Below are positions 1-64,000 of a DNA stretch of 64,000 nt, piece after piece. Source of the stretch: Cyanobacterium stanieri PCC 7202 (GTDB lineage Bacteria; Cyanobacteriota; Cyanobacteriia; Cyanobacteriales; Cyanobacteriaceae); contig CP003940.1 of assembly GCA_000317655.1 (NCBI GenBank), forward strand, positions 248,001-312,000. Reading direction: 5' to 3'. The translations under genes and the position numbers were made by a program. Position 1 is the first letter of the stretch. Each line of letters begins with the position of its first letter. The notes below the pieces were generated by a model, which was given only the letters and a program-made list of their open reading frames with translations, searched no databases and had not been told where the DNA came from.

Positions 1-431
1 CGAGGATAACAGTCCGTCACCTGTCCCACTGCTTTGATGGGTACTGCTTTTCCTGCAATAAGATCCTCAATGACATGGGCGCCTCCCCGTTCGGGTAAAT
101 TTGACGGCACATGATCCCCTAACTCTTTATTACTGCCATATTCCGAGGGTACCGTTGCCCCCAAGCACAAGTCCACCGCCCCAAAACCTGCATAGGTAGG
201 CACTCCATCGAGCCAACATTGACGAATTTTAATGGGCGGATCCGTATGCCCAAGGTTGATGATCGCACCCGATGATTCCATGGGTTCAAAAGTACCTGTA
301 CAGACTACATCGACTTCTTGATAAGTTTTCTTTATACCTTGTTTCTTGACTTTGCTTTTTAATTCTTCAATGGTGCATACTTTTACGGTGCGATCGGCTA
401 TTTTTTCATTAATTTGGGCAACAGTGCGCAT
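1..431 (-). CDS. Homocysteine biosynthesis (HcyBio/DUF39) protein, N-terminal part
   Basis: The reading frame starts at an ATG at 431 and runs off the left edge, so only about 143 N-terminal residues are present. It opens MRTVAQINEKIAD and contains TGTFEPMESSGAIINLGHTD, followed by WLDGVPTYAGFGAVDLCLGA and a GGAHVIEDL stretch. These segments resemble the HcyBio (formerly DUF39) family, implicated in forming homocysteine from aspartate semialdehyde and sulfide in anaerobes and also found in cyanobacteria. The family assignment comes from recognised motifs; the reaction in this organism is inferred. It lies downstream of hemH on the same strand with a 193-bp gap, so it probably has its own promoter. 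The full-length family is roughly 390 residues. Confidence 0.75.
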   Translation of the reverse strand, partial: MRTVAQINEKIADRTVKVCTIEELKSKVKKQGIKKTYQEVDVVCTGTFEPMESSGAIINLGHTDPPIKIRQCWLDGVPTYAGFGAVDLCLGATVPSEYGSNKELGDHVPSNLPERGGAHVIEDLIAGKAVPIKAVGQVTDCYP

Positions 432-624
432 AATCCATCAACTCTGGTATCTGAAGGGCTAAGAGTTAATGTATCAAATATTCACCTAATTTTAACGGTT
501 TTCTGGATAAAACAAACAAGATCCCACTAAGGAGCAAAAAAAGATCTTTTTAAACCTCCAAAATACCTTTCAAAATTACTGATGGGGAGCGAAAAATTAT
601 CGACAATTTCCCACTCCTAACAGA

Positions 625-1788
625 TTACAATAAGCCAACAAAATGTAAAGGACCATGACCACTCATTAACTCAAGTAATAACGCCATAAAGCCTAACATG
701 GCTAAACGTCCATTCCACACTTCGGCGGCGGTGGTTAAACCCCATTCCCATTTTTCTTGGGGGTACATCTTCATATTTTTCTTGGGGTGAGTAACTTGAT
801 CAAACCTTAGAGGGGTTTTATCTAATGCCTCGGTGGTCAGGTTGGAAAGGGCGTTGATAAATTCGGGGTGAGTGTTGGGTGCAGGAACTCTTTTAAAGTT
901 GCTAATACCTGCCTCTTCTGCTACTTCCCGATATTCGAGATCAATTTCTTGTAATGTCTCAATGTGTTCCGATACAAAGCTAATGGGTACTACCAATAAA
1001 TCCTTTATTTCCTTTTCCCCTAATTCCATCAAGGCATCTTCAGTGTAGGGTTTGAGCCATTCCACTGGCCCTACTTTGCTTTGATAGGCGAGGGTGTAGG
1101 GGTTAGCGGTGTTCAAGTTGTTCATGATCAACTCGGTACACCGTTCGATTTCTTCTTGATAGGGATCACCTGCTTCGGTGACATAGCTTTTGGGTACCCC
1201 ATGGGCGCTAAAGAAGATATGAACATGGTCGGGGTTTTCAAACTGTTCTAATTCCTGCCTGATCAGATCCGTCATGGAGGCTAGATAGTTTTGATGATCG
1301 TACCATGAGGGAACTAGGGTATATTCAATGTTTTTGAGGTCAGGATCTTTTAACCACATTTCTTCTAATACCCGAAAACTTGAACCGCTGGTACTGATGG
1401 AAAAATGGGGATAGAGGGGGAGGATCACTAATTTTTGTATGTTGTCGGCTTTGATTTGGGCGATCGCCTCTTCGGTGAAGGGATGCCAGTATCTCATGCC
1501 TACATATACTTTAATGTCTTCTCCTTGTTCTTGTAACTTTGTCTGCAATGCCTCGGCTTGAGCTTCGGTAATTTGCAATAATGGAGAACCTCCCCCGATT
1601 TCCTTATAATTCTCTTCAGACTTTTTGCTTCTGAGGGTAGAAATTAACCACGCAAGGGGCTTTTGTAAGAGGGGAGAAGGTAGACGAATAATTTCGGGGT
1701 CAGAAAATAGATTGTAGAGGAAAGGACGAACATCCTCTAATTTTTCTGGTCCACCCAAATTTAATAATAATACTCCTGTCCGAGCCAT
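625..1788 (-). CDS. hemH: Ferrochelatase with C-terminal chlorophyll-binding (HLIP-like) tail
   Basis: This 387-residue protein inserts Fe2+ into protoporphyrin IX, the last step of protoheme synthesis. The N terminus [15 protein letters not shown], the GGGSPLL segment and the active-site region [12 protein letters not shown] are typical ferrochelatase features. After about residue 345 a linker leads to [20 protein letters not shown], a single chlorophyll a/b-binding helix of the high-light-inducible type. That tail is characteristic of cyanobacterial and plastid ferrochelatases and anchors the enzyme in thylakoid membranes near chlorophyll metabolism. The ATG at 1788 begins directly with the conserved N terminus. 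A separate small HLIP with nearly the same motif is encoded at 54927. Confidence 0.97.
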
Positions 1789-1898
1789 AATATTAATATT
1801 GATTTATTTTAAGTTTCTTTACTAAGTGTAACAATATCTTATTGTTGCTTTAAATTTATGAGTGCAATGATACTTATTTACTCTTAAATTTATGAATT

Positions 1899-1927
1899 AT
1901 TATGATAATAATAACTTTTTTTGACAA
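1899..1927 (-). promoter_or_regulatory. Candidate hemH promoter
   Basis: Reading the minus strand there is TTGTCA (1927-1922), a 17-base spacer and CATAAT (1904-1899), close to the sigma-70 consensus. Transcription would start near 1892 and leave a leader of about 100 bases before hemH. The rest of the 344-bp gap between rsmI and hemH (1789-2132) is AT-rich and shows nothing else recognisable. The call rests on consensus resemblance only. Confidence 0.35.
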
Positions 1928-2132
1928 AAAACTTCATGGAAATTAATTGAGAATATAACCTAGCTAATTGAGAATAAGTTTATTTAGGTTGTTTATTGAT
2001 GGCTATTGGATGTTTTTTTGCTGGGATTCTTATTGAAAAAAGTACCTTATTGAGAAAAAAGTTAAGGGGGTATTGTCACAGTCTTAAGACATGTAAATTT
2101 TTTTCACAATCCCTTTAATTTTAGCAATTTTT

Positions 2133-2975
2133 TTACCCTTCAAGTTCTAGGCACAGTTGATAAAGATCACGGCGTGAAAGATGACTGACTTTGGCTAACT
2201 CTTGACTGGCTTCAGTTTTACTCATGCCGTTATGGATCAACTCCCTTAGTTTATCTTTAATTTCTGGGGTAGATAATACTTGGTTTTGGATTTGATTATT
2301 TCCCGCCATAATAATAGTATATTCCCCCCTCGGTTCTTTTTCTTCATAAAGGGCGATCGCCCCTTGTACCGTACCTCGCCAGAAATCCTCATGTAACTTA
2401 GTCAACTCCCGTGCTAGGGTAATTTGTCGTGAATCCCCAAACACCTCCCTAAACAACTGTAAAGTCTTTCTGAGACGATGGGGCGCCTCATAAAAAACCA
2501 TAGTTCGTTTTTCCGTTTCTAACTCAGACAATAAAGCATCTCGTACCTTTTTTTTCGTCGGCAAAAAACCCTCAAAAACAAATCTTTCCGTGGACAAACC
2601 CGACACAATCAACCCATTAATAGCCGCATTCGCCCCTGGGATGGGTACCACTTCTACATTTTCCTCAATACAAGCCCGAACCAAATTGTATCCGGGATCA
2701 GAAATAGCAGGGGTTCCCGCATCCGTCACCAAAGCAATATTTTCCCCCTGTTGTAGCCGAGGAATAAACTCTGCAATCCTAGTCTGATAATTATGTTGAT
2801 GATAGCTAATCATGGGGGTTTTAATCTCAAAATGATGCAACAACTTCCCCGTATGACGAGTATCTTCCGCCCCTATCAAATCAACAGTTTTTAAAATTTT
2901 TAACCCCCGAAAGGTCATATCCTCAAGATTACCGATAGGGGTTGCCACTAAATAAACTATACCCGTCAATTCCAC
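2133..2975 (-). CDS. rsmI: 16S rRNA (cytidine1402-2'-O)-methyltransferase
   Basis: RsmI transfers a methyl group from S-adenosylmethionine to the 2'-O of C1402 in the decoding centre of 16S rRNA. The 280-residue length matches the family. The tetrapyrrole-methylase fold signature is clear: YLVATPIGNLEDMTFR at the start, GAEDTRHTGKLL near residue 35, LVTDAGTPAISDPG around residue 82 and VPIPGANAAI near residue 110. The C-terminal helical part (KTEASQELAKVSHLSRRDLY) is also typical of RsmI. It stands alone, with 88 bp separating its start from a divergent gene at 3064. Confidence 0.96.
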   Translation of the reverse strand: MELTGIVYLVATPIGNLEDMTFRGLKILKTVDLIGAEDTRHTGKLLHHFEIKTPMISYHQHNYQTRIAEFIPRLQQGENIALVTDAGTPAISDPGYNLVRACIEENVEVVPIPGANAAINGLIVSGLSTERFVFEGFLPTKKKVRDALLSELETEKRTMVFYEAPHRLRKTLQLFREVFGDSRQITLARELTKLHEDFWRGTVQGAIALYEEKEPRGEYTIIMAGNNQIQNQVLSTPEIKDKLRELIHNGMSKTEASQELAKVSHLSRRDLYQLCLELEG

Positions 2976-3063
2976 ACTCCCAATTCTTTAACTTTTATCA
3001 TCAAAATAGTTTTTTGATTGTATGCCAATATTAAAATAATAATCGTAGTATAGAAAAAAACCT

Positions 3064-3399
3064 ATGAATCAATTTACTATTAACCTCAATCAAGGCTCTG
3101 TTTCTTTTACCTTTAGTGAAGATGCCGCTCTACAACTGAGAGAAGAAATTAACGTCTTGATGCAAAGTTTAAAAAGTAGTGCTATCAACACCAAAGCAGG
3201 GGTTAAACCTAGTCCTCAAAAACCCATGGAATACCAACATACAGGGGAGGTTTTCTTTGAAGTTTTTTGTAATCCTAATATATATTCTGGTCCCTTTGCC
3301 GCTAAGGTTTTAGTTACCGTTAGGGATGAGCGGTTAAGGGTTACTTGTGAGGCAGAATTAACTCGTTTGGTGGAGGATTTGGAACAGTATTTATCTTAA
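3064..3399 (+). CDS. Conserved cyanobacterial hypothetical protein, 111 residues
   Basis: I do not recognise a named family. The protein is soluble and acidic to neutral, with no signal peptide or membrane segment. The N-terminal third (MNQFTINLNQGSVSFTF) looks like beta strands. It is followed by an amphipathic helix (ALQLREEINVLMQSL), a short polar linker with two SPQKP-like prolines, and a second strand-rich part ending in a helix (ELTRLVEDLEQYL). It is transcribed divergently from rsmI across an 88-bp gap that may hold both promoters. Codon use looks like that of its neighbours, so it is probably a native gene. Confidence 0.7.
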   Translation: MNQFTINLNQGSVSFTFSEDAALQLREEINVLMQSLKSSAINTKAGVKPSPQKPMEYQHTGEVFFEVFCNPNIYSGPFAAKVLVTVRDERLRVTCEAELTRLVEDLEQYLS

Positions 3400-3489
3400 A
3401 TTGGCTTTGGTAAAAAATTAGGGCGTTGCTTAATTGTGGTATGAAATATATTTAGAGATGCTCAAAACTGAGACATGAAATATTATCAC

Positions 3490-3517
3490 CATTGCCTATT
3501 GCCCATTGCCTATTGCC
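3490..3517. repeat. Heptamer tandem repeat (GGCAATA family), four units
   Basis: Four 7-base units alternate CATTGCC and TATTGCC; the reverse strand reads GGCAATA/GGCAATG. The same heptamers recur near 13622, 18561, 32488 and 54710, always between genes. The 259-bp gap between 3399 and 3659 holds nothing else I can support. Confidence 0.8.
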
Positions 3518-3658
3518 TACCCCCATAAGATCATTTTAGAATGAATCACCCTTATCTATCATCTCCCCCTTTGTTTTTTTTGTCCTTGATGAAGGATATT
3601 ATATAAAAAGAGATATTTAAACACCTTCTATCGTATATCTTAAAAAATATAGAACTAC

Positions 3659-4741
3659 ATGGTCGATAACATCGTTAATAACCCTTCTCACATCTCCGAG
3701 TCAGAAAAACAAGAATTAATGCGATCGCTCTTACACAAAGAAGGGTGCTGGGTTGATTGGGGGAAAAAATGTCAACAACTGCAAAAAAGCGGCATCAATC
3801 CTCAAGAAATATTTGAACAAACAGGATTACAAAACAGTCAACAAAATCTCGTCATTGTCGCCTCCCAAGTATATGACAGTTTAGTTAACACAGGGGTAGA
3901 AGAAAGCACCCTAAAATATTACCAAGGGCCCCGTAGTGACGTACTATACGAGCTGAGAGTGTTAAACCATGAACAAAGAAAAGAAGCCGCCCTATTCTGT
4001 GAGCAAAAAAAATTTGATGTAGATGGAGCGAAGGAAGTGGCAAAAAATATGAAATTGTTTGCCCGTATCGCTCAACCCCCCGAAGGTTTTAGTCATCATC
4101 CGGGGGATACCGTCGCCTATCAGTATTGGAAAAATGCCAAACAAAAGAAAACCCTAGCCGATAAAACCCGTCTCATTGCCGAAGGTTTAAAATATGCTCA
4201 TTCAGAAGGTGCAAGAAACAAAATTCAGCAGTTGTTAACTGATGTTGCCATGGCTGAAACCGTTGGTAGTAAACCTTTGTTACCCATCTATCGCCTAGAA
4301 GCCGAAGAACAAATTCCCTGCATTTTACCTGTGATAGGCACTTTTCCCCTTACTTTATCTTCTTTGGATCATATTCCCACCCTATTATCTCAAGAACCTT
4401 TTGATATGGTACAAGTAGATCAGCCCATGTCGTTGGTATCTATTCCCACGTGGCAGGTAGTTTTACAAGCCAGTAAACCTATGGCAATCATCGCCACTAC
4501 CCATGATTTACCCCAACAGGAGGATGAAAAAAACGAGCCTATTTTGGTGGTGGTAGATGTGGAAAATCGGCTATGGAATTCCCAATATTATTTTTTGGTA
4601 CATGAGCAAGGGATGCTTAGGTTTGCTTGGTTACCCGAGGAGGGACATGGAGAAATTTTGGGTAGAGTATTAGTAATTCTTAAGCCTCGCAAAATTTTAG
4701 ATGAGGATAACTTAACTCAACCTTGGCAAATGGATGATTGA
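3659..4741 (+). CDS. raf1: Rubisco accumulation factor 1
   Basis: Raf1 is a dimeric assembly chaperone that brackets Rubisco large-subunit dimers after chaperonin folding and hands them on for L8S8 assembly. The 360-residue length fits the cyanobacterial family. The N-terminal alpha domain (about residues 15-190) contains the recognisable segments LLHKEGCWVDWGKKCQQLQ, YYQGPRSDVLYELRVL and FARIAQPPEGFSHHPGDTVA. A linker leads to the C-terminal beta domain (about 210-345), beginning LPIYRLEAEEQIPCILPV. The ATG at 3659 follows an AT-rich leader. The Rubisco operon itself is not in the window. Confidence 0.93.
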   Translation: MVDNIVNNPSHISESEKQELMRSLLHKEGCWVDWGKKCQQLQKSGINPQEIFEQTGLQNSQQNLVIVASQVYDSLVNTGVEESTLKYYQGPRSDVLYELRVLNHEQRKEAALFCEQKKFDVDGAKEVAKNMKLFARIAQPPEGFSHHPGDTVAYQYWKNAKQKKTLADKTRLIAEGLKYAHSEGARNKIQQLLTDVAMAETVGSKPLLPIYRLEAEEQIPCILPVIGTFPLTLSSLDHIPTLLSQEPFDMVQVDQPMSLVSIPTWQVVLQASKPMAIIATTHDLPQQEDEKNEPILVVVDVENRLWNSQYYFLVHEQGMLRFAWLPEEGHGEILGRVLVILKPRKILDEDNLTQPWQMDD

Positions 4742-4759
4742 TCATTAATTCAGGGTAGA

Positions 4760-5551
4760 ATGGGGGAAACAAGCTGTTTTGTGATCAAAAAGGAAATGAC
4801 AGCAATTAAAAAAAGAAGATTTGTGATTGGGGATGTTCATGGTCATTTTCAGGCTCTACGGGGTTTGTTTGATGCGATCGCCCCTAATCCAGAAGATGAA
4901 ATATACTTTTTAGGAGATTTAATCGATAGAGGTGCCGACAGCGCCAAAGTGGTGGACTTTGTCATCAAAAATAACTATCAATGTATTTTGGGTAATCATG
5001 AAGTAATGCTTTTGCAATCCTTCTCCGAAAGGGGCTTAAATCATGGTTCCTTTCAGTCATGGTTACACAACGGAGGATATTCCACCATCACCAGTTATAA
5101 CAACAAAATTCCCCCAGATCACCTCGAATGGATGCGTCAACTGCCCCTAAACATCGATTTAGGAGACTATTGGTTAGTCCATGCCGGGGTTGATCCCAAT
5201 ACCCCCCACAAAGAACAAAATTCGGAACAATTTTGCTGGATAAGAACCCCATTCCACACCATCTCTGAACCGTATTTTAAAGATAAAACCATCATTATCG
5301 GTCATACTATTACCTTTACCTTTCCAGGGGTAAAACCAGGGCAAATTGTCCAAGGAAATGGCTGGATAGGCATTGATACGGGGGCATATCACCATGGACA
5401 GGGTAAACTAACTGCCCTCGAGTTGAATGAGTCCATGGTGTATCAAGTAGATAGTTTTGGGCGACATTTTTCTAAAAAACCTCTCCAAGATGTGGTTTAT
5501 AAAATTAATCCCAAAAATATCGCATTTAGAAAACCAAAAATCTTTTTCTAA
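4760..5551 (+). CDS. PPP-family metallophosphoesterase
   Basis: The calcineurin-like dimetal phosphoesterase motifs appear in order: GDVHGH, GDLIDRG, GNHEV, then VHAGVDP and GHTITF further on. This is the bacterial PPP group that includes serine/threonine phosphatases and diadenosine tetraphosphatases; the substrate cannot be read from the sequence. The first start at 4760 gives 263 residues, but the ATG at 4796 (MTAIKKRRFVIGDVHGH) lies closer to the conserved core and may be the real start. The gene follows raf1 by 18 bp on the same strand and may be co-transcribed with it. No signal peptide is visible, so it is probably cytoplasmic. Confidence 0.88.
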   Translation: MGETSCFVIKKEMTAIKKRRFVIGDVHGHFQALRGLFDAIAPNPEDEIYFLGDLIDRGADSAKVVDFVIKNNYQCILGNHEVMLLQSFSERGLNHGSFQSWLHNGGYSTITSYNNKIPPDHLEWMRQLPLNIDLGDYWLVHAGVDPNTPHKEQNSEQFCWIRTPFHTISEPYFKDKTIIIGHTITFTFPGVKPGQIVQGNGWIGIDTGAYHHGQGKLTALELNESMVYQVDSFGRHFSKKPLQDVVYKINPKNIAFRKPKIFF

Positions 5552-5621
5552 ATTTACATTAAAAACCCCTTAACAATCGACATCTTATCCCTAATAATAG
5601 ATAAAGTATCTATGAGGATAA

Positions 5622-6266
5622 ATGATGACTTTCTCTATTTTCATTAGTTTTGCCTTGATCCTAGTAGCTTATTTATTGGGATCAATTCCTACTGGTTATC
5701 TTGCTGGCCGTCTTCTTAAGGGTATTGATATTAGAGAACATGGTTCTGGTTCTACGGGTGCTACCAATGTACTACGAACCGTAGGTAAAGGGGCGGCCAT
5801 TGGGGTTTTGTTGGTGGATATGCTCAAAGGGATGATGGCGATCGCCCTTATAAAAGTAGCCTATAATTATTTAGGTAGTGATTTATTGCCCCCATCATGG
5901 CAAGATTGGTTAGTAATGATTGCCGCCCTAGTAGCGGTTTTGGGACATAGTAAATCAGTGTGGCTCAAATTTTCGGGAGGAAAATCCGCCGCCATCAGTT
6001 TAGGGGTTTTGTTGGTGATGAATCCTTTTGTCGGTTTGGGTACCTTTGCCACCTTCTTGCTTGTGCTTTACTTCTCCCGCATTGTCTCCCTTAGTTCCCT
6101 CAGCGGTGCGATCGCAGTTACCATCTTTATGGCCATATTCAACCCCTCTATCCCCTACCTTCTCTTTGCCCTATTAGCAGGAGTCTATGTCATAGTTCGT
6201 CACCGCACCAACATCCAAAGACTAATGGCAGGAAAAGAACCCCGCATAGGACAAGCCGTGACATAA
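5622..6266 (+). CDS. plsY: Glycerol-3-phosphate acyltransferase PlsY
   Basis: PlsY is an inner-membrane enzyme that transfers an acyl group from acyl-phosphate to glycerol-3-phosphate, giving lysophosphatidic acid for membrane lipid synthesis. The 214-residue protein has the expected hydrophobic helices and the family motifs YLLGSIPTGYLAGRL, the GSGSTGATNVLRTVGK loop that binds glycerol phosphate, and GHSKSVWLKFSGGKSAAISL. A GAGGA ribosome-binding site lies just upstream of two adjacent ATG codons (5622 and 5625); either could be used. The gap of 278 bp to the next gene is AT-rich and holds no gene I can support. Confidence 0.96.
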   Translation: MMTFSIFISFALILVAYLLGSIPTGYLAGRLLKGIDIREHGSGSTGATNVLRTVGKGAAIGVLLVDMLKGMMAIALIKVAYNYLGSDLLPPSWQDWLVMIAALVAVLGHSKSVWLKFSGGKSAAISLGVLLVMNPFVGLGTFATFLLVLYFSRIVSLSSLSGAIAVTIFMAIFNPSIPYLLFALLAGVYVIVRHRTNIQRLMAGKEPRIGQAVT

Positions 6267-6544
6267 TTTACTAACTCATATTTTGAATTGAAAATTATTT
6301 TTAGAAAAATATAGTTAATCATTAAATGTTAACCAACAAACATTGACAGTAGGCTACCAAGTTCACTGTCAATTTTCACTTTTAGCAAGTTTTTAGACAG
6401 ATATATTTCTTCACATATTGAATAACCAATGCCAAATATTTGATAATAGAGAAATACAAACAAAAAATAACTACATTTCTTCGCTGATAAAATTAGAGCA
6501 AAGATAAGTAGATAATTATAGTAAAAGTATCTAGGTGCAAGTCC

Positions 6545-9500
6545 ATGAGTGAAGCCCAAGAGTTCCGCCATATATTAGTTATAGAAGATCGCAAAGGAAG
6601 AAGAATCATATCCTTAGAAGAAAATAACTATACATTGGGAAGAGACTCCAACAACCCCATCGTTATCTACGACTATCAAGTATCTCGTACCCATGCAACT
6701 TTGGTAAAAAAAGAAGATAATCAAGGTTGTGCTTATCGTATAGTAGACGGAGACTTACAGGGCAAAAGAAGCACCAACGGCATTCTCATCAACGGACATT
6801 CCACCCTCTCCCACGAATTAAAACATGGGGATGCCATTCGTTTCGCCAACGAAGCCAAAGCAAATTACTACATTGTCGCCACCGAATCAGGCATTGATCT
6901 ATTTAACCCCGATGATTTGGGCAACCTCAACGCCAGAAGCACCCTCACCAGCCCCACCACCCAAACCATGATTTCCAAACAAGAGGAAAAAGTGGAAAAT
7001 CCTCAAGATCAAGAAGAATTAATACGTTTGGCATCATTCCCCGAACTTAGTCCTCATCCTATCATCGAAGTCGATTGGGATGGAAATATTACCTATCTTA
7101 ATCCCGCCGCTAGTATTAAATTTGAAAATATCTACGAAGAAAAATTAAATCATCCCATTTTGGCAGATTTGTTAGTGGAATCAAATAATCGTCAGGGTAA
7201 TTTGTTTTTGAGAGAAGTAAAAATAGGGGCAGAAGTTTTTGAGCAATATGTTCACTATTTATCCGAGAAAAAATTAATTAGGAGTTATATCTTTGACTTT
7301 ACGAAAAGAAAACAAGCCGAAGCCCAACTGAGGGAAAGTGAAGCCCGTTATCGTGCCATTCTACGTCAAACCTCCGAGGGAATTATTCTCGCCTATGCCC
7401 ATAACAAAAAAATCATTGAAGTCAATGGTGCCTATGCCAAAATGATTGGTTATACCCCCGAAGAAATAGGGGAAATGACCCTTTATAATTTGATTGCCAG
7501 TGATTTACAACTGTTTAACCAAGATTTAGCTCGTATTGCTGAAAGAAAACAAGATACGATTGCTAAATATATTCACCGTTGCAAAGATGGTACTTTTTTA
7601 AATTTAGAATGTAATATTAGTTTGATTAGCTATCAAAATAGAGATATTTTTTCTATAGTAGTGAAAAATGTTGCGGAAGCAACTAATAATATTAATTCCT
7701 CCAGTTATTATCATTTTCATGATAGTTTAACCCATTTAGCGAATAAAAGTTTGTTTACTAAGCAATTAGATATTTCCTTATCTTATGCAAAACGTTATCA
7801 GCATTTTATGGGGTTAATTGTTGTTGAAATAAATGGCTTAGATGGATTTAAAAAAGTCAGGGGAGAGGAAGAAACCAATAAATTTATTACCAATTTTGCT
7901 CAAACATTCGAGTCCTGTTTACGAACAGTAGATTTAGCGGCTAGGTGGGATGAAAATAAATTTATTGCCCTATTTTCGAGGATTAGGGGGCCCCGTGATC
8001 CTGCTAAAATTGCCAAAAGGATGTCGATGGTTTTTGATCAATATATTCAGCAACAAAAAGGCAATACAGATTTAGATGTAAATATTGCCATGGTAGTTTA
8101 TCCCCTTGATGGGGATACTGGGGAAAAGCTGATTAAGAGTGTTATGGTTTCTTTACAACATTCTAAAAATAATTTACCGAATAATGCAGGGTGGAGTGGT
8201 TTTAAAATTAGTCCAAAAACGGCAAGTTTGCTGAGATTGGAAAATTTGATCGGTAGCGCAATACAAGAAAAACAGTTTTATCTTTGTTATCAGCCTCAGT
8301 TAAATTTGGCTGATAATCATTTGGTAGGTATGGAAGCGTTATTGCGGTGGAATCATCCTGAGTTGGGTAAGGTTACTCCCCAACACTTTTTGCGATTGGC
8401 GGAGGAGACTGATTTTATGTTACCTTTGGGGGTCTGGATTTTGCAGACAGCAACTGCTCAAATGAAACAATGGCTTGATGCTGGTTTGTCTTTTGCCCCT
8501 GTGACGGTAAATATTTCTAGTCGCCAATTTAGTCAAGATACTTTTGTGGATTTAGTGGCAACACAAAATTTATCGGGTAATTTACGCAATGATGAAATGA
8601 AAAGATTATCTTCTTTTCCTGAGTTGTCACCCCATCCCATCATTGAAATAGATTTTAAGGGGCGTATTACCTATATGAATCCTTCTGCTAAATTGTCTTT
8701 TCCTGATTTATCTGATGATGAGGAGGCAGAAAATTTAAATCATCCTTTAATGATGGATATTGCTTTGCCGAAAGATAATACCCATAGTCAATTGGTGTTG
8801 AGGGAAATTAGCTCAGACGAGCGCCATTTTCAGCAATATGTTCATTATCTATCTAAATATAATGTAATCAGAAGTTATATATTTGACATTACCGAACGTA
8901 AAAATTCGGAAGCAAAATTACAATATCAAGCGTTTCATGACTCCCTGACAGGTATTGGTAATCGTGATTATTTTTACTGGCAACTAAATAATCGTCTTCG
9001 GGATATAAAAGAAAAAGACGAAAATCTGGCTGTATTATTTATTGATATAGATCGTTTCAAGAACATCAATGATACCCTCAACCATTCCACCGGGGATAAG
9101 TTATTGGAAAGTTTTTCCTATCGTCTTCTCTCTTGCTTGTCTAGTGAATGTGTTTTTTCCCGTTGGGGGGGTGATGAGTTTATTCTCTTGGTGTCTGTGA
9201 GCAAAAATAGCAGTACCAACAGCGTCAATGAGGTGGTGCAAATCATTATGGATAGTTTAAAACATCCATTTTTGATTGATAACTACACTATATATGTTAC
9301 CTGTAGTGTCGGGGTTGCTATGTATCCTCGAGATGGAGAAACCCAAGAACAATTAATAAAAAATGCGGACATTGCCCTTTCCCGTGCTAAACAGATGGGT
9401 AAAAATAACTCTCAATATTACACCACTCAATTAAGCGAAGAGCAAATGCTCCTATTTGAGTTGGAAACCAGTCTTTATGATGCGATCGCCCAAGACCAAC

Positions 9501-10267
9501 TTTACTTAAACTATCAGCCCCAGTTAAATCTTGGCACCAACAAAATAGAGAGTGCCGAAGCCCTACTGCGATGGAAACACCCCACCCTAGGAGCCATCTC
9601 CCCCGGCAAATTTATTCCCCTTGCCGAAGAAACAGGTTTAATCATCTCCATTGGTGAATGGGTACTAAAAACCGCTTGTATACAAGCAAAAAAATGGATT
9701 GAATCAGGATACGACTTCAAAACCATCGCCGTTAACATTTCCGTCAAACAATTTCGCCAAGAAAATTTCGTGGAAGTAGTTAAAAATGTTTTAGAAGCCG
9801 TTGACTTGCACCCCAAATATTTAGAATTGGAAGTCACAGAAAGCATCTTGATGCAGGATGGGGGCAAAACAGCCTTAATCATCAATGAATTATCCCAACT
9901 AGGAGTAAAATTTTCCCTCGATGATTTTGGCACAGGTTACTCATCCCTTAGTTACCTGAAAAAATTTCCCTTCCATACCATCAAAATCGATCAATCCTTT
10001 ATTCGAGACTTAACCGTTAACCAACAAGATAGAGCCTTAATTGATGCGGTCATCACCCTCGGACGAGGATACAATATGCAAGTAGTAGCCGAGGGAGTGG
10101 AAACCGAAGCCCAATTAAACCTATTGCAAAAATTCAACTGTGATATTATCCAAGGAAGATGGCTAAGTATGCCATTATCAGAAGCTGATTTTATTAGACT
10201 TGTGGATAATTTTAATCTGGTTCATCATCACAAAAAAATGAGCGATAATACTGACCCCTGGAGTTAA
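6545..10267 (+). CDS. FHA-PAS-GGDEF-EAL signalling protein with internal duplication
   Basis: This 1240-residue cytoplasmic protein is built as two similar halves. An FHA domain (about residues 22-110, with GRDSNN and STNGILING) is followed by two PAS domains (about 160-385), a degenerate GGDEF domain and a partial EAL domain. The degenerate GGDEF reads RWDENKF at 467-473 in place of RWGGDEF. The partial EAL domain (EAL at 597-599) stops near residue 672. A second PAS-GGDEF-EAL set follows: RWGGDEF at 873-879 and a complete EAL domain with EAL at 1005-1007, ELEVTES, DDFGTGYSSL, KIDQSFI and VAEGVET. The second half should be able to make and/or hydrolyse cyclic di-GMP; the first looks regulatory. 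The FHA domain implies input from threonine phosphorylation. Its stop overlaps the end of the convergent antiporter gene by 4 bp. Confidence 0.93.
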   Translation: MSEAQEFRHILVIEDRKGRRIISLEENNYTLGRDSNNPIVIYDYQVSRTHATLVKKEDNQGCAYRIVDGDLQGKRSTNGILINGHSTLSHELKHGDAIRFANEAKANYYIVATESGIDLFNPDDLGNLNARSTLTSPTTQTMISKQEEKVENPQDQEELIRLASFPELSPHPIIEVDWDGNITYLNPAASIKFENIYEEKLNHPILADLLVESNNRQGNLFLREVKIGAEVFEQYVHYLSEKKLIRSYIFDFTKRKQAEAQLRESEARYRAILRQTSEGIILAYAHNKKIIEVNGAYAKMIGYTPEEIGEMTLYNLIASDLQLFNQDLARIAERKQDTIAKYIHRCKDGTFLNLECNISLISYQNRDIFSIVVKNVAEATNNINSSSYYHFHDSLTHLANKSLFTKQLDISLSYAKRYQHFMGLIVVEINGLDGFKKVRGEEETNKFITNFAQTFESCLRTVDLAARWDENKFIALFSRIRGPRDPAKIAKRMSMVFDQYIQQQKGNTDLDVNIAMVVYPLDGDTGEKLIKSVMVSLQHSKNNLPNNAGWSGFKISPKTASLLRLENLIGSAIQEKQFYLCYQPQLNLADNHLVGMEALLRWNHPELGKVTPQHFLRLAEETDFMLPLGVWILQTATAQMKQWLDAGLSFAPVTVNISSRQFSQDTFVDLVATQNLSGNLRNDEMKRLSSFPELSPHPIIEIDFKGRITYMNPSAKLSFPDLSDDEEAENLNHPLMMDIALPKDNTHSQLVLREISSDERHFQQYVHYLSKYNVIRSYIFDITERKNSEAKLQYQAFHDSLTGIGNRDYFYWQLNNRLRDIKEKDENLAVLFIDIDRFKNINDTLNHSTGDKLLESFSYRLLSCLSSECVFSRWGGDEFILLVSVSKNSSTNSVNEVVQIIMDSLKHPFLIDNYTIYVTCSVGVAMYPRDGETQEQLIKNADIALSRAKQMGKNNSQYYTTQLSEEQMLLFELETSLYDAIAQDQLYLNYQPQLNLGTNKIESAEALLRWKHPTLGAISPGKFIPLAEETGLIISIGEWVLKTACIQAKKWIESGYDFKTIAVNISVKQFRQENFVEVVKNVLEAVDLHPKYLELEVTESILMQDGGKTALIINELSQLGVKFSLDDFGTGYSSLSYLKKFPFHTIKIDQSFIRDLTVNQQDRALIDAVITLGRGYNMQVVAEGVETEAQLNLLQKFNCDIIQGRWLSMPLSEADFIRLVDNFNLVHHHKKMSDNTDPWS

Positions 10268-11877
10268 CTATCATCCTTGAGAGATAATAATTGCTCATTA
10301 ATGGTTGAGAGATAATCTTGGGCTAAATCATCCCCTAAAATTCCCTTGCGTACCGCATCCCTTACCGCTCCTTGTTCGGCTAAATATAATCTTCTTTTTA
10401 AACTGTTGATATATTTATCCTCCGTAATATTTGTACTACGTTGGTTATAAATATCCCTTAACTTCTTTTCCCCCTGAGCAATCTTTGCCTGATAACTAGC
10501 AAAGATTTCCTCATAAAGAGAGCGAGATAAACTGCCCGACTGAAGAAGAATATCTAATTCTTTTTGGGCTGCCTTAGAGGCGATGAGGGTTAACTGTAAA
10601 TGCTCTACTTGTTGTTTGAGGGGAGAGGGTTGGGAAAGCTCTAATTTTTTCACAAACCAAGGTAAACTTAATCCCTGCCCCACAAGGGATATTAATACCG
10701 TACTAAAAACAATGGCAATTACTTGGGTTCTTTCTGGTAGGGTAAATGGTAAACTAATGGCTAGAGCCATGGATAATGAACCTTTCACGTTGCCCAAAAT
10801 TAGAACGTGTTGCCATTTCATGGGAATAGGACGATCTAGTCTTTTGAGTAAGTAAAGTAAAGGATAGATCGATAAAACTCTACCTATTTGATACCCAATA
10901 ATGGCGAGGAGGGCGAGAGGAAGGGTTGCAATCAAGGTTGTGGGTTCAATGACGATACCCACTAGCAAGAAAATAAAGGTATTGACTCCAAATCCTGCGT
11001 ATTCCCAGAAATTGAGTAAGGTTAGTTCGGTGGTGGCAGATATTTTTTTAAATCCTGAATTACCAATTACTAGCCCTGCAATTACCACTGCGATCGCACT
11101 AGAAACCTGTAATAGTTGCCCAATTTGGAAAGTAACTAAGGATACCGCCACGGTTAATAAAATACTACTGAGGGCATCATCTAACTGTTGGAATAAACCC
11201 ACACATAGATAACCTAAACCTAAACCGAGTAAACCACCACCCACAAAAGCAATAACAATCTGAATCACACCATCTGCGAGGGAAAAAGAACCCTGAAGAT
11301 GTATCCCCGCAATTACATTGAGTAATACCAAAGCAACAGCATCATTAAATAAACTTTCTCCTTCTACGATGGTGGCCAATCTCGAAGGCACTGAGACGAT
11401 GCGAAAAGCGGCAATAACAGAGACGGTGTCGGTAATGGTCAAAATTACCGCCATGGCTGCCACCGTAATCCATGGTAAACCCATGGTAAACTGATAAAAA
11501 CTAGCGGTGATGGTGGCACCAACCAAAACCCCTGGTAAAGCTAACAGGGCAATGGGTTTGATGGTACTTTTGAGACGACTAATATCAGTGTTGATGGATG
11601 CCTCAAAAATCAGAATAGGTAAAAATAAATTGAGAATTACATCGGGATTTAAACCAATAAAGTCAGGTAAAGTTCCCTGAGTGACGATTAAACCTGCTAA
11701 GATTAATCCGATTACATAGGGAATTTTTAGTTTTCTACTGACCAAAGCTACTACTGTGGCAATGAGCAATAGAACGATCAAGGCATCAACTAATCCCGCA
11801 GCATCAGGGTTATTATTGGCTAAGGAATCGATGTCGAATTCTGTGAGAGTATCAGCAAATAGAAGGGATTTGAGCAT
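10264..11877 (-). CDS. CPA1-family Na+/H+ antiporter
   Basis: The 537-residue protein has about a dozen hydrophobic segments between residues 30 and 400 and a polar helical C-terminal tail of about 110 residues. The segments ILTITDTVSVIAAFRIV and EGESLFNDAVALVLLN match the ion-binding core of NhaP/NHE-type (CPA1) exchangers. It probably exchanges cytoplasmic Na+ for H+ in the plasma or thylakoid membrane. It resembles the cyanobacterial NhaS group, but I cannot tell which paralogue. The canonical TDPV of many relatives reads TDTV here. It converges on the GGDEF/EAL gene with a 4-bp overlap, leaving no room for a separate terminator. Confidence 0.92.
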   Translation of the reverse strand: MLKSLLFADTLTEFDIDSLANNNPDAAGLVDALIVLLLIATVVALVSRKLKIPYVIGLILAGLIVTQGTLPDFIGLNPDVILNLFLPILIFEASINTDISRLKSTIKPIALLALPGVLVGATITASFYQFTMGLPWITVAAMAVILTITDTVSVIAAFRIVSVPSRLATIVEGESLFNDAVALVLLNVIAGIHLQGSFSLADGVIQIVIAFVGGGLLGLGLGYLCVGLFQQLDDALSSILLTVAVSLVTFQIGQLLQVSSAIAVVIAGLVIGNSGFKKISATTELTLLNFWEYAGFGVNTFIFLLVGIVIEPTTLIATLPLALLAIIGYQIGRVLSIYPLLYLLKRLDRPIPMKWQHVLILGNVKGSLSMALAISLPFTLPERTQVIAIVFSTVLISLVGQGLSLPWFVKKLELSQPSPLKQQVEHLQLTLIASKAAQKELDILLQSGSLSRSLYEEIFASYQAKIAQGEKKLRDIYNQRSTNITEDKYINSLKRRLYLAEQGAVRDAVRKGILGDDLAQDYLSTINEQLLSLKDDS

Positions 11878-11949
11878 TGATCAATGGTTATGTTTTATGA
11901 ATTAGCGATGACTCAAATAATTTAATTTTCCATTGTCCATAGTCTATTG

Positions 11950-12570
11950 TCAATTGTCTAATAAACCAGTGGGGGGATTTATTTCTATTTTCTGGTTGTC
12001 TATGTCAACGATGGGAACTATTTCGGCTACGAAGGGAATAAGGACAGTAATGGCTTTGGTTTTTTTGGGTTTAACTTTTTTGCGTCGGGATATACGACTG
12101 ATATTTTCGAGATTAACGGGGGGTTTTGTTTCTACGAGGGGTTGCTTATGTAGTTTTACTTCTAAAATTTCATGGGCGGCACTGAAAACATCAACTACCA
12201 CACCAATATTTTCCCCATTTTGTTGGTTATAAACTTCCATACCGATTAAGTCGGCAACATGATACTCCCCTTCTTCTAGGTAGGGGCGATCGCTTTTATC
12301 CACCCACAATGTAGCACCCTTAAGGTTTTCCGCCTGAGTGCGATCGTTAACATTTTCTAACTTAACCACATAAATATTTTTCCCAGGTACCTTTCGCCCT
12401 CTGAGCAACTCCACAATTTGGGGAGATGAATTATTATTAATGGTTAACCATCTTTGACCCGGATTTTCAAATCTTTCTGGAAAATCTGTCGTAATATTTA
12501 CCCTCAACTCTCCTTTTAATCCTGAAGCCCCCACAATTGTCCCAATTTCAATTAAATCCTCAATGTCCAA
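11950..12570 (-). CDS. rimM: Ribosome maturation factor RimM
   Basis: RimM binds ribosomal protein uS19 and helps assemble the head of the 30S subunit. The protein starts MDIEDLIEIGTIVGASGLKGELRV, the standard RimM N-terminal domain. It has the PRC-barrel half from about residue 95 (GEYHVADLIGMEVYNQQNGENIG) ending with FVAEIVPIVDIDNQKIEINPP. At 206 residues it is slightly longer than many homologues because of a basic, lysine-rich insertion (RISRRKKVKPKKTK) before the last strand. No terminator is obvious in the 72 bp after it. Confidence 0.96.
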   Translation of the reverse strand: MDIEDLIEIGTIVGASGLKGELRVNITTDFPERFENPGQRWLTINNNSSPQIVELLRGRKVPGKNIYVVKLENVNDRTQAENLKGATLWVDKSDRPYLEEGEYHVADLIGMEVYNQQNGENIGVVVDVFSAAHEILEVKLHKQPLVETKPPVNLENISRISRRKKVKPKKTKAITVLIPFVAEIVPIVDIDNQKIEINPPTGLLDN

Positions 12571-12712
12571 ACTTAACTACTCCATTATGAATCATATTTT
12601 TATACCCTAATATCATACTCTATCGTTCAATAAATTCCCTCTAGGGGGTATTGAAAACCAATGAACAGTTAAATCATAATTAGGCAAAAACGTATTTTAT
12701 ATACTCAATTGA

Positions 12713-13576
12713 ATGATTAAATCTTGTTCTCAATTTTTAAGTAAAATTTTAATACCCAGTGCCATGGTCGGAATAACTCTCATAGGTTGTGGCTCTCCCG
12801 ACACTACACAACAACAAGGAGATGGTACCCTCATAACTCCTCCTGATATGGTACAAGGGGGAGGCTTTTTGCAACTCATGGCAGACGGAGAAGACTTTAT
12901 CATCGAAGGTTTTGAAACAAAAGACGGATGGGATATTAATTTTGACCATGTTTATATCACTGTGAATGATGTTATCGCCTATCAGACAAATCCTCCTTTT
13001 GAAGCGGAATCTGATGCACCCTTAGAAGCACAAGAATCCGTAAACCTGATTGTTTCCCCAACCACCGTTGATTTAATGTTAGGGAGAGAAAATAATCCTG
13101 CTATCTTAGTCACTGAAATAGAAGCACCTCCAGGGCATTACAACGCTATTTCTTGGCAAATGTACAATCAAGCTGATGGTGCCTCGAGTCTTCGTCTTCT
13201 AGGCAGGGCAGAAAAAGACGGACAAGAAATTCAATTTAACCTCAACTTTCCGATGAATATTGCCTATACCTGCGGAGAATTTGTAGGGGATGAACGCAAA
13301 GGTATTGTTAATGAAGGAGAAACTGCTGAAATTCACATGACATTTCATTTTGATCATATTTTTGGGGATGCAGGAAAAGATGATAACCATGAAGTGAATG
13401 TGAATGCTCCGGGGTTTGAACCTATGGCAAATTTAGCAGAAAATGGTACTTTGGATGTTGATTTGGAAACTCTGCAAAATAACCTGAGTGAGGAAGACTA
13501 TCAAAGGTTAGAAAATAGTATCCTTGAACTAGGTCATGTGGGAGAAGGACATTGTCGAATCACTGAAGATATATAA
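12713..13576 (+). CDS. Lipoprotein of unknown function with a His-rich segment
   Basis: The N terminus has a basic start, a hydrophobic stretch and the lipobox LIGC with Cys at residue 26, so the mature protein should be lipid-anchored outside the cytoplasmic membrane. The mature part is acidic and probably beta-rich, starting with a segment like DUF4382 proteins (FIIEGFETKDGWDINFDHVY). Around residue 210 it has HMTFHFDHIFGDAGK, followed by DDNHEVNV, a cluster of His and acidic residues that could bind a metal. The DUF4382 resemblance is weak and the metal idea is inference. Two cysteines (CGEF near 183 and GHC near the C terminus) could form a disulfide. Confidence 0.75.
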   Translation: MIKSCSQFLSKILIPSAMVGITLIGCGSPDTTQQQGDGTLITPPDMVQGGGFLQLMADGEDFIIEGFETKDGWDINFDHVYITVNDVIAYQTNPPFEAESDAPLEAQESVNLIVSPTTVDLMLGRENNPAILVTEIEAPPGHYNAISWQMYNQADGASSLRLLGRAEKDGQEIQFNLNFPMNIAYTCGEFVGDERKGIVNEGETAEIHMTFHFDHIFGDAGKDDNHEVNVNAPGFEPMANLAENGTLDVDLETLQNNLSEEDYQRLENSILELGHVGEGHCRITEDI

Positions 13577-13718
13577 TTAACCTGAGTTCGGAATCACATT
13601 TTCTGGGGGCGGCAGGGAATGGGCAACAGGCAATAGGCAATGGTGGTAATATTTGTAATAATCAATATTTTTCGTCATTGTGCTACTCATACCCCATTAT
13701 CCCGAATTGAGGTTAATT
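13575..13718. repeat. MITE-like inverted-repeat element
   Basis: The left end AATTAACCTGAGTTCGG (13575-13591) is matched in inverted orientation by CCGAATTGAGGTTAATT (13702-13718), with two mismatches in 17. Between them lie three GGCAATA-type heptamers (13622-13642) and AT-rich sequence. The element starts on the stop codon of the lipoprotein gene and fills the gap to cofH. No coding capacity is seen. The same end sequence occurs at 43203-43258 and near 18612. Confidence 0.6.
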
Positions 13719-13731
13719 AACAAATTGTAGC

Positions 13732-14856
13732 TCACTCAAATGTTACGGACTCTTTGATTTTTTGATAAAGGGTGTTTCTTTGGGCATAGGGGCGATTTAT
13801 GGAAGTAATTGCTTCTTGGATGGTGGCGACATCTAAACAGGTGCCTCCCTTTGCCCCTGCCATGGTGGTAATATGTTCTTCCATGAGTGTACCGCCAATG
13901 TCGTTACAACCCCATTGCAGTGCTTCTAATGCGCCCTCTAATCCTAATTTTACCCAGCTTGGTTGATGGTTGGGGATGACATCTCCCAATACCATACGGG
14001 AAACCGCTGTTAATACAAGGGTAGCGGTTAAGTCGGGTTGATCTCTATCTACTCTATTACGTAAAGGTTTGGGGGCTTGTTCACCCACAAAGGGTAGTAA
14101 GATAAATTCGGTGATTTTGGCTGGATAATCGTTAATGATAGCAGTTTCCTGGAGCGATCGCACCTTAAATAAATGTTGTAATTGTTGTTCTGGGGTTTCG
14201 ATGTGTCCGCATAACATGGTGCTGGTGGTGGGTATTCCTAGACGATGGGCGGTAGAAATTATTTCCATCCATGTGGCGGTATTAATTTTTTCAGGACAGA
14301 TTATTTTTCTTACTTGATCATCTAAAATTTCGGCGGCTGTGCCGGGCATTGAACCCAAACCATGATCCCGAAAAGCTATAATTACATCACTAAAACTAAG
14401 GTTATCTTGACGGGCAATAAATTCTATTTCTTGGGGTGAAAAACCGTGTAGGTGTAACTGTGGAAATTCTTTTTTTATACTTTTAATTAATTGTAAATAA
14501 TATTTTAAACTACTTCCTTGAATTCGAGCTTGAGGATTTAACCCCCCCTGCATACAAATCTCTGTGGCATCTAAATTAATAGCCTCCTGACATTTATTTA
14601 AAATAGTTTCAATATCTAACCAAAAAGATCCCTCATCATCTGCATCTCTTCTAAAAGCACAAAAACTGCAATGCTGTTCACAAATATTAGTAAAATTTAT
14701 ATTTCTATTGATAACATAAGTAATCTTATCTCCTATTTGTTTTTGGCGAAGATTATCAGCTTCTTTTTTTACTTCTTGAAGATTAATTTTTTGATAATTT
14801 TTAAGAATATTTAAAAATTCCTTTTCTTCATCTCTAACTCTATTATCAATGAGCAT
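13732..14856 (-). CDS. cofH: F420/8-HDF chromophore synthase subunit CofH (radical SAM)
   Basis: CofH joins tyrosine to 5-amino-6-ribitylaminouracil; with CofG this gives 8-hydroxy-5-deazaflavin, used in cyanobacteria as the antenna of DNA photolyase. The radical-SAM cluster motif CEQHCSFC is near residue 55 of the chosen protein, followed by [21 protein letters not shown] and [15 protein letters not shown], all typical of CofH. An earlier in-frame start at 14952 would add 32 residues unlike the family, partly encoded by the 30-bp palindrome at 14921. I therefore chose the ATG at 14856 ([14 protein letters not shown]), which gives 374 residues. CofG is not nearby. Confidence 0.93.
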
Positions 14857-14920
14857 GAATTTAATATGGTAATGAGGGTAGGAAATAAAAAATAGACAAG
14901 AATTATGGTAGGTGTCAGGT

Positions 14921-14950
14921 GGTAAGGACGTACCATGGTACGTCCTTACC
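14921..14950. repeat. Perfect 30-bp palindrome
   Basis: The half-site GGTAAGGACGTACCA is followed directly by its exact reverse complement, centred on CCATGG. It lies between the start of cofH and the end of the upstream FAD/Rieske gene and could fold into a 15-bp hairpin on either strand. A related imperfect copy is at 53498-53520. No T-run follows, so a terminator role is not clear. Confidence 0.85.
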
Positions 14951-14979
14951 ATACCAAGAGCTATTATCCCAAACTGACA

Positions 14980-16905
14980 TTAAATAGTTAATAAACCAGA
15001 AGGATTAACGGATAATAAATCTCTACGTTTCAAACCCTCTTGATGGAGAATCATATTAGCAGACAATAAGCCACTACTTACCGCCCTTTCCATTAAACCA
15101 CAAGGGAAAGGCATCTTAACCCAATCCCCTGCAAACATGAGGTTTTTAAGTTGGGTTTCGGTGAGGGGGCGTTGTTCAAAACTATTGGGGGGATAGCCTG
15201 AAAAGTTTTTCTGATTAACTAATTGTTTATGGAGTATTTTAGCATCTTTTAATTCAGGCACAATTTCTGATAACTCCCTTTGGAAGGTTGCCAAGATTGC
15301 CTCTTGGGTAGGAAATTCCTTCTCTTTGTAGCAGTAGGAATGTAACTCAACGACGCTTCCCCCTGTTTTTTGCGCCCAAGCGATATATTCGGTTTGGATA
15401 CGATGATATAAACAGATACTATCGGTGAGGGAATAACCCGACAAAGAGGCAAAGTTACTGTGTTCCCATTCAAAGTCCTTATCTAACCAAAACCTAGCCA
15501 CAGCAAAGGGATCAGCTAGTGGTAACTGTTCGATTTGGGCTTGGGTGGTGCTACAGGTTTCCCCATCGGTTTCCATGAGGTTAAACAAGTGTTTTACCCC
15601 CGGCACATCGGCGGCGATGACAAAATAGTCGGCTTCTAATACCTCTGGTTTAATGTTGTCGTCGGGGTTATTGGCGACGAGTTGGATTTGGTCGCCTTTT
15701 TGTCCTATAACTGTATAGGTGTTTAAGCTACGTTTGGCGGGGCCCTGTAATAATTTTCCGTCATTTTCATACAGGGCGGAATGGCAAGGACATAAAAATT
15801 TACCATCTTCTTGTTTATTAACGGTACATCCTTGGTGGGTACAACTGAGAGAAATTGCTTGTTTGGTATCCTTGGTAACGGCAAAGAGGCGATCGCCCGC
15901 ACCATAATAATTATATTGCTCATCTTCCAATAAAGGATTAGCGCTAACCCAAAAAGGAACACTACTCTCCCCTTGTCCTCGATAATATTCCAGGGAGGTA
16001 ATTTTATCCCCATCACACTTAATCTTACTAATATTCGCCTCCGTAACAATACTACCACCATTATTTTTAATAGTATCGGCGATGGGTTCTACTAAACTTG
16101 TACCCATATCATCCACCGTACCATTAAACGCCAACCCTTCAGGATTACCGAAAAAGTAGAAATGGAAAAACTGCATTAGTTCGCCCGTACTAAGGACATC
16201 GGGAGCATTGAGAGAAGACTTTGCAAAAGGCAAAAAATACAAATCAAATAACCCTTGGGGGATACCCTTCGCCGCCCAATCTTTTACAGAGATATTATCT
16301 AACTCATAATAAGTATTAGGAATTTTAAACCCTGCAATGGTTTTAAAAACTCGCCAGTGTTCAGGATTTGCCAAATTAATACCCCAATGGAGGGCATTAT
16401 CACTAGAAATGGCTAAATCGACAATATTCCAAGGAAAAGCCGAATGACTGGGGCGGAAATTTTCGGGCTTGTATTGACCATCTTTAAAAACAACGGAATA
16501 AAAATCAAGAGATTTAAAATTATCTGTAATATCAATTTCACTAACAATACTTTTGAGATTGTAGTATTGTGGGAAAAAACCGTGGAAACCATGTTCCATT
16601 CTAAATTTTTCATCCCCTACCTGAATATCCCAACTAGCAATTTTCCCCCCCAATTGGGGAGACTTTTCCAAGAGGGTAACTTCAAAACCCCTCTGGCTTA
16701 ACTCATAAGCAGAAGCCAATCCTGCCAAACCACCGCCAATAACAACGACTTTCTTTTTCTTGGTAAGGTAGCGAGGTAAATCGATGGTATCCCCTTTATG
16801 TATTGTTGGCTGTGGTTTTACCACTCGAGAATACCCTACAAGTCCAAGAATACTACTAAAAGCGAAAAACTTTAATAAATTGCGACGGGAAAAACGATTA
16901 TTCAT
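14980..16905 (-). CDS. Tat-targeted FAD-dependent oxidoreductase with inserted Rieske domain
   Basis: The 641-residue protein begins with a twin-arginine signal (FSRRNLLKFF, then a hydrophobic stretch to about residue 28). A Rossmann FAD motif, VVVIGGGLAGLASAYELSQR, then starts near residue 49. A Rieske [2Fe-2S] cluster motif, CTHQGC then CPCHSALYE, sits near residues 360-385, inserted in the amine-oxidase/carotenoid-desaturase-type fold. The end FAGDWVKMPFPCGLMERAVSSG matches that family. Carotene desaturase/methyltransferases of the CrtU/CruE type are plausible relatives, so a role in carotenoid modification is possible; I could not confirm this. The Tat signal suggests action in the periplasm or thylakoid lumen. 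It is 124 bp upstream of cofH on the same strand, with the palindrome between. Confidence 0.8.
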   Translation of the reverse strand: MNNRFSRRNLLKFFAFSSILGLVGYSRVVKPQPTIHKGDTIDLPRYLTKKKKVVVIGGGLAGLASAYELSQRGFEVTLLEKSPQLGGKIASWDIQVGDEKFRMEHGFHGFFPQYYNLKSIVSEIDITDNFKSLDFYSVVFKDGQYKPENFRPSHSAFPWNIVDLAISSDNALHWGINLANPEHWRVFKTIAGFKIPNTYYELDNISVKDWAAKGIPQGLFDLYFLPFAKSSLNAPDVLSTGELMQFFHFYFFGNPEGLAFNGTVDDMGTSLVEPIADTIKNNGGSIVTEANISKIKCDGDKITSLEYYRGQGESSVPFWVSANPLLEDEQYNYYGAGDRLFAVTKDTKQAISLSCTHQGCTVNKQEDGKFLCPCHSALYENDGKLLQGPAKRSLNTYTVIGQKGDQIQLVANNPDDNIKPEVLEADYFVIAADVPGVKHLFNLMETDGETCSTTQAQIEQLPLADPFAVARFWLDKDFEWEHSNFASLSGYSLTDSICLYHRIQTEYIAWAQKTGGSVVELHSYCYKEKEFPTQEAILATFQRELSEIVPELKDAKILHKQLVNQKNFSGYPPNSFEQRPLTETQLKNLMFAGDWVKMPFPCGLMERAVSSGLLSANMILHQEGLKRRDLLSVNPSGLLTI

Positions 16906-17020
16906 GAAAAAAAATGAGGATGATGACTAAAAAACTTAATATTACTTTACCAAATTATTAAATTACGGACACTAAAATTAATTAGGATTTACTGAGAAGC
17001 CTTGACATTTGGCTCTAATC

Positions 17021-17686
17021 CTACTGAGTTTGTAGATAGGTTAAAAATTCAATTAGTTCTTGATCTGAGAGTAAATGACGAGACTTTTTACCATAGGTTT
17101 CTAATAAATACTTTTTACCTTGTTCTTGAGTCCACCCCAATCTTTTTAACTCTATGCTAGTTTGGTCGATTACTTGACTAAAGTCAACGGCATCACTTAA
17201 ATCGAAGGTGTTACTAACAGAAGTAGGGGGTGGGGTTTCTTCTTTTTCTTCTTCATAGGATAAGGGTAATTCGATATTGTCTGCCAAAGTTTCTTCTTGA
17301 CTTATTTCTTCATTCCTCGGAGGAGTAACTTCTGCAGTGGGGATAGTGCTTTCTTGGGGGGCAATAGGATGTGGAGAAGGAGTAACAGGTTTTTCCTGTT
17401 TGGCTTTGGGAATCACCGTGGGGGGAGTGGTGGATGGTTTGCTTTCTGGTTTGGGGGTAACGGGGGGTGAGGGGGTTAAATCGGATAATGGGGGGCAAGA
17501 AATAGCGATGGGATTAACCAATTGTAAGACTCTTTCACGGGCTTTGTCTTCCGCTTCTTCCACAGAATAGGCACAAGCCAAGGCACTACCGATGGTTTTA
17601 TGTTCTTGTTTTGCTTTGACTTTGACGATATATTGACCCTGATTGATGGTAACTAATTTACTGGTTAAAACAATATTACTATTCAT
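17021..17686 (-). CDS. Cyanobacterial hypothetical protein with Pro-rich linker
   Basis: The protein has 221 residues in three parts. An N-terminal strand-helix domain (1-58) includes LVTINQGQYIVKVKAKQEHK and a helix SVEEAEDKARERVLQLV. A long linker rich in Pro, Thr, Ser and Glu follows (about 65-165). The C-terminal 50 residues include LGWTQEQGKKYLLETYGKKS and DQELIEFLTYLQ. The C-terminal motif resembles a module at the ends of several cyanobacterial proteins, some associated with DNA repair, but no function can be assigned. No signal peptide or membrane helix is seen. It is downstream of sodB on the same strand with a 139-bp gap. Confidence 0.7.
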   Translation of the reverse strand: MNSNIVLTSKLVTINQGQYIVKVKAKQEHKTIGSALACAYSVEEAEDKARERVLQLVNPIAISCPPLSDLTPSPPVTPKPESKPSTTPPTVIPKAKQEKPVTPSPHPIAPQESTIPTAEVTPPRNEEISQEETLADNIELPLSYEEEKEETPPPTSVSNTFDLSDAVDFSQVIDQTSIELKRLGWTQEQGKKYLLETYGKKSRHLLSDQELIEFLTYLQTQ

Positions 17687-17825
17687 GTTTAATTTTTACA
17701 TTGATATAGAAAAAGGGAACCCAACACCACTAATATAATAGTCTTGGTGTTATTTTCCCTCTATCTTATTATTTATTTTTCCTAATCTTTAAAAAAATTA
17801 GTAAAAATGTTCTTTTCAGCTAATC

Positions 17826-18425
17826 TTAGGCATTTGCTAGGTTTTGAGCAACAAAATCCCAGTTTACTAATTTACCTAAGAAATCATCGATATACGCAGG
17901 ACGCTTGTTTTGATAATCTAAGTAGTAAGCGTGTTCCCATACATCCATGGTGAGGAGGGGAGTTTGTCCTGCGGTGATAGGATTACCGGCATTACCAGTT
18001 TTGGTTACTTTTAAGGTGCCGTTGTCTAATACTAACCAAGCCCAACCGCTACCGAATTGGGTTGCACCTGCGTTTTTAAATTCTTCTACAAATTTGTCGA
18101 AACTACCGAAATCGGCGTCAATTTTAGCGGCTAATTCTCCAGTGGGAGTACCACCACCGTTGGGCTTCATACATTGCCAGTAGAAGCTGTGATTCCATGC
18201 TTGAGCGGCATTGTTAAATACCCCTGCTTTACTGGCGTCGTTGGCAATGCTTTTGATTACTTCTTCAATAGGTTTTGCTTCTAAATCGGTACCTTTGACT
18301 GCATCGTTGTACTTACTTACATAAGCTGCGTGATGTTTGTCATGGTGAAATTCTAGGGTACTTTTGGAGATACAGGGCTCTAGGGCACTGTAATCGTAAG
18401 GAAGAGGTGCTAATTCGTAAGCCAT
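17826..18425 (-). CDS. sodB: Iron superoxide dismutase
   Basis: SodB converts superoxide to oxygen and hydrogen peroxide in the cytosol. The 199-residue protein has the expected ligands: His27 in LEFHHDKHHAAYV, the His of AQAWNHSFYW, and Asp and His in MDVWEHAYYLDYQN. The sequence around the second ligand (NHSFYWQCMKPNGGG) and the AGATQFGSGWAWL stretch favour the iron-dependent type; some homologues use manganese. A 15-bp palindrome lies upstream at 18486-18500 and may be a metal-regulator site. Confidence 0.97.
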   Translation of the reverse strand: MAYELAPLPYDYSALEPCISKSTLEFHHDKHHAAYVSKYNDAVKGTDLEAKPIEEVIKSIANDASKAGVFNNAAQAWNHSFYWQCMKPNGGGTPTGELAAKIDADFGSFDKFVEEFKNAGATQFGSGWAWLVLDNGTLKVTKTGNAGNPITAGQTPLLTMDVWEHAYYLDYQNKRPAYIDDFLGKLVNWDFVAQNLANA

Positions 18426-18485
18426 ATTATTTTTTATTGCCGTAGTTTACTTCTAAAATAAATCTTAACAAACTTTTGTTGTTTT

Positions 18486-18500
18486 TAAGAATCATTCTTA
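18486..18500. promoter_or_regulatory. Palindrome upstream of sodB, possible Fur-type operator
   Basis: TAAGAATCATTCTTA is a perfect 7-1-7 palindrome located 61-75 bp upstream of the sodB start codon. Fur boxes are AT-rich 7-1-7 palindromes such as TGATAATNATTATCA, and iron SOD genes are often Fur-controlled. The spacing symmetry fits, but only part of each half-site matches the consensus. Confidence 0.35.
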
Positions 18501-18560
18501 TTTCCAAAGTATCATTTAAGGGCGATCGTTGTCAAGTTCGTTGGGGAGATGAGGGGAGAA

Positions 18561-18660
18561 GGCAATGGGCAACAGGCAAAATAATTAATTGTCAATTGTT
18601 AATTAACCCGTGTTATCCCGAACTTAAGTTCAATATAAAAAATGGTGGGCAATGCCCACC
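18561..18660. repeat. Intergenic repeat patch between rseP and sodB
   Basis: The 250-bp gap holds three kinds of dispersed sequence. Heptamers GGCAATG and GGCAACA lie at 18561-18574. A copy of the inverted-repeat element end, GTTATCCCGAACTTAAGTT, lies at about 18612-18630. The near-perfect hairpin GGTGGGCAATGCCCACC is at 18644-18660. The hairpin is next to the 3' end of rseP and could end or stabilise its transcript. Confidence 0.6.
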
Positions 18661-18675
18661 CTACGGAAAGATAAA

Positions 18676-19755
18676 TTATTTGAGTAATGCCAGGTTGAGG
18701 GTATCTCGGAGAATTAAGAAGATACCTAAACCGAGTAATAAAACTAACCCTGTTTGCATGATGCCTTCTTGGAGTTTGTTGGGGAGGGGTTTCCCTGAAA
18801 TGCCTTCCACGAGTAAAAATGCCAACTGTCCACCATCTAGGGCGGGAAGAGGTAAAATATTGATTACCGCAAGGTTAATGCTAATTAATGCTCCAAATTG
18901 GAAAAGATTTCCTAGATCGCTTTTCGCTAACTCTGCACCTACCGCTACAATAGCCACAGGACCTGCTACTTGGTTGGCGTTTTCTTGGAAGTTAGTGATT
19001 AGTTGCCCAAAACCTTGTATGGTCAATTTGGTATAACGTTCAAATTGCTTGGCACCAAAGGAAAAGGCTTCGATGATATTATCGGGTTTACGACGGGTAA
19101 ATTCTCCGTTGGGTGCTAACATTACGCCGATTTTACCTTTACCGTTGTCTCCCATGTCGGGGGTGATGGGAAGGTTAAAGATTTCTTGATCTCTTTGGAT
19201 GGTAAATTCTAAACTTTGATTGGGGGAGTCTTGGATGCGATCGCGCAAAATGTCGATCGCCTCTTCGGCGGTGGGCAAGGTGAGATTTTCAATACTTAAG
19301 ATCACATCCCCACTTTGTAACCCTGCTTTTTGGGCAGGGGATTCTACTTCGCTGAGAATTTCGGGAACTAATACCCCCGGTTGAAAGTTTACATCTTGTA
19401 TCCCCACGGTCATGGATTGACCGACCAAAAGAAAGTATGCGAAAATAAGGTTAGCGATTACCCCTGCACTAATGACGATCGCACGGTCTAATACGGGACG
19501 GTTACGCAACAAATCGGGATCATCTAGGGGAATGTCGCTGTCGGGATCATCATCAGGAAAGCCTACATAACCACCGAGGGGAAAGGCTCTGAGGGCGTAT
19601 TCTGTTTCTTTGCCGTCATATTTGGCTAACACGGGGCCAAAACCGATGGAAAATTTGTTTACTCTAATTCCTTGTAATCTCGCTGCGCCAAAGTGTCCTA
19701 GTTCGTGGACTACGATTAAAATTGCTAAAACTGCGATCGCCGCTAGTACTGACAT
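18676..19755 (-). CDS. rseP: RseP-type site-2 metalloprotease
   Basis: RseP-family enzymes cut transmembrane segments of anti-sigma factors and other membrane proteins inside the bilayer. The zinc motif HELGH is at residues 17-21 in the first membrane helix. A single PDZ domain follows at roughly 120-200 (ESPAQKAGLQSGDVILSI), then the third catalytic ligand in NILPLPALDGGQ near residue 310. The 359-residue length fits bacteria with one PDZ domain. A HIP1-rich upstream region and a 40-bp gap separate it from mazG on the same strand, so the two may be co-transcribed. The substrate is unknown. Confidence 0.95.
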   Translation of the reverse strand: MSVLAAIAVLAILIVVHELGHFGAARLQGIRVNKFSIGFGPVLAKYDGKETEYALRAFPLGGYVGFPDDDPDSDIPLDDPDLLRNRPVLDRAIVISAGVIANLIFAYFLLVGQSMTVGIQDVNFQPGVLVPEILSEVESPAQKAGLQSGDVILSIENLTLPTAEEAIDILRDRIQDSPNQSLEFTIQRDQEIFNLPITPDMGDNGKGKIGVMLAPNGEFTRRKPDNIIEAFSFGAKQFERYTKLTIQGFGQLITNFQENANQVAGPVAIVAVGAELAKSDLGNLFQFGALISINLAVINILPLPALDGGQLAFLLVEGISGKPLPNKLQEGIMQTGLVLLLGLGIFLILRDTLNLALLK

Positions 19756-19795
19756 ATTAATTATATGATTATCTATATGGACATTCTTTTCTAGT

Positions 19796-20602
19796 TTAGC
19801 CGTTCAATTGCTTTTTTGCTTTTTGCCAGAGGCTTTCCAACTCGTCAATATCGTATTCCCAGAGGGATTTGTCCGCATAGTTTTCCATCAGTTGCAAACG
19901 TTGAATAAACCTTTTATTGGTACCCTGCAAAGCCCGAGTGGGATCAAGTTTATACCAACGGGCAATATTGATGATGGTGAAAAGTAAATCCCCCAACTCC
20001 TCCTCGGCATGGACAAGATTTTTTGAATCTAGGGCTTCTTGAAATTCCCCCAACTCTTCCTCAAACTTTGCCCACACCCCCTGCACGTTTTCCCACTCAA
20101 ACCCTGCTTTGGCGACTTTCTTGGCTATTTTCTCCCCTGCCATAAGAGGGGGTAAGCTACGGTGATACTTTCTCAATTTTTGGCTCAGAAGAGGTGATGC
20201 GGGGGTTTCTTGGGCTTTGATTTGTTCCCAGTTTTGGTGTACTTCCTCACTACTATTTACCTGTACATCGGCGAATACGTGAGGATGGCGACGGATCAGC
20301 TTTTCGGTAATATTTTGGGCGACTTTTTCGAGGTCAAAATCACCGTTATCCTGTGCCACTTGGGCTTGTAATACCACCTGTAATAATAAGTCTCCCAATT
20401 CATCGGCGATCGCCTCTTGATCCCCAGTATTGAGGGCATCTACCACCTCATAGGCTTCCTCGATGATATAGGGTATTAAGGAGGTTTGGGTTTGTTCAAG
20501 ATCCCATGGACAACCACCTTGGGGCGATCGCAACTTAGCCACCACTTGAATTAAATTATCAAGGGCGATGAGGATTTTTTGGTTAGTCTTAGAAAGAGCC
20601 AT
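19796..20602 (-). CDS. mazG: Nucleoside triphosphate pyrophosphohydrolase MazG
   Basis: MazG hydrolyses nucleoside triphosphates to monophosphate and pyrophosphate, removing damaged or signalling nucleotides. The 268-residue protein has two MazG helical repeats. The first contains LRSPQGGCPWDLEQTQTSL and the Mg2+-binding EEAYEVVDAL and ADELGDLLLQ motifs. The second has FEWENVQGVWAKFEEELGEF and AEEELGDLLFTIINIARW. A C-terminal segment ending LESLWQKAKKQL is also typical. It lies directly upstream of rseP on the same strand. Confidence 0.96.
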   Translation of the reverse strand: MALSKTNQKILIALDNLIQVVAKLRSPQGGCPWDLEQTQTSLIPYIIEEAYEVVDALNTGDQEAIADELGDLLLQVVLQAQVAQDNGDFDLEKVAQNITEKLIRRHPHVFADVQVNSSEEVHQNWEQIKAQETPASPLLSQKLRKYHRSLPPLMAGEKIAKKVAKAGFEWENVQGVWAKFEEELGEFQEALDSKNLVHAEEELGDLLFTIINIARWYKLDPTRALQGTNKRFIQRLQLMENYADKSLWEYDIDELESLWQKAKKQLNG

Positions 20603-20695
20603 TGTTGAAGAAATTATTAATATTTAAGGAATTGATTCCATGATTACCTAAAATCTCGATTATATTAGTAATTGGGTCATCGCCAATGAATATCA

Positions 20696-21904
20696 ATGGA
20701 TTTATTAGAATACCAAGCCAAAAAATTATTTAAACAGGTGGGTATCCCCGTATTACCTTCCCAACCCCTCTCAAGCGCCAGTGAATTAAAAAATCTCCAG
20801 ATTCCCTATCCCGTGGTCTTAAAATCTCAGGTGATGGCTAGTGGTAGGGCAAAATTGGGGGGAGTCAAGTTCGTTAATAATACCATAGATGCGATCGCCG
20901 CTTGTCAAGCAATTTTTAGCCTCGCCATTGACCAAGAATATCCGAAAGTAATCCTTGCTGAAAGTCGCTACAATGCCCAAAAAGAAGTATTTTTGGCGAT
21001 AATGCTTGATTATAAGCTCAAAAAACCTGTCATTTTTGGTTCTGCCCAAGGGGGCATCAACATCGAAGAATTATTAACCAACCTTGTATATTGTCCTGTG
21101 GAAGACGAATATTCCCCTTTTTATGGTCGTCGTTTAGCCAAAAAAATGGGCTTGAAAGGTAAAACCATCAATGCTGTTAGTGGCATCATCGATAAAATGT
21201 ATCGTCTTTTTGTCGAGCAAGATTTGGACATGATCGAAATCAATCCTTTGGGAATTAACCATGATGGTGCCGTCATGGCTCTTGATGGTAAAATAAGGGT
21301 CAATAATTATGGTTTACCTCGTCATTTAGAATTATTAGAATTAATCAAATCTCTTCAGGATGATCATCATACAGAGGAAACTTTAAGCTCTCTTAAACAG
21401 TCTTTTTTCTCGGAAATTAATATTAATAATGATGGTAAAACGGCTCTTATTTCAGCAAGTATAGATAAAGCAATTTTTACTATTAATAATAGTGCAAAAT
21501 ATCTTGACAAAACTGATATTAATACTTGCTTTATTATGGAAGAACCTTTTAACCAAATCACTTCTGAGCAAATAAATACAATATTTTATAAAATAATTAA
21601 AAATACTAAAATCAACAAAGTTCTGGTAGATCTTCCCCTAGAACATCAATTTAACTACCGTTTAACTCAAATTATTTCTAAACATTATCCCTCAAATTTT
21701 TCCCAATGGTCTAACCGTAATGAGGAAAGAGGCGATCGCCCCACGGGAACAAGATTTCAACAAACTGAGTCAACCATCAACACATCCTCCTTTGCCCTCA
21801 GAAAAATAGACTGGATTATCAAAACCAAAGGAGACAAGCTAACCAGTCAATTTAACAGCTTACCCATAACAATAATTAACATAATAGGAGAAAAATTTTC
21901 TTAA
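20696..21904 (+). CDS. ATP-grasp protein resembling succinyl-CoA synthetase beta subunit
   Basis: The first half matches SucC: MDLLEYQAKKLFKQVGIPVL, the ATP-grasp core YPVVLKSQVMASGRAKLGGV, and the metal-binding segment IEINPLGINHDGAVMALDGKI near residue 190. The second half (about 240-402), where SucC carries its CoA-ligase domain with a conserved Gly-rich GLAMATMD segment, has diverged so far that this signature is missing. It is instead Asn/Ile-rich. No alpha-subunit gene (sucD) is adjacent. It may be a divergent cyanobacterial SucC or a related protein that has lost ligase activity; the sequence alone cannot decide. Confidence 0.75.
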   Translation: MDLLEYQAKKLFKQVGIPVLPSQPLSSASELKNLQIPYPVVLKSQVMASGRAKLGGVKFVNNTIDAIAACQAIFSLAIDQEYPKVILAESRYNAQKEVFLAIMLDYKLKKPVIFGSAQGGINIEELLTNLVYCPVEDEYSPFYGRRLAKKMGLKGKTINAVSGIIDKMYRLFVEQDLDMIEINPLGINHDGAVMALDGKIRVNNYGLPRHLELLELIKSLQDDHHTEETLSSLKQSFFSEININNDGKTALISASIDKAIFTINNSAKYLDKTDINTCFIMEEPFNQITSEQINTIFYKIIKNTKINKVLVDLPLEHQFNYRLTQIISKHYPSNFSQWSNRNEERGDRPTGTRFQQTESTINTSSFALRKIDWIIKTKGDKLTSQFNSLPITIINIIGEKFS

Positions 21905-21960
21905 AATGAAGATACCCCAAACTAATTAACAAAATTCCTCATTATCCCAACCCATAGTTC

Positions 21961-22671
21961 ATGATACCCATTATTTGTTCAACCTGCGGATATAGCAACC
22001 AAGAAGACAGCAAATTTTGTACATTTTGTGGTCAGGATTTATCCTCTTTGCAAAATAACTTTGAATCAAAGCAAAGCTCAAAACAAGAAGGAAAACAAGA
22101 AATGGTATTTCCCGAAGATGAAAGTATCACAGAAATCAACTCAGAAGAAAACTATATCAAATATTTAATCAATCACAGTAGTGAGTTGCCAGAAGAATCG
22201 AGGGGCTATGATGATGATGATGTGCCAACGGTAGCTAATTGGAATATTCCCACAGAATTAAACACTGCCATTGATGAAGATAGTTTCGGCTCTCGAACTG
22301 TTCTTGATGTGAGAGTTTCTAAATCTTCCAATCAAAAAAAATTAGTTCTTATTCATCCAGAAACAGAACAAAAATTTATTCTTGCGGAGGATAAAAAAAT
22401 CTTTTATTGCGGTAGATATAATGATGATTTTTCAGTGGATATAGATTTTTCTGACCTACCCCATAGCGATATTGTTTCTCGAGTACATTTTATCATCCAT
22501 ATTGATTCAGATACTTATTTCTTGGAGGATGCGGGGAGTTCTAACGGTACTTTTGTTAATGGTCAAGTGGTCAAAAGTGGTTATATTCATCGCCAAAAAA
22601 TTACCGTGGGAGATGAGATTATTTTAGGAAGAAAAACTCCATTAAAACTTTTATTTGAGCAAATTTCATAA
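21961..22671 (+). CDS. Zinc-ribbon and FHA domain protein
   Basis: The 236-residue protein opens with a four-cysteine zinc ribbon (CSTCGYSNQEDSKFCTFCG, residues 6-24). It continues through an acidic, Ser/Glu-rich linker and ends in an FHA domain (about 135-236) with CGRYNDD, SRVHFII and DAGSSNGTFVNGQ, the residues that contact phosphothreonine. It probably reads phosphorylation by a Ser/Thr kinase and acts as an adaptor; no output domain is present. It lies 56 bp after the SucC-like gene on the same strand. A second FHA protein is encoded at 6545. Confidence 0.85.
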   Translation: MIPIICSTCGYSNQEDSKFCTFCGQDLSSLQNNFESKQSSKQEGKQEMVFPEDESITEINSEENYIKYLINHSSELPEESRGYDDDDVPTVANWNIPTELNTAIDEDSFGSRTVLDVRVSKSSNQKKLVLIHPETEQKFILAEDKKIFYCGRYNDDFSVDIDFSDLPHSDIVSRVHFIIHIDSDTYFLEDAGSSNGTFVNGQVVKSGYIHRQKITVGDEIILGRKTPLKLLFEQIS

Positions 22672-22806
22672 TTAAATTTATTCTGAAATTTTATTAATTA
22701 ATTTCAAATTATTTTTTATTGATTACAACCTTACAAAACACATTAAAAATTACAAATTTTACTACTTAAAACTTAAACTTACTAACAAAATAATGAGGAC
22801 AGATTG

Positions 22807-23493
22807 ATGAAAAAACAATTAATAGCTTTAGCCGTTTTATCAGGATTGGGTTTTGGTAGCCTCGGGCAAACAACACCAGCCCAAGCCCAACACCGTAATC
22901 TTTATCGTTGTATCATGAAAAATGATGCCCCCACCACCGTGGTTGATACCCCTAGGGGGCGTATTGATTTGATTGTGTGGAGAACAGAAATACCTCAAGG
23001 ATGGTCCCCTACCAGAAGATGCCAAGAAATTACTAAAAGATTTCAAACATTTTCAGATCGTGGAGCTTTACGCTATGTTACCAGTGGTCGCCTGAATAAT
23101 CAACCTGTAATTTGCGTAGCGGAAAATCGTCCGGGTACGGGTATTAGTTGTCGTAATGATGGATTGTTACTAACCCTAGAACATAACGAAAATCCGCAAC
23201 GGGTAATGGAGCAATTATTTGATATTTCTGCCCGAGTCAGGGGAGGAAATCCTATCACCAGAAGCGTTGAAGGGGGAACAATTCTGGCTGTGGATCGTTT
23301 TTTGGAACAAGTAGAAGTAACAGAGGATGATGAGGATACCGAAGGTATCGATATTACCGATAAAACTCCAGAGGAAATATCTGAATTGATGGAAGAAGAG
23401 GAAGTAATGGAAGAGCCGAGGGTAATTCCTGCCCGTTGTTCAGGAGAAAGCCATGACTTACAACCGACTGAGGAGGAAGAAACTCAAGATTAA
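22807..23493 (+). CDS. Secreted COP23-domain protein
   Basis: A signal peptide (residues 1-28, ending in TPAQAQ) is followed by a COP23 domain from about residue 30 to 155. The domain includes LYRCIMKN, the GWSPTRRCQEITKRFQTF segment and PVICVAENRPGTGISC, with paired cysteines. COP23 was first named as a circadian-oscillating membrane protein in a marine cyanobacterium; its function is unknown. The C-terminal 60 residues are strongly acidic (EVTEDDEDTEG, ELMEEEEVMEE). I chose the ATG at 22807, since the frame only extends to a TTG one codon earlier. It is convergent with, and almost touches, the TldD/PmbA-like gene. Confidence 0.85.
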   Translation: MKKQLIALAVLSGLGFGSLGQTTPAQAQHRNLYRCIMKNDAPTTVVDTPRGRIDLIVWRTEIPQGWSPTRRCQEITKRFQTFSDRGALRYVTSGRLNNQPVICVAENRPGTGISCRNDGLLLTLEHNENPQRVMEQLFDISARVRGGNPITRSVEGGTILAVDRFLEQVEVTEDDEDTEGIDITDKTPEEISELMEEEEVMEEPRVIPARCSGESHDLQPTEEEETQD

Positions 23494-23494
23494 T

Positions 23495-24844
23495 TTATAG
23501 GGTAAAGGTGAAGGATTTTAAGAGGATACCGGGTACTAACATACCCCCAAGGGAGCGATTGCCATAGGTGCCGATACTGGGGATAAATTCTTGAAAGTCG
23601 GTGAGAGCGAGAAGATTTTTTCCAAAAAATTGGGCTATGGAATCGTCAAAACGTAAGTCTTTGATGGTAGCGACTATTTTTCCTTTTTCTACCCAAAAGC
23701 AACCATACCTCGTCATTCCTGTGACTCTTCCCCCAGGGCGATCGCTCCAATTGAGATAATGTAAATTAGAAATATATAATCCCGTATCTATGGCAGATAA
23801 AATGTCCTCGTATTTGAGGTTTCCTGCCAGTATTTCGGGCGATCGCAACGTTTCGGCACCATTAGCACCATTAGAAGTTAAGCCATACTCCTTGCCCGTA
23901 CGACTATTAATCAGAGTATTTACTAATTCACCCTCCACAAATAAAGGTAAATGTAGAGGAGCAATTTCCCCAAAATTGTTAAAACGAGGAACACTACCTC
24001 GAGAGAAATTTTCCTGTAAATTAAACAAAGGAGACAACTTTTCTCCTTTTTGCCTCATGGAGTTAAACACACTTCCCCCCTGACGAATAGAAGCCTCCCC
24101 AATGGCACCCCAAGAAAACATACTCAATAAATCCGCCACTGCCGCAGGGGCTAAATAGGTGCGATAGGAATTGGGAAATAGTTGACGGGTAGGTAAATTT
24201 AACTGTTCTAGTAAAACTTTTTGTTCCTCAATTTGCTTCTCAAAGGCATCATCATCCCAAAAAGTGCCAGAATAGCAGCCCTTAATTGCCTTATTATCAG
24301 CATTTATCAAAGAATAATCCACAAAAAAAGAATCTGTGGCAAACCAATGTTTTTGTCCCAAAGAGTTGTAGTTAGCTCGAATCAGACTACCAGAAGCATA
24401 AAAACCAGTAAAATCTAGCCCTTCAACGATGGGTAAAATATGACTCAGAGCATCATTAGAATCTAGTAAATGCCCTTGATACACTTCATGGGAAGAACCT
24501 TGATCTGAGGGTAACACAATATAAGGATCTGGAGGAAGTTGATCAATTTCTGTTTGTAAATAATCAAAACATTCTTGGGCGGTGGATAAATCCAATTCCC
24601 TATTTCCTGTGAGGGGGAAATCCATATAAGCAATTCTCTGATTAGCAATCATCTTGATGGATACTTGTCCATCGATGACGATACCTGTTTGTCTTACTTT
24701 GGCATTGTTGAAACGTACAAAATGACTATTTTCTGCTTTCAATTCCAAAACTAAATACTGGTTTTCTTGCAATTGATTGATGAGTGTGTCGCAGAGGTTA
24801 TTAAAAGATTGTTCCCAATCCTGTATCGCAGATACCATAGTCAT
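23495..24844 (-). CDS. TldD/PmbA-family protease homologue
   Basis: The 449-residue protein belongs to the TldD/PmbA family, whose two-subunit members trim unfolded peptides and process modified peptides. The segments VRQTGIVIDGQVSIKMI, GEASIRQGGSVFNSMRQKGE, GLTSNGANGAETLRSPE and RFDDSIAQFFGKNLLAL fit the family. The HEXXXH zinc motif of TldD proper is not seen, so this is more like the PmbA/TldE side, which has no active-site metal of its own. The partner TldD is not in the window. Its stop is one base away from the end of the convergent COP23 gene. Confidence 0.85.
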   Translation of the reverse strand: MTMVSAIQDWEQSFNNLCDTLINQLQENQYLVLELKAENSHFVRFNNAKVRQTGIVIDGQVSIKMIANQRIAYMDFPLTGNRELDLSTAQECFDYLQTEIDQLPPDPYIVLPSDQGSSHEVYQGHLLDSNDALSHILPIVEGLDFTGFYASGSLIRANYNSLGQKHWFATDSFFVDYSLINADNKAIKGCYSGTFWDDDAFEKQIEEQKVLLEQLNLPTRQLFPNSYRTYLAPAAVADLLSMFSWGAIGEASIRQGGSVFNSMRQKGEKLSPLFNLQENFSRGSVPRFNNFGEIAPLHLPLFVEGELVNTLINSRTGKEYGLTSNGANGAETLRSPEILAGNLKYEDILSAIDTGLYISNLHYLNWSDRPGGRVTGMTRYGCFWVEKGKIVATIKDLRFDDSIAQFFGKNLLALTDFQEFIPSIGTYGNRSLGGMLVPGILLKSFTFTL

Positions 24845-24917
24845 GTTAATTATATTTTAGGGCAGATAAAGCAAATTATACTTTAATTGTTGGTTGTTGT
24901 TCTCTGTCCAATTCACG

Positions 24918-25060
24918 TTGACATCCTCCTCGGCATGAATGCACGAGGATTCCTAAAACAAACTCAACTGAGTGCCTTTTAGGATGGTTGACGCTTCTTC
25001 GCATACTGCTACCACAGGGGTAGTCTTCTGTACTGCTCCACGTCCGTTTATTATACTGGT
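24918..25060 (-). ncRNA. Candidate omega RNA (guide RNA) of TnpB
   Basis: TnpB proteins use an RNA that covers the 3' end of tnpB and the right end of the element, with the guide read from flanking DNA. Here the minus strand after the tnpB stop runs about 140 bases. It forms a terminal hairpin TCCTCG-T-GCAT-TC-ATGC-CGAGGA and ends in GATGTCAA. The guide would then begin at 24917 and read CGTGAATTGGACAGAGAACA. The RNA itself is inferred from family knowledge; the 5' limit is unknown. Confidence 0.45.
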
Positions 25061-26173
25061 CTATGAATGCCCTCCAGCGACCAAAATGTTTTTTGCTGCG
25101 TTTAAGTCCCTCTCATGTACTTCCCCACAATTTACACAAGTCCAAGCTCTTACCTTAAGCTCTTTTTTGCCCCCTCTAAACCCACAGGCAGAGCAAATTT
25201 GGGAGGTGGGAGTCCATCTATCTATGACCCTGAAGTCACGACCGTAGATGACGCACTTAGCTTCTAACATTGAGCGAAAAGTTCTCCATCCCAAATCACT
25301 TATAGCACGGGACAATTTTCTATTTTTGACCATCCCACTCACATTTAAATCCTCAAGAACTATCACTTGATTTTCGTTGACAATTCTTGAGGACAACTTA
25401 TGTAAAAAATCGGTGCGAACATCCGATATTTTGGCGTGAAGTTTAGCTAATTTTAACCTAGCGCTTTCATATCTTTTACTGCCTTTCTTTTTCCCAGAAA
25501 GGTTTTTTTGCAACCTTCTGAGTCTAGTTAACTTTTTCTTTAGAGGTTTTGGTGCTTTCACCTTTTCCCCAGAGCTAGTGGTTACAAAATCTGTGATACC
25601 TAAATCTAAACCCACTGAGTTTTCACTCTGTGCCAAAGCCGGAGGGTCAAATTCCACTACAAAACTCACAAAGTAGCGATTGGCACTGTCCTTGATGATA
25701 GTCACACTAGATGGAGTGTCGGGTAGTTCTCTACTCCAAACTACATCTACGTTTCCTATCTTTGGGAGGTACAATTTCCCCGACGGGGAAAGAATCTTGA
25801 ACCCGTTACTCGTAAATTTTGCACTTTGCTTTGAACTACGCTTCTTGAATTTAGGGGGTTTTACTTTTTTCCCTTTTCTCTTTCCTGTTACCGAGTTAAA
25901 GAAGTTGGAGTAAGCCACTTCCAAATCTCTGAGACTTTGTTGGAGAGGGATAGCTGATACTTCTTTTAACCAAAGGGTATCTTTTTGTTTTTTCAAATTT
26001 GTCAATCTTTTAGACAAGATTCCAGAACTCGGTTTTTTCTTTGTCTCAAGATATTGTTCTTTGCAAAAAGCTAGGGAAACATTAAAAACATAGCGACAAC
26101 AACCAAATAGTTGAGCCAATGCTATTTTCTGTTGGTCATCAGGATAAACTCTGTACTTATACCTGAGCTTCAT
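25061..26173 (-). CDS. tnpB: RNA-guided endonuclease TnpB (IS605 OrfB)
   Basis: The 370-residue protein has an N-terminal helical wedge domain (KLRYKYRVYPDDQQKIALAQ) and a split RuvC nuclease domain. All three acidic RuvC motifs are present: GLDLGITDFV, VLEDLNVSGM and ERDLNAAKNIL. A zinc ribbon CSAC/CVNC sits between the last two. These suggest an active nuclease. In known cases TnpB cuts DNA matched by its omega RNA next to a short transposon-adjacent motif and helps keep the element at its donor site. It is divergent from the tnpA remnant across 41 bp. Confidence 0.95.
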   Translation of the reverse strand: MKLRYKYRVYPDDQQKIALAQLFGCCRYVFNVSLAFCKEQYLETKKKPSSGILSKRLTNLKKQKDTLWLKEVSAIPLQQSLRDLEVAYSNFFNSVTGKRKGKKVKPPKFKKRSSKQSAKFTSNGFKILSPSGKLYLPKIGNVDVVWSRELPDTPSSVTIIKDSANRYFVSFVVEFDPPALAQSENSVGLDLGITDFVTTSSGEKVKAPKPLKKKLTRLRRLQKNLSGKKKGSKRYESARLKLAKLHAKISDVRTDFLHKLSSRIVNENQVIVLEDLNVSGMVKNRKLSRAISDLGWRTFRSMLEAKCVIYGRDFRVIDRWTPTSQICSACGFRGGKKELKVRAWTCVNCGEVHERDLNAAKNILVAGGHS

Positions 26174-26214
26174 CTGTTATGATTTGATTGGTCTAACAAG
26201 ATATTATCCTTATT

Positions 26215-26402
26215 ATGCCCAAAACGTCAAGTAATCTTCGGCGAGAAATCCATAGTGTTTCTGATCTTAAAACTCATTTAGTTTTTGTTACTAAATCTGG
26301 TCTCTTCGTTACTTCGCTTCTTCTGTTGGGGGAACTTCTCTCGATACTCTCAAGGCATATATCCAAAATCAAGAAAAGCCGTCATCAATGACGGGGTTTT
26401 AG
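26215..26402 (+). pseudogene. tnpA remnant (IS200-type Y1 transposase), internal deletion
   Basis: An ATG at 26215 starts MPKTSSNLRREIHSVSDLKT, the normal N terminus of cyanobacterial IS200-type transposases. After about 27 residues the sequence jumps to material resembling the last third of the protein (SGLFVTS). After a frame change it ends GGTSLDTLKAYIQNQEKPSS with a stop at 26402. The HUH motif and the catalytic Tyr region are gone. About 80 codons are missing relative to a typical protein of around 140 residues. As read, the frame stops after 58 residues at 26391. Confidence 0.85.
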
Positions 26403-26460
26403 ACCCATTTTTTTTGATAATATTGGGTTTGGAAATATAGGAGTAGTTGAAAAATAGTCC

Positions 26461-26943
26461 ATGATTAGAATCGGTAATGGTTATGATTTACATCGCCTAG
26501 TGGAAGGACGAAAGTTGATTTTGGGGGGGGTAGAAATTGAGCATTCTTTAGGGCTGTTGGGTCATAGTGATGCGGATGTTCTAACCCATTCTATTATGGA
26601 TGCTTTATTGGGGGCTTTAAGTTTGGGAGATATTGGTCATTATTTTCCCCCCAGTGATCCCCAGTGGGCAGGGGCTGATAGTATCAAGTTATTGAAGGAA
26701 GTTTATCAGTTGGTGTTGGATCGGGGTTGGCGTGTGGTTAATATGGATAATGTCATTGTGGCAGAACGTCCTAAGTTAAAACCCCATTTACCTGCTATGA
26801 TTGAGAGTTTAGCGCAGGCTATGAAGATTAATCCTGATCAAATTAGTGTCAAGGCGACTACCAATGAAAAGCTGGATGCTGTGGGCAGGGAGGAGGCTAT
26901 CTGTGCTTATTCGGTTGTTTTATTAGAGTGGGTAAATGATTAA
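26461..26943 (+). CDS. ispF: 2-C-methyl-D-erythritol 2,4-cyclodiphosphate synthase
   Basis: IspF cyclises CDP-methylerythritol 2-phosphate with loss of CMP in the MEP route to isoprenoids, which feeds carotenoid, chlorophyll phytyl and quinone synthesis. The 160-residue protein has the zinc ligands in GNGYDLHRL and [20 protein letters not shown], then [13 protein letters not shown] and [20 protein letters not shown]. The last eight bases overlap the start of ruvA, which suggests translational coupling. Confidence 0.97.
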
Positions 26944-27577
26944 TTATCTTCGGGGTGATGTGGTTAGTGTTCTTCGGAGCCATAATAAGCGCATTATGTT
27001 GGTGTTGGAGGTTAATAATATTGGTTATGAAATTCAAATTTTTTCCCGATTTGCTCGGGAGATTGAGATGAATGATATTGTTAATGTGCAAGTTTTTACT
27101 CATTTACAGATTCGGGATGATCAACAAGTTTTATATGGTTTCATGTCGGCGGCAGGGAGGGATTTATTTCGACAGTTGATCGGAGTGTCGGGTATTGGGG
27201 TACAAAGTGCGATCGCCCTTATCGATACTTTAGGTTTAGAGGATTTAGTCCAGGCCATCGTTACGGGGAATACTCGTATGTTAGCTAAAACCCCAGGGGT
27301 AGGACAAAAAACGGCAGAAAGAATAGCCCTTGAATTAAAAACAAAGCTATCTCAGTGGCGCATTGAGGCGGGGATTAATATAAATCAAGAAAAGGCTACT
27401 CCCTCCCCTGAAATTTGGGCAGATTTGGAAATGACTCTCCTTGCCCTTGGTTATACCAATGATGAAATTCAACAGGCGGTATCGGTAATTAGTCAGGATA
27501 GTATTTTGCTCAAAAATACCATGGTGGAAGAATGGATTAGAAGGGCGATCGCCCATTTATCGGCTGAAATCAATTAA
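26936..27577 (+). CDS. ruvA: Holliday junction branch migration protein RuvA
   Basis: RuvA binds four-way DNA junctions and loads the RuvB motor for branch migration. The 213-residue protein has the N-terminal OB fold ([20 protein letters not shown]), two helix-hairpin-helix motifs ([16 protein letters not shown] and [17 protein letters not shown]) and the small C-terminal RuvB-binding domain ([20 protein letters not shown]). It overlaps ispF by 8 bp. RuvB and RuvC are not in the window. Confidence 0.97.
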
Positions 27578-27619
27578 AATAAGCAACTATGAGAGATAAT
27601 CCATCAAAATATTTATCCC

Positions 27620-28747
27620 ATGAAGAAAAAACTCTTTTTAATCTTCACCATTGCCTCCTTTTGTTTATTTGCCCTTACCAGCTACGCCCTCGATAATTTT
27701 ATTTCATCATCAACAATTATCGCCCAACCAAATATTTACCAACCTCCTAGGGGCGATGTACGTTTATTGGTCATCAGTGATTTAAACAGTGCCTATGGTT
27801 CCACAGAATACGAAGAAGAAGTACATCAAGCCATAAAATTAATTCCCCATTGGAATCCTGATGTTATCCTCTGTGGAGGAGATATGATAGCAGGGCAAAA
27901 AACATCCCTCACAGACGCACAAGTCAGGGCGATGTGGAGTGCTTTTGATCGTCACATTGCCCAACCCATCAGGAATTTAAATATTCCCTTTGGTTTTACC
28001 ATCGGTAATCATGATGGCTCAGGAAGTTTTAGCACCCGAGAAAATCGATTTTTTCATCAGCGCGATCGAAATTTAGCAAGGGAATATTGGCAAAATCCCC
28101 AACATAATCCCCAAGTTAATTTTGTAGATCGTACTCACTTCCCCTTCTACTATACCTTTATGGAAAAGGATATTTTCTTTTTGGTTTGGGATGCTTCTTT
28201 TCGTAATATTTCCTCCCAACAACTAGCATGGGCAGGACAAGCATTGCAATCCCCCGCCGCCAAAGAGGCAAAAATGCGCATTGCCATAGGACACTTACCC
28301 CTTTATGGAGTTGCCATCGGTAGAGACAGAGATGGTGAAGTGTTGGATGAACCAGAATTTTTACAAAATTTTTTAGAGTTGAACCATGTTCATACCTATA
28401 TTAGTGGTCATCATCACGCCTATTATCCAGCCCACAAAAACAATTTACAAATGTTACACGCAGGAGTTTTAGGTGCAGGCGCTCGTCGTTTAATTGCAGG
28501 GGATGATCAACCTATGAAAAATTTAACAGTGGTGGATATAAATTTTGATCAGCCAAATCTGACTACTTACACAACCTATGACATGAAAACTTTACAGGTT
28601 ATCAATGAGCAACAATTACCTCGTTTATTAATGGCTCACAACGGGATGATTTTAAGGAAGGATATTGACATTGAAGATTTATCAATCTCCGAGAAAAACG
28701 CCTGTTTACAGAAATATTCGTCCAATCAATATACTTGCGAAAATTAA
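27620..28747 (+). CDS. Secreted calcineurin-like phosphoesterase
   Basis: A signal peptide covers about residues 1-23 (hydrophobic, ending TSYA), so the enzyme should be exported. The metallophosphoesterase motifs GGDMIAG, IGNHDGSG, IGHLPLYG and SGHHHAYYPAH are present. The first motif, usually DXH, reads ISDLNSAYGS here, with Asn in place of His. This variant may occur in a cyanobacterial subgroup, so it need not mean loss of activity. The substrate is unknown. A terminator follows 6 bp after the stop. It lies 42 bp after ruvA on the same strand. Confidence 0.85.
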   Translation: MKKKLFLIFTIASFCLFALTSYALDNFISSSTIIAQPNIYQPPRGDVRLLVISDLNSAYGSTEYEEEVHQAIKLIPHWNPDVILCGGDMIAGQKTSLTDAQVRAMWSAFDRHIAQPIRNLNIPFGFTIGNHDGSGSFSTRENRFFHQRDRNLAREYWQNPQHNPQVNFVDRTHFPFYYTFMEKDIFFLVWDASFRNISSQQLAWAGQALQSPAAKEAKMRIAIGHLPLYGVAIGRDRDGEVLDEPEFLQNFLELNHVHTYISGHHHAYYPAHKNNLQMLHAGVLGAGARRLIAGDDQPMKNLTVVDINFDQPNLTTYTTYDMKTLQVINEQQLPRLLMAHNGMILRKDIDIEDLSISEKNACLQKYSSNQYTCEN

Positions 28748-28753
28748 CAACAA

Positions 28754-28783
28754 AAAACCCCTCTCATAAATGAGAAGGGTTTA
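28754..28783. terminator. Rho-independent terminator between convergent genes
   Basis: AACCCCTCTCAT and ATGAGAAGGGTT form a 12-bp stem with one mismatch and a two-base loop. It is flanked by an A-run on the left and a T-rich tail on the right, so it could stop transcription from both sides, the phosphoesterase gene and the porin gene. Confidence 0.85.
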
Positions 28784-28804
28784 TATATTCACTTTAACCT
28801 AATC

Positions 28805-30460
28805 TTAGAAAGTGAAGGTGGTTCTTAAAGTACCAATGAAGCTACTGTTATTGGTTTGGTCAGTAGAATCTACGTAGATGATTCCAGGAGTGATGGATAC
28901 GTTATCACTAACAGGATACTTGTAGAATGCTTCAATGTGGAAAGGTGTATTTCTTACGGGGCGCTCGCCAAGGGCATCAACGAATTCTAAACCTCTGGTG
29001 CTGTAAGGTTGAACACCTGCGAAGATACCTAATACACTACCTTCTCTGGCTAAGTCTAAGAATGCAATACCACCACCGTAGCTGTAGATGTTGTCATTAC
29101 AGTTAGCATCGGGGCAAAGAACATCGTTATCAGTAGCAAGGTTAACATCGGTGTAGTTGAAGAAACCACTGATGCTTACTCTGGGGCTTAGACGGAAAGC
29201 AGTCTGAACACCGAAAGAATCACTCTTATAATCTAAGAATTGACTTCCAGTTAATACAGGGTTATTGGCGATCGCAGTACCGGTAATATCACCGAATAAA
29301 GGAGAACCTGCTTTGTGGAAACCACGAACATAGGTGAAACCTAAATCAAGGTTTTGTCCTAAACCGAAGTTTAACTGAGCTAAAGCGGCGTAGTCACCGT
29401 CGAATAAACCAGCACCCTGAGAAGGATCATTAGCATTACTAGCTAAGTAACCGAGGGTTAAACCAGAACGCTCACCAATGGGGAAGGTTGCACCAATACC
29501 AGCACCATCACCAATTCTGTAGATGGGGCTAGAAGAAGCGAAGGTAGATAATGCACCATTACCACCGTCAAAGTCTTCAAAGAAAGGATTGGTAGTAGGA
29601 GCATAATCACTGTGGATACCACCAGCAGCAGCCAAGAAGAATTGGATGTCTCTGTTACCTACGCTGATGGGGGCATAGTATGCCAACCAATCTAATTCAA
29701 CGTTATTGCCATTTTCTCCGAGGTTGAAGGTTTGGTTTAAGGTACCACCGGGATCACCGATTACGGAATCACCACCGCTGAAGCTCTGGATATTACCTGC
29801 CGCTAAACGGGTTACTAAGGTATCTCTGCCAGTGAAGCTGGTTTCTAAGGCTAAACGAGCACGATTACCAAAGATTACTTGGTTGCTGTTGTCAGAACCA
29901 GTTAAGGCCATGATAACTTCACCGTTTAACTTGGTGGTGGTGGAGAATTGATGATCTTCTAAGAATGCAACTCTGCCTTCTAAGTTGTCAACTCTTGCAC
30001 CGAGGGTAGCGAGTTCAGTTTCAAATTCTGCGATTAATCTTCTGAGGGCGGCGATGTCTTCTTCAGTAACACCACCAGTACCGATTAAACGTTCAATGGA
30101 TTGCATACAAGCGTTTAAACCTGCGGCAAACTCGTAACGACTTAAGGCACGGTTTCCTCTGAAGGTACGATCAGGATAACCAGCAATACAACCGTAGCGT
30201 TCTACTAAGCTGCGTAGAGCTTCATAAGCCCAATCAGTAGGGGATACGTCGCTAAGTTGGTTAACGGAGGTTACTTGACCTTGAGAGTTGGTAACTCCTT
30301 CGGTGCTATATCTGTCTAATTGATCAATAATTTCGCTGTTGCCATCGAAGGATTGAGCGATGGTAAACTCTTCGTTAGCTTGAGCTTGAGCATTTACTAA
30401 CAAACTTGCACCGATGAGGGCGGGAGTTAGTTTTAAAGAATTCCAAAATATTTTATTCAT
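28805..30460 (-). CDS. SLH-domain outer-membrane porin (SomA/iron-uptake porin type)
   Basis: These porins are the main outer-membrane channels of cyanobacteria, tied to the cell wall by an SLH domain. A signal peptide ends near VNAQAQA. An SLH domain follows at about 60-115 (LSDVSPTDWAYEALRSLVER, GYPDRTFRGNRALSRYEFAA), then a coiled coil (residues ~125-160, EFETELATLGARVDNLEGRV). An OprB-like beta-barrel extends to the terminal phenylalanine (TLRTTFTF). I chose the ATG at 30460 (MNKIFWNSLKL) because a GAGGAAAAC ribosome-binding site is directly upstream; the earlier start at 30496 would spoil the signal peptide. Confidence 0.93.
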   Translation of the reverse strand: MNKIFWNSLKLTPALIGASLLVNAQAQANEEFTIAQSFDGNSEIIDQLDRYSTEGVTNSQGQVTSVNQLSDVSPTDWAYEALRSLVERYGCIAGYPDRTFRGNRALSRYEFAAGLNACMQSIERLIGTGGVTEEDIAALRRLIAEFETELATLGARVDNLEGRVAFLEDHQFSTTTKLNGEVIMALTGSDNSNQVIFGNRARLALETSFTGRDTLVTRLAAGNIQSFSGGDSVIGDPGGTLNQTFNLGENGNNVELDWLAYYAPISVGNRDIQFFLAAAGGIHSDYAPTTNPFFEDFDGGNGALSTFASSSPIYRIGDGAGIGATFPIGERSGLTLGYLASNANDPSQGAGLFDGDYAALAQLNFGLGQNLDLGFTYVRGFHKAGSPLFGDITGTAIANNPVLTGSQFLDYKSDSFGVQTAFRLSPRVSISGFFNYTDVNLATDNDVLCPDANCNDNIYSYGGGIAFLDLAREGSVLGIFAGVQPYSTRGLEFVDALGERPVRNTPFHIEAFYKYPVSDNVSITPGIIYVDSTDQTNNSSFIGTLRTTFTF

Positions 30461-30528
30461 TGTTTTCCTCACACATTTATATAAGACATAAACCAATCTC
30501 GTTTCGTCTGAATGTTATCCTAGCACTA

Positions 30529-30534
30529 ATTATA
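30529..30534 (-). promoter_or_regulatory. Candidate -10 element of the porin gene
   Basis: The minus strand has TATAAT about 70 bases upstream of the porin ATG, preceded by an A-run. No good -35 box is seen at 17 bases, so this would be an extended or activator-dependent promoter. Confidence 0.35.
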
Positions 30535-30622
30535 TTTTTTTTCCACTGGTTTTGAGATAATTTGTTAAGTTTTCTTAACTTTCTCTTAAACAGTAGAAAA
30601 AAGGCACTTTTCAAGGGCATTA

Positions 30623-31801
30623 TTAAAGTTTCAAAGGTTTTTGCAAGATATTTTCCAAGGAATTACTTGATTGATAGATAAGACCCGAACTAGAAACATT
30701 TTGTTCCCGACTAAGATCATTATTTTCTCCTAAAAAAAGCATCCATCTACTTCCTTGGGGTAAGGATTTAAGAGTATGAGGATTATTGGATAACCACACC
30801 AGGGGTTCGGAGGGAATTTCTAAGTCTTGATCTCCTTGTCGGGGTTGTATGGCGGCGAGCGCCTCTAAAACCACATGATTACCTTTGATGGTATTAGTTT
30901 TCGCAGTCCACAATTTCACATCTAACTGCTGACGGCTACAATAAAAATATAAAGATGCAGCGGCTATTACCGCCCGTTCAAAAAGTTCTTGCTCCCAAGA
31001 TTGATTATTATCAAGACAGATAATAATTTGTTCTCCCCCTGTAATAGTCTCCAATTCTCGCACCTGTAACTCCCCAAAACGAGCGCTACTACGCCAGTGA
31101 ATTAGTCGAGGGGGATCTCCAAAACGATATTGTCTTAGAGCTTTGGTTACTCCTTCGGTGGCGTTATGATATAGTCTTTCACTTTGTTGTTGCTGAGTTT
31201 GTTCCCTGCCCAGATTATCAATTAAAGGAGAGCTTTTGAGGGGAATAATTTGAGGATAAACGATCGCCCTTGCTTCGAGGTTTCGTCTTTTTCGAGCATA
31301 AAATAAACCGATGGGGGCAGCACTTTTAATATCCAACCCAGACCAGTGATAAATACCTCTCCTATCCACTTGGGCATAGTAGGTTATTTTTTTCGTTTCT
31401 TGAGGGTAAAGGCTTTCTATGGAGCTATGAACAGCCTTAGACGAAACAAATGGTAAGGGATCCACTATTTCAATGAAATTTTTTGAGGATTTGCTAGGAT
31501 TGGTCACCGCCAACTCTAACAATAGCTCATCCCCCGCACTAATCGGTTCAATGGGGAGACGTTTGATGGTCAATTTTTTGACAGTTTGGGAAGCAATTAC
31601 AATGTTTAAACCTGCCAAAGCCAAAGAAGTGCCACTCAAAACATATAACCATCCTGCCATGGTATTGGTAGCGGCACCGAAAAAACTCAGGGCAATGCCC
31701 AACAACACCCAACCACCATAGGAGGGAATAGGTAAACGGTTACGCCACCATTGCGTGAGGGAGGAAAAAAAGCCATGGTTAGAAGTCAATTTACGATTCA
31801 A
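30623..31801 (-). CDS. DUF58 membrane protein
   Basis: The 392-residue protein has two hydrophobic segments near its N terminus (WVLLGIALSFFGAATN and LYVLSGTSLALAGLNIV). A beta-rich region follows, then the DUF58 signature RQYRFGDPPRLIHWRSSARF with FGELQVRELE from about residue 225. The rest is a degenerate von Willebrand A-like fold. DUF58 proteins usually work next to MoxR ATPases in assembling envelope complexes; no moxR is adjacent here. Its start overlaps the end of the DUF427 gene by 11 bp, so the two are probably translated together. Confidence 0.9.
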   Translation of the reverse strand: MNRKLTSNHGFFSSLTQWWRNRLPIPSYGGWVLLGIALSFFGAATNTMAGWLYVLSGTSLALAGLNIVIASQTVKKLTIKRLPIEPISAGDELLLELAVTNPSKSSKNFIEIVDPLPFVSSKAVHSSIESLYPQETKKITYYAQVDRRGIYHWSGLDIKSAAPIGLFYARKRRNLEARAIVYPQIIPLKSSPLIDNLGREQTQQQQSERLYHNATEGVTKALRQYRFGDPPRLIHWRSSARFGELQVRELETITGGEQIIICLDNNQSWEQELFERAVIAAASLYFYCSRQQLDVKLWTAKTNTIKGNHVVLEALAAIQPRQGDQDLEIPSEPLVWLSNNPHTLKSLPQGSRWMLFLGENNDLSREQNVSSSGLIYQSSNSLENILQKPLKL

Positions 31802-32075
31802 CTTTTACACCTCTCCAAAAGGCAACATAATTTTTGATATTCTCTGCTTTGGTTTTGGGTTGGGGATAATACCAAGCCGCATCCTTGTTTTCCTCCCCAT
31901 TAACTGCCAAGGTGTAATAACTGGCTACTCCTTTCCAACTACAAGTGGTGTGGGTATCGCTAGGTTTAAAAAATTCTTCCTTGATGGTGTCGGGGGGAAA
32001 ATAATAGTTACCCTCCACTATTTCGCAGTTATCACTCTGGGCTAATACTACTCCATTCCAAGTTGCCTTTGCCAT
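31791..32075 (-). CDS. DUF427 domain protein
   Basis: This 94-residue protein is a single DUF427 domain: MAKATWNGVVLAQSDNCEIV, then YYFPPDTI, THTTCSWKGVASYYTL and AAWYYPQPKTKAENIKNYVA. The family is small and beta-rich, its function is not established, and it is common in bacteria. It starts the transcription unit that continues into the DUF58 gene. Confidence 0.92.
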   Translation of the reverse strand: MAKATWNGVVLAQSDNCEIVEGNYYFPPDTIKEEFFKPSDTHTTCSWKGVASYYTLAVNGEENKDAAWYYPQPKTKAENIKNYVAFWRGVKVES

Positions 32076-32159
32076 TTCCCTATCTTTGCTCCGATAAATG
32101 TTCTAATATAGTTATATATCTTATTAATGTTAACTATACATTCTCAAATTATATATATC

Positions 32160-32456
32160 ATGGAATTAATTATTTGTTTCGGACTAGCTGTGTCTGTATT
32201 CAGCTTAGTGATAGCACTTATAGTCGGTTTGGTATCTGCACCTACGCCCATTTTGTTAGGTATTTTAGTTATCGGCATGATGTTCACTCAAAAATCCATT
32301 GATAAATTAACTTCCCCCGATGCTACTTTTATGGAAGAAAAAGACAGGGAAAAAATAGAAAAGGTTGAGGTAAAAGAAGGTAAAGGAGATGATAGTTTTT
32401 TGAAATCAATGATATATCGGGGAATAAAATCTGAACATGATTCTTCTATTATTTAG
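32160..32456 (+). CDS. Small membrane protein of unknown function
   Basis: I do not recognise it. From the ATG at 32160 (MELIICFGLAVSVFSLVIA) the protein has 98 residues. It has one or two hydrophobic helices up to about residue 42, then a highly charged tail rich in Lys and Glu (EEKDREKIEKVEVKEGKGDD). An earlier start at 32127 would add 11 residues with no clear benefit. It is divergent from the DUF427 gene, with an AT-rich promoter region between them. Confidence 0.6.
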   Translation: MELIICFGLAVSVFSLVIALIVGLVSAPTPILLGILVIGMMFTQKSIDKLTSPDATFMEEKDREKIEKVEVKEGKGDDSFLKSMIYRGIKSEHDSSII

Positions 32457-32487
32457 GGTTTGTAGTAAAAGTGGAGTCGTGAAGGCG

Positions 32488-32515
32488 GGGAATAGGCAAT
32501 GGGCAATAGGCAATG
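32488..32515. repeat. Heptamer tandem repeat (GGCAATA family), four units
   Basis: The units read GGGAATA, GGCAATG, GGCAATA and GGCAATG. They lie in the 197-bp gap between two convergent genes; nothing else is recognised there. Confidence 0.8.
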
Positions 32516-32653
32516 GTTTCTATGTTTTACCTGATTGGTGCCGTGTCTATAATGTTGTTGTTTTAACTGTGTTTTTGTAAAAAAACATCATTTTTGCGTA
32601 TATAGTGTCCTCGAATACCTGATATATCTAGTTTATAATTTATTCAGCAGACC

Positions 32654-33571
32654 TTATTTAGTGGACGGCTGATAGTTACTAATCTTTTCTAAAAATTCCT
32701 CTGTTAGTTTATTAAAAGCCTTGGAGGCTGAACAATTGGGCGCAGACATCACCACAGGCATAAACATATCCACTGATTTAGCAACGTTGACATCCATGGG
32801 AATGTCCGTGGGAAATATTTTTTCGGAACTAAAATCTCGCTCAACTCTTCTTTTTACTTGGGAATAGTAACGGTCATAACGTCCAAAAAGTCCTCCTTCG
32901 GATAGGATGAATACAATGCCTAACAAATCAAGATTGAGAGGATTTACTTGGGCATGAACTTTTTTAAGGTTTTTTACTCTCCTTTCTAACAGCTGTATGC
33001 CAACCAGAGAAAGGGGTTCTGGTCTTGCGGGTAATAAATAAAAGTCACTAGAGGCGATCGCACTTTTGGTTAAAAGATTATACCCTGGGGCGCAATCCAT
33101 AATAATAAAATCATAATTATGGGCAATGGGACGAACAATTTTATCCACCAAAACCCGTTCAAAATTATTCCATACCTCATCAAAATTATCTGTGGTGCCA
33201 GACTCTACACATTTTTGGTGCAACATTTCCGACACCAAATACTCATCATATAATTCAATATCCCCTGGTAAAAGAGATAAATTTTGCAATCCGCAAATAG
33301 AATCGGTGATAATATCATCAATAGTTAACTTGGCATAGGGATTTGGTTGAACAATATTATCTATTAAATAAGCAAGGGTTTTTCTTTTTTTACGTAACTT
33401 GCCAAATTCCTGGGGCGCTAGAAGGCTAAGAGTTGCACTGATTTGGGAATCTAAATCTAAAACTAAAACTTTTTTTTGGAAATTCTTTGCCAAACAAGTA
33501 GCTAAATTAACAGTTAAAGTAGTCTTACCTACTCCCCCTTTCATATTCACCGTACTAATAATATAACCCAT
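32654..33571 (-). CDS. ParA-family ATPase
   Basis: The 305-residue protein has the deviant Walker A motif KGGVGKTT at residues 11-18, Walker A' LDLDSQISATLSL and Walker B FIIMDCAPGYN. These are typical of ParA/Soj ATPases that move cargo over the nucleoid. No parB or other partner gene is adjacent, so the cargo is unknown. Candidates are chromosome origins, carboxysomes or chemoreceptor arrays. The lone gene order argues against a plasmid partition locus. It is downstream of cutA on the same strand with a 90-bp gap. Confidence 0.9.
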   Translation of the reverse strand: MGYIISTVNMKGGVGKTTLTVNLATCLAKNFQKKVLVLDLDSQISATLSLLAPQEFGKLRKKRKTLAYLIDNIVQPNPYAKLTIDDIITDSICGLQNLSLLPGDIELYDEYLVSEMLHQKCVESGTTDNFDEVWNNFERVLVDKIVRPIAHNYDFIIMDCAPGYNLLTKSAIASSDFYLLPARPEPLSLVGIQLLERRVKNLKKVHAQVNPLNLDLLGIVFILSEGGLFGRYDRYYSQVKRRVERDFSSEKIFPTDIPMDVNVAKSVDMFMPVVMSAPNCSASKAFNKLTEEFLEKISNYQPSTK

Positions 33572-33660
33572 AAAAATCCTGTATTTATCTCAAAAAACTA
33601 TAACTAAATCTCTATAATTATTCTTACTATTTAAAAGTAAATAGCCCCAAATATTATTAA

Positions 33661-33996
33661 TTATTCATCATCCTTTGTCAATTCTTGCACCATCCAAGCC
33701 AAATAATCAGAAGAACCTTTAACAATAGGCAAAGCAATTATTTCGGGAATTTCATAGGAGTGAATTTCCTTAATAGTCTTAACTAAAACATCAAATTTAT
33801 TTAAATCAGTTTTAATGGTCAATTGCCACTCATCATCACAATTTAATTTTTCCTGCCATTTATAAACCGCAGTAACAGGGTTCAAACTTACACAAGCCGC
33901 CAAACGAGACTCAATTAATGTAGAAGCAATCTTATGGGCTTCTTCTTCCGAGGAAGTAGTTACCAACACAATACCTAAATCTTTAAATTTCATCAT
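33661..33996 (-). CDS. cutA: Divalent-cation tolerance protein CutA
   Basis: CutA1 is a small trimeric protein linked to copper and other metal tolerance. The 111-residue protein shows the family pattern VLVTTSSEEEAHKIASTLIE, RLAACVSLNPVTAVYKWQEK, DDEWQLTIKT and HSYEIPEIIALPI. It starts with two Met codons; the second may be used. Its start overlaps the end of the upstream gene at 33983 by 14 bp, which indicates an operon. Confidence 0.95.
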   Translation of the reverse strand: MMKFKDLGIVLVTTSSEEEAHKIASTLIESRLAACVSLNPVTAVYKWQEKLNCDDEWQLTIKTDLNKFDVLVKTIKEIHSYEIPEIIALPIVKGSSDYLAWMVQELTKDDE

Positions 33997-34483
33997 CTTC
34001 TACGGGGGTAATATTTTCTTTGAATAATAATTCTAATTTATCTCTTAATAACCTTTCCCCAGATATACTACTATAAAACAATAGATCCGTTAATATTTTT
34101 AATGCCACTGTAAAGATGTCTTTTTGTCCTAAATTAACGGTAAATTTATCACTATCTGCGGTAATTTTATTAAAATTATCAAGATAATCCCTGACTATTC
34201 CATAATAATTATTTTTATCATCAGAATTTTCGATTTGTTCCCAAAGGGAAACTGCCCGATGAATTAATTCATCATTTTTTTTAACTATTTTAATAACAGA
34301 GGTAATTACAAAATTTAAGTCTGTTTGATTTTGAGGTAATACACTCAGTTTTGTTTCAATATTTAAAGATAATAAACCAATATAAATTAACTGTAAATAG
34401 TTATTTAAGGAGTTTTCATTTTCTGGCAATATATTATTTAGTGGCTCAGAGGACATATAATTTGATGATAGTTTTTTATCCAA
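33983..34483 (-). CDS. Unknown helical protein co-transcribed with cutA
   Basis: The 166-residue protein is predicted to be almost entirely helical and acidic. It is rich in Asn, Leu and Ile and has no signal peptide, cysteine or known motif. I do not recognise the family. It overlaps cutA by 14 bp, so the two should be translated from one transcript. It is divergent from birA across 23 bp, too short for two full independent promoters, so the promoters must overlap the coding sequence. Confidence 0.65.
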   Translation of the reverse strand: MDKKLSSNYMSSEPLNNILPENENSLNNYLQLIYIGLLSLNIETKLSVLPQNQTDLNFVITSVIKIVKKNDELIHRAVSLWEQIENSDDKNNYYGIVRDYLDNFNKITADSDKFTVNLGQKDIFTVALKILTDLLFYSSISGERLLRDKLELLFKENITPVEDDEI

Positions 34484-34506
34484 CTTGGATATTATAAGGT
34501 TTTTTC

Positions 34507-35328
34507 ATGGAAAAAATTACTATCGAATTGTCTTCTCGAGTTAGTTTTCTTTCGGACAATAAAATTGTATGTTATGTATATGAATCTTTAGCCTCTACTA
34601 ATACTCAAGCATGGGAATTGTGCAATCAGGAAAATTGGGATAGTGCTTTTGTGGTGGTGGCAAAACAACAAACTGCTGGAAAAGGACAACGGGGTAATGT
34701 GTGGCAGTCTTCTCTGGGGGGATTATATTTAACGGTGGTTTTTCCTCCTCAAATAAATTTGGTAAAGGTAAATCACCTCACTCTTTTTTCGGCGTTAGGT
34801 ATCACAGAGAATTTTAATAAATATAAAGTCCCTGTAAAAATTAAATGGTTAAATGATTTGATGTTGCTAAACAAAAAATTAGGAGGAATTTTATCGGAGG
34901 TGCGTAGTCAAAATGGCATAATTAAACGTAGTATAATTGGGGTAGGTATTAATTGGAAAAATAGTCTTAATTTGAGTAGTAGCACAAGTTTAAGTAGTTA
35001 TTATCAAAATAATAATCCTGCCTTGATTGAGTCCTCTGGACAATTATTAAAAGTTGTTGTAGATGGTATTTTTCAAGGTTATAATAATTATGTAAAACAA
35101 GGAATTAATTGTTTATTGCAAAGGTATAACAATTATTTAATTTATCAAAATCAAGAGGTTATTTATAATAATTTACAAGGGAAAGTTTTAGGGGTTGATT
35201 ATAATAGTAATTTGATGGTCAAGTTTTCTGCCATGGGTTCTAGTAGTAAGGTTTTATTTTCTCCTGATGAGTATGCTATTAGTCCTTATCGAGATGGAAA
35301 AATCAGTAATATTTTTGAGAGAAAATGA
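34507..35328 (+). CDS. birA: Biotin-[acetyl-CoA carboxylase] ligase
   Basis: BirA activates biotin with ATP and attaches it to the biotin carboxyl carrier protein of acetyl-CoA carboxylase. The catalytic core is clear: VYESLASTNTQAWELC, the biotin-binding loop AGKGQRGNVWQSS, then KIKWLNDLMLLNKKLGGILS and IIGVGINWKN. The 273-residue protein has no N-terminal helix-turn-helix, so it is a ligase only and not a repressor. Its stop overlaps the next start in the ATGA arrangement, suggesting translational coupling to the JAMM gene. Confidence 0.95.
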   Translation: MEKITIELSSRVSFLSDNKIVCYVYESLASTNTQAWELCNQENWDSAFVVVAKQQTAGKGQRGNVWQSSLGGLYLTVVFPPQINLVKVNHLTLFSALGITENFNKYKVPVKIKWLNDLMLLNKKLGGILSEVRSQNGIIKRSIIGVGINWKNSLNLSSSTSLSSYYQNNNPALIESSGQLLKVVVDGIFQGYNNYVKQGINCLLQRYNNYLIYQNQEVIYNNLQGKVLGVDYNSNLMVKFSAMGSSSKVLFSPDEYAISPYRDGKISNIFERK

Positions 35329-35849
35329 TTAAGATTAATAATAGTGATTTGGACTATATTAAGGCTCAGGGAATATTGCATTATCCCAATGAATGTTGCG
35401 GAGTTTTGGTGGGTAAAAAAGAGGGCAACACAAAGATTTTAATAAAAGTAATTGCCACTATCAATGACTGGGATAATCAACGGGATGTGTTGCGGGAGAT
35501 GATGGATAAACCTGATTATGGTAAAAGGGAGAATTTTGCGATCGCCCCTGAAACTATGTTACAAATCCAAAAGGAAGCTAGAGGGGAAAATCTGGATATT
35601 ATCGGCATTTACCACTCCCATCCTAATCATCCAGCCATGCCTTCCGAGTTTGACAGGGCGATCGCCTGGGAAGGATATTCTTATATAATCATGTCAGTGG
35701 TGGAAAAACAGATCAAAGAATTATATTGTTGGCAACTTAGGGAAAACAGGGAATTCCAACTAGAAAAAATAACTATCTGGCAGTGTCAAAAGAGGACTCC
35801 CGTTAAATTTATCAAGAAAAAAAAGCCCACAGAAATTAACGGGAGATGA
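35325..35849 (+). CDS. JAMM (MPN+) metalloprotease-like protein
   Basis: The 174-residue protein has all zinc ligands of the JAMM family: Glu23 in NECCGVLVG and the motif HSHPNHPAMPSEFD at 97-110 (His97, His99, Asp110). Bacterial relatives cut the C terminus of ubiquitin-like sulfur carriers such as MoaD/ThiS-type proteins, or act in cysteine synthesis (Mec+). The substrate here is unknown. It is coupled to birA by a 4-bp overlap. A basic tail (FIKKKKPTEINGR) extends past the domain. Confidence 0.9.
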   Translation: MIKINNSDLDYIKAQGILHYPNECCGVLVGKKEGNTKILIKVIATINDWDNQRDVLREMMDKPDYGKRENFAIAPETMLQIQKEARGENLDIIGIYHSHPNHPAMPSEFDRAIAWEGYSYIIMSVVEKQIKELYCWQLRENREFQLEKITIWQCQKRTPVKFIKKKKPTEINGR

Positions 35850-35989
35850 ATTTTGACCCACAACAGAAACTGAGCGACAGCGAGTCTTTATTTTTCGGTA
35901 ACTTCTGGTAACTACTAACAATAATTTTTCTTTAGTTATTGAGATTGTGTTATACAATTAGGGCAACAAACAATGTTGACTAATAATCA

Positions 35990-37213
35990 GTGATTACCTT
36001 AACTTACCAGTTCAGGCTAAAACTAAATAGACAACAAACTCAAGAAGTTGAGCATATTTTGACTGTCTGTAAGTCGGTTTACAATTACGCTTTAGCTGAA
36101 AGAAAGGCTTGGTATAACAGCCGTAAATCACTGGTTGATCGTTGTTCATTATTTGCTGAGTATATAATCCCCGCTAACGCACCATATCCTAGTTATAACA
36201 ACCAAGCAAAAAACTTAACCATTGCCAAGAAAACTAACCCAGATTTAAAATCTGTTAATGCTCAAGTATTACAACAAACTCTGAAAACTTTAGATAAAGC
36301 ATTCTCCGATATGAAGTCTAAGGGTTATGGCTTTCCTAGATTTAAAAAGCAAATGAAAAGTTTTGTTTTCCCTGCCATGCTAAAAAATTGTTTAGCTGAA
36401 GGTAGGATTAAGTTACCACAATTAGGCTGGTTAAGAATTAAACAGTCAAGAGATTATCCTACCGGATTTGAGCCTAAACAAGCTCGTATTGTGAAAAAAG
36501 CATCAGGGTATTATCTGATGATTGCTTTTCAATCTAAAGAATCTTGTCCATCAGCACCTGTGGGAAAAGTTAGTTTAGGAATTGATGCAGGAATTGAATC
36601 ATTTATTGCTACAGATAGAGGAGAGTTAATCAAAGCCCCTAAGTTTTTGTTAAAAGCACAGAGTAAGCTGAAATTGCTACAAAGACTCTTGAAACATAAG
36701 ATTAAAGGCTCTAATAATTGGTTAAAACTCCAAAACAAGATAGCAAAAATCCACGAAAAAGTTACTAACACACGCCGTGATTGGCATTTTAAGTTAGCTA
36801 ATTACCTCTGCGATTTGACTGACAACATTTTTGTGGAGGATATAAATTTTGTTTCTTGGAGTCGAGGGATTGTGAGAAAGCAATCTTTAGACTCGGGTAT
36901 AGGGCAGTTTATTAATGAAATATTGCCTTATATCTGCTGGAAAAGAAGTAAGTTTTATCTCAAGGTTGACAAAAACGGAACATCTCAAGAATGTAGTAAC
37001 TGTGGTAATCATACGGGCAAAAAGCATTTAGGGGAAAGAGTGCATAATTGTCAGTATTGCAGTTATACCGCACCAAGAGATGTGGTTAGTGCAGAGGTAA
37101 TTAGAAATAGAGGATTAATTGCGGTAGGGCATACCGTGAGTAAAAATGCTTACGGAGACGTACTAACGGGGATTAGACAAGGCAATTTGCTTAATCTAGT
37201 TAAGTGTCTGTGA
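35990..37213 (+). CDS. tnpB: RNA-guided endonuclease TnpB (second type)
   Basis: This 407-residue protein differs clearly from the TnpB at 25061. The RuvC motifs are SLGIDAGIESF, FVEDINFVSW and PRDVVSAEVIRNRG, with a zinc ribbon CSNCG/CQYC. The three acidic residues are kept, but the usual RDXNAAXN reads RDVVSAEV. The start codon is GTG at 35990 (ITLTYQFRLKLN follows); no ATG gives the full N terminus. It lies just after the birA-JAMM operon, apparently inserted between genes without breaking one. Confidence 0.93.
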   Translation: MITLTYQFRLKLNRQQTQEVEHILTVCKSVYNYALAERKAWYNSRKSLVDRCSLFAEYIIPANAPYPSYNNQAKNLTIAKKTNPDLKSVNAQVLQQTLKTLDKAFSDMKSKGYGFPRFKKQMKSFVFPAMLKNCLAEGRIKLPQLGWLRIKQSRDYPTGFEPKQARIVKKASGYYLMIAFQSKESCPSAPVGKVSLGIDAGIESFIATDRGELIKAPKFLLKAQSKLKLLQRLLKHKIKGSNNWLKLQNKIAKIHEKVTNTRRDWHFKLANYLCDLTDNIFVEDINFVSWSRGIVRKQSLDSGIGQFINEILPYICWKRSKFYLKVDKNGTSQECSNCGNHTGKKHLGERVHNCQYCSYTAPRDVVSAEVIRNRGLIAVGHTVSKNAYGDVLTGIRQGNLLNLVKCL

Positions 37214-37261
37214 AGTAAGAATCCCCCGACATAATCTTTGATTTGTCGGTGGGAGTGTCAA
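37214..37261 (+). ncRNA. Right-end hairpin and candidate 3' part of omega RNA
   Basis: After the tnpB stop the sequence CCCCCGACA, a short AT-rich loop and TGTCGGTGGG form a stem, followed by AGTGTCAA. By analogy with studied TnpB systems this would be the scaffold end of the guide RNA. The guide would be the next bases, TTGTTAATTAAAAATATATC, from 37262. The RNA is inferred, not observed. Confidence 0.4.
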
Positions 37262-37329
37262 TTGTTAATTAAAAATATATCCACCATAAAATTTACTATC
37301 ATAGTTTTGTGGTGACATCGGAGGAGGAA

Positions 37330-38073
37330 ATGAATAGATTAAGATTAAAAACAAAAATTAAATATCCCCCCTATTTTGATCGGATTATATTTCTCATCGC
37401 TGCCACATATCTGATTGTGGTCGGTGCTTGGTTGTACAGACAATATCGTCAATCCATAATTGTCAGAAATCAAGAGTCATCAGATATAAATTACCAAAAC
37501 CTTGGGGAAGATAACCTGAATGAAGAAAATCCCTCCCTAGAAATTCCCGTCAATCTAAATCCGGGAGAAATTCCTCCCTTACCCTCTGTCTTAGATAACT
37601 CTCCCCCCGAAATTTCCGCGTTACCTATTCCTACCCCCCCACCTTTAGTTAATGGCATGGACTTGATGCCACCACCCCTAGAGTCAACGGCACAAATTCC
37701 CGACCAAATACCCCAATCGTTACCCACGCCACCTCCCCCAACCCCTGTAACCCCATCTCGTCCAAACACTGTTCCAATTATTAGCAATAATGACTTTCCG
37801 CCCCCTCCTCCCATCAACAACTCTACTTCTGAGAATGTGGAAACCACCTCAGCAACTAATAATAGTCAAAAGAAAAACGCTTTAGTAGGAGTCATTCAGT
37901 TACCCGATGGTGCAGGTTTTGCCCTTTTTAATATTAATAATATTACAGAAAGAGTACCCGTGGGTAATGCGATCGCCTCTACGGGATGGACTTTGGGCAG
38001 TATTTACGATAACGAAGTAATTATTAATCGTAACAATCAATCCCTTAGTTTACGGGTAGGAGAAAGTTTTTAA
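37330..38073 (+). CDS. Membrane-anchored Pro-rich protein, GspC/PilP-like
   Basis: The protein has one N-terminal membrane helix (IIFLIAATYLIVVGAWLY), a long linker of about 130 residues rich in Pro, Asn and Ser, and a C-terminal globular part. That part reads VGVIQLPDGAGFALFNINN and then ERVPVGNAIASTGWTLGSI and LSLRVGESF. The last part resembles the small beta domain of secretion or pilus proteins such as GspC and PilP, so a role in type IV pilus assembly is possible but unproven. I chose the ATG at 37330, preceded by GGAGGA; two GTG codons at 37309 and 37312 are alternatives. Confidence 0.7.
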   Translation: MNRLRLKTKIKYPPYFDRIIFLIAATYLIVVGAWLYRQYRQSIIVRNQESSDINYQNLGEDNLNEENPSLEIPVNLNPGEIPPLPSVLDNSPPEISALPIPTPPPLVNGMDLMPPPLESTAQIPDQIPQSLPTPPPPTPVTPSRPNTVPIISNNDFPPPPPINNSTSENVETTSATNNSQKKNALVGVIQLPDGAGFALFNINNITERVPVGNAIASTGWTLGSIYDNEVIINRNNQSLSLRVGESF

Positions 38074-38079
38074 ATCCCC

Positions 38080-39021
38080 CTAAAACTCCCCCAACATTCT
38101 CACCTCTGGGTGAAGCAAAATAGACCAATTATTTTGTACTTGCTCTTGGACGTGATGAATTAAACTATAAATGTCCTTCGCCGTGGCATTCCCCGCATTG
38201 AGAATAAAATTAGCATGACGATGGGCTACTTGCGCCCCACCAATTTGATAACCTTTTAAGCCAATTTGTTCAATCAACCATCCTGCGGCTTGGGGTTGGG
38301 GGTTACGAAACACACTACCACAACTGGGCTTGTCATAGGGTTGAGTTTGTTTACGGTGTTTGAAATTATTACCAGTAATCTCCATCACCTTATCTCGGGT
38401 AGAAGTGGGGCTTAATTTTAGGGTGGCACTCAACACCAAGGCTGATTCTTGTTGCAACCTTGAGGTGCGATAAGAATACTCTAACTCCTGACCAGAAAGT
38501 TTTTTGATGGTACCATCAGGATAAGCCACCAGAGCATCTTGTAAAACATCCGCTACACAGCCCTTGTGAGCCCCTGCATTCATGACCACAGCACCCCCCA
38601 CGCTACCGGGGATACCCACGGCCCATTCTAGTCCTTCCCAACCTTTTTTTGCCACTTGCCAAGCGAGTTTGGGTAGGGAATAACCTGCGCCGACGGTAAT
38701 GGTTTGTTGATGTTCGTCAACGGCATATTGTTTGAGGTGACGGGTATTTAAAACTAATCCCTTGATGCCTTGATCACAAATGAGAAGATTGGAGCCTTTT
38801 CCTAGACAAGTAAAGGGGATTTGTTGTTTATTAATCCAACTAAAAATTTCTTGAATGTCATCCCATGCCTTGGGTTCGGCATACCATTGGGCTTTGCCCC
38901 CCACTCGATAAGATGTATAAGGTGCTAGGTGAACTTTTTGATGAATGACACAGTCTGTATAGGGGAGAGAGATGGGATTGGTGAGGGAATCAGTTATGGG
39001 AGTGTTAGGTGCGATCGCCAT
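38080..39021 (-). CDS. murB: UDP-N-acetylenolpyruvoylglucosamine reductase
   Basis: MurB uses FAD and NADPH to reduce UDP-GlcNAc-enolpyruvate to UDP-MurNAc in peptidoglycan synthesis. The 313-residue protein shows the FAD-binding segments APYTSYRVGGKAQWYAEP, LGKGSNLLICDQG and GIPGSVGGAVVMNAGAHKG. It also has the active-site serine region KPSCGSVFRNPQ and HANFILNAGNATAKDI. It follows murC on the same strand after 43 bp, making a murC-murB unit. Confidence 0.97.
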   Translation of the reverse strand: MAIAPNTPITDSLTNPISLPYTDCVIHQKVHLAPYTSYRVGGKAQWYAEPKAWDDIQEIFSWINKQQIPFTCLGKGSNLLICDQGIKGLVLNTRHLKQYAVDEHQQTITVGAGYSLPKLAWQVAKKGWEGLEWAVGIPGSVGGAVVMNAGAHKGCVADVLQDALVAYPDGTIKKLSGQELEYSYRTSRLQQESALVLSATLKLSPTSTRDKVMEITGNNFKHRKQTQPYDKPSCGSVFRNPQPQAAGWLIEQIGLKGYQIGGAQVAHRHANFILNAGNATAKDIYSLIHHVQEQVQNNWSILLHPEVRMLGEF

Positions 39022-39064
39022 TTTATCTTACACAAAAATAATTGAACTAAATAAATTAAATAAA

Positions 39065-40492
39065 TTAAGCAACTAATAAGGATTCTTTTTCGATTGCCAA
39101 TAGTTGAGGAATTACCTGATTAAGATTTCCTGCCCCCAAAAAGAGGGTTAAATCTTCCGACTCGAGGAAATCACAAAGAAAGTCTTTGAGGGAGGACAAT
39201 TCGGGATGATAAAACACTTGGTCATGGTATTTTCTCAGGGTTTGTGCCACTATTTCCCCATCAACACCCGTGTTATTTTCTTCCCCTGCACTATAAATGT
39301 CCGTCAAAATAACCACATCTGCCGATGTAAAACACTGGGCGAATTCCTTTAAAAACGTCTTGGTGCGACTGTAACGGTGAGGCTGAAAGATTGCCACTAC
39401 CCGACTGGCATTATATTGCGGTAATCGAGTACGGGCAGCCTCTAGGGTACAAAGGATTTCACTAGGATGGTGGGCATAGTCATCGATAAGGGTGGCACCT
39501 TGAAAGTTACCTTTATATTCAAAGCGTCTTTTAGCGCCATCAAAGGTGCTTAGGGCTTCGGCAATGGTAGCAAAATCTAATCCCAATTTACGTCCAACGG
39601 CGATCGCACTTAGGGCATTACTGACATTATGATTACCAGATAATAAAAGGGAAACAGTACCTAATAACTCCCCATTTTCCCATACCTGAGCCTTTGAGCC
39701 GTGGGGGGTATGGACAATATTAGTGGCAATGTAGTTCGCCCCTGACTGCTGATTTAAACTATAGGTAATATCCGCCTCAATGTTTTCCTTAACCACAGGA
39801 CAATCCACACAGGCAATGGTAAGATTCGATTGAGAGCTAAATTGTTGGAAAATACTCACCAACTGATTAAGATCATTATAGTGATCAGGATGATCCAATT
39901 CAATATTAGTAATAATACCCATGGTAGGACAATGTTTGACCAAAGAACCATCAGACTCATCCGCCTCGGCCACCAACAAATCACTATCCCCCAACCTAGC
40001 ATTACCACCCCAAGCGCTCACCTCACCGCCAACAATCACGGTAGGATCTAACTTACATTCCAGTAACATATAGCCAATCATACTACTGGTGGTAGTTTTT
40101 CCGTGGGTTCCTGCCACCGCAATACTTTGATAATCTTTAATTAGTGCTGCCAACAAATCCGAGCGATGGAAAATACGATAACCCTTATTGACTACTGCCT
40201 GATATTCTGAATTTTTTTCATTAATCGCCGTAGAACAAATTACCTGAAGATTTTGCACATAGTCCAATCCCTGAGAATCCGATAACTCTTGTAAATTATT
40301 AGCTTCTTGAGAAGAAAAAATAGTCGCCCCCATAGATTCTAAACGATTGGTAATGTGAGTAGATTTGAGATCAGAACCTGAAATCGGCACCCCTCTTTTT
40401 GCCAAAACATGGGCTAGGGCAGACATACCTATACCGCCAATGCCGATAAAATGAAATGGTTTGCCGTTTAGATCTATGATATTCACTTTCAC
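39065..40492 (-). CDS. murC: UDP-N-acetylmuramate-L-alanine ligase
   Basis: MurC adds L-alanine to UDP-MurNAc with ATP, the first amino acid of the peptidoglycan stem. The 475-residue protein has the N-terminal nucleotide fold HFIGIGGIGMSALAHVLAKR and the ATP-binding loop AVAGTHGKTTTSSMIGYML. It continues with EADESDGSLV, ITNIELDHPDHY and the C-terminal DDYAHHPSEI and FQPHRYSRT. It is first in the murC-murB pair. Confidence 0.97.
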   Translation of the reverse strand: MKVNIIDLNGKPFHFIGIGGIGMSALAHVLAKRGVPISGSDLKSTHITNRLESMGATIFSSQEANNLQELSDSQGLDYVQNLQVICSTAINEKNSEYQAVVNKGYRIFHRSDLLAALIKDYQSIAVAGTHGKTTTSSMIGYMLLECKLDPTVIVGGEVSAWGGNARLGDSDLLVAEADESDGSLVKHCPTMGIITNIELDHPDHYNDLNQLVSIFQQFSSQSNLTIACVDCPVVKENIEADITYSLNQQSGANYIATNIVHTPHGSKAQVWENGELLGTVSLLLSGNHNVSNALSAIAVGRKLGLDFATIAEALSTFDGAKRRFEYKGNFQGATLIDDYAHHPSEILCTLEAARTRLPQYNASRVVAIFQPHRYSRTKTFLKEFAQCFTSADVVILTDIYSAGEENNTGVDGEIVAQTLRKYHDQVFYHPELSSLKDFLCDFLESEDLTLFLGAGNLNQVIPQLLAIEKESLLVA

Positions 40493-40771
40493 GCTCTCCT
40501 CTACACTTCGCTAGTAGGTATTAATAATTTTGCTTCTAATGATATACTGATTTATGTAAATCTTCGCAATATTTTTGTTAATATCATTAATCAATTATTG
40601 ATTACCGTATTAAAAAAAGAGCCTTTAATGGTGAGATTGTATTTTTTGAGTACCTTTTTAATCCTTTCAAAAAATAAAGGCGATCGTCAGTAATTCTCTG
40701 TTATAGAAGTTTTTTTTCCCAGAATAACTAAAACACAAATTATCCTCAAGCCTGACATAATAGGTGATTGA

Positions 40772-41437
40772 ATGAATAAAATCAATGAGTTAGAAACAGA
40801 ATTAATCAACTGGAATAAAAAATTACGTATCTACCCCTTCGATGCTCGTAATTATATTCACCGTGGCATGACTTATTTTAAATTAGGTCGCATCATCGAA
40901 TCACTAAAAGACTACAACAAAGCAGAAGAATTAAACCCCCAATTAACTCCCTATCTCTGGCAAAGGGGATTATCCTACTATTATCTAGGAAAATATGCCC
41001 AAGGCGCAAGACAATTTGAAATTGATTTGAGCGTTAATTCCCAAGATGTAGAAGAAACCATCTGGCATTTTCTTTGTATAGCCCAACTCGAAGGAATAAA
41101 AGAAGCCCAAAAATGTCTTTTACCTGTAAAATATGATCCTCGTCCCGTGATGAGAAAAATTTATCAGTTGTTTGCAGGAAATTTCTCCCCAGAGATTTTT
41201 TTATCCTCCTCACAAACCAGCAATATTCGTGACACCTTTTACACCCATCTTTATCTAGGATTGTTTTATGAAGCCCATCGAGGAGAAATACCCATTTTGG
41301 AAGTGGGTAAGTCTATCCCTAGTAATGTGGAAAAATCCCGCTTTCATATCACCGAAGCGATAAAATATAAATTGGACGATTACATGTGGTATTTAGCTAG
41401 AGTTCATCAACAGTTAAGACAGGCAAAAGTAGGATAA
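40772..41437 (+). CDS. TPR-repeat protein
   Basis: The 221-residue protein has two or three tetratricopeptide repeats between residues 18 and 90: YIHRGMTYFKLGRIIESLKD, then LWQRGLSYYYLGKYAQGARQ. A helical remainder follows, with LYLGLFYEAHRGEIPILEVG near residue 165. It has no signal peptide, so it probably acts as a cytoplasmic scaffold. Partners are not indicated by its neighbours. The 279-bp gap before it, after divergent murC, contains a HIP1-like site and AT-rich sequence and no other feature I can support. Confidence 0.8.
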   Translation: MNKINELETELINWNKKLRIYPFDARNYIHRGMTYFKLGRIIESLKDYNKAEELNPQLTPYLWQRGLSYYYLGKYAQGARQFEIDLSVNSQDVEETIWHFLCIAQLEGIKEAQKCLLPVKYDPRPVMRKIYQLFAGNFSPEIFLSSSQTSNIRDTFYTHLYLGLFYEAHRGEIPILEVGKSIPSNVEKSRFHITEAIKYKLDDYMWYLARVHQQLRQAKVG

Positions 41438-41519
41438 AACTCGATCATTTTTCGCCCAAAATTACCACTGTATTCGGAACGTGAGAAAATAATATTTAGA
41501 ACAATTATTCTAACAAATA

Positions 41520-43199
41520 ATGACAGAGAATCTTAAAAGCCAAGCAATTACTCAGGGAGTACAAAGAGCACCTAACCGAGCAATGCTCAGAGCGGTGGGA
41601 TTTGGAGACAATGATTTTATAAAACCCATTGTGGGGGTTGCCAATGGATATAGTACCATTACCCCCTGTAATATGGGCTTAAATGACCTTGCCATAGAAG
41701 CTCAAAAAAGCATCAAAGAGGCAGGAGGAATGCCCCAGATGTTCGGAACTATTACCATCAGTGATGGTATTTCCATGGGTACTGAGGGCATGAAATACTC
41801 CCTTGTGTCTCGGGATGTAATTGCGGATTCTATCGAAACGGTATGTAAAGGGCAAAGTCTTGATGGGGTGATTGCCATCGGTGGTTGTGATAAGAATATG
41901 CCGGGGGCGATGATTGCCATGGCAAGGATGAATATCCCTGCGATTTTTGTCTATGGTGGTACTATCAAACCCGGACATCTTAATGGAGAAGATTTGACCG
42001 TAGTTAGTGCTTTTGAGGCGGTCGGACAATATAGCGCTGGTAAAATTGATGAGGCACAGTTGACGGCGGTGGAAAAAAATGCCTGTCCGGGGGCTGGTTC
42101 CTGTGGTGGTATGTTTACAGCTAATACTATGTCCTCTGCTTTTGAAGCCATGGGGATGAGCTTACCCTATTCTTCTACCATGGCGGCGGAAGATTATGAG
42201 AAGGTGGAAAGCACCAAGAAATCTGGTGAGGTGTTGGTCAATGCTATCCGTAAGCAAATCCTACCCAAAGATTTACTCACCCGTAAGGCTTTTGAAAATG
42301 CGATCGCCGTTATTATGGCTGTGGGTGGCTCTACTAACTCTGTACTACACCTATTGGCGATCGCCAATACCATCGGCGTAGAATTAACCCTAGATGATTT
42401 TGAAGCCATCCGCCAAAAAGTTCCTGTAATCTGTGACCTCAAACCCTCTGGGCGTTATGTCACCGTAGATTTACACAAAGCAGGGGGTATCCCTCAAGTA
42501 ATGAAAATGTTACTCGTCAACGGTATCCTCCATGGCGATGCCCTCACCATCACTGGGCAAACCATCGCCGAAGTATTAGCCGAGATACCCGATAACCCCC
42601 CCGCAGATCAAGATGTAATCCGTCAATGGGGCAATCCCCTTTATCAAGAAGGACACCTCGCCATCCTCAAAGGAAACCTCGCCTCTGAAGGTTCCGTCGC
42701 CAAAATTAGTGGTGTGAAAAACCCCGTTATCACCGGCCCTGCCAGGGTATTTGAATCGGAAGAAGAATGCCTTGATGCCATCCTCTCAGGAAAAATTGTG
42801 GCAGGAGATGTGGTCATCGTACGCTATGAAGGGCCTGTGGGCGGCCCTGGTATGCGAGAAATGTTAGCTCCTACCTCCGCCATCATCGGTGCAGGATTAG
42901 GGGATAAAGTGGGTTTAATCACCGATGGGCGCTTTTCTGGCGGTACTTACGGTTTAGTAGTGGGACACGTCGCCCCCGAAGCCGCCGTGGGTGGTAATAT
43001 TGCCCTTGTCAAGGAAGGAGACAGCATCACCATCGATGCCAAACAAAAACTATTACAAATTAATGTCTCCGAAGAAGAACTTAACCAACGTCGTCAAAAC
43101 TGGCAACCCCCCGAACCTCGCTACCGTCGAGGAATTTTGGGTAAATATGCTAAGTTAGTTTCTTCTAGTAGCCTTGGTGCTGTTACCGACGCACCCTAA
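41520..43199 (+). CDS. ilvD: Dihydroxy-acid dehydratase
   Basis: IlvD removes water from dihydroxy-isovalerate and dihydroxy-methylvalerate in valine, leucine and isoleucine synthesis. The 559-residue protein has the iron-sulfur ligands in [14 protein letters not shown] and [16 protein letters not shown]. The C-terminal segment [20 protein letters not shown] and the [20 protein letters not shown] motif match the family. It is followed by an inverted-repeat element in the gap to a convergent gene. Confidence 0.98.
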
Positions 43200-43202
43200 A
43201 TC

Positions 43203-43258
43203 AACCTCAGTTCGGGATAATATTACCATACTGACAACTACTATCCCGAACAAAGGTT
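43203..43258. repeat. Short MITE-like inverted repeat, 56 bp
   Basis: AACCTCAGTTCGGGATA at the left is matched by TATCCCGAACAAAGGTT in inverted orientation (two mismatches in 17), with about 22 bases between. It fills the gap between the convergent stops of ilvD and the DUF2993 gene, where it could fold into a hairpin on either strand. Ends of the same type flank 13575-13718. Confidence 0.7.
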
Positions 43259-43261
43259 ATT

Positions 43262-44017
43262 TTAATGATTGACAGGTATAGGAAAATGGGTAATTCCTGC
43301 CAAGGCGGATAACTTTAACATCCCTTGGCTAAAGTCAAGATTATTCACTTCCAAAGAAATACCATCAATCACAAAATGATCTAAATTAAATACTTCACAA
43401 ATTTGGGTAATAAGGGTATCGAGAATAAGAGGGGACAATTCTTCCCCTTCTAAATACTCTAAATCATCCAACAAAACCCCACTACCTTGATCGCAAATAA
43501 TTGGCTTAAATGAGAGGCACACCCTTTCAATGGTGTTGGTTTCCTCAATTAAGATTCTTCCCTCCACCATAATGCGATGGTCAGGCAAAATACGACAGTG
43601 AATACTGGCAAATTTGATATGCACAGGGCAATCATCTACAGATACCTCATATCCTTGGGCAATGGCGTTTAGATAACCTAAATTTAAGGCGATGGTTATA
43701 TCTTTTTCGGTCAAAATAAGACAAGCATCACCCTTACTTGGTTTGGTTAATTGCACATTACCCATTAATGCTTTAAAAGGATTTACGGCTATTTCATGCA
43801 GATTAATATTCATTTGCTCTAAACTTAAACCTCTTTTCATTACCAAACCCTCCCCTTTTATTTCCAAGGATTCGAGGATACCTTTTCGCAAGTTTTGACG
43901 ATTTACTTTTACTTTGACACTCAACTGCCTTGCTTCAGTTACCTGAGTCTGAAAGGCTTTTGTCGCTATTTTACTAATGGTCGTTTCCCCGAAATGATTT
44001 AGATTTGGTAATTGCAT
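43262..44017 (-). CDS. DUF2993 lipid-binding-like protein
   Basis: The 251-residue protein belongs to DUF2993, a family related to secreted lipid-binding LmeA of actinobacteria but without a signal peptide in many cyanobacterial members. Segments such as SVKVKVNRQNLRKGILESLE, KGEGLVMKRGLSLEQMNINL and DACLILTEKDITIALN are typical. The protein is strand-rich and ends with GMLKLSALAGITHFP. The function in cyanobacteria is unknown. Confidence 0.85.
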   Translation of the reverse strand: MQLPNLNHFGETTISKIATKAFQTQVTEARQLSVKVKVNRQNLRKGILESLEIKGEGLVMKRGLSLEQMNINLHEIAVNPFKALMGNVQLTKPSKGDACLILTEKDITIALNLGYLNAIAQGYEVSVDDCPVHIKFASIHCRILPDHRIMVEGRILIEETNTIERVCLSFKPIICDQGSGVLLDDLEYLEGEELSPLILDTLITQICEVFNLDHFVIDGISLEVNNLDFSQGMLKLSALAGITHFPIPVNH

Positions 44018-44228
44018 TAATTTTTATCAATCTATTATGAGAATTTGCTGAAAATGATTAAGTATTGTAACATTGTTTTTAGGAATTAATGGAAACTCCA
44101 ACAAAGCTGACTGCGTCTAGGTTACGACTTACTTAATTTATTTTTTATTTTATTAAGTATATATGCTTATGTTGGTATTTGTATAATTATTAATTCACGC
44201 TATTATTTATGTTTAAAAAAACCTTTAC

Positions 44229-44753
44229 TTGGTAAATAAAAAGTATAGTTTATTTATTTACTCCTTGAGTTGTTTTGTGTTGTTTTCCTTACCATTGTTA
44301 GGATGCGAACTCGATAACTCTAGGGCTGATGATCGTCATGGGGGAATGGAAAACTCCCAAGTGATTCCTAAGTTACCCATTAGTGCTATTACGACTATTA
44401 ATGGAGAACAAATCGATTTGGAAGTTGCTAGGACTTCGGAACAACAGGCTCAGGGTTTGATGTATCGAGAGGCGATCGCCCCTAATCGAGGTATGTTATT
44501 TCCTTTTGAGTTTCCCCGCCGTGCTACTTTTTGGATGAAAAATGTCAATATGCCCCTTGATATGATTTTTATCTATCGGGGAGAAGTAAAATCCATTGAG
44601 GCAAATGTTCCCCCTTGTGAGAGTGAACCTTGTCCCATCTACGGGCCTGAAACCATTGTGGATCAAGTCTTGGAGTTGGCAGGAGGTCGGGCTGAGGAGT
44701 TAAATATTCAGGAGGGCGATCGCCTTGATATTCAATTTTTAGAGGATAATTAG
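44229..44753 (+). CDS. DUF192 lipoprotein
   Basis: A hydrophobic N terminus ends in the lipobox LLGC (Cys near residue 26), so the mature protein should be a membrane-anchored lipoprotein. From about residue 55 the DUF192 fold is clear: LEVARTSEQQAQGLMYREAI, GMLFPFEFPRRATFWMKNVN, MPLDMIFIYRGEVKSIE, CESEPCPIYGP and VLELAGGRAEEL. The only in-frame start that keeps the signal is a TTG at 44229; no ATG is available upstream before a stop. Function is not established. The 211 bp before it is AT-rich with no other feature seen. Confidence 0.85.
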   Translation: MVNKKYSLFIYSLSCFVLFSLPLLGCELDNSRADDRHGGMENSQVIPKLPISAITTINGEQIDLEVARTSEQQAQGLMYREAIAPNRGMLFPFEFPRRATFWMKNVNMPLDMIFIYRGEVKSIEANVPPCESEPCPIYGPETIVDQVLELAGGRAEELNIQEGDRLDIQFLEDN

Positions 44754-45412
44754 GATTTTATGTAAAATAAATTACACAAAATCAAAAAAATGCTTTATAA
44801 TATATCTTCTAAAGTTGACCGTCATTGAACTAAACTAAGTTTACAGATTAATTTAGTCCCTCAAATTATTGTTCCTTTATTTATCCATTGGTTAAGTTAA
44901 ATTAACTTACATTGAGTAACTATTTACAATAAAGCCTCTATATGAGTTCTGAGACAATCAATTGATAAGTTTTGTGACTAAAAAGAACAAAATCAGATAA
45001 TTAGTTTTATCTTGAGATTCAATCAGTTTTGAACGGATATAATTGATCTAAAAATAATCTACTGATTAACTATTTATAGTGTGGGGAAAAAGAGGATAAA
45101 TTACAAGTATATTTTGACTTCTTAAGTAATGCTTAAAATATTAAGAGTTTATTCCTCCGTCTGTTACGATGTTTTTCATGATAATTTTTTAGTTATTCAG
45201 TGGGTTAAATCGTGTGAGGCTTACTGAGGAATTTGAATATATCTACATCATAAGTAAGTTGATCTGAGTTTAGTATAATTCCTTAATTAACAAGACTCTG
45301 AGGTCTTGATTTTTTGCTCCCTTGAAGAATAAACATATCTATTATTTCGACTTTTATAACTACTAAATTTAATTTTTTTTAACACCTTTGAAGAACATTA
45401 GGAAACAATTTT
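44754..45412 (+). other. 659-bp gap without a protein gene; promoter and terminator signals
   Basis: No open frame over 60 codons is found here. A promoter-like pair TTACAC (44772-44777), an 18-base spacer and TATAAT (44796-44801) points rightwards. At 45291-45315 the hairpin CAAGAC-TCTGAG-GTCTTG is followed by ATTTTTT, a good terminator shape on the plus strand. An 8-bp palindrome, TAAGTTAAATTAACTTA, sits at 44892-44908. Together these would fit a small RNA of about 500 bases, or separate unrelated signals. Confidence 0.35.
45291..45315 (+). terminator. Candidate rho-independent terminator in gap
   Basis: A 6-bp stem (CAAGAC/GTCTTG) with a six-base loop is followed directly by A and six T. 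It lies about 100 bp before the DUF2949 gene and has no protein gene ending just upstream of it on the plus strand. Confidence 0.5.
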
Positions 45413-45604
45413 ATGCCACCCATTATTTATTCTCACTTTATTGAATTTCTCCGGGATGAAATCAACATCCCCCCTGATTCCATTGCTGTGGCTCGACGCT
45501 CTGTAGAACAAAATACAGAATTAATGCCCATGGTTCTATGGCAATACGGTTTAGTTACCCTTGAACAATTAGATCGCATCTATGACTGGCTCGAAAGTTA
45601 CTAA
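45413..45604 (+). CDS. DUF2949 family protein, 63 residues
   Basis: The small protein is a full DUF2949 domain: MPPIIYSHFIEFLRDEINIP, then IAVARRSVEQ and LMPMVLWQYGLVTLEQLDRI with YDWLES at the end. The family is confined to cyanobacteria; its function is unknown, but it has the look of a small helical adaptor. An AGGAAAC ribosome-binding site lies about 10 bases upstream. The ycf23 gene follows 77 bp later on the same strand. Confidence 0.9.
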   Translation: MPPIIYSHFIEFLRDEINIPPDSIAVARRSVEQNTELMPMVLWQYGLVTLEQLDRIYDWLESY

Positions 45605-45681
45605 CGATTAATAACTTAGACCATTGAGAAAAAGGAAACAAAATTCTTCGATCTGATATAATAACTTTCTTAAACACTACC

Positions 45682-46437
45682 ATGGTATATGTTATGAGTC
45701 TTAAGAACTTAAAAAATGCGATCGCCCAGAAAAACGCCCTCAAAGTAATTAGTGGTCTAAACAATTTTGACTTAGCCAATGTGATGGCAGTATGTAAAGC
45801 CGCCGAATTAGGCGGGGCTACTTTTGTTGACATCGCCGCTGACCAAGAAATCATCAAAGCAGTAAAAGAGTCCATCAACTTGCCCGTATGTGTTTCTGCC
45901 GTAGAGCCTCAAGTATTTGTCAATGCCGTAGAAGCAGGCGCTGATTTGATCGAAATTGGTAACTTCGATAGTTTCTACGCCCAAGGAATCAACTTCAGTG
46001 CAGAAGATGTATTATCCCTCACCCGTGAAACCCGCTCCCTATTACCTAATGTTCTTCTTTCTGTGACAGTACCCCACACCCTTCCCCTTGATGAACAAGT
46101 AGAATTAGCTCAAAAATTAGTCACCGCAGGGGCTGATATTATTCAAACCGAAGGGGGTACCAGCTCCAATCCTAACCACAGCGGGATCCTTGGTTTAATT
46201 GAAAAAGCCAGTCCCACCCTTGCCGCTGCCCATGCCATTGCTAGGGCGGTAGATGTTCCCGTACTTTGTGCCTCTGGTTTATCTGATGTGACAGTACCCA
46301 TGGCGATCGCCGCAGGGGCTTCTGGAGTGGGAGTCGGTTCTGCCATCAACAAACTTAACGATGAAGTTGCCATGATTGCCGTAGTACGTAGCCTTACCGA
46401 AGCCCTTAATAACTCTTCTGTAAAAACTGTAATCTAA
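45682..46437 (+). CDS. ycf23: Ycf23 (DUF561) TIM-barrel protein
   Basis: The 251-residue protein is the cyanobacterial and plastid Ycf23/DUF561 family, a TIM-barrel protein of unknown function. Recognisable segments are LKVISGLNNFDLANVMAVCK, FVDIAADQEIIKAVK, CVSAVEPQVFVNAVEAGADL, VTAGADIIQTEGGTS and PVLCASGLSDVTVPMAIAAG. Phosphate-binding-like Gly-rich loops near the C-terminal end of the barrel (GASGVGVGSAINKL) suggest a phosphorylated ligand. The ATG at 45682 is used; the ATG four codons later (MSLKNLKNAIAQ) is as likely. Confidence 0.93.
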   Translation: MVYVMSLKNLKNAIAQKNALKVISGLNNFDLANVMAVCKAAELGGATFVDIAADQEIIKAVKESINLPVCVSAVEPQVFVNAVEAGADLIEIGNFDSFYAQGINFSAEDVLSLTRETRSLLPNVLLSVTVPHTLPLDEQVELAQKLVTAGADIIQTEGGTSSNPNHSGILGLIEKASPTLAAAHAIARAVDVPVLCASGLSDVTVPMAIAAGASGVGVGSAINKLNDEVAMIAVVRSLTEALNNSSVKTVI

Positions 46438-46445
46438 AAGCAACC

Positions 46446-46491
46446 CCCACGCTGATTTATTTTTTCGTGAACTTTGATAACACAGCGTGGG
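46446..46491. repeat. Inverted repeat after ycf23
   Basis: CCCACGCTG (46446-46454) and CAGCGTGGG (46483-46491) pair perfectly over 9 bp with a 28-base loop. It starts 9 bases after the ycf23 stop and may end or stabilise that transcript. No T-run follows. Confidence 0.55.
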
Positions 46492-46661
46492 ATCAACTCT
46501 TTAGTCTAAATAATAATTAATAAATAATCCTGCTTCAGGCTTTCTCAATTAAGCTAAAATTGTTTTAGATATTAGTATTATCAATACTTATTAATGATCA
46601 TGTAATTAATAAGTAAAAATACGTAGAAAATTCCAAGAGAAAGAATAAAGAGGTAGATTAA

Positions 46662-49600
46662 ATGACTCAGATTTCCCCGAAACCTACTCCAGAGCAACCA
46701 GAAGAAACATCCCCCAACCAAAGACAAGAATCTGGTAACGAGGAGAAGAATAACTCCCCCATGGAATCTTCCGATACCGTTATCAGTAAATCAGGAAATG
46801 GCTTAAGTTCTTGGTGGCAAAGACAAAATCTCAAAAATAAAGCTACCATTACCGCTATTTTGATGGGTGTAATACCTTCTATTGTAGTAGGGGCGATCGG
46901 TTATATTTCTACCAACAGTCAATTTAGAAATCAAATTGATACTCAAATCCAACAAAACGCCCAAGGGGTTAGTCGGGAAATTCAAACATATCTGATCAAC
47001 CGTTACGACAACATTAGAAGTATTAGTGAATCTGACGTACTAACCATCCAAGAATTAAGAGGTATACCCGTTACCGAAGCAGATAAAGAAGTATATCTCA
47101 ACCGTTACCTCGAAATTTATCCTGACTATACATTTATCAACATTCTCGAATTGAATGGCACATCGAGGATTTCCACAGGACAAATTCCTTTGCCCAATCA
47201 ATTTACTCAATCTTATTTTGAGCAAATTATTACCACCCAACAGGGTAATATCAGTCGGGTTCAAGAAATAAACGGTCAAAACTATATCCTCATTGGCTCA
47301 CCAATTTTAGATGCCAACAATCAGATGACAGGGGTAGTCGTGGGAGGAATATCCGTTGATAGTATCCAAGATAAATTGAATTATGTAGCAGAAAACAATC
47401 AAGAGTTTTACATTGTTGATAACGAAAACAATATTGTCTTTTCTGGAGATTTGAACGTTGTGGGGCAACCCCTAGGAGATGTGATTCCCCAAGCCCAAAA
47501 CGTAATTACAGGACAAGAAAACCTATCCAACTTACCCGTTAGTGAAGGGGTAAGAAATGGAGAACAAATTTTGATCGGTTTTCAAACTTGGCAACAACAA
47601 CAAGAGGTATGGAAAACCATTATCACCCTTGATAGTCGGACCGCCTTTGCCCATCAAAATGCCCTTTTAGGTTGGTTATTTGCCGGGGTAGTAATTACTG
47701 GGGCGGCGGTAAGTGTGGCTTCTCTATATCTAGCCAAAAGAGCTACTAGCCCTATTTTAGAAGTATCCGATGCGGTGAAAAAAATCGGAGAAGGAGATCT
47801 CGACCAAGAAATTCCTGTACGTAGTGAAGATGAAATTGGCTTATTAGCCAGTAACTTTAATGAGATGACCTCCCAATTAAGGGAATTAATCCAAGATCAA
47901 CAGATTTTTGCCAATCAATCTAACTTACTGAAAAATATTACCTTTGAAATGACCAAGGCTTTCGAGGTAAACGAAGTATTTGCGATCGCCGTTACGGAAA
48001 TTCGTAAAGCCCTCAAATCAGACCGAGTGATAGTGTACAGTTTTGATGAAAATTGGGCAGGTACCATCGTTTCTGAATCCGTCGATCCCCAATATCCCAA
48101 AGCCTTTGGGGCAAGGATTCATGACCCTTGTTTTGAAGAAAAATATATCGATAAATACCTCAACGGTAGAGTCCAAGCCACCGATGATATATATAGAGCG
48201 GGATTGACAGATTGTCACCTCAAACAACTAGAACCCTTTGCCGTCAAAGCCAACCTTGTCGCGCCAATCCTTGTGCAAGATAAACTATTAGGGTTACTCA
48301 TTGCCCATCAATGTTCCTCCCCCAGAAACTGGCGCCCCCACGAAATCGATTTTCTCACCCAAACCGCAACCCAAATTGGGCCTGCCCTTGAAAGGGTGAT
48401 GTTGTTGGAAAATCAGCAGTTAGATAGTTTCCTCTCCACCAAACTCAAGGATATTAGTTTCAAAATTGCCGAATCCCTAACCCAAGATAAGGTTTTTGAG
48501 GTAGCCACCGAAGAAACCCGTTTGGCATTGAGATCAGATCGAGTCATTGTCTATACCTTTGACGAAGACTGGAAAGGTACAATCATCGCCGAATCAGTGG
48601 ATTCTCAATATCCCGAAGCCCTTGGGGCGATGATCAAAGATCCTTGTTTTGCAGATAAATATGTCGAAAAATATAAACAAGGCAGAGTTCAATCTACCCC
48701 CAACATTTACACCGCAGGATTAACCAAATGCCACATTGAACAACTAGAACCCTTTGAGGTGAAAGCCAATCTTGTTACCCCCATTATCGTTGATGGAGAA
48801 CTATTAGGATTATTAATTGCCCACCAATGCTCTGCTCCCCGTCAGTGGACGGAGTCCGAGTCGGGTTTCCTTTCCCAGTTAGCCACCCAAATCGGGCCTG
48901 CCCTAGAAAGGGTGCAACTGTTGGAACGTCAAAAGTTGGCAGAAAGTACCCAAAGGCAACAAAAAGAAACCATCCAACAACGAGCCTTAGAGTTGTTGAT
49001 GCAGGTAGATCCTGTATCCCAAGGGGATTTGACCATTCGAGCCACGGTAACAGAGGATGAAATTGGTACCATCGCTGACTCCTACAATGCCACCATTGAG
49101 AGTTTAAGAAAGCTGGTAACTCAGGTACAGGGTGGATCCCACGCAGTTACGGAAGTTGTGAAGGAACAAGAAGAATTTATCAGTAACCTTGCCACAGAAA
49201 TCCTGCGTCAGTCTGATGATATAAACATCGCCCTAGAACGTATCCAATCTCTTTCCCTTTCCGCTCGTTTGGTAAGGGATAATGCAGAACAGGCAGAACA
49301 AGCGGTTCAGCAGTCCAACCGCAGTGTAGAGGAAGGGGAGATAGCCATGAATCGTACCGTAGATGGTATCCTTGCCATTCGAGAAACTGTGGCGGAAACA
49401 GCCAAAAAGGTAAAACGACTAGGGGAATCTACTCAGAAAATTTCTAAGGTGGTTAACCTGATTAGTAGTTTTGCGGATCAAACCAACCTTTTGGCATTGA
49501 ATGCCTCCATTGAGGCGGCCCACGCAGGGGAAGAAGGTCGAGGGTTTGCGGTGGTAGCAGAAGAGGTGCGCTCTTTGGCTCGTCAGTCTGCCGAAGCTAC

Positions 49601-49958
49601 TGCGGACATTGAAAAAGTGGTGGCGGAAATTCAGCAGGAAACCAATGAGGTGGTAAAAGCCATGGAAGCAGGTACAGAGCAGGTGGTAGAGGGTACAAGA
49701 TTGGTAGAGGAAACTCGTTCTTCCTTGACCCAAATTACTGCGGCATCTGCTCAGATTAATCAGTTGGTAACCGCTATTTCGGCGGCGGCGGCGGAACAGT
49801 CTCAAACATCGGAGGAAATTACTGAAACTATGGCAGATGTTGCCACCATTGCCACGGAAACCTCCACAGCGGTGGATGATGTCTCCCGTAAATTCCGTAA
49901 ACTCTTGAAAGTATCGGAAAACTTACAACTCAGTGTTAGTAAATTTAAAGTTAAATAA
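46662..49958 (+). CDS. PixJ-like chemoreceptor with two DXCF-type GAF domains
   Basis: The 1098-residue protein has, in order, a polar N terminus, a membrane helix (about 65-85), an extracellular Cache-like domain, a second helix (about 335-357) and a HAMP domain. Two GAF domains follow (about 430-590 and 605-760), then a second HAMP-like region and a methyl-accepting signalling domain. The signalling tip reads [20 protein letters not shown]. Both GAF domains have DPCF and, 28 residues later, a Cys-His pair: Cys490/Cys518 in GAF1 and Cys662/Cys690 in GAF2. This spacing and the AGLT-x-CH context match bilin-binding GAF domains of the phototaxis receptor PixJ. It probably links light and ligand sensing to type IV pilus motility. 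No che/pix kinase genes are adjacent. Confidence 0.88.
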
Positions 49959-50036
49959 CCCCATGGGTAACTAGGTAATTCTTTGTACCTAGTTCCTTGA
50001 TTGATGCTTGTATTATCCCTTATCCCTTAATTGACC

Positions 50037-53000
50037 ATGACTCAAACACCGCAAAAACCAAAACTCAATTTAGATAGTATTCCCACCAATAATAAAACTC
50101 GCTTAGTGGTTGATACCCCTATACAAAATCGCAAGGCAAAAACCGTCAAAAAAGAATCTTCTCCCTTAGTGCAATGGTTTTTTGATCTTTCCTTGCGCCG
50201 TAAACAGTTATTGGTATTATTGAGTGCGCAAACCGTGGCGATCGCCTCTTTGGTGGGAGTCAGTGTAACCCAAATCATCAGTGGGGGTAGACAACAATTA
50301 ATTAACCAATCTGCCTCTGAATTAGAAGCCTCAAAAATTAACTACGACATTAAAGTTAATCAGATGGGGTTTGGTTTTCGGGGACAGTCCGATAACACCG
50401 CTATTATTGAAGCCGCCATCGCAGGGGATGACATAACCCCCGAAGATCGAGCCATCGTTCGACAGATTCTCGCCAATGAAATTACCGCCCGTAACATTGA
50501 ATATGCTACCCTCGTGGGCTTGGATGGTCGTATTATCGTCAATGCTAACAACGATCGCACCGGGGAACTATTTGATCCCAATGGTTTGGTAAGTAGAGTC
50601 ATCGAAAATCCAGAACAAATTAGAATTAGTGAATTAGTACCTTGGGAAGACCTAGAAAGAGAAAATCCCCCCAACCTAGGACTCTTTGAACCGGGATTCC
50701 CTGCCCTGATTCGTTATACCTTTACCCCCGTATTTGCCCTTAACACCAATCAAGTGGTGGGGGTATTGGTATCAGGGGATGTGGTCAACGGAAAATATAC
50801 CATCGTAGAAGACACCGTCGAAGAATTTAACGGCGGTTATGCAGCCATTTACAAACTCATCGAAGGACAAGAATTTCGTTTGGCCAGTTCCCTATTAGGT
50901 ATCGATGACACTAGGGAAAGAGACATCATCATGGAAGATGAAACCGTATTAAATCAATCCCTCATCGATCCCGATGATATTTTCGCCGAACGTACCTCCA
51001 TCGAAGGGGAAATATATACCGTCACCGCCCAAGTTATTCAAAACAGTTTGGGAGACTCCGTGGGTATCATCGTTCGTGGTACCCCCGAAAGAGATTTAAA
51101 CTCCATTCTCACCAACAGCGTTACCCTCCAAATTCAAGTTGCCGTGGGGGTAATCTTATTTAGTCTTTTACTGATCATCATTCTCGGCAAGGCGATCGCC
51201 CAGAGGGTAGAATCCTTACAAGGAACCACCGAAAAATTCATGGCAGGGGATTACGATGTTCAGGCACAAATCCTCGGAGATGATGAAATCGGGAAACTAG
51301 CTAGAACCTTTAATGAACTAGCCACCAACATCGCCAATAACGAAGGGATGTTATTACTTGACAACGAAAAAGGGGTATTACTCCAAGAAATCACAGGCTC
51401 TCGTACCCTCGATGAAGATGACGTTAACAAAGTATTTGACAAAGCCCTCATTAAAACCAAGGAAATCCTCAAAGTAGATCGCCTCGTGATCTATCGTTTC
51501 AAACCCGACTGGAGTGGTTATATTTCCAACGAAGCAGGGGATGCTAGATTCCCCAGTGCCTTGAATGAAAAAATTAATGACCCCTGTATTCCCCTAGAAC
51601 TCAGACAAGCCTATATCAACGGTCGGGTAGTACCCACAGAAAACGTATACAAAGCAGGATTTGCCCCCGAACATGAGGCACTAATGCACCGACTAGAAAT
51701 TAAATCTAATCTGGTCGTACCCATTATTAGCCAAGGAAAACTATTCGCTCTCTTAATTGCCCATCATTGTCAAAACCATCATACTTGGGGCGAGAAAGAA
51801 ATCAGTTTTATGGGGCAAATTGCCCTCCGTTTTGGGGTAATTTTGGATCGGGTAAGTTTGTTAAAATCCCAAATGATTGCCGCCCGTAGGGCAGAACAAC
51901 TCAAGGAAATTACCCTTTCTATTGCGTCCAAAACTAACCGAGCAGAACTTTTAGATCAGGTAGTAGATGAAATTCGTGATGCCCTTGGAGCCGATCGCAG
52001 CATCGTTTATGAGTTTGACGAAAACTGGCAGGGAACTATTGTGGCAGAATCAGTAGATTCCAAATATCCCGAAGCCCTTGGAGCAGTTATTGCGGATCCT
52101 TGCTTTGCAGATCGTTATGTAGAAAAATATGAACAAGGTAGAGTACAAGCTACCCCCAATATTTACGAAGCAGGACTAACCGAATGTCATTTAAAACAAC
52201 TACAACCCTTTGAAGTGGTTGCCAACTTAGTGGCTCCCATTTTGGTAGATCAAAAACTACTGGGTTTATTAATTTGTCACCAATGTTCTGGGGAAAGAGA
52301 ATGGGAAGCAGGGGAAATAGAACTATTCAGTCAACTTTCTACCCAAGTCGGTTTAGGGTTAGAAAGGGTACAGTTGTTGGATGTTCAACGTAATTCTGAG
52401 CAAGAACAAAGACAGGCGAAAGAGTTATTACAAAAACGGGCGTTAGATCTACTTATGCAGGTAGATCCCGTTTCTGATGGTGATTTGACCATTCGAGCTA
52501 GTGTGACGGAGGATGAAATCGGTACCATTGCTGACTCCTACAACGCTACCATTGAGAGTTTACGTAAAATTGTATCTCAGGTACAAACTGCTGCTAATTC
52601 CGTAACCAAAACCACCACGGTTAATGAAAATGACGTTAATGTTTTACAAGCTGAAATTCAGGAGCAGGTGTTGAATATTACTCAGGCTTTAAAAACCATC
52701 GAAGCCATGAGTAATTCGAGTAGTTTGGTGGCAGAAAATGCTGAACAAGCGGAGGAAGCACTACAAAGAGCTCAAGAAAGTGTGGAAATAGGGGAAGTTG
52801 CCATGAATCGTACGGTAAAATCGATTATGGAAATTCGGTCGACGGTACAACAGGCGGCCAAACAGATGAAAAAATTGGGGGATACCACCCAAAATATTTC
52901 TAATGTGGTAGCTCTTATTGGTCGTTTTGCCGCTCAAACCCACCTTTTGGCTCTCAAGGCATCCATTGAGGCCGCCCGTGCAGGGGAACAAGGAACAGGT

Positions 53001-53414
53001 TTTGCGGTAATTGCAGAGGAGGTAAGAACTTTGGCAACTCAATCGGCTTCGGCGACGGCAGACATTGAAAAGTTGGTGACGGAAATTCTTTCGGAAACCA
53101 AAATCGTGGTCACGGCTATGGAGCAGGGTAATGAGCAGGTGGTAGAAGGTAGTAAGCTGGTGGAGGAAACCCGTCAGAGTCTCAACCAAATTACGGCGGC
53201 TACTTCTCAGATTAATGAGTTGGTAGAGGCGATCGCCACTGCGGCTTTTGAACAGTCGGAAAACTCTGAAGATGTCGGGGAAAAGATGACTGATGTGGCA
53301 AAGGTTGCTCAAAAAACCACTGTCTCTGTAACTAAGTTATCTGATTCTTTCCGTCAATTGCTCCAAGTAGCTCGGGAATTGGAGTCGAATGTATCTCAGT
53401 TTAAGGTTGGGTAG
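50037..53414 (+). CDS. Second PixJ-like chemoreceptor, one intact and one degenerate GAF
   Basis: A paralogue of the previous gene, 78 bp downstream on the same strand. It has an N-terminal helix (about 60-85), a periplasmic sensor domain, a second helix near residue 370, HAMP, two GAF domains, a HAMP-like segment and a signalling domain. GAF2 keeps DPCF (Cys689) and ECH 28 residues later (Cys717). GAF1 has DPCI at Cys517 and Glu-His where the second Cys should be, so it should not hold a bilin covalently. The signalling tip is [20 protein letters not shown], with Thr for the usual Arg. I chose the ATG at 50037; a TTG lies two codons earlier. Confidence 0.87.
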
Positions 53415-53497
53415 TTAATTGATAATGGAGAATGGATAATTGATAATTCATTTTTATCAGTCCATTTCTCCATCACTTAAAACTTAATACCTTTAAT

Positions 53498-53520
53498 GGA
53501 CGTACCATGGTACATCCCTA
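53498..53520. repeat. Imperfect copy of GTACCATGGTAC palindrome
   Basis: GGACGTACCATGGTACATCC shares its core and arms with the 30-bp palindrome at 14921-14950 but has one changed arm base and shorter arms. It lies between two convergent genes, just before the cyclophilin stop. AATTGATAA-like heptamers are also present at 53417-53450. Confidence 0.7.
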
Positions 53521-53524
53521 CTAT

Positions 53525-54628
53525 TTATGCTTGGGGTGAAACTAAATTTTCAGCCCCTTCGATGACTTCTGCAGATAACATTTTATCTTCAGGACTTAGT
53601 TTTTCTAAAACCTCTGCCCCTTCGGTGACATAACCAAATACCGCAAATCTTCCATCCATAAGGTTATAACCGGGGGGGGTTACTTCTGTGTCGAATTTGA
53701 AGAAGAAAAACTGGGATGAACCACCGTTAGGATCGGTGGTAGGACGGGCTAACGCCACTGCTCCATAAGCGTTAAAGGGCAGTACGGGTTGGGCTAGGTA
53801 CAATCCCACGTCTTCGGTGGTTAAGCCGTAAATAGGCTCAGATTCTCCTTTTACTAAAACCTCGAGGGGAATGGCACGATATTTATCGGTTTTGGGGTCA
53901 ATAAAGCCCACTTCTTTCCCTTCGGGATCTCCTGTTTGAATTACATAAAAGTCCTCGGCACGGATAAAGGGCAGATTGTCATAAAATTTTCTTTGTACTA
54001 AATCGACAAAGTTTCCGCCTGTCACAGGGGCGCTATAACCATCTACCTCAATGACTAAGTCCCCTTGGGTGGTGGTAATTTTTACTTTTGCCCGACCTTT
54101 TAACTGGGGTAGATTGGCGTATTCTTGGGGTACTTCAAAGGGAAATCCTCTCACCATGCCTTCTTCTAGTTCGGTGATATGGTCGAGGATTTCTTCTCTG
54201 AGGGCGAGAATTTCGTCTCTTTTTTGTCCTGCGACCAATTCTTGTAATGCTTCTACGTCTCCTGTAATGTCCTTAACTAATTCCTCTGAGCGTTCAGCAA
54301 ATTCCCTTGGTACGTCTTGGGCTATATCATCTCCATGGAGTTTGAGGGCAAAGGCTGCATTTCTGACTTCTTTTTCTACTCTTTTCCAACGTTTGGATCT
54401 TAAATCTTTTTCGATTTTTTCGATGTTGCTTTGAACTTCTCTGATGTCTTTATTTTCGATGGGTAGGGCATATCTTAAAATTGCCTCTGGATCGGTGATC
54501 GCATCCCCTTGAGCCAAGATAGCATGGGCGTTTTGCCATGGAGTAGGGGTAAGGGCGATCGCCCCTGTGAATATTAATACTGTTGCAACGATTATTTTTG
54601 TTAGGCGTTGCCACCAATTAGATTTCAT
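53525..54628 (-). CDS. Lumenal cyclophilin-type peptidyl-prolyl isomerase (CYP38/TLP40-like)
   Basis: The 367-residue protein has a signal peptide (to about residue 36, ending NAHA), a helical N-terminal domain with acidic coiled-coil character (IREVQSNIEKIEKDL, DEILALREEILDHITELEEG) and a C-terminal cyclophilin domain from about residue 190. The cyclophilin part has VKITTTQGDLVIEVDGYSAP, NFVDLVQRKFYDNL and GGSSQFFFFKFD. This arrangement matches plant CYP38/TLP40 and its cyanobacterial counterpart, which assist photosystem II assembly in the lumen. Several catalytic-site residues differ from classical cyclophilins, as in CYP38. Confidence 0.9.
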   Translation of the reverse strand: MKSNWWQRLTKIIVATVLIFTGAIALTPTPWQNAHAILAQGDAITDPEAILRYALPIENKDIREVQSNIEKIEKDLRSKRWKRVEKEVRNAAFALKLHGDDIAQDVPREFAERSEELVKDITGDVEALQELVAGQKRDEILALREEILDHITELEEGMVRGFPFEVPQEYANLPQLKGRAKVKITTTQGDLVIEVDGYSAPVTGGNFVDLVQRKFYDNLPFIRAEDFYVIQTGDPEGKEVGFIDPKTDKYRAIPLEVLVKGESEPIYGLTTEDVGLYLAQPVLPFNAYGAVALARPTTDPNGGSSQFFFFKFDTEVTPPGYNLMDGRFAVFGYVTEGAEVLEKLSPEDKMLSAEVIEGAENLVSPQA

Positions 54629-54709
54629 AATTACTAAATTATTTTAAATACTGCTTATTGTCATTATTTCATAAACCGTAAAATAATTGATAATGGATAG
54701 TTGATAATG

Positions 54710-54758
54710 GGCAATAGGCAATAGGCAATAGGCAATAGGCAATGGGCAATGGGCAATT
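54710..54758. repeat. Heptamer tandem repeat (GGCAATA family), seven units
   Basis: Four GGCAATA, two GGCAATG and one GGCAATT unit are joined without interruption, the longest such array in the window. It is preceded by TTGATAATGG units of a second heptamer type (54687-54709). It sits in the gap between divergent genes, upstream of hli. Confidence 0.9.
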
Positions 54759-54926
54759 AACAAACTATTACCTGTCACCTGCAACCTACAAAACTCACTC
54801 TAATCTGCACTCTAAACTCATTTTTACAAAAAATGTAACAAAATGTTGCCAACTTTAAAATTGTATGTTAAATTAAGTATCAAGTAGTTGACTTAACTGC
54901 AATCATAGATATATAGGAGATTAGTT

Positions 54927-55067
54927 ATGGAAGATAAAGGAAAATTAGGTTTCACCGCATTTGCTGAAAACTGGAATGGTCGTTTAGCAATGTTAGGATT
55001 TTTAATCGGTATCTTAACCGAGTTATTAACTGGTCAAGGTATTCTCTCTCAATTAGGCTTAATGTAA
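54927..55067 (+). CDS. hli: High-light-inducible protein (HLIP)
   Basis: This short gene encodes 46 residues: MEDKGKLGFTAFAENWNGRL, then AMLGFLIGILTELLTGQGIL and SQLGLM. The single membrane helix with [12 protein letters not shown] is the chlorophyll-binding ExxN-R motif of HLIPs (Scp/small CAB-like proteins). These proteins bind chlorophyll and carotenoid and protect photosystem assembly under excess light. The ribosome-binding site AGGAGA is 6 bases before the ATG, and a strong terminator follows at 55113, so it is a single-gene unit. Confidence 0.96.
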   Translation: MEDKGKLGFTAFAENWNGRLAMLGFLIGILTELLTGQGILSQLGLM

Positions 55068-55112
55068 TTTTAGCCTTCATTTCATTAATCGTTTAAATTG
55101 CCCATAAAATTG

Positions 55113-55142
55113 AAAGGAGAGTCCATACTCTCCTTTTTTTTA
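55113..55142 (+). terminator. Rho-independent terminator of hli
   Basis: AGGAGAGT and ACTCTCCT form a perfect 8-bp stem with loop CCAT, followed by eight or more T. It lies 46 bases after the hli stop codon. Confidence 0.95.
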
Positions 55143-55223
55143 TCCTAACTCTTTATTAACGTAGAGGATAAAGAGCGAAAAAATTAGGAAAAATAATCAA
55201 AAATAACATAGCAAGGAAAAATT

Positions 55224-55258
55224 AATTATCAATTCTCAATTATCAATTATCAATTGTT
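55224..55258. repeat. AATTATC heptamer repeat, five units
   Basis: The units read AATTATC, AATTCTC, AATTATC, AATTATC and AATTGTT. This second heptamer family also appears near 53417 and 54687. It lies about 95 bp before the olefin synthase start codon, in a 284-bp gap with no other clear signal apart from the hli terminator. Confidence 0.8.
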
Positions 55259-55351
55259 AATATGGTATGATCTGAAAATTCATAATTGTGAATTGTTAAA
55301 GATTGTTTCATAATTATACAAACACTTAATAATCAGGTTGATTCGATATAC

Positions 55352-56662
55352 ATGGGATACGTTAGACACTCTAGTTTCGTCAGTCTTCTTCAAGAGCGTG
55401 CAGTCTCGCACCCAAATCAAATTATCTTCACTTTCTTAGGGGATGGTGAGAACGAGTCTGATTGTCTAACTTATCATCAATTGGATCAACAAGCAAGGGC
55501 GATCGCCCATAAACTCCAAAGCGAAAAAGCCAAAGGAGAAAGAGCATTATTATTGTACCAACCAGGACTAGAATTCGTCACCGCCTTCCTCGGTTGCCTC
55601 TATGCAGGAGTCATCGCCACCCCTGCCTACCCTCCCCGTGCCAATCGTTCCTATACTCGTCTCTCTGCTATCATTAAGGATGCAGGGGCATTATTCGCCC
55701 TCACCACCCAGGCACTCAAAGAAAAAATTGAGCAAAAACTGACCAAAAATAACGATATAACCTGTCTCACTACTGATGATATTCCCCTCAGCCTAGCCCA
55801 AGACTGGCAACCAGCATTAGTCACCCCATCAGAAACTGCCTTCTTACAATATACTAGCGGCTCCACAGGCACACCCAAAGGAGTTATAGTAAGTCATGGT
55901 AACCTCATCCATAATTCTCACCTCATCAAAAATTTTTTTGAAAATGATGACCATTGCATCGGTGCATCTTGGCTTCCCCCATACCATGACATGGGCTTAA
56001 TTGGTGGTATTTTACAACCCATCTACTCCCGCATTTCTACCATCATGTTACCCCCCGTTACCTTCCTCCAGCGCCCCATCCGTTGGTTACGGGCTATCAG
56101 TAAGTATAAAGTCACTACCACAGGGGGGCCTAACTTTGCTTACGAAATGTGTGTTAATTCCGTTACTCCCAAGCAAAAGAAGGATTTAGACTTAAGCCAT
56201 TGGAAACTAGCTTTTAGTGGTGCTGAACCTGTCAGGGCGGAAACTATGGCTAAATTTAGCGAATATTTCGCTGATTGTGGCTTTAATCAGGATGCCTTTT
56301 ATCCTTGTTATGGTATGGCAGAAACTACCCTGATTGTATCAGGGGCAAAAAAAACTCAACCCCCTGTGGTTAAAAACATCTCTGCCACTAAGTTGCAGGA
56401 AAATCATATTCTTTTTAACCCTGAAGATGATAAGGATGTGCAAACTGTTGTTAGTAGTGGTAATGTTTCTCCTGAATTGGAGGGAATCATTGTTAATCCT
56501 GAAACCTTAGTAGAATGCGCGGATAATCAGGTAGGGGAGATATGGGTAAAAGGGGAAAGTGTTGCCCAAGGTTATTGGTTAAAGGATGAATTAACAAAAA
56601 ATACCTTTTCTGCGAAGACAAAAAACGGAAAAAAAAGGGCTTTTTGCGCACTGGTGATTTAG
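55352..56662 (+). CDS. ols: Olefin synthase, FAAL part before frame change
   Basis: This is the N-terminal 436 residues of a fatty acyl-AMP ligase, the loading domain of olefin synthase. It activates a fatty acid with ATP and passes it to the adjacent ACP. Motifs: the ATP loop YTSGSTGTPKGVIVSHGN at about 167-185, SWLPPYHDMGLIGGILQP near 212, GGPNFAYEMC near 260 and CYGMAETTLIVSG near 325. The frame reaches a stop at 56662 after KTKNGKK. The expected continuation (GFLRTGDLGF and so on) follows in the -1 frame, so the true product is almost certainly the fused protein. The ATG at 55352 gives the normal N terminus. Confidence 0.9.
   Translation: MGYVRHSSFVSLLQERAVSHPNQIIFTFLGDGENESDCLTYHQLDQQARAIAHKLQSEKAKGERALLLYQPGLEFVTAFLGCLYAGVIATPAYPPRANRSYTRLSAIIKDAGALFALTTQALKEKIEQKLTKNNDITCLTTDDIPLSLAQDWQPALVTPSETAFLQYTSGSTGTPKGVIVSHGNLIHNSHLIKNFFENDDHCIGASWLPPYHDMGLIGGILQPIYSRISTIMLPPVTFLQRPIRWLRAISKYKVTTTGGPNFAYEMCVNSVTPKQKKDLDLSHWKLAFSGAEPVRAETMAKFSEYFADCGFNQDAFYPCYGMAETTLIVSGAKKTQPPVVKNISATKLQENHILFNPEDDKDVQTVVSSGNVSPELEGIIVNPETLVECADNQVGEIWVKGESVAQGYWLKDELTKNTFSAKTKNGKKRAFCALVI
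56629..56636 (+). other. A8 run: frame change within olefin synthase
   Basis: The sequence GG-A8-GGG sits where the frame must shift by -1, or gain one base, to join the two parts of the FAAL domain. With nine A residues the gene would read straight through as K-K-G-F-L-R-T-G-D. In the 0 frame the run is read GGA AAA AAA AGG, so A_AAA_AAA is a possible slippery heptamer. A sequencing or assembly error in the homopolymer is also possible. Confidence 0.85.
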
Positions 56663-59600
56663 GTTTTATCAGTGGTGGGGAGTTATTTGTTACGGGAAGA
56701 TTAAAGGATTTAATTATTATTAGAGGTAGAAATCATTATCCCCAAGATATTGAGGAGAGTGTGGGTAATATTCATGAAGCTATTAATTCAGAAAGTGGTG
56801 CCGCTTTTGCTATTGAGACGGATAATGATGAGCAATTGGTGGTCATTTTTGAGGTTAAACGAACTTTTTTGCAAAAGATAAATCAAGATGATGATTTGAA
56901 GCAGGAGGTTTTTAATGCTATTCGTCAAGTGGTTGCTGAAAATCACGAATTACAGGTTTATTCTATTGTTTTGATTCGCACGGGTAGTATTCCTAAAACA
57001 TCTAGCGGTAAAATTGCTCGTTATGCTTGTCGTAAGGAGTTTTTGGCAGGTAATTTATCTGTGGTGGCTCAGTGGGATTTACATAATAATATTTCTGAGA
57101 AAAAACAAGCTAATATTAAAAATATTAATAGAATAAAAAATATTGTTTCTAATACTAATAGAAACATTAGTAAAAATACTATTAAAATACAGCAATGGTT
57201 GATTAATAATTTAGCTAATCGCTTACAAGTAAATCCTAATTCAATCGATATAGAACAACCTTTTATAAATTATGGGCTTGATTCCGTCCAAGCTGTCCAG
57301 CTTACGGCGGATTTAGAAGATTATTTAAACTGTAAATTATCGCCAACTTTGGCGTATGATTACCCTAATATTAAAAGTTTATCTTTGTATTTGTCGGAGT
57401 TGAAAACCGATAAAATTATTGCCTTAGATGATGGTGAAAGCATAACTAATAAAACAGAACAAATCGCCATCGTCGCCATGGCTTGTCGTTTTCCGGGGGC
57501 GGATAATCCTCATAAATATTGGCAATTTTTATCTAAAGGTGATAGTAATATTAATAAAACTTATCTGCGCCCGAACATCGATAATTTTGGGGGGTATATA
57601 GAAGATTATGACAAATTTGATCCACAGTTTTTTGGTATTTCCGCCCGAGAGGCGATTAATATTGATCCTCAACAGCGTTTATTATTAGAAGTGGCTTATG
57701 AGGCGCTGGAAAATGGCCATTTGACAACGGAAAAATTGTCGGGTAGTGCCACGGGGGTATTTGTGGGTATCAGTAGCCAAGATTATGCCCAGTTGCAGAT
57801 GAAACATGGTTGGGGGGTTAATGTTTATTCTGGCACAGGAAACTCAGGGGCGATCGCATCTAACCGTATATCCTATAATTTTAATTTAACTGGGCCTTCT
57901 TTGAGTGTGGATACGGCTTGTTCATCCTCTTTGGTTGCGGTACACTTAGCAGTAAATAGTCTCAAAAATAGGGAGTGTGACTGCGCCATCGTGGGCGGAG
58001 TTAACTTAATCCTTGCCCCTGAATTGACAGAAACTTTCCAAAAAGCAGGGATGATGGCGGAAGATGGCAAGTGTAAGACATTCTCGGAAGATGCTGATGG
58101 TTATGGGCGAGGAGAAGGTTGTGGGGTAGTTATCCTCAAACCCCTGGATAAAGCCTTAGCCGACGGTGACAAGGTTTTGGCAGTAATTCATGGTAGCGCC
58201 ATTAATCAAGATGGGCGTAGTAATGGTTTAACAGCGCCTTCAGGCAAAGCGCAACAGAGGGTAATTCAATCAGCGTGGAAAAATGCGTCTATTACCCCTG
58301 ATAAAATTAATTATATCGAAGCTCACGGAACTGGAACACCTTTAGGAGATCCTATCGAGGTTAATTCTTTGGCTGGTTTGTTACCTTTACTAGATGGGCA
58401 ACAGACTGTTAACTATTCTTCTGCTATCGGTGAAAATGAGCAAAAGTCTTCCTCGGATGGTGTGGTTAATGGCAATGAGGAAAAGACTTCCCCTCAGAGT
58501 GTAGGTGATGAAGAAAAAGAGTCTTATTCTGTTATCGGTAACAATGAGGAAAAGACTTCTTCTGATAGTGTGGAAAAAGATTCTTCTGTGGAGAAAGAAA
58601 CAAGAGGAAAAGACTACCCTATTTGTTGGTTAGGTAGTGCAAAAACAAACATCGGGCATTTAGAAGCCGCCGCAGGTATTGCGGGATTAATTAAAACCGT
58701 CTTGATGTTAAACCATGAAGAGATACCCCCCATTGCTAACTTTAAAAAATTAAACCCCTATATCAACCTAGAAAATAGTCGTTTACGGATTGCCACTAAA
58801 TCTGTGTCATGGAAAAAATCCAGTCAACCTCGTTTTGCAGGGGTAAGTTCCTTTGGTTTTGGAGGCACAAACGCCCATGTTATAGTGGGAGATATGATGG
58901 ATTCCCCCGTAACTATAGAAGAAAAAGAAGTTAAGGCGCAAGAAAAAATAAAACGTCCTTACCATCTTTTAACCCTAAGTGCCACCACAGAAAAAGCCCT
59001 TCAAGATGTAGTGAATCGTTATCAAGATTATCTAATGAAAACCGAAGGGGATGATATTAGTCATATATGTTATAGCACAAATAAGGGGCGATCGCACCTT
59101 AACCATCGTCTAGGGATTCAGGCAAAAGATAAAAAAGAATTACTCGAAAAACTTTCCACCCTAACCATCAACCAAGATAACCAGATTAATCATAATCAGA
59201 TAGCCTTCCTATTTACAGGGCAAGGCTCACAGTATCATAATATGGGCAAAGAATTATATCAAACTGCCCCCCTATTCCAAGACAGCGTTAACTACTGTGG
59301 TGAGATTCTCAGTCAATACTTAGAAAAACCCCTCACCGAAATTATTTTTAACCCCGAGGAAAAAGAAACCCTCCATCAAACCATCTATACCCAACCCGCC
59401 ATTTTCGTCATCGAATATGCCCTTGCCCAACTATGGTTATCATGGGGCATCAAACCATCCATAATGATGGGGCATAGTGTCGGGGAATATGTTGCCGCCA
59501 CCCTTGCAGGAGTCTTTAGTTTAGAAGACGCCCTCAAACTCATTGCCCACCGTGGCAAACTCATGCAACAACTTCCCCTAGATGGGGGTATGGTATGTCT

Positions 59601-62600
59601 ATTTACCAACCTTGACACCGCGCAAACCCTCATCCAAAAAACAAGATTACCCCTCGACATAGCCGCCGTCAACGGTAACAGTAATATTGTGGTATCGGGC
59701 AAAAAAGAAGACTTACAACAACTACAAACCAGCGCCAAAGAAAACAAAATAAAATGTCGCCCCCTAAAAGTCTCCCATGGTTTCCATTCCCGATTGATGC
59801 AACCCATCTTGGCAGACTTTGAAAAAATTGCCCAAGAAGTTACCTACAATTCACCCCAAGGGGAAATTATCTCCAACATCACAGGAAAAACCATCGGCGC
59901 AGAAATCGCCTCCCCAGACTATTGGGTAAAACATATCAGTCATCCCGTAAACTTTGCCCAAAGTGTAGAGTATTTACAACAGCAAAACTACCAAATCTTT
60001 TTGGAAATCGGTAGTAAGCCAACCCTTTTGGGTATGGCGAGAATGATAGTGGAAAACAAAACTAACTCTGATGATTGTCTTTGGTTGCCTAGTTTACGTA
60101 AAGGAGAATCTGACTGGGAAAACTTACTCTCTAGTCTAGGTATTCTTTACCAGCAAGGATTCAAAATTGACTGGCATGGTTTTCATCAAGACTATCCTTA
60201 TTTACAAAGAGTTTCTTTGCCTAACTATCCTTGGCAACATCAAAGATACTGGCATGGGGATAGTAACATCATTGATGATAGTCAACAATGGTTATATGAG
60301 ATAGTCTGGGAAAAAGACACTTCTATTTCTCATACCAGTGAGGAAAAAACTACGGTAGTTTCTTCCTCCAAGGAGTTAGTTATGGGAGGGGTTGCTGTCA
60401 CTACCCACTCCTTTCCTAACCATGATGTTGTAACTCCAGAAAATACTCATCATTTACCGATTCATATCCATAACGAGGAAGAGTCTTTTCCTCTCAATAC
60501 CCCCAGTCGCTATTTAATCTTTGTGGATGAGAAAAAACAAGGGGAAGCATGGGCAAAAGAGTTAACCTCCCAAGGTAGTCAAGTTTATCTAGTCTATCAA
60601 GGGGAAAGTTATCGTCAGGAAGAAACTACCTATTATGTCAATCCAAAAAACAAACAAGACTATCAGTTATTATTAGACAGTCTCGATAATAAGATAGAAA
60701 AAATTATCTATGGTTGGGCTATCAATGAAGATGATGACTTACATAATATTAATCAGTTAAACGACAATAATTATTTAGACTGTTTACCTCTTATCTATCT
60801 AATTCAAAACTTAGTTAACAGTAACCATCACATCAAACTCTGGTTAATCACCCAAAACAGTCAATCCATTACCCATACAGAAAAAATTAATCCCTATGGT
60901 GGCAGTATCTGGGGATTAGGAAAAGTAATCTCCCTCGAACATAGCGAGTATTGGGGAGGTATGATTGACATAGATAATCAAGGGGTGTCTCTTCCTCTGT
61001 TAACCTACTTGATAAATCATCAAGAAAAAGAAACCATGACGGCAATCAGAAATAACTCTGTTTTCCATTGTCGTTTACAACACAAAACCCCTGACAGTTA
61101 TCAAGAAAACCCACAAGTTACCGTCACATCCTCTGGTAGTTATTTAATTACAGGGGGATTAGGCGCTTTAGGTTTAGAAACCGCCAATTATTTAATCAGT
61201 CAGGGGGCAAAAAATTTAATTCTCGTCTCCCGTAGTCAACCCTCTTCCTCCGCTTCTCAAAAAATTAGTCAATGGCAACAGCAGGGAATTAATGTCATCG
61301 TCAAACAAGGGGATGTCACGGAAAAAGAATCCCTCGCCCAAATTATCACCGATATTCGTCAATCTTTACCTCCCCTCAAAGGGGTTATCCATACCGCAGG
61401 GGTATTGGATGATGGTATCTTGGCAACTCTTTCCTCGGAAAAAATAGCTAAGGTAATGGCAGCTAAGGTAATGGGGGTAAATAATTTACATCAACTTACC
61501 CTTGATGATAACCTTGACTTTTTTATCTTGTATTCTTCCGTGGCTTCCATGGTAGGATCCATAGGACAAGGTAATTATGCCATGGCGAATAGTTATCTTG
61601 ATAGTTTTGCTTCCTATCGTCAATCCCTTGGTTTACCTGCTATCAGTATTAACTGGGGTGCTTTTTCTGTGGGTATGGCAAAGGCAACCCAAGAAAGTTT
61701 AACCAGTGTGGGTATTGAAACCATCCCCCCTCAAAAGGGTGTTGCCATGATAGGAGATTTAATTAATTATCCTCACTCCACTATGGGGGTAGTCAAGTTT
61801 AATTGGGATATACTTAGCCGTAAGTTTCCTCAATTATCCCTGTCTCCTTATCTAAAGGGTGTCGTTTCTTCCTCTTTGACAACAGAAGAAGATGAAAAGG
61901 ATGAGACTCAAACTCAATTATTCCATCAACTACTAAAAGCCGATGAGAGTGGCAGAATAACCCTATTAATAGATTATCTCATAGGGGCGATCGCCCTTAT
62001 CCTGCACATCGATAAGGAAAAAATTACCCCCGAAGATAGCCTGATGGATTTAGGGATGGATTCATTGATGGTAATGGAAGCCATCAACCACCTAAAAACC
62101 GACTTACAACTAATGTTATACCCTCGGGAAATTTACGAGCGCCCCCAAATTTCTACCCTGGCGCAGTATTTAGCCCAAGAGTTTGCCACCAGCCACGATA
62201 CACAAACCCCCCCCATCATCTCCCCCCAAAAAGAGATGATAATCTCCCCATCCCCCGAAGACGAGGAAGAAACTCCCACCTTTAACCCCACCAATCACCA
62301 ACCTATCGCCTTTATTTTATCAAGTCCGCGCTCAGGTTCAACTCTCCTACGAGTCATGTTAGCCGGGCATCCTGACTTGGTTTCCCCCCCCGAATTACAT
62401 CTATTACCCTTTGCCACCATGGAGGAAAGACAACGGGAATTAGAATCATCTCACCTCGGAGAGGGGTTAATTCGCACCATCATGGATTTAAAACAAATTA
62501 GTGCCGAAGAAAGTGAAGCATTAATTAATCAATGGGTAGAGGAAAATTTGACCATCGCCCAAGTATATGAAATCCTGCAGTCTCTCGGCGAAAATCGTAT

Positions 62601-64000
62601 TTTAATCGATAAATCGCCCACTTATGCCAACAGCAAAAATACCCTTTACAACGCAGAAAATATCTTTTCTCAAGCTAAATACATCCACCTAGTTCGTCAC
62701 CCATATTCTGTTATTGAATCTTTTGCACGGATGAGAATGGATAAATTACTAGATATAAAGGACGCAAACCCTTACAAAATTGGCGAAAATATTTGGTATC
62801 AAAGTAACAATAATGTAGAGAAATTTGGTCAATTAATAGACAGTAATAAAATACTTACTGTTTATTATGAAAATTTGGTGACTAATCCTGAAAAGGAAAT
62901 GCGAAAAATCACTAAATTTTTGGGAATTAAATATAATAAATCATTATTAAATCCCTACGAAGGGGAAAGAATGACCGCAGGATTATATAAACAATCCATG
63001 TCCGTGGGCGATCCTAACTTTAATAGTCGTAAAACCATCGATCCTAACTTAGCCAATCACTGGAAAAAAGTTCAATTACCCATTTTATTAAACCCTGCCA
63101 CCAGACAATTATCGGAACATTTTACCTATGAATTACCCCATGAATTAAAAACCATAGAAACCCAAGAAAAATATCTTAAAATCAGAGATTTAAACCTTTG
63201 TTATAGTAGTTGGGGTAATGAAAATAATCCTCCCCTATTTATTACCCATGGTATTTTAGATCAAGGATTAGCATGGGAAAAAGTAGCCCAAAACTTAGCC
63301 CAGAAAGGCTATTACGTCATCGCCCCCGATTTGCGAGGTCATGGAAAATCTGACCATAACAGTTTAGGATGTGCTTATAATTTGCTTGATTTTGTAGCAG
63401 ATTTAGACTGTTTAATTAACGAACTATCTCAAGATGACAAAATAACTTTATTAGGTCACTCTTTTGGTTCCATGATAACTGGAATTTATGCCAGTATGCG
63501 TCCTGAAAAAGTTGAACAATTGTACCTTGTTGAACCTATTTTACCCGCAGAAAATAAAGGTAACCAAGACATAGAAAACATTAGTAGTCAATTAAATAAC
63601 TTGCTCAATGTACCTCCACTACCCGTATTTGCCACAGTGGAAGTAGTCGCCCAAAGACTGCAAACCACCGCCCCCAATATGGATGGAGACTTTGCCCTCA
63701 AACTTGCCCAGAGGATGACTAAACCCGTAGATGGTGGAGTTACATTTACCTATGCTCCCCTCTTAGCAACGAGGGTAGGGGTTGGTTTTAACAGTATTCC
63801 CCGTAGTCAATATCTCCAACTGCTATCTCGTATCAGCGCCCCTATTACCCTAGTATATGGCGATAATAGTTCCTTTAATCGTCCTCAAGATTTGGAGGCA
63901 CAAAAAACTGCCATGGCAAAGGCTCAGATTTTCACTCTCTCAGGAGGGCATAACTTACATTTGGAAAATCCTGCAAATCTAGCAGAGATTGTATCAGGAT
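56635..64000 (+). CDS. ols: Olefin synthase, rest: FAAL end-ACP-KS-AT-KR-ACP-ST-TE, runs off edge
   Basis: One open frame continues to the window edge. Domains in order: FAAL C-terminal part (to about 57150); ACP with GLDSVQ, Ser at 57283. The ketosynthase spans about 57460-58900, with active Cys at 57919, His at 58324 and His at 58657. The acyltransferase (about 59190-60240) has GHSVGE with Ser at 59476, and HGFHS favours malonyl-CoA. The ketoreductase spans about 60290-61830, with GGLGALG, an LDD motif and Tyr at 61576. A second ACP has Ser at 62062. A PAPS-type sulfotransferase (about 62310-63130) has SSPRSGST. The thioesterase runs from about 63180, with GHSFGS Ser at 63460 and the His of GGHNLH near 63951. 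The set extends an acyl chain by two carbons, reduces it to the beta-alcohol, sulfates it, and releases a terminal alkene by hydrolysis, decarboxylation and sulfate loss. Confidence 0.95.
58417..58608 (+). repeat. Acidic repetitive insertion inside the ketosynthase
   Basis: Between the second catalytic His region (EAHGTGTPLGDP) and KTNIGHLEAAAG the protein has some 60 extra residues rich in Glu, Ser, Lys and Asn. An 18-base segment CAATGAGGAAAAGACTTC occurs at 58473-58490 and again at 58542-58559, a 69-base in-frame period (GNEEKTS / NNEEKTS). Related, more diverged units lie before and between. Confidence 0.8.

Follow-up and report, generated by a model that had tools for sequence, protein, structure and literature searches.

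An olefin synthase locus with a reading-frame break in Cyanobacterium stanieri PCC 7202 and DUF6208 as its likely partner gene

The locus at positions 55352–64014 (+ strand) of the window, the 64,000-base stretch of DNA analysed here (bases 248001–312000 of a single-contig genome of 3,163,381 bases), encodes a known enzyme, the olefin synthase (Ols), with a frame break in its FAAL that the earlier note on this DNA had overlooked. With a probability of about 0.8, we read this locus as the only one of the two known cyanobacterial hydrocarbon pathways found in C. stanieri PCC 7202; its frame break would not signify two purposely separate proteins, and a DUF6208 protein is its probable working partner.

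All eight domains proposed in the earlier note were recovered by Pfam and structural matches in the order FAAL-ACP-KS-AT-KR-ACP-ST-TE, the olefin synthase order, on the + strand (Table 1). They are spread across two overlapping frames: frame 1 carries an AMP-binding domain and ends within FAAL, and frame 2 carries the FAAL C-terminal domain, ACP, KS, AT, KR, a second ACP, a sulfotransferase and an alpha/beta hydrolase (Pfam). The locus is thus not the complete single gene that had been described. The nearest solved structure to its ST is PDB 4gox, which we take to be the ST of the Picosynechococcus sp. PCC 7002 Ols (the database row reads 'Polyketide synthase'), and 3qit is presumably the CurM TE. 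When the Ols TE was aligned with 3qit, Ser, Glu, Arg, Asn and His were present at all five positions that we assume to form the CurM TE active site (S100, E124, R205, N211 and H266). Together with the ST alignments to 4gox and 4gbm, these residues bear out a chain-ending ST-TE pair of Ols/CurM type, and the TE, followed past the window edge, is intact. The LDD motif of the KR is present as described. The AT motif is HGFH, which differs by one residue from HAFH, the malonyl motif. The Glu/Ser/Lys-rich insert in the KS varies in length within the genus and is absent in G007, G009 and G011; no tandem repeats were found in its DNA.

Table 1. Features of the Ols locus (window positions) and of the ADO homologue–Ols loci of family f25 (positions within the named locus)
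Feature	Position	Strand	Evidence or remark
FAAL N-terminal (AMP-binding) domain, frame 1, 436 aa, early stop	55352–56662	+	PF00501, E 8e-69; translation
Run of 8 A, reading frame changes by -1	56629–56636	+	9 A, in frame, in G001 and G004
Frame 2, 2,456 aa	56644–64014	+	overlaps frame 1
FAAL C-terminal domain, RTGD motif and SGK lysine, start of frame 2	56644–57069	+	PF23024; C-terminal ends of NF004509 and NF038339
ACP1	57193–57393	+	PF00550
KS with C-terminal linker	57457–59109	+	PF00109, PF02801, PF16197
Insert of ~75 residues, Glu/Ser/Lys-rich, KS loop	58384–58611	+	
AT	59206–60129	+	PF00698
KR	61135–61665	+	PF08659
ACP2	61966–62199	+	PF23297; two PF00550 stretches in frame 2
Sulfotransferase (ST)	62290–63150	+	PDB 4gox, E 2e-105, then CurM ST 4gbm
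Thioesterase (TE)	63163–63993	+	CurM TE 3qit, E 2e-71 (chain title 'Polyketide synthase')
Ols stop codon	64012–64014		ends 14 bases beyond the window end
f25 ADO homologue–Ols locus	L113, 3801–13431		
f25 ADO homologue–Ols locus	L114, 4128–13893	reverse	
f25 ADO homologue–Ols locus	L115, 4218–14455	reverse	
f25 ADO homologue–Ols locus	L116	reverse	
f25 ADO homologue–Ols locus	L117		

By analogy with Ols and CurM, the FAAL would adenylate a free fatty acid and load it onto ACP1, KS-AT would extend the chain by one malonate unit, and the KR would yield a beta-alcohol. Sulfation of this alcohol by the ST would then allow the TE to hydrolyse the thioester and drive loss of CO2 and sulfate, giving an odd-chain 1-alkene. 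The known Ols chemistry converts a Cn acid to a Cn+1 alkene, and loss of Ols slows the growth of PCC 7002 (PMC6361979). The PCC 7002 Ols has the same eight domains in the same order (PMC7381351, PMC11837247), a likeness at the level of domain order; unlike it, the PCC 7202 locus has the frame break in FAAL and the KS insert. The chain-ending CurM module of curacin A shares the ST-TE pair with its five aligned TE residues but is described in section 13 of PMC3903477 as lacking FAAL and ACP1. In Moorea and Leptolyngbya sp. PCC 6406, Ols is encoded by two ORFs and so likewise read in two frames, but there a gap of 9–17 bp separates a FAAL ORF from a PKS ORF (PMC3903477), whereas the cut in PCC 7202 falls within FAAL.

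The frame changes at GG-AAAAAAAA-GGG. Sisters G001 and G004 read continuously across the junction, and G003, G007, G009 and G011 are in frame there with no long A run, so that six of the seven other Ols genomes of family f1 are in frame; the contig of the seventh, G002, starts at the junction. A break at this site is therefore present in one genome only among the family-f1 Ols genomes compared. The frame 1 product has no C-terminal FAAL domain, and the SGK lysine lies in frame 2, whose first ATG (57478) is just within the KS and whose start codon closest to the break is a TTG at 56644, preceded by AAGGG. The 2,456 codons of frame 2 contain no internal stop, and dN/dS against the sisters is low throughout (FAAL-N 0.10–0.11, FAAL-C 0.08–0.11, remainder 0.16–0.19). 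A scan of 864 kb of the genome flagged six apparent genes, Ols included, that are broken at coding runs of 7–8 A, all in one direction and each as though a single A were missing; these pairs were flagged by the scan alone, as apparent single genes. Among coding runs of at least 7, 6 of 229 A runs were broken (223 intact) and 0 of 68 T runs; one A-run site (L286, other direction, ATG nearby) and one C-run site (L276) were left out of the six. The same scan over 400 kb of G001 returned one A9 site (L309), one A8 site in the opposite direction (L312) and four G-run sites. The other apparent A-run gene breaks of the PCC 7202 genome lie in L259 (two genes), L271 (position 10662) and L281 (two sites).

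We do not read the break as a designed division into two proteins. Six A-run breaks in one direction, each as if an A were lacking, fit under-called runs, and a deposited sequence that is one A short is our first choice. Three points run counter to this reading: all six broken runs are A on the coding strand, a bias that a strand-blind error need not give, although the numbers are too small to tell; the TTG with AAGGG could permit reinitiation; and the deposited sequence has no single frame for the whole FAAL. Our second choice, possible but unlikely, is that the frame is restored in the cell by RNA polymerase or ribosome slippage on A-AAA-AAA-AGG, giving a short FAAL-N product alongside full Ols. 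Consistent with slippage, the break coincides with a slippery heptamer and the required shift is -1; selection is intact downstream, and all six A-run breaks of the sample require one direction. A predicted hairpin begins 2 nt past the run (z -2.19; 4 of 200 shuffles equally good), but its spacing from the run is shorter than is usual for frameshift stimulators. When the six in-frame relatives were folded, G001 gave a similar hairpin and the sister genome G004 none; the hairpin is therefore not tied to the break, and we dropped it as evidence for programmed frameshifting. The confinement of the break to a single genome also argues against slippage.

A 2025 review calls the C. stanieri PCC 7202 FAAL "stand-alone", citing Zhu 2018 (PMC11837247, section 3.3), which would make the FAAL and the PKS two true proteins. 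The two overlapping frames and the two-ORF loci of Moorea and Leptolyngbya speak for such an arrangement, yet the break falls inside FAAL, the FAAL C-terminal domain sits in the PKS frame rather than with a whole FAAL, frame 2 has no ATG before the KS, and all six junction-spanning relatives are in frame. We consider this arrangement very improbable; the review's statement probably stems from the one-base difference at the 8-A run and needs rechecking before others build on it. That same difference, present in the deposited sequence, might instead mark a recent null mutant that makes no 1-alkene. This too is improbable: the rest of the gene retains an open frame under low dN/dS, and the strain would be left with neither known hydrocarbon pathway. 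PMC7381351 cites fatty acid values of PCC 7202 that come from the work of Zhu 2018 on terminal olefin profiles; it is silent, where it cites them, on whether the strain makes olefins. A missing A in the deposited sequence remains our preferred explanation.

Neither ADO nor AAR (above the TIGR04058 cut-off) was found in the PCC 7202 genome, as the earlier note had expected; the Synechococcus elongatus control scored above the cut-off for ADO. The 15 genomes of family f1 divide into eight with Ols and no ADO and seven with ADO and no Ols, and none has both. AAR was above cut-off in six of the seven ADO genomes, the exception being G012 (67% complete), and in none of the eight Ols genomes, where G002 gave an 18-bit match far below it. 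This either/or pattern is in line with Coates 2014 (PMC3903477) and Knoot 2019 (PMC6361979).

Across a class sample of 388 genomes, Ols was counted by an Ols-type ST with E of at most 1e-80, a cut-off set after seeing a gap from 8.9e-86 to 8.5e-59. By this measure Ols occurs in 33 genomes belonging to eight families, and ADO occurs in 350. DUF6208 (PF19713) was above cut-off in 34 genomes: 32 of the 33 with Ols versus 2 of the 355 others (Fisher p 3e-43, kinship ignored). No match was obtained in any of 14 control genomes. The Ols-linked gene is a plain DUF6208 member; in PCC 7202 it lies outside the window (G000:C1:66468–67364), with Ols at about 303–312 kb. Within family f1, DUF6208 is present in eight of eight Ols genomes (G002 partial, 50 bits) and none of the seven others; within family f25, in four of four and none of two. 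In G329, the one Ols genome without DUF6208, 315 bases separate the ST from a contig end, and DUF6208 often sits on that side. DUF6208 occurs without Ols in two genomes: G392, which is 73% complete, and G378, in which it adjoins a polyketide gene whose domains are KS, a partially matched AT and ACP. G177 is among the genomes with DUF6208, and its ST-TE has a tree distance of zero to that of PCC 7117. G179 has a DUF6208 match below cut-off that contains three stops.

We conclude that DUF6208 is likely a partner gene of Ols. The association could instead arise only through inheritance or transfer of the two genes as one block, which we regard as unlikely. Such a block is suggested by the 21 of 32 co-occurring genomes in which the pair lies within 5 kb, and by the correlation of Ols and DUF6208 protein distances (Mantel r 0.75, 22 taxa, 0 of 2000 permutations), which shared descent alone would likewise give. 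Yet the pair is retained in the remaining 11 of 32 genomes: in seven, among them PCC 7202, a long distance separates the genes on a single contig, in one they are ~8 kb apart, and in three they are on different contigs. Moreover, the eight genomes with weaker ST matches, not counted as Ols, all have ADO and all lack DUF6208. No papers naming DUF6208 or PF19713 were found among the open-licence literature. The Ols pathway to 1-alkenes is regarded as needing a single gene; should a second gene accompany it in nearly every case, studies confined to Ols may have missed a part. A true partnership would also make DUF6208 a new handle on the role of hydrocarbons in cyanobacterial membranes.

An AlphaFold model of DUF6208 (nine sequences; mean pLDDT 77.6, pTM 0.72) has a long N-terminal helix rich in hydrophobic residues (residues 4–39), followed by two beta-strand stretches connected by helices; invariant residues include R70, W71, N72, H74, Y145 and Y146. 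Among structural matches 6ans ranks first but is still a weak one (Z 10.2, rmsd 5.7 Å, 244 residues aligned), with 3u07 (Z 7.8) and 3vb9 (Z 7.6) behind it; the fold name used for comparison, VPA0735-like, comes from PMC2744874. Foldseek gave E-values down to 3.4e-05, and the TM-score never exceeded 0.41 among the best 50 matches listed, so no fold family was assigned. From co-occurrence and this weak fold match, we suggest that DUF6208 may be a membrane-anchored partner that receives the 1-alkene or passes it on to the membrane; the main alternative is an enzyme acting on the alkene.

The earlier statement that known genomes tend to carry either Ols or AAR/ADO, which holds in family f1, has an exception in family f25. 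Of the six genomes in this family, four have Ols together with an ADO homologue (G024, G059, G073 and G107, 4 of the 33 Ols genomes), and sisters G084 and G095 have a canonical ADO. In each of these four, the ADO homologue immediately precedes the FAAL of Ols. It aligns over nearly the whole ADO length and scores above the PF11266 cut-off of 28 bits (270–295 bits in all four, versus 413–414 bits for G084 and G095). The motifs at the positions that we take to be the ADO metal ligands are kept; the G073 copy was missed by the pattern [MI]ERRH, its sequence there being VERRH, which retains E and H. The f25 homologue differs from canonical ADO in two respects. Canonical ADOs have 113 columns conserved to at least 95%, and 65 of these are shared by all three f25 copies compared; in addition, its genomes lack AAR above the TIGR04058 cut-off (0 of 4, at 93, 87, 88 and 62% completeness for G024, G059, G073 and G107; a 19-bit match in G107 falls far below). 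AAR is above cut-off in both sisters. The G024 copy is 69–76% identical to the other three, 52% to the canonical ADOs of G084 and G095, and 43–53% to its matches outside f25 (145 genomes searched). Among the f25 homologues dN/dS is 0.10–0.16 (six pairs; dS high). In 181 genomes, Klähn 2014 found none that keeps ado or aar alone, the pair being clustered with accA in 61% (PMC4094844).

The gene order at this locus points to a replacement in place. G084 reads rpsA, creatininase, ADO, AAR and accA at a contig end; G024 and G107 read, on one contig, rpsA, creatininase, ADO homologue, Ols, DUF6208 and accA, so that Ols occupies the AAR position of G084. A 268-aa frame without Pfam match precedes DUF6208 in G024. 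In G073, no creatininase or accA was found in the stretch read, and Ols is split across three frames; in G059, each half of the locus is on a contig of its own, and its Ols likewise has a broken frame. On L123, a contig of a Prochloraceae MAG, the consecutive genes are Ols, one with HEAT repeats, DUF6208 and accA. No ADO or AAR was found by tblastn (E 1e-3) in 28 other loci compared. A FastTree phylogeny placed the f25 homologues outside the canonical ADOs (31 of 37 loci, three of the four f25 copies). A mixture-model tree placed them beside the canonical ADOs of the same family (88/88, not starred; 25 of 37 loci, all four f25 copies), 12 rows that did not match the search pattern having been dropped. 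Taken together, the two trees favour descent of the f25 homologue from the resident ADO. The f25 copies of Ols group as a single clade in the Ols tree (1.00), with a weakly supported placement (0.51).

The f25 Ols thus looks, from sequence comparison, like a pathway swap in place and an exception to the rule that the two pathways never co-occur. We lean towards a broader reading, in which DUF6208 is a dedicated, undescribed component of the 1-alkene pathway and the either/or pattern arises partly from such swaps: the f25 Ols-DUF6208 block would have taken the seat of AAR between ado and accA, and the orphan ADO, under selection, may have a new substrate. No literature on Ols in the place of AAR, or on a divergent ADO beside Ols, was found among open-licence papers. 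The f25 locus hints at a way for a lineage to switch from one hydrocarbon pathway to the other, and it bears on why the two pathways seem mutually exclusive.

The Ols locus of PCC 7202 also appears to be mosaic. Compared with G004 in blocks of 300 bases, the PKS (57301–63900) is 92–98% identical and the FAAL (55501–57300) 77–85%; block 55201–55500 is 91% identical, and the four blocks upstream 78, 90, 88 and 91%. Either the loading domain or the PKS thus seems to differ in its history from the other. Two other loci compared gave 92% and 80% identity, so either part may be the one that was exchanged.

Several further observations were made on related genes and neighbours of the locus. PCC 7202 has a second FAAL (G000:C1:1532219–1533514, - strand) in an open frame of 586 aa; it shares 43% identity with the N domain of the Ols FAAL, and its RTGD region is in frame. 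Four genomes with ADO (G230, G268, G306 and G395) have open frames of 449–465 aa whose ST is 37–38% identical to the Ols ST. Just upstream of Ols, a 46-aa gene (window 54927–55067) matched the chlorophyll-binding family (high-light-inducible type) weakly, with a score under the cut-off, and is 98–100% identical in G001 and G004. At window positions 46662–53414 lie two large adjacent chemoreceptor-type genes (HAMP, GAF, MCP signal).
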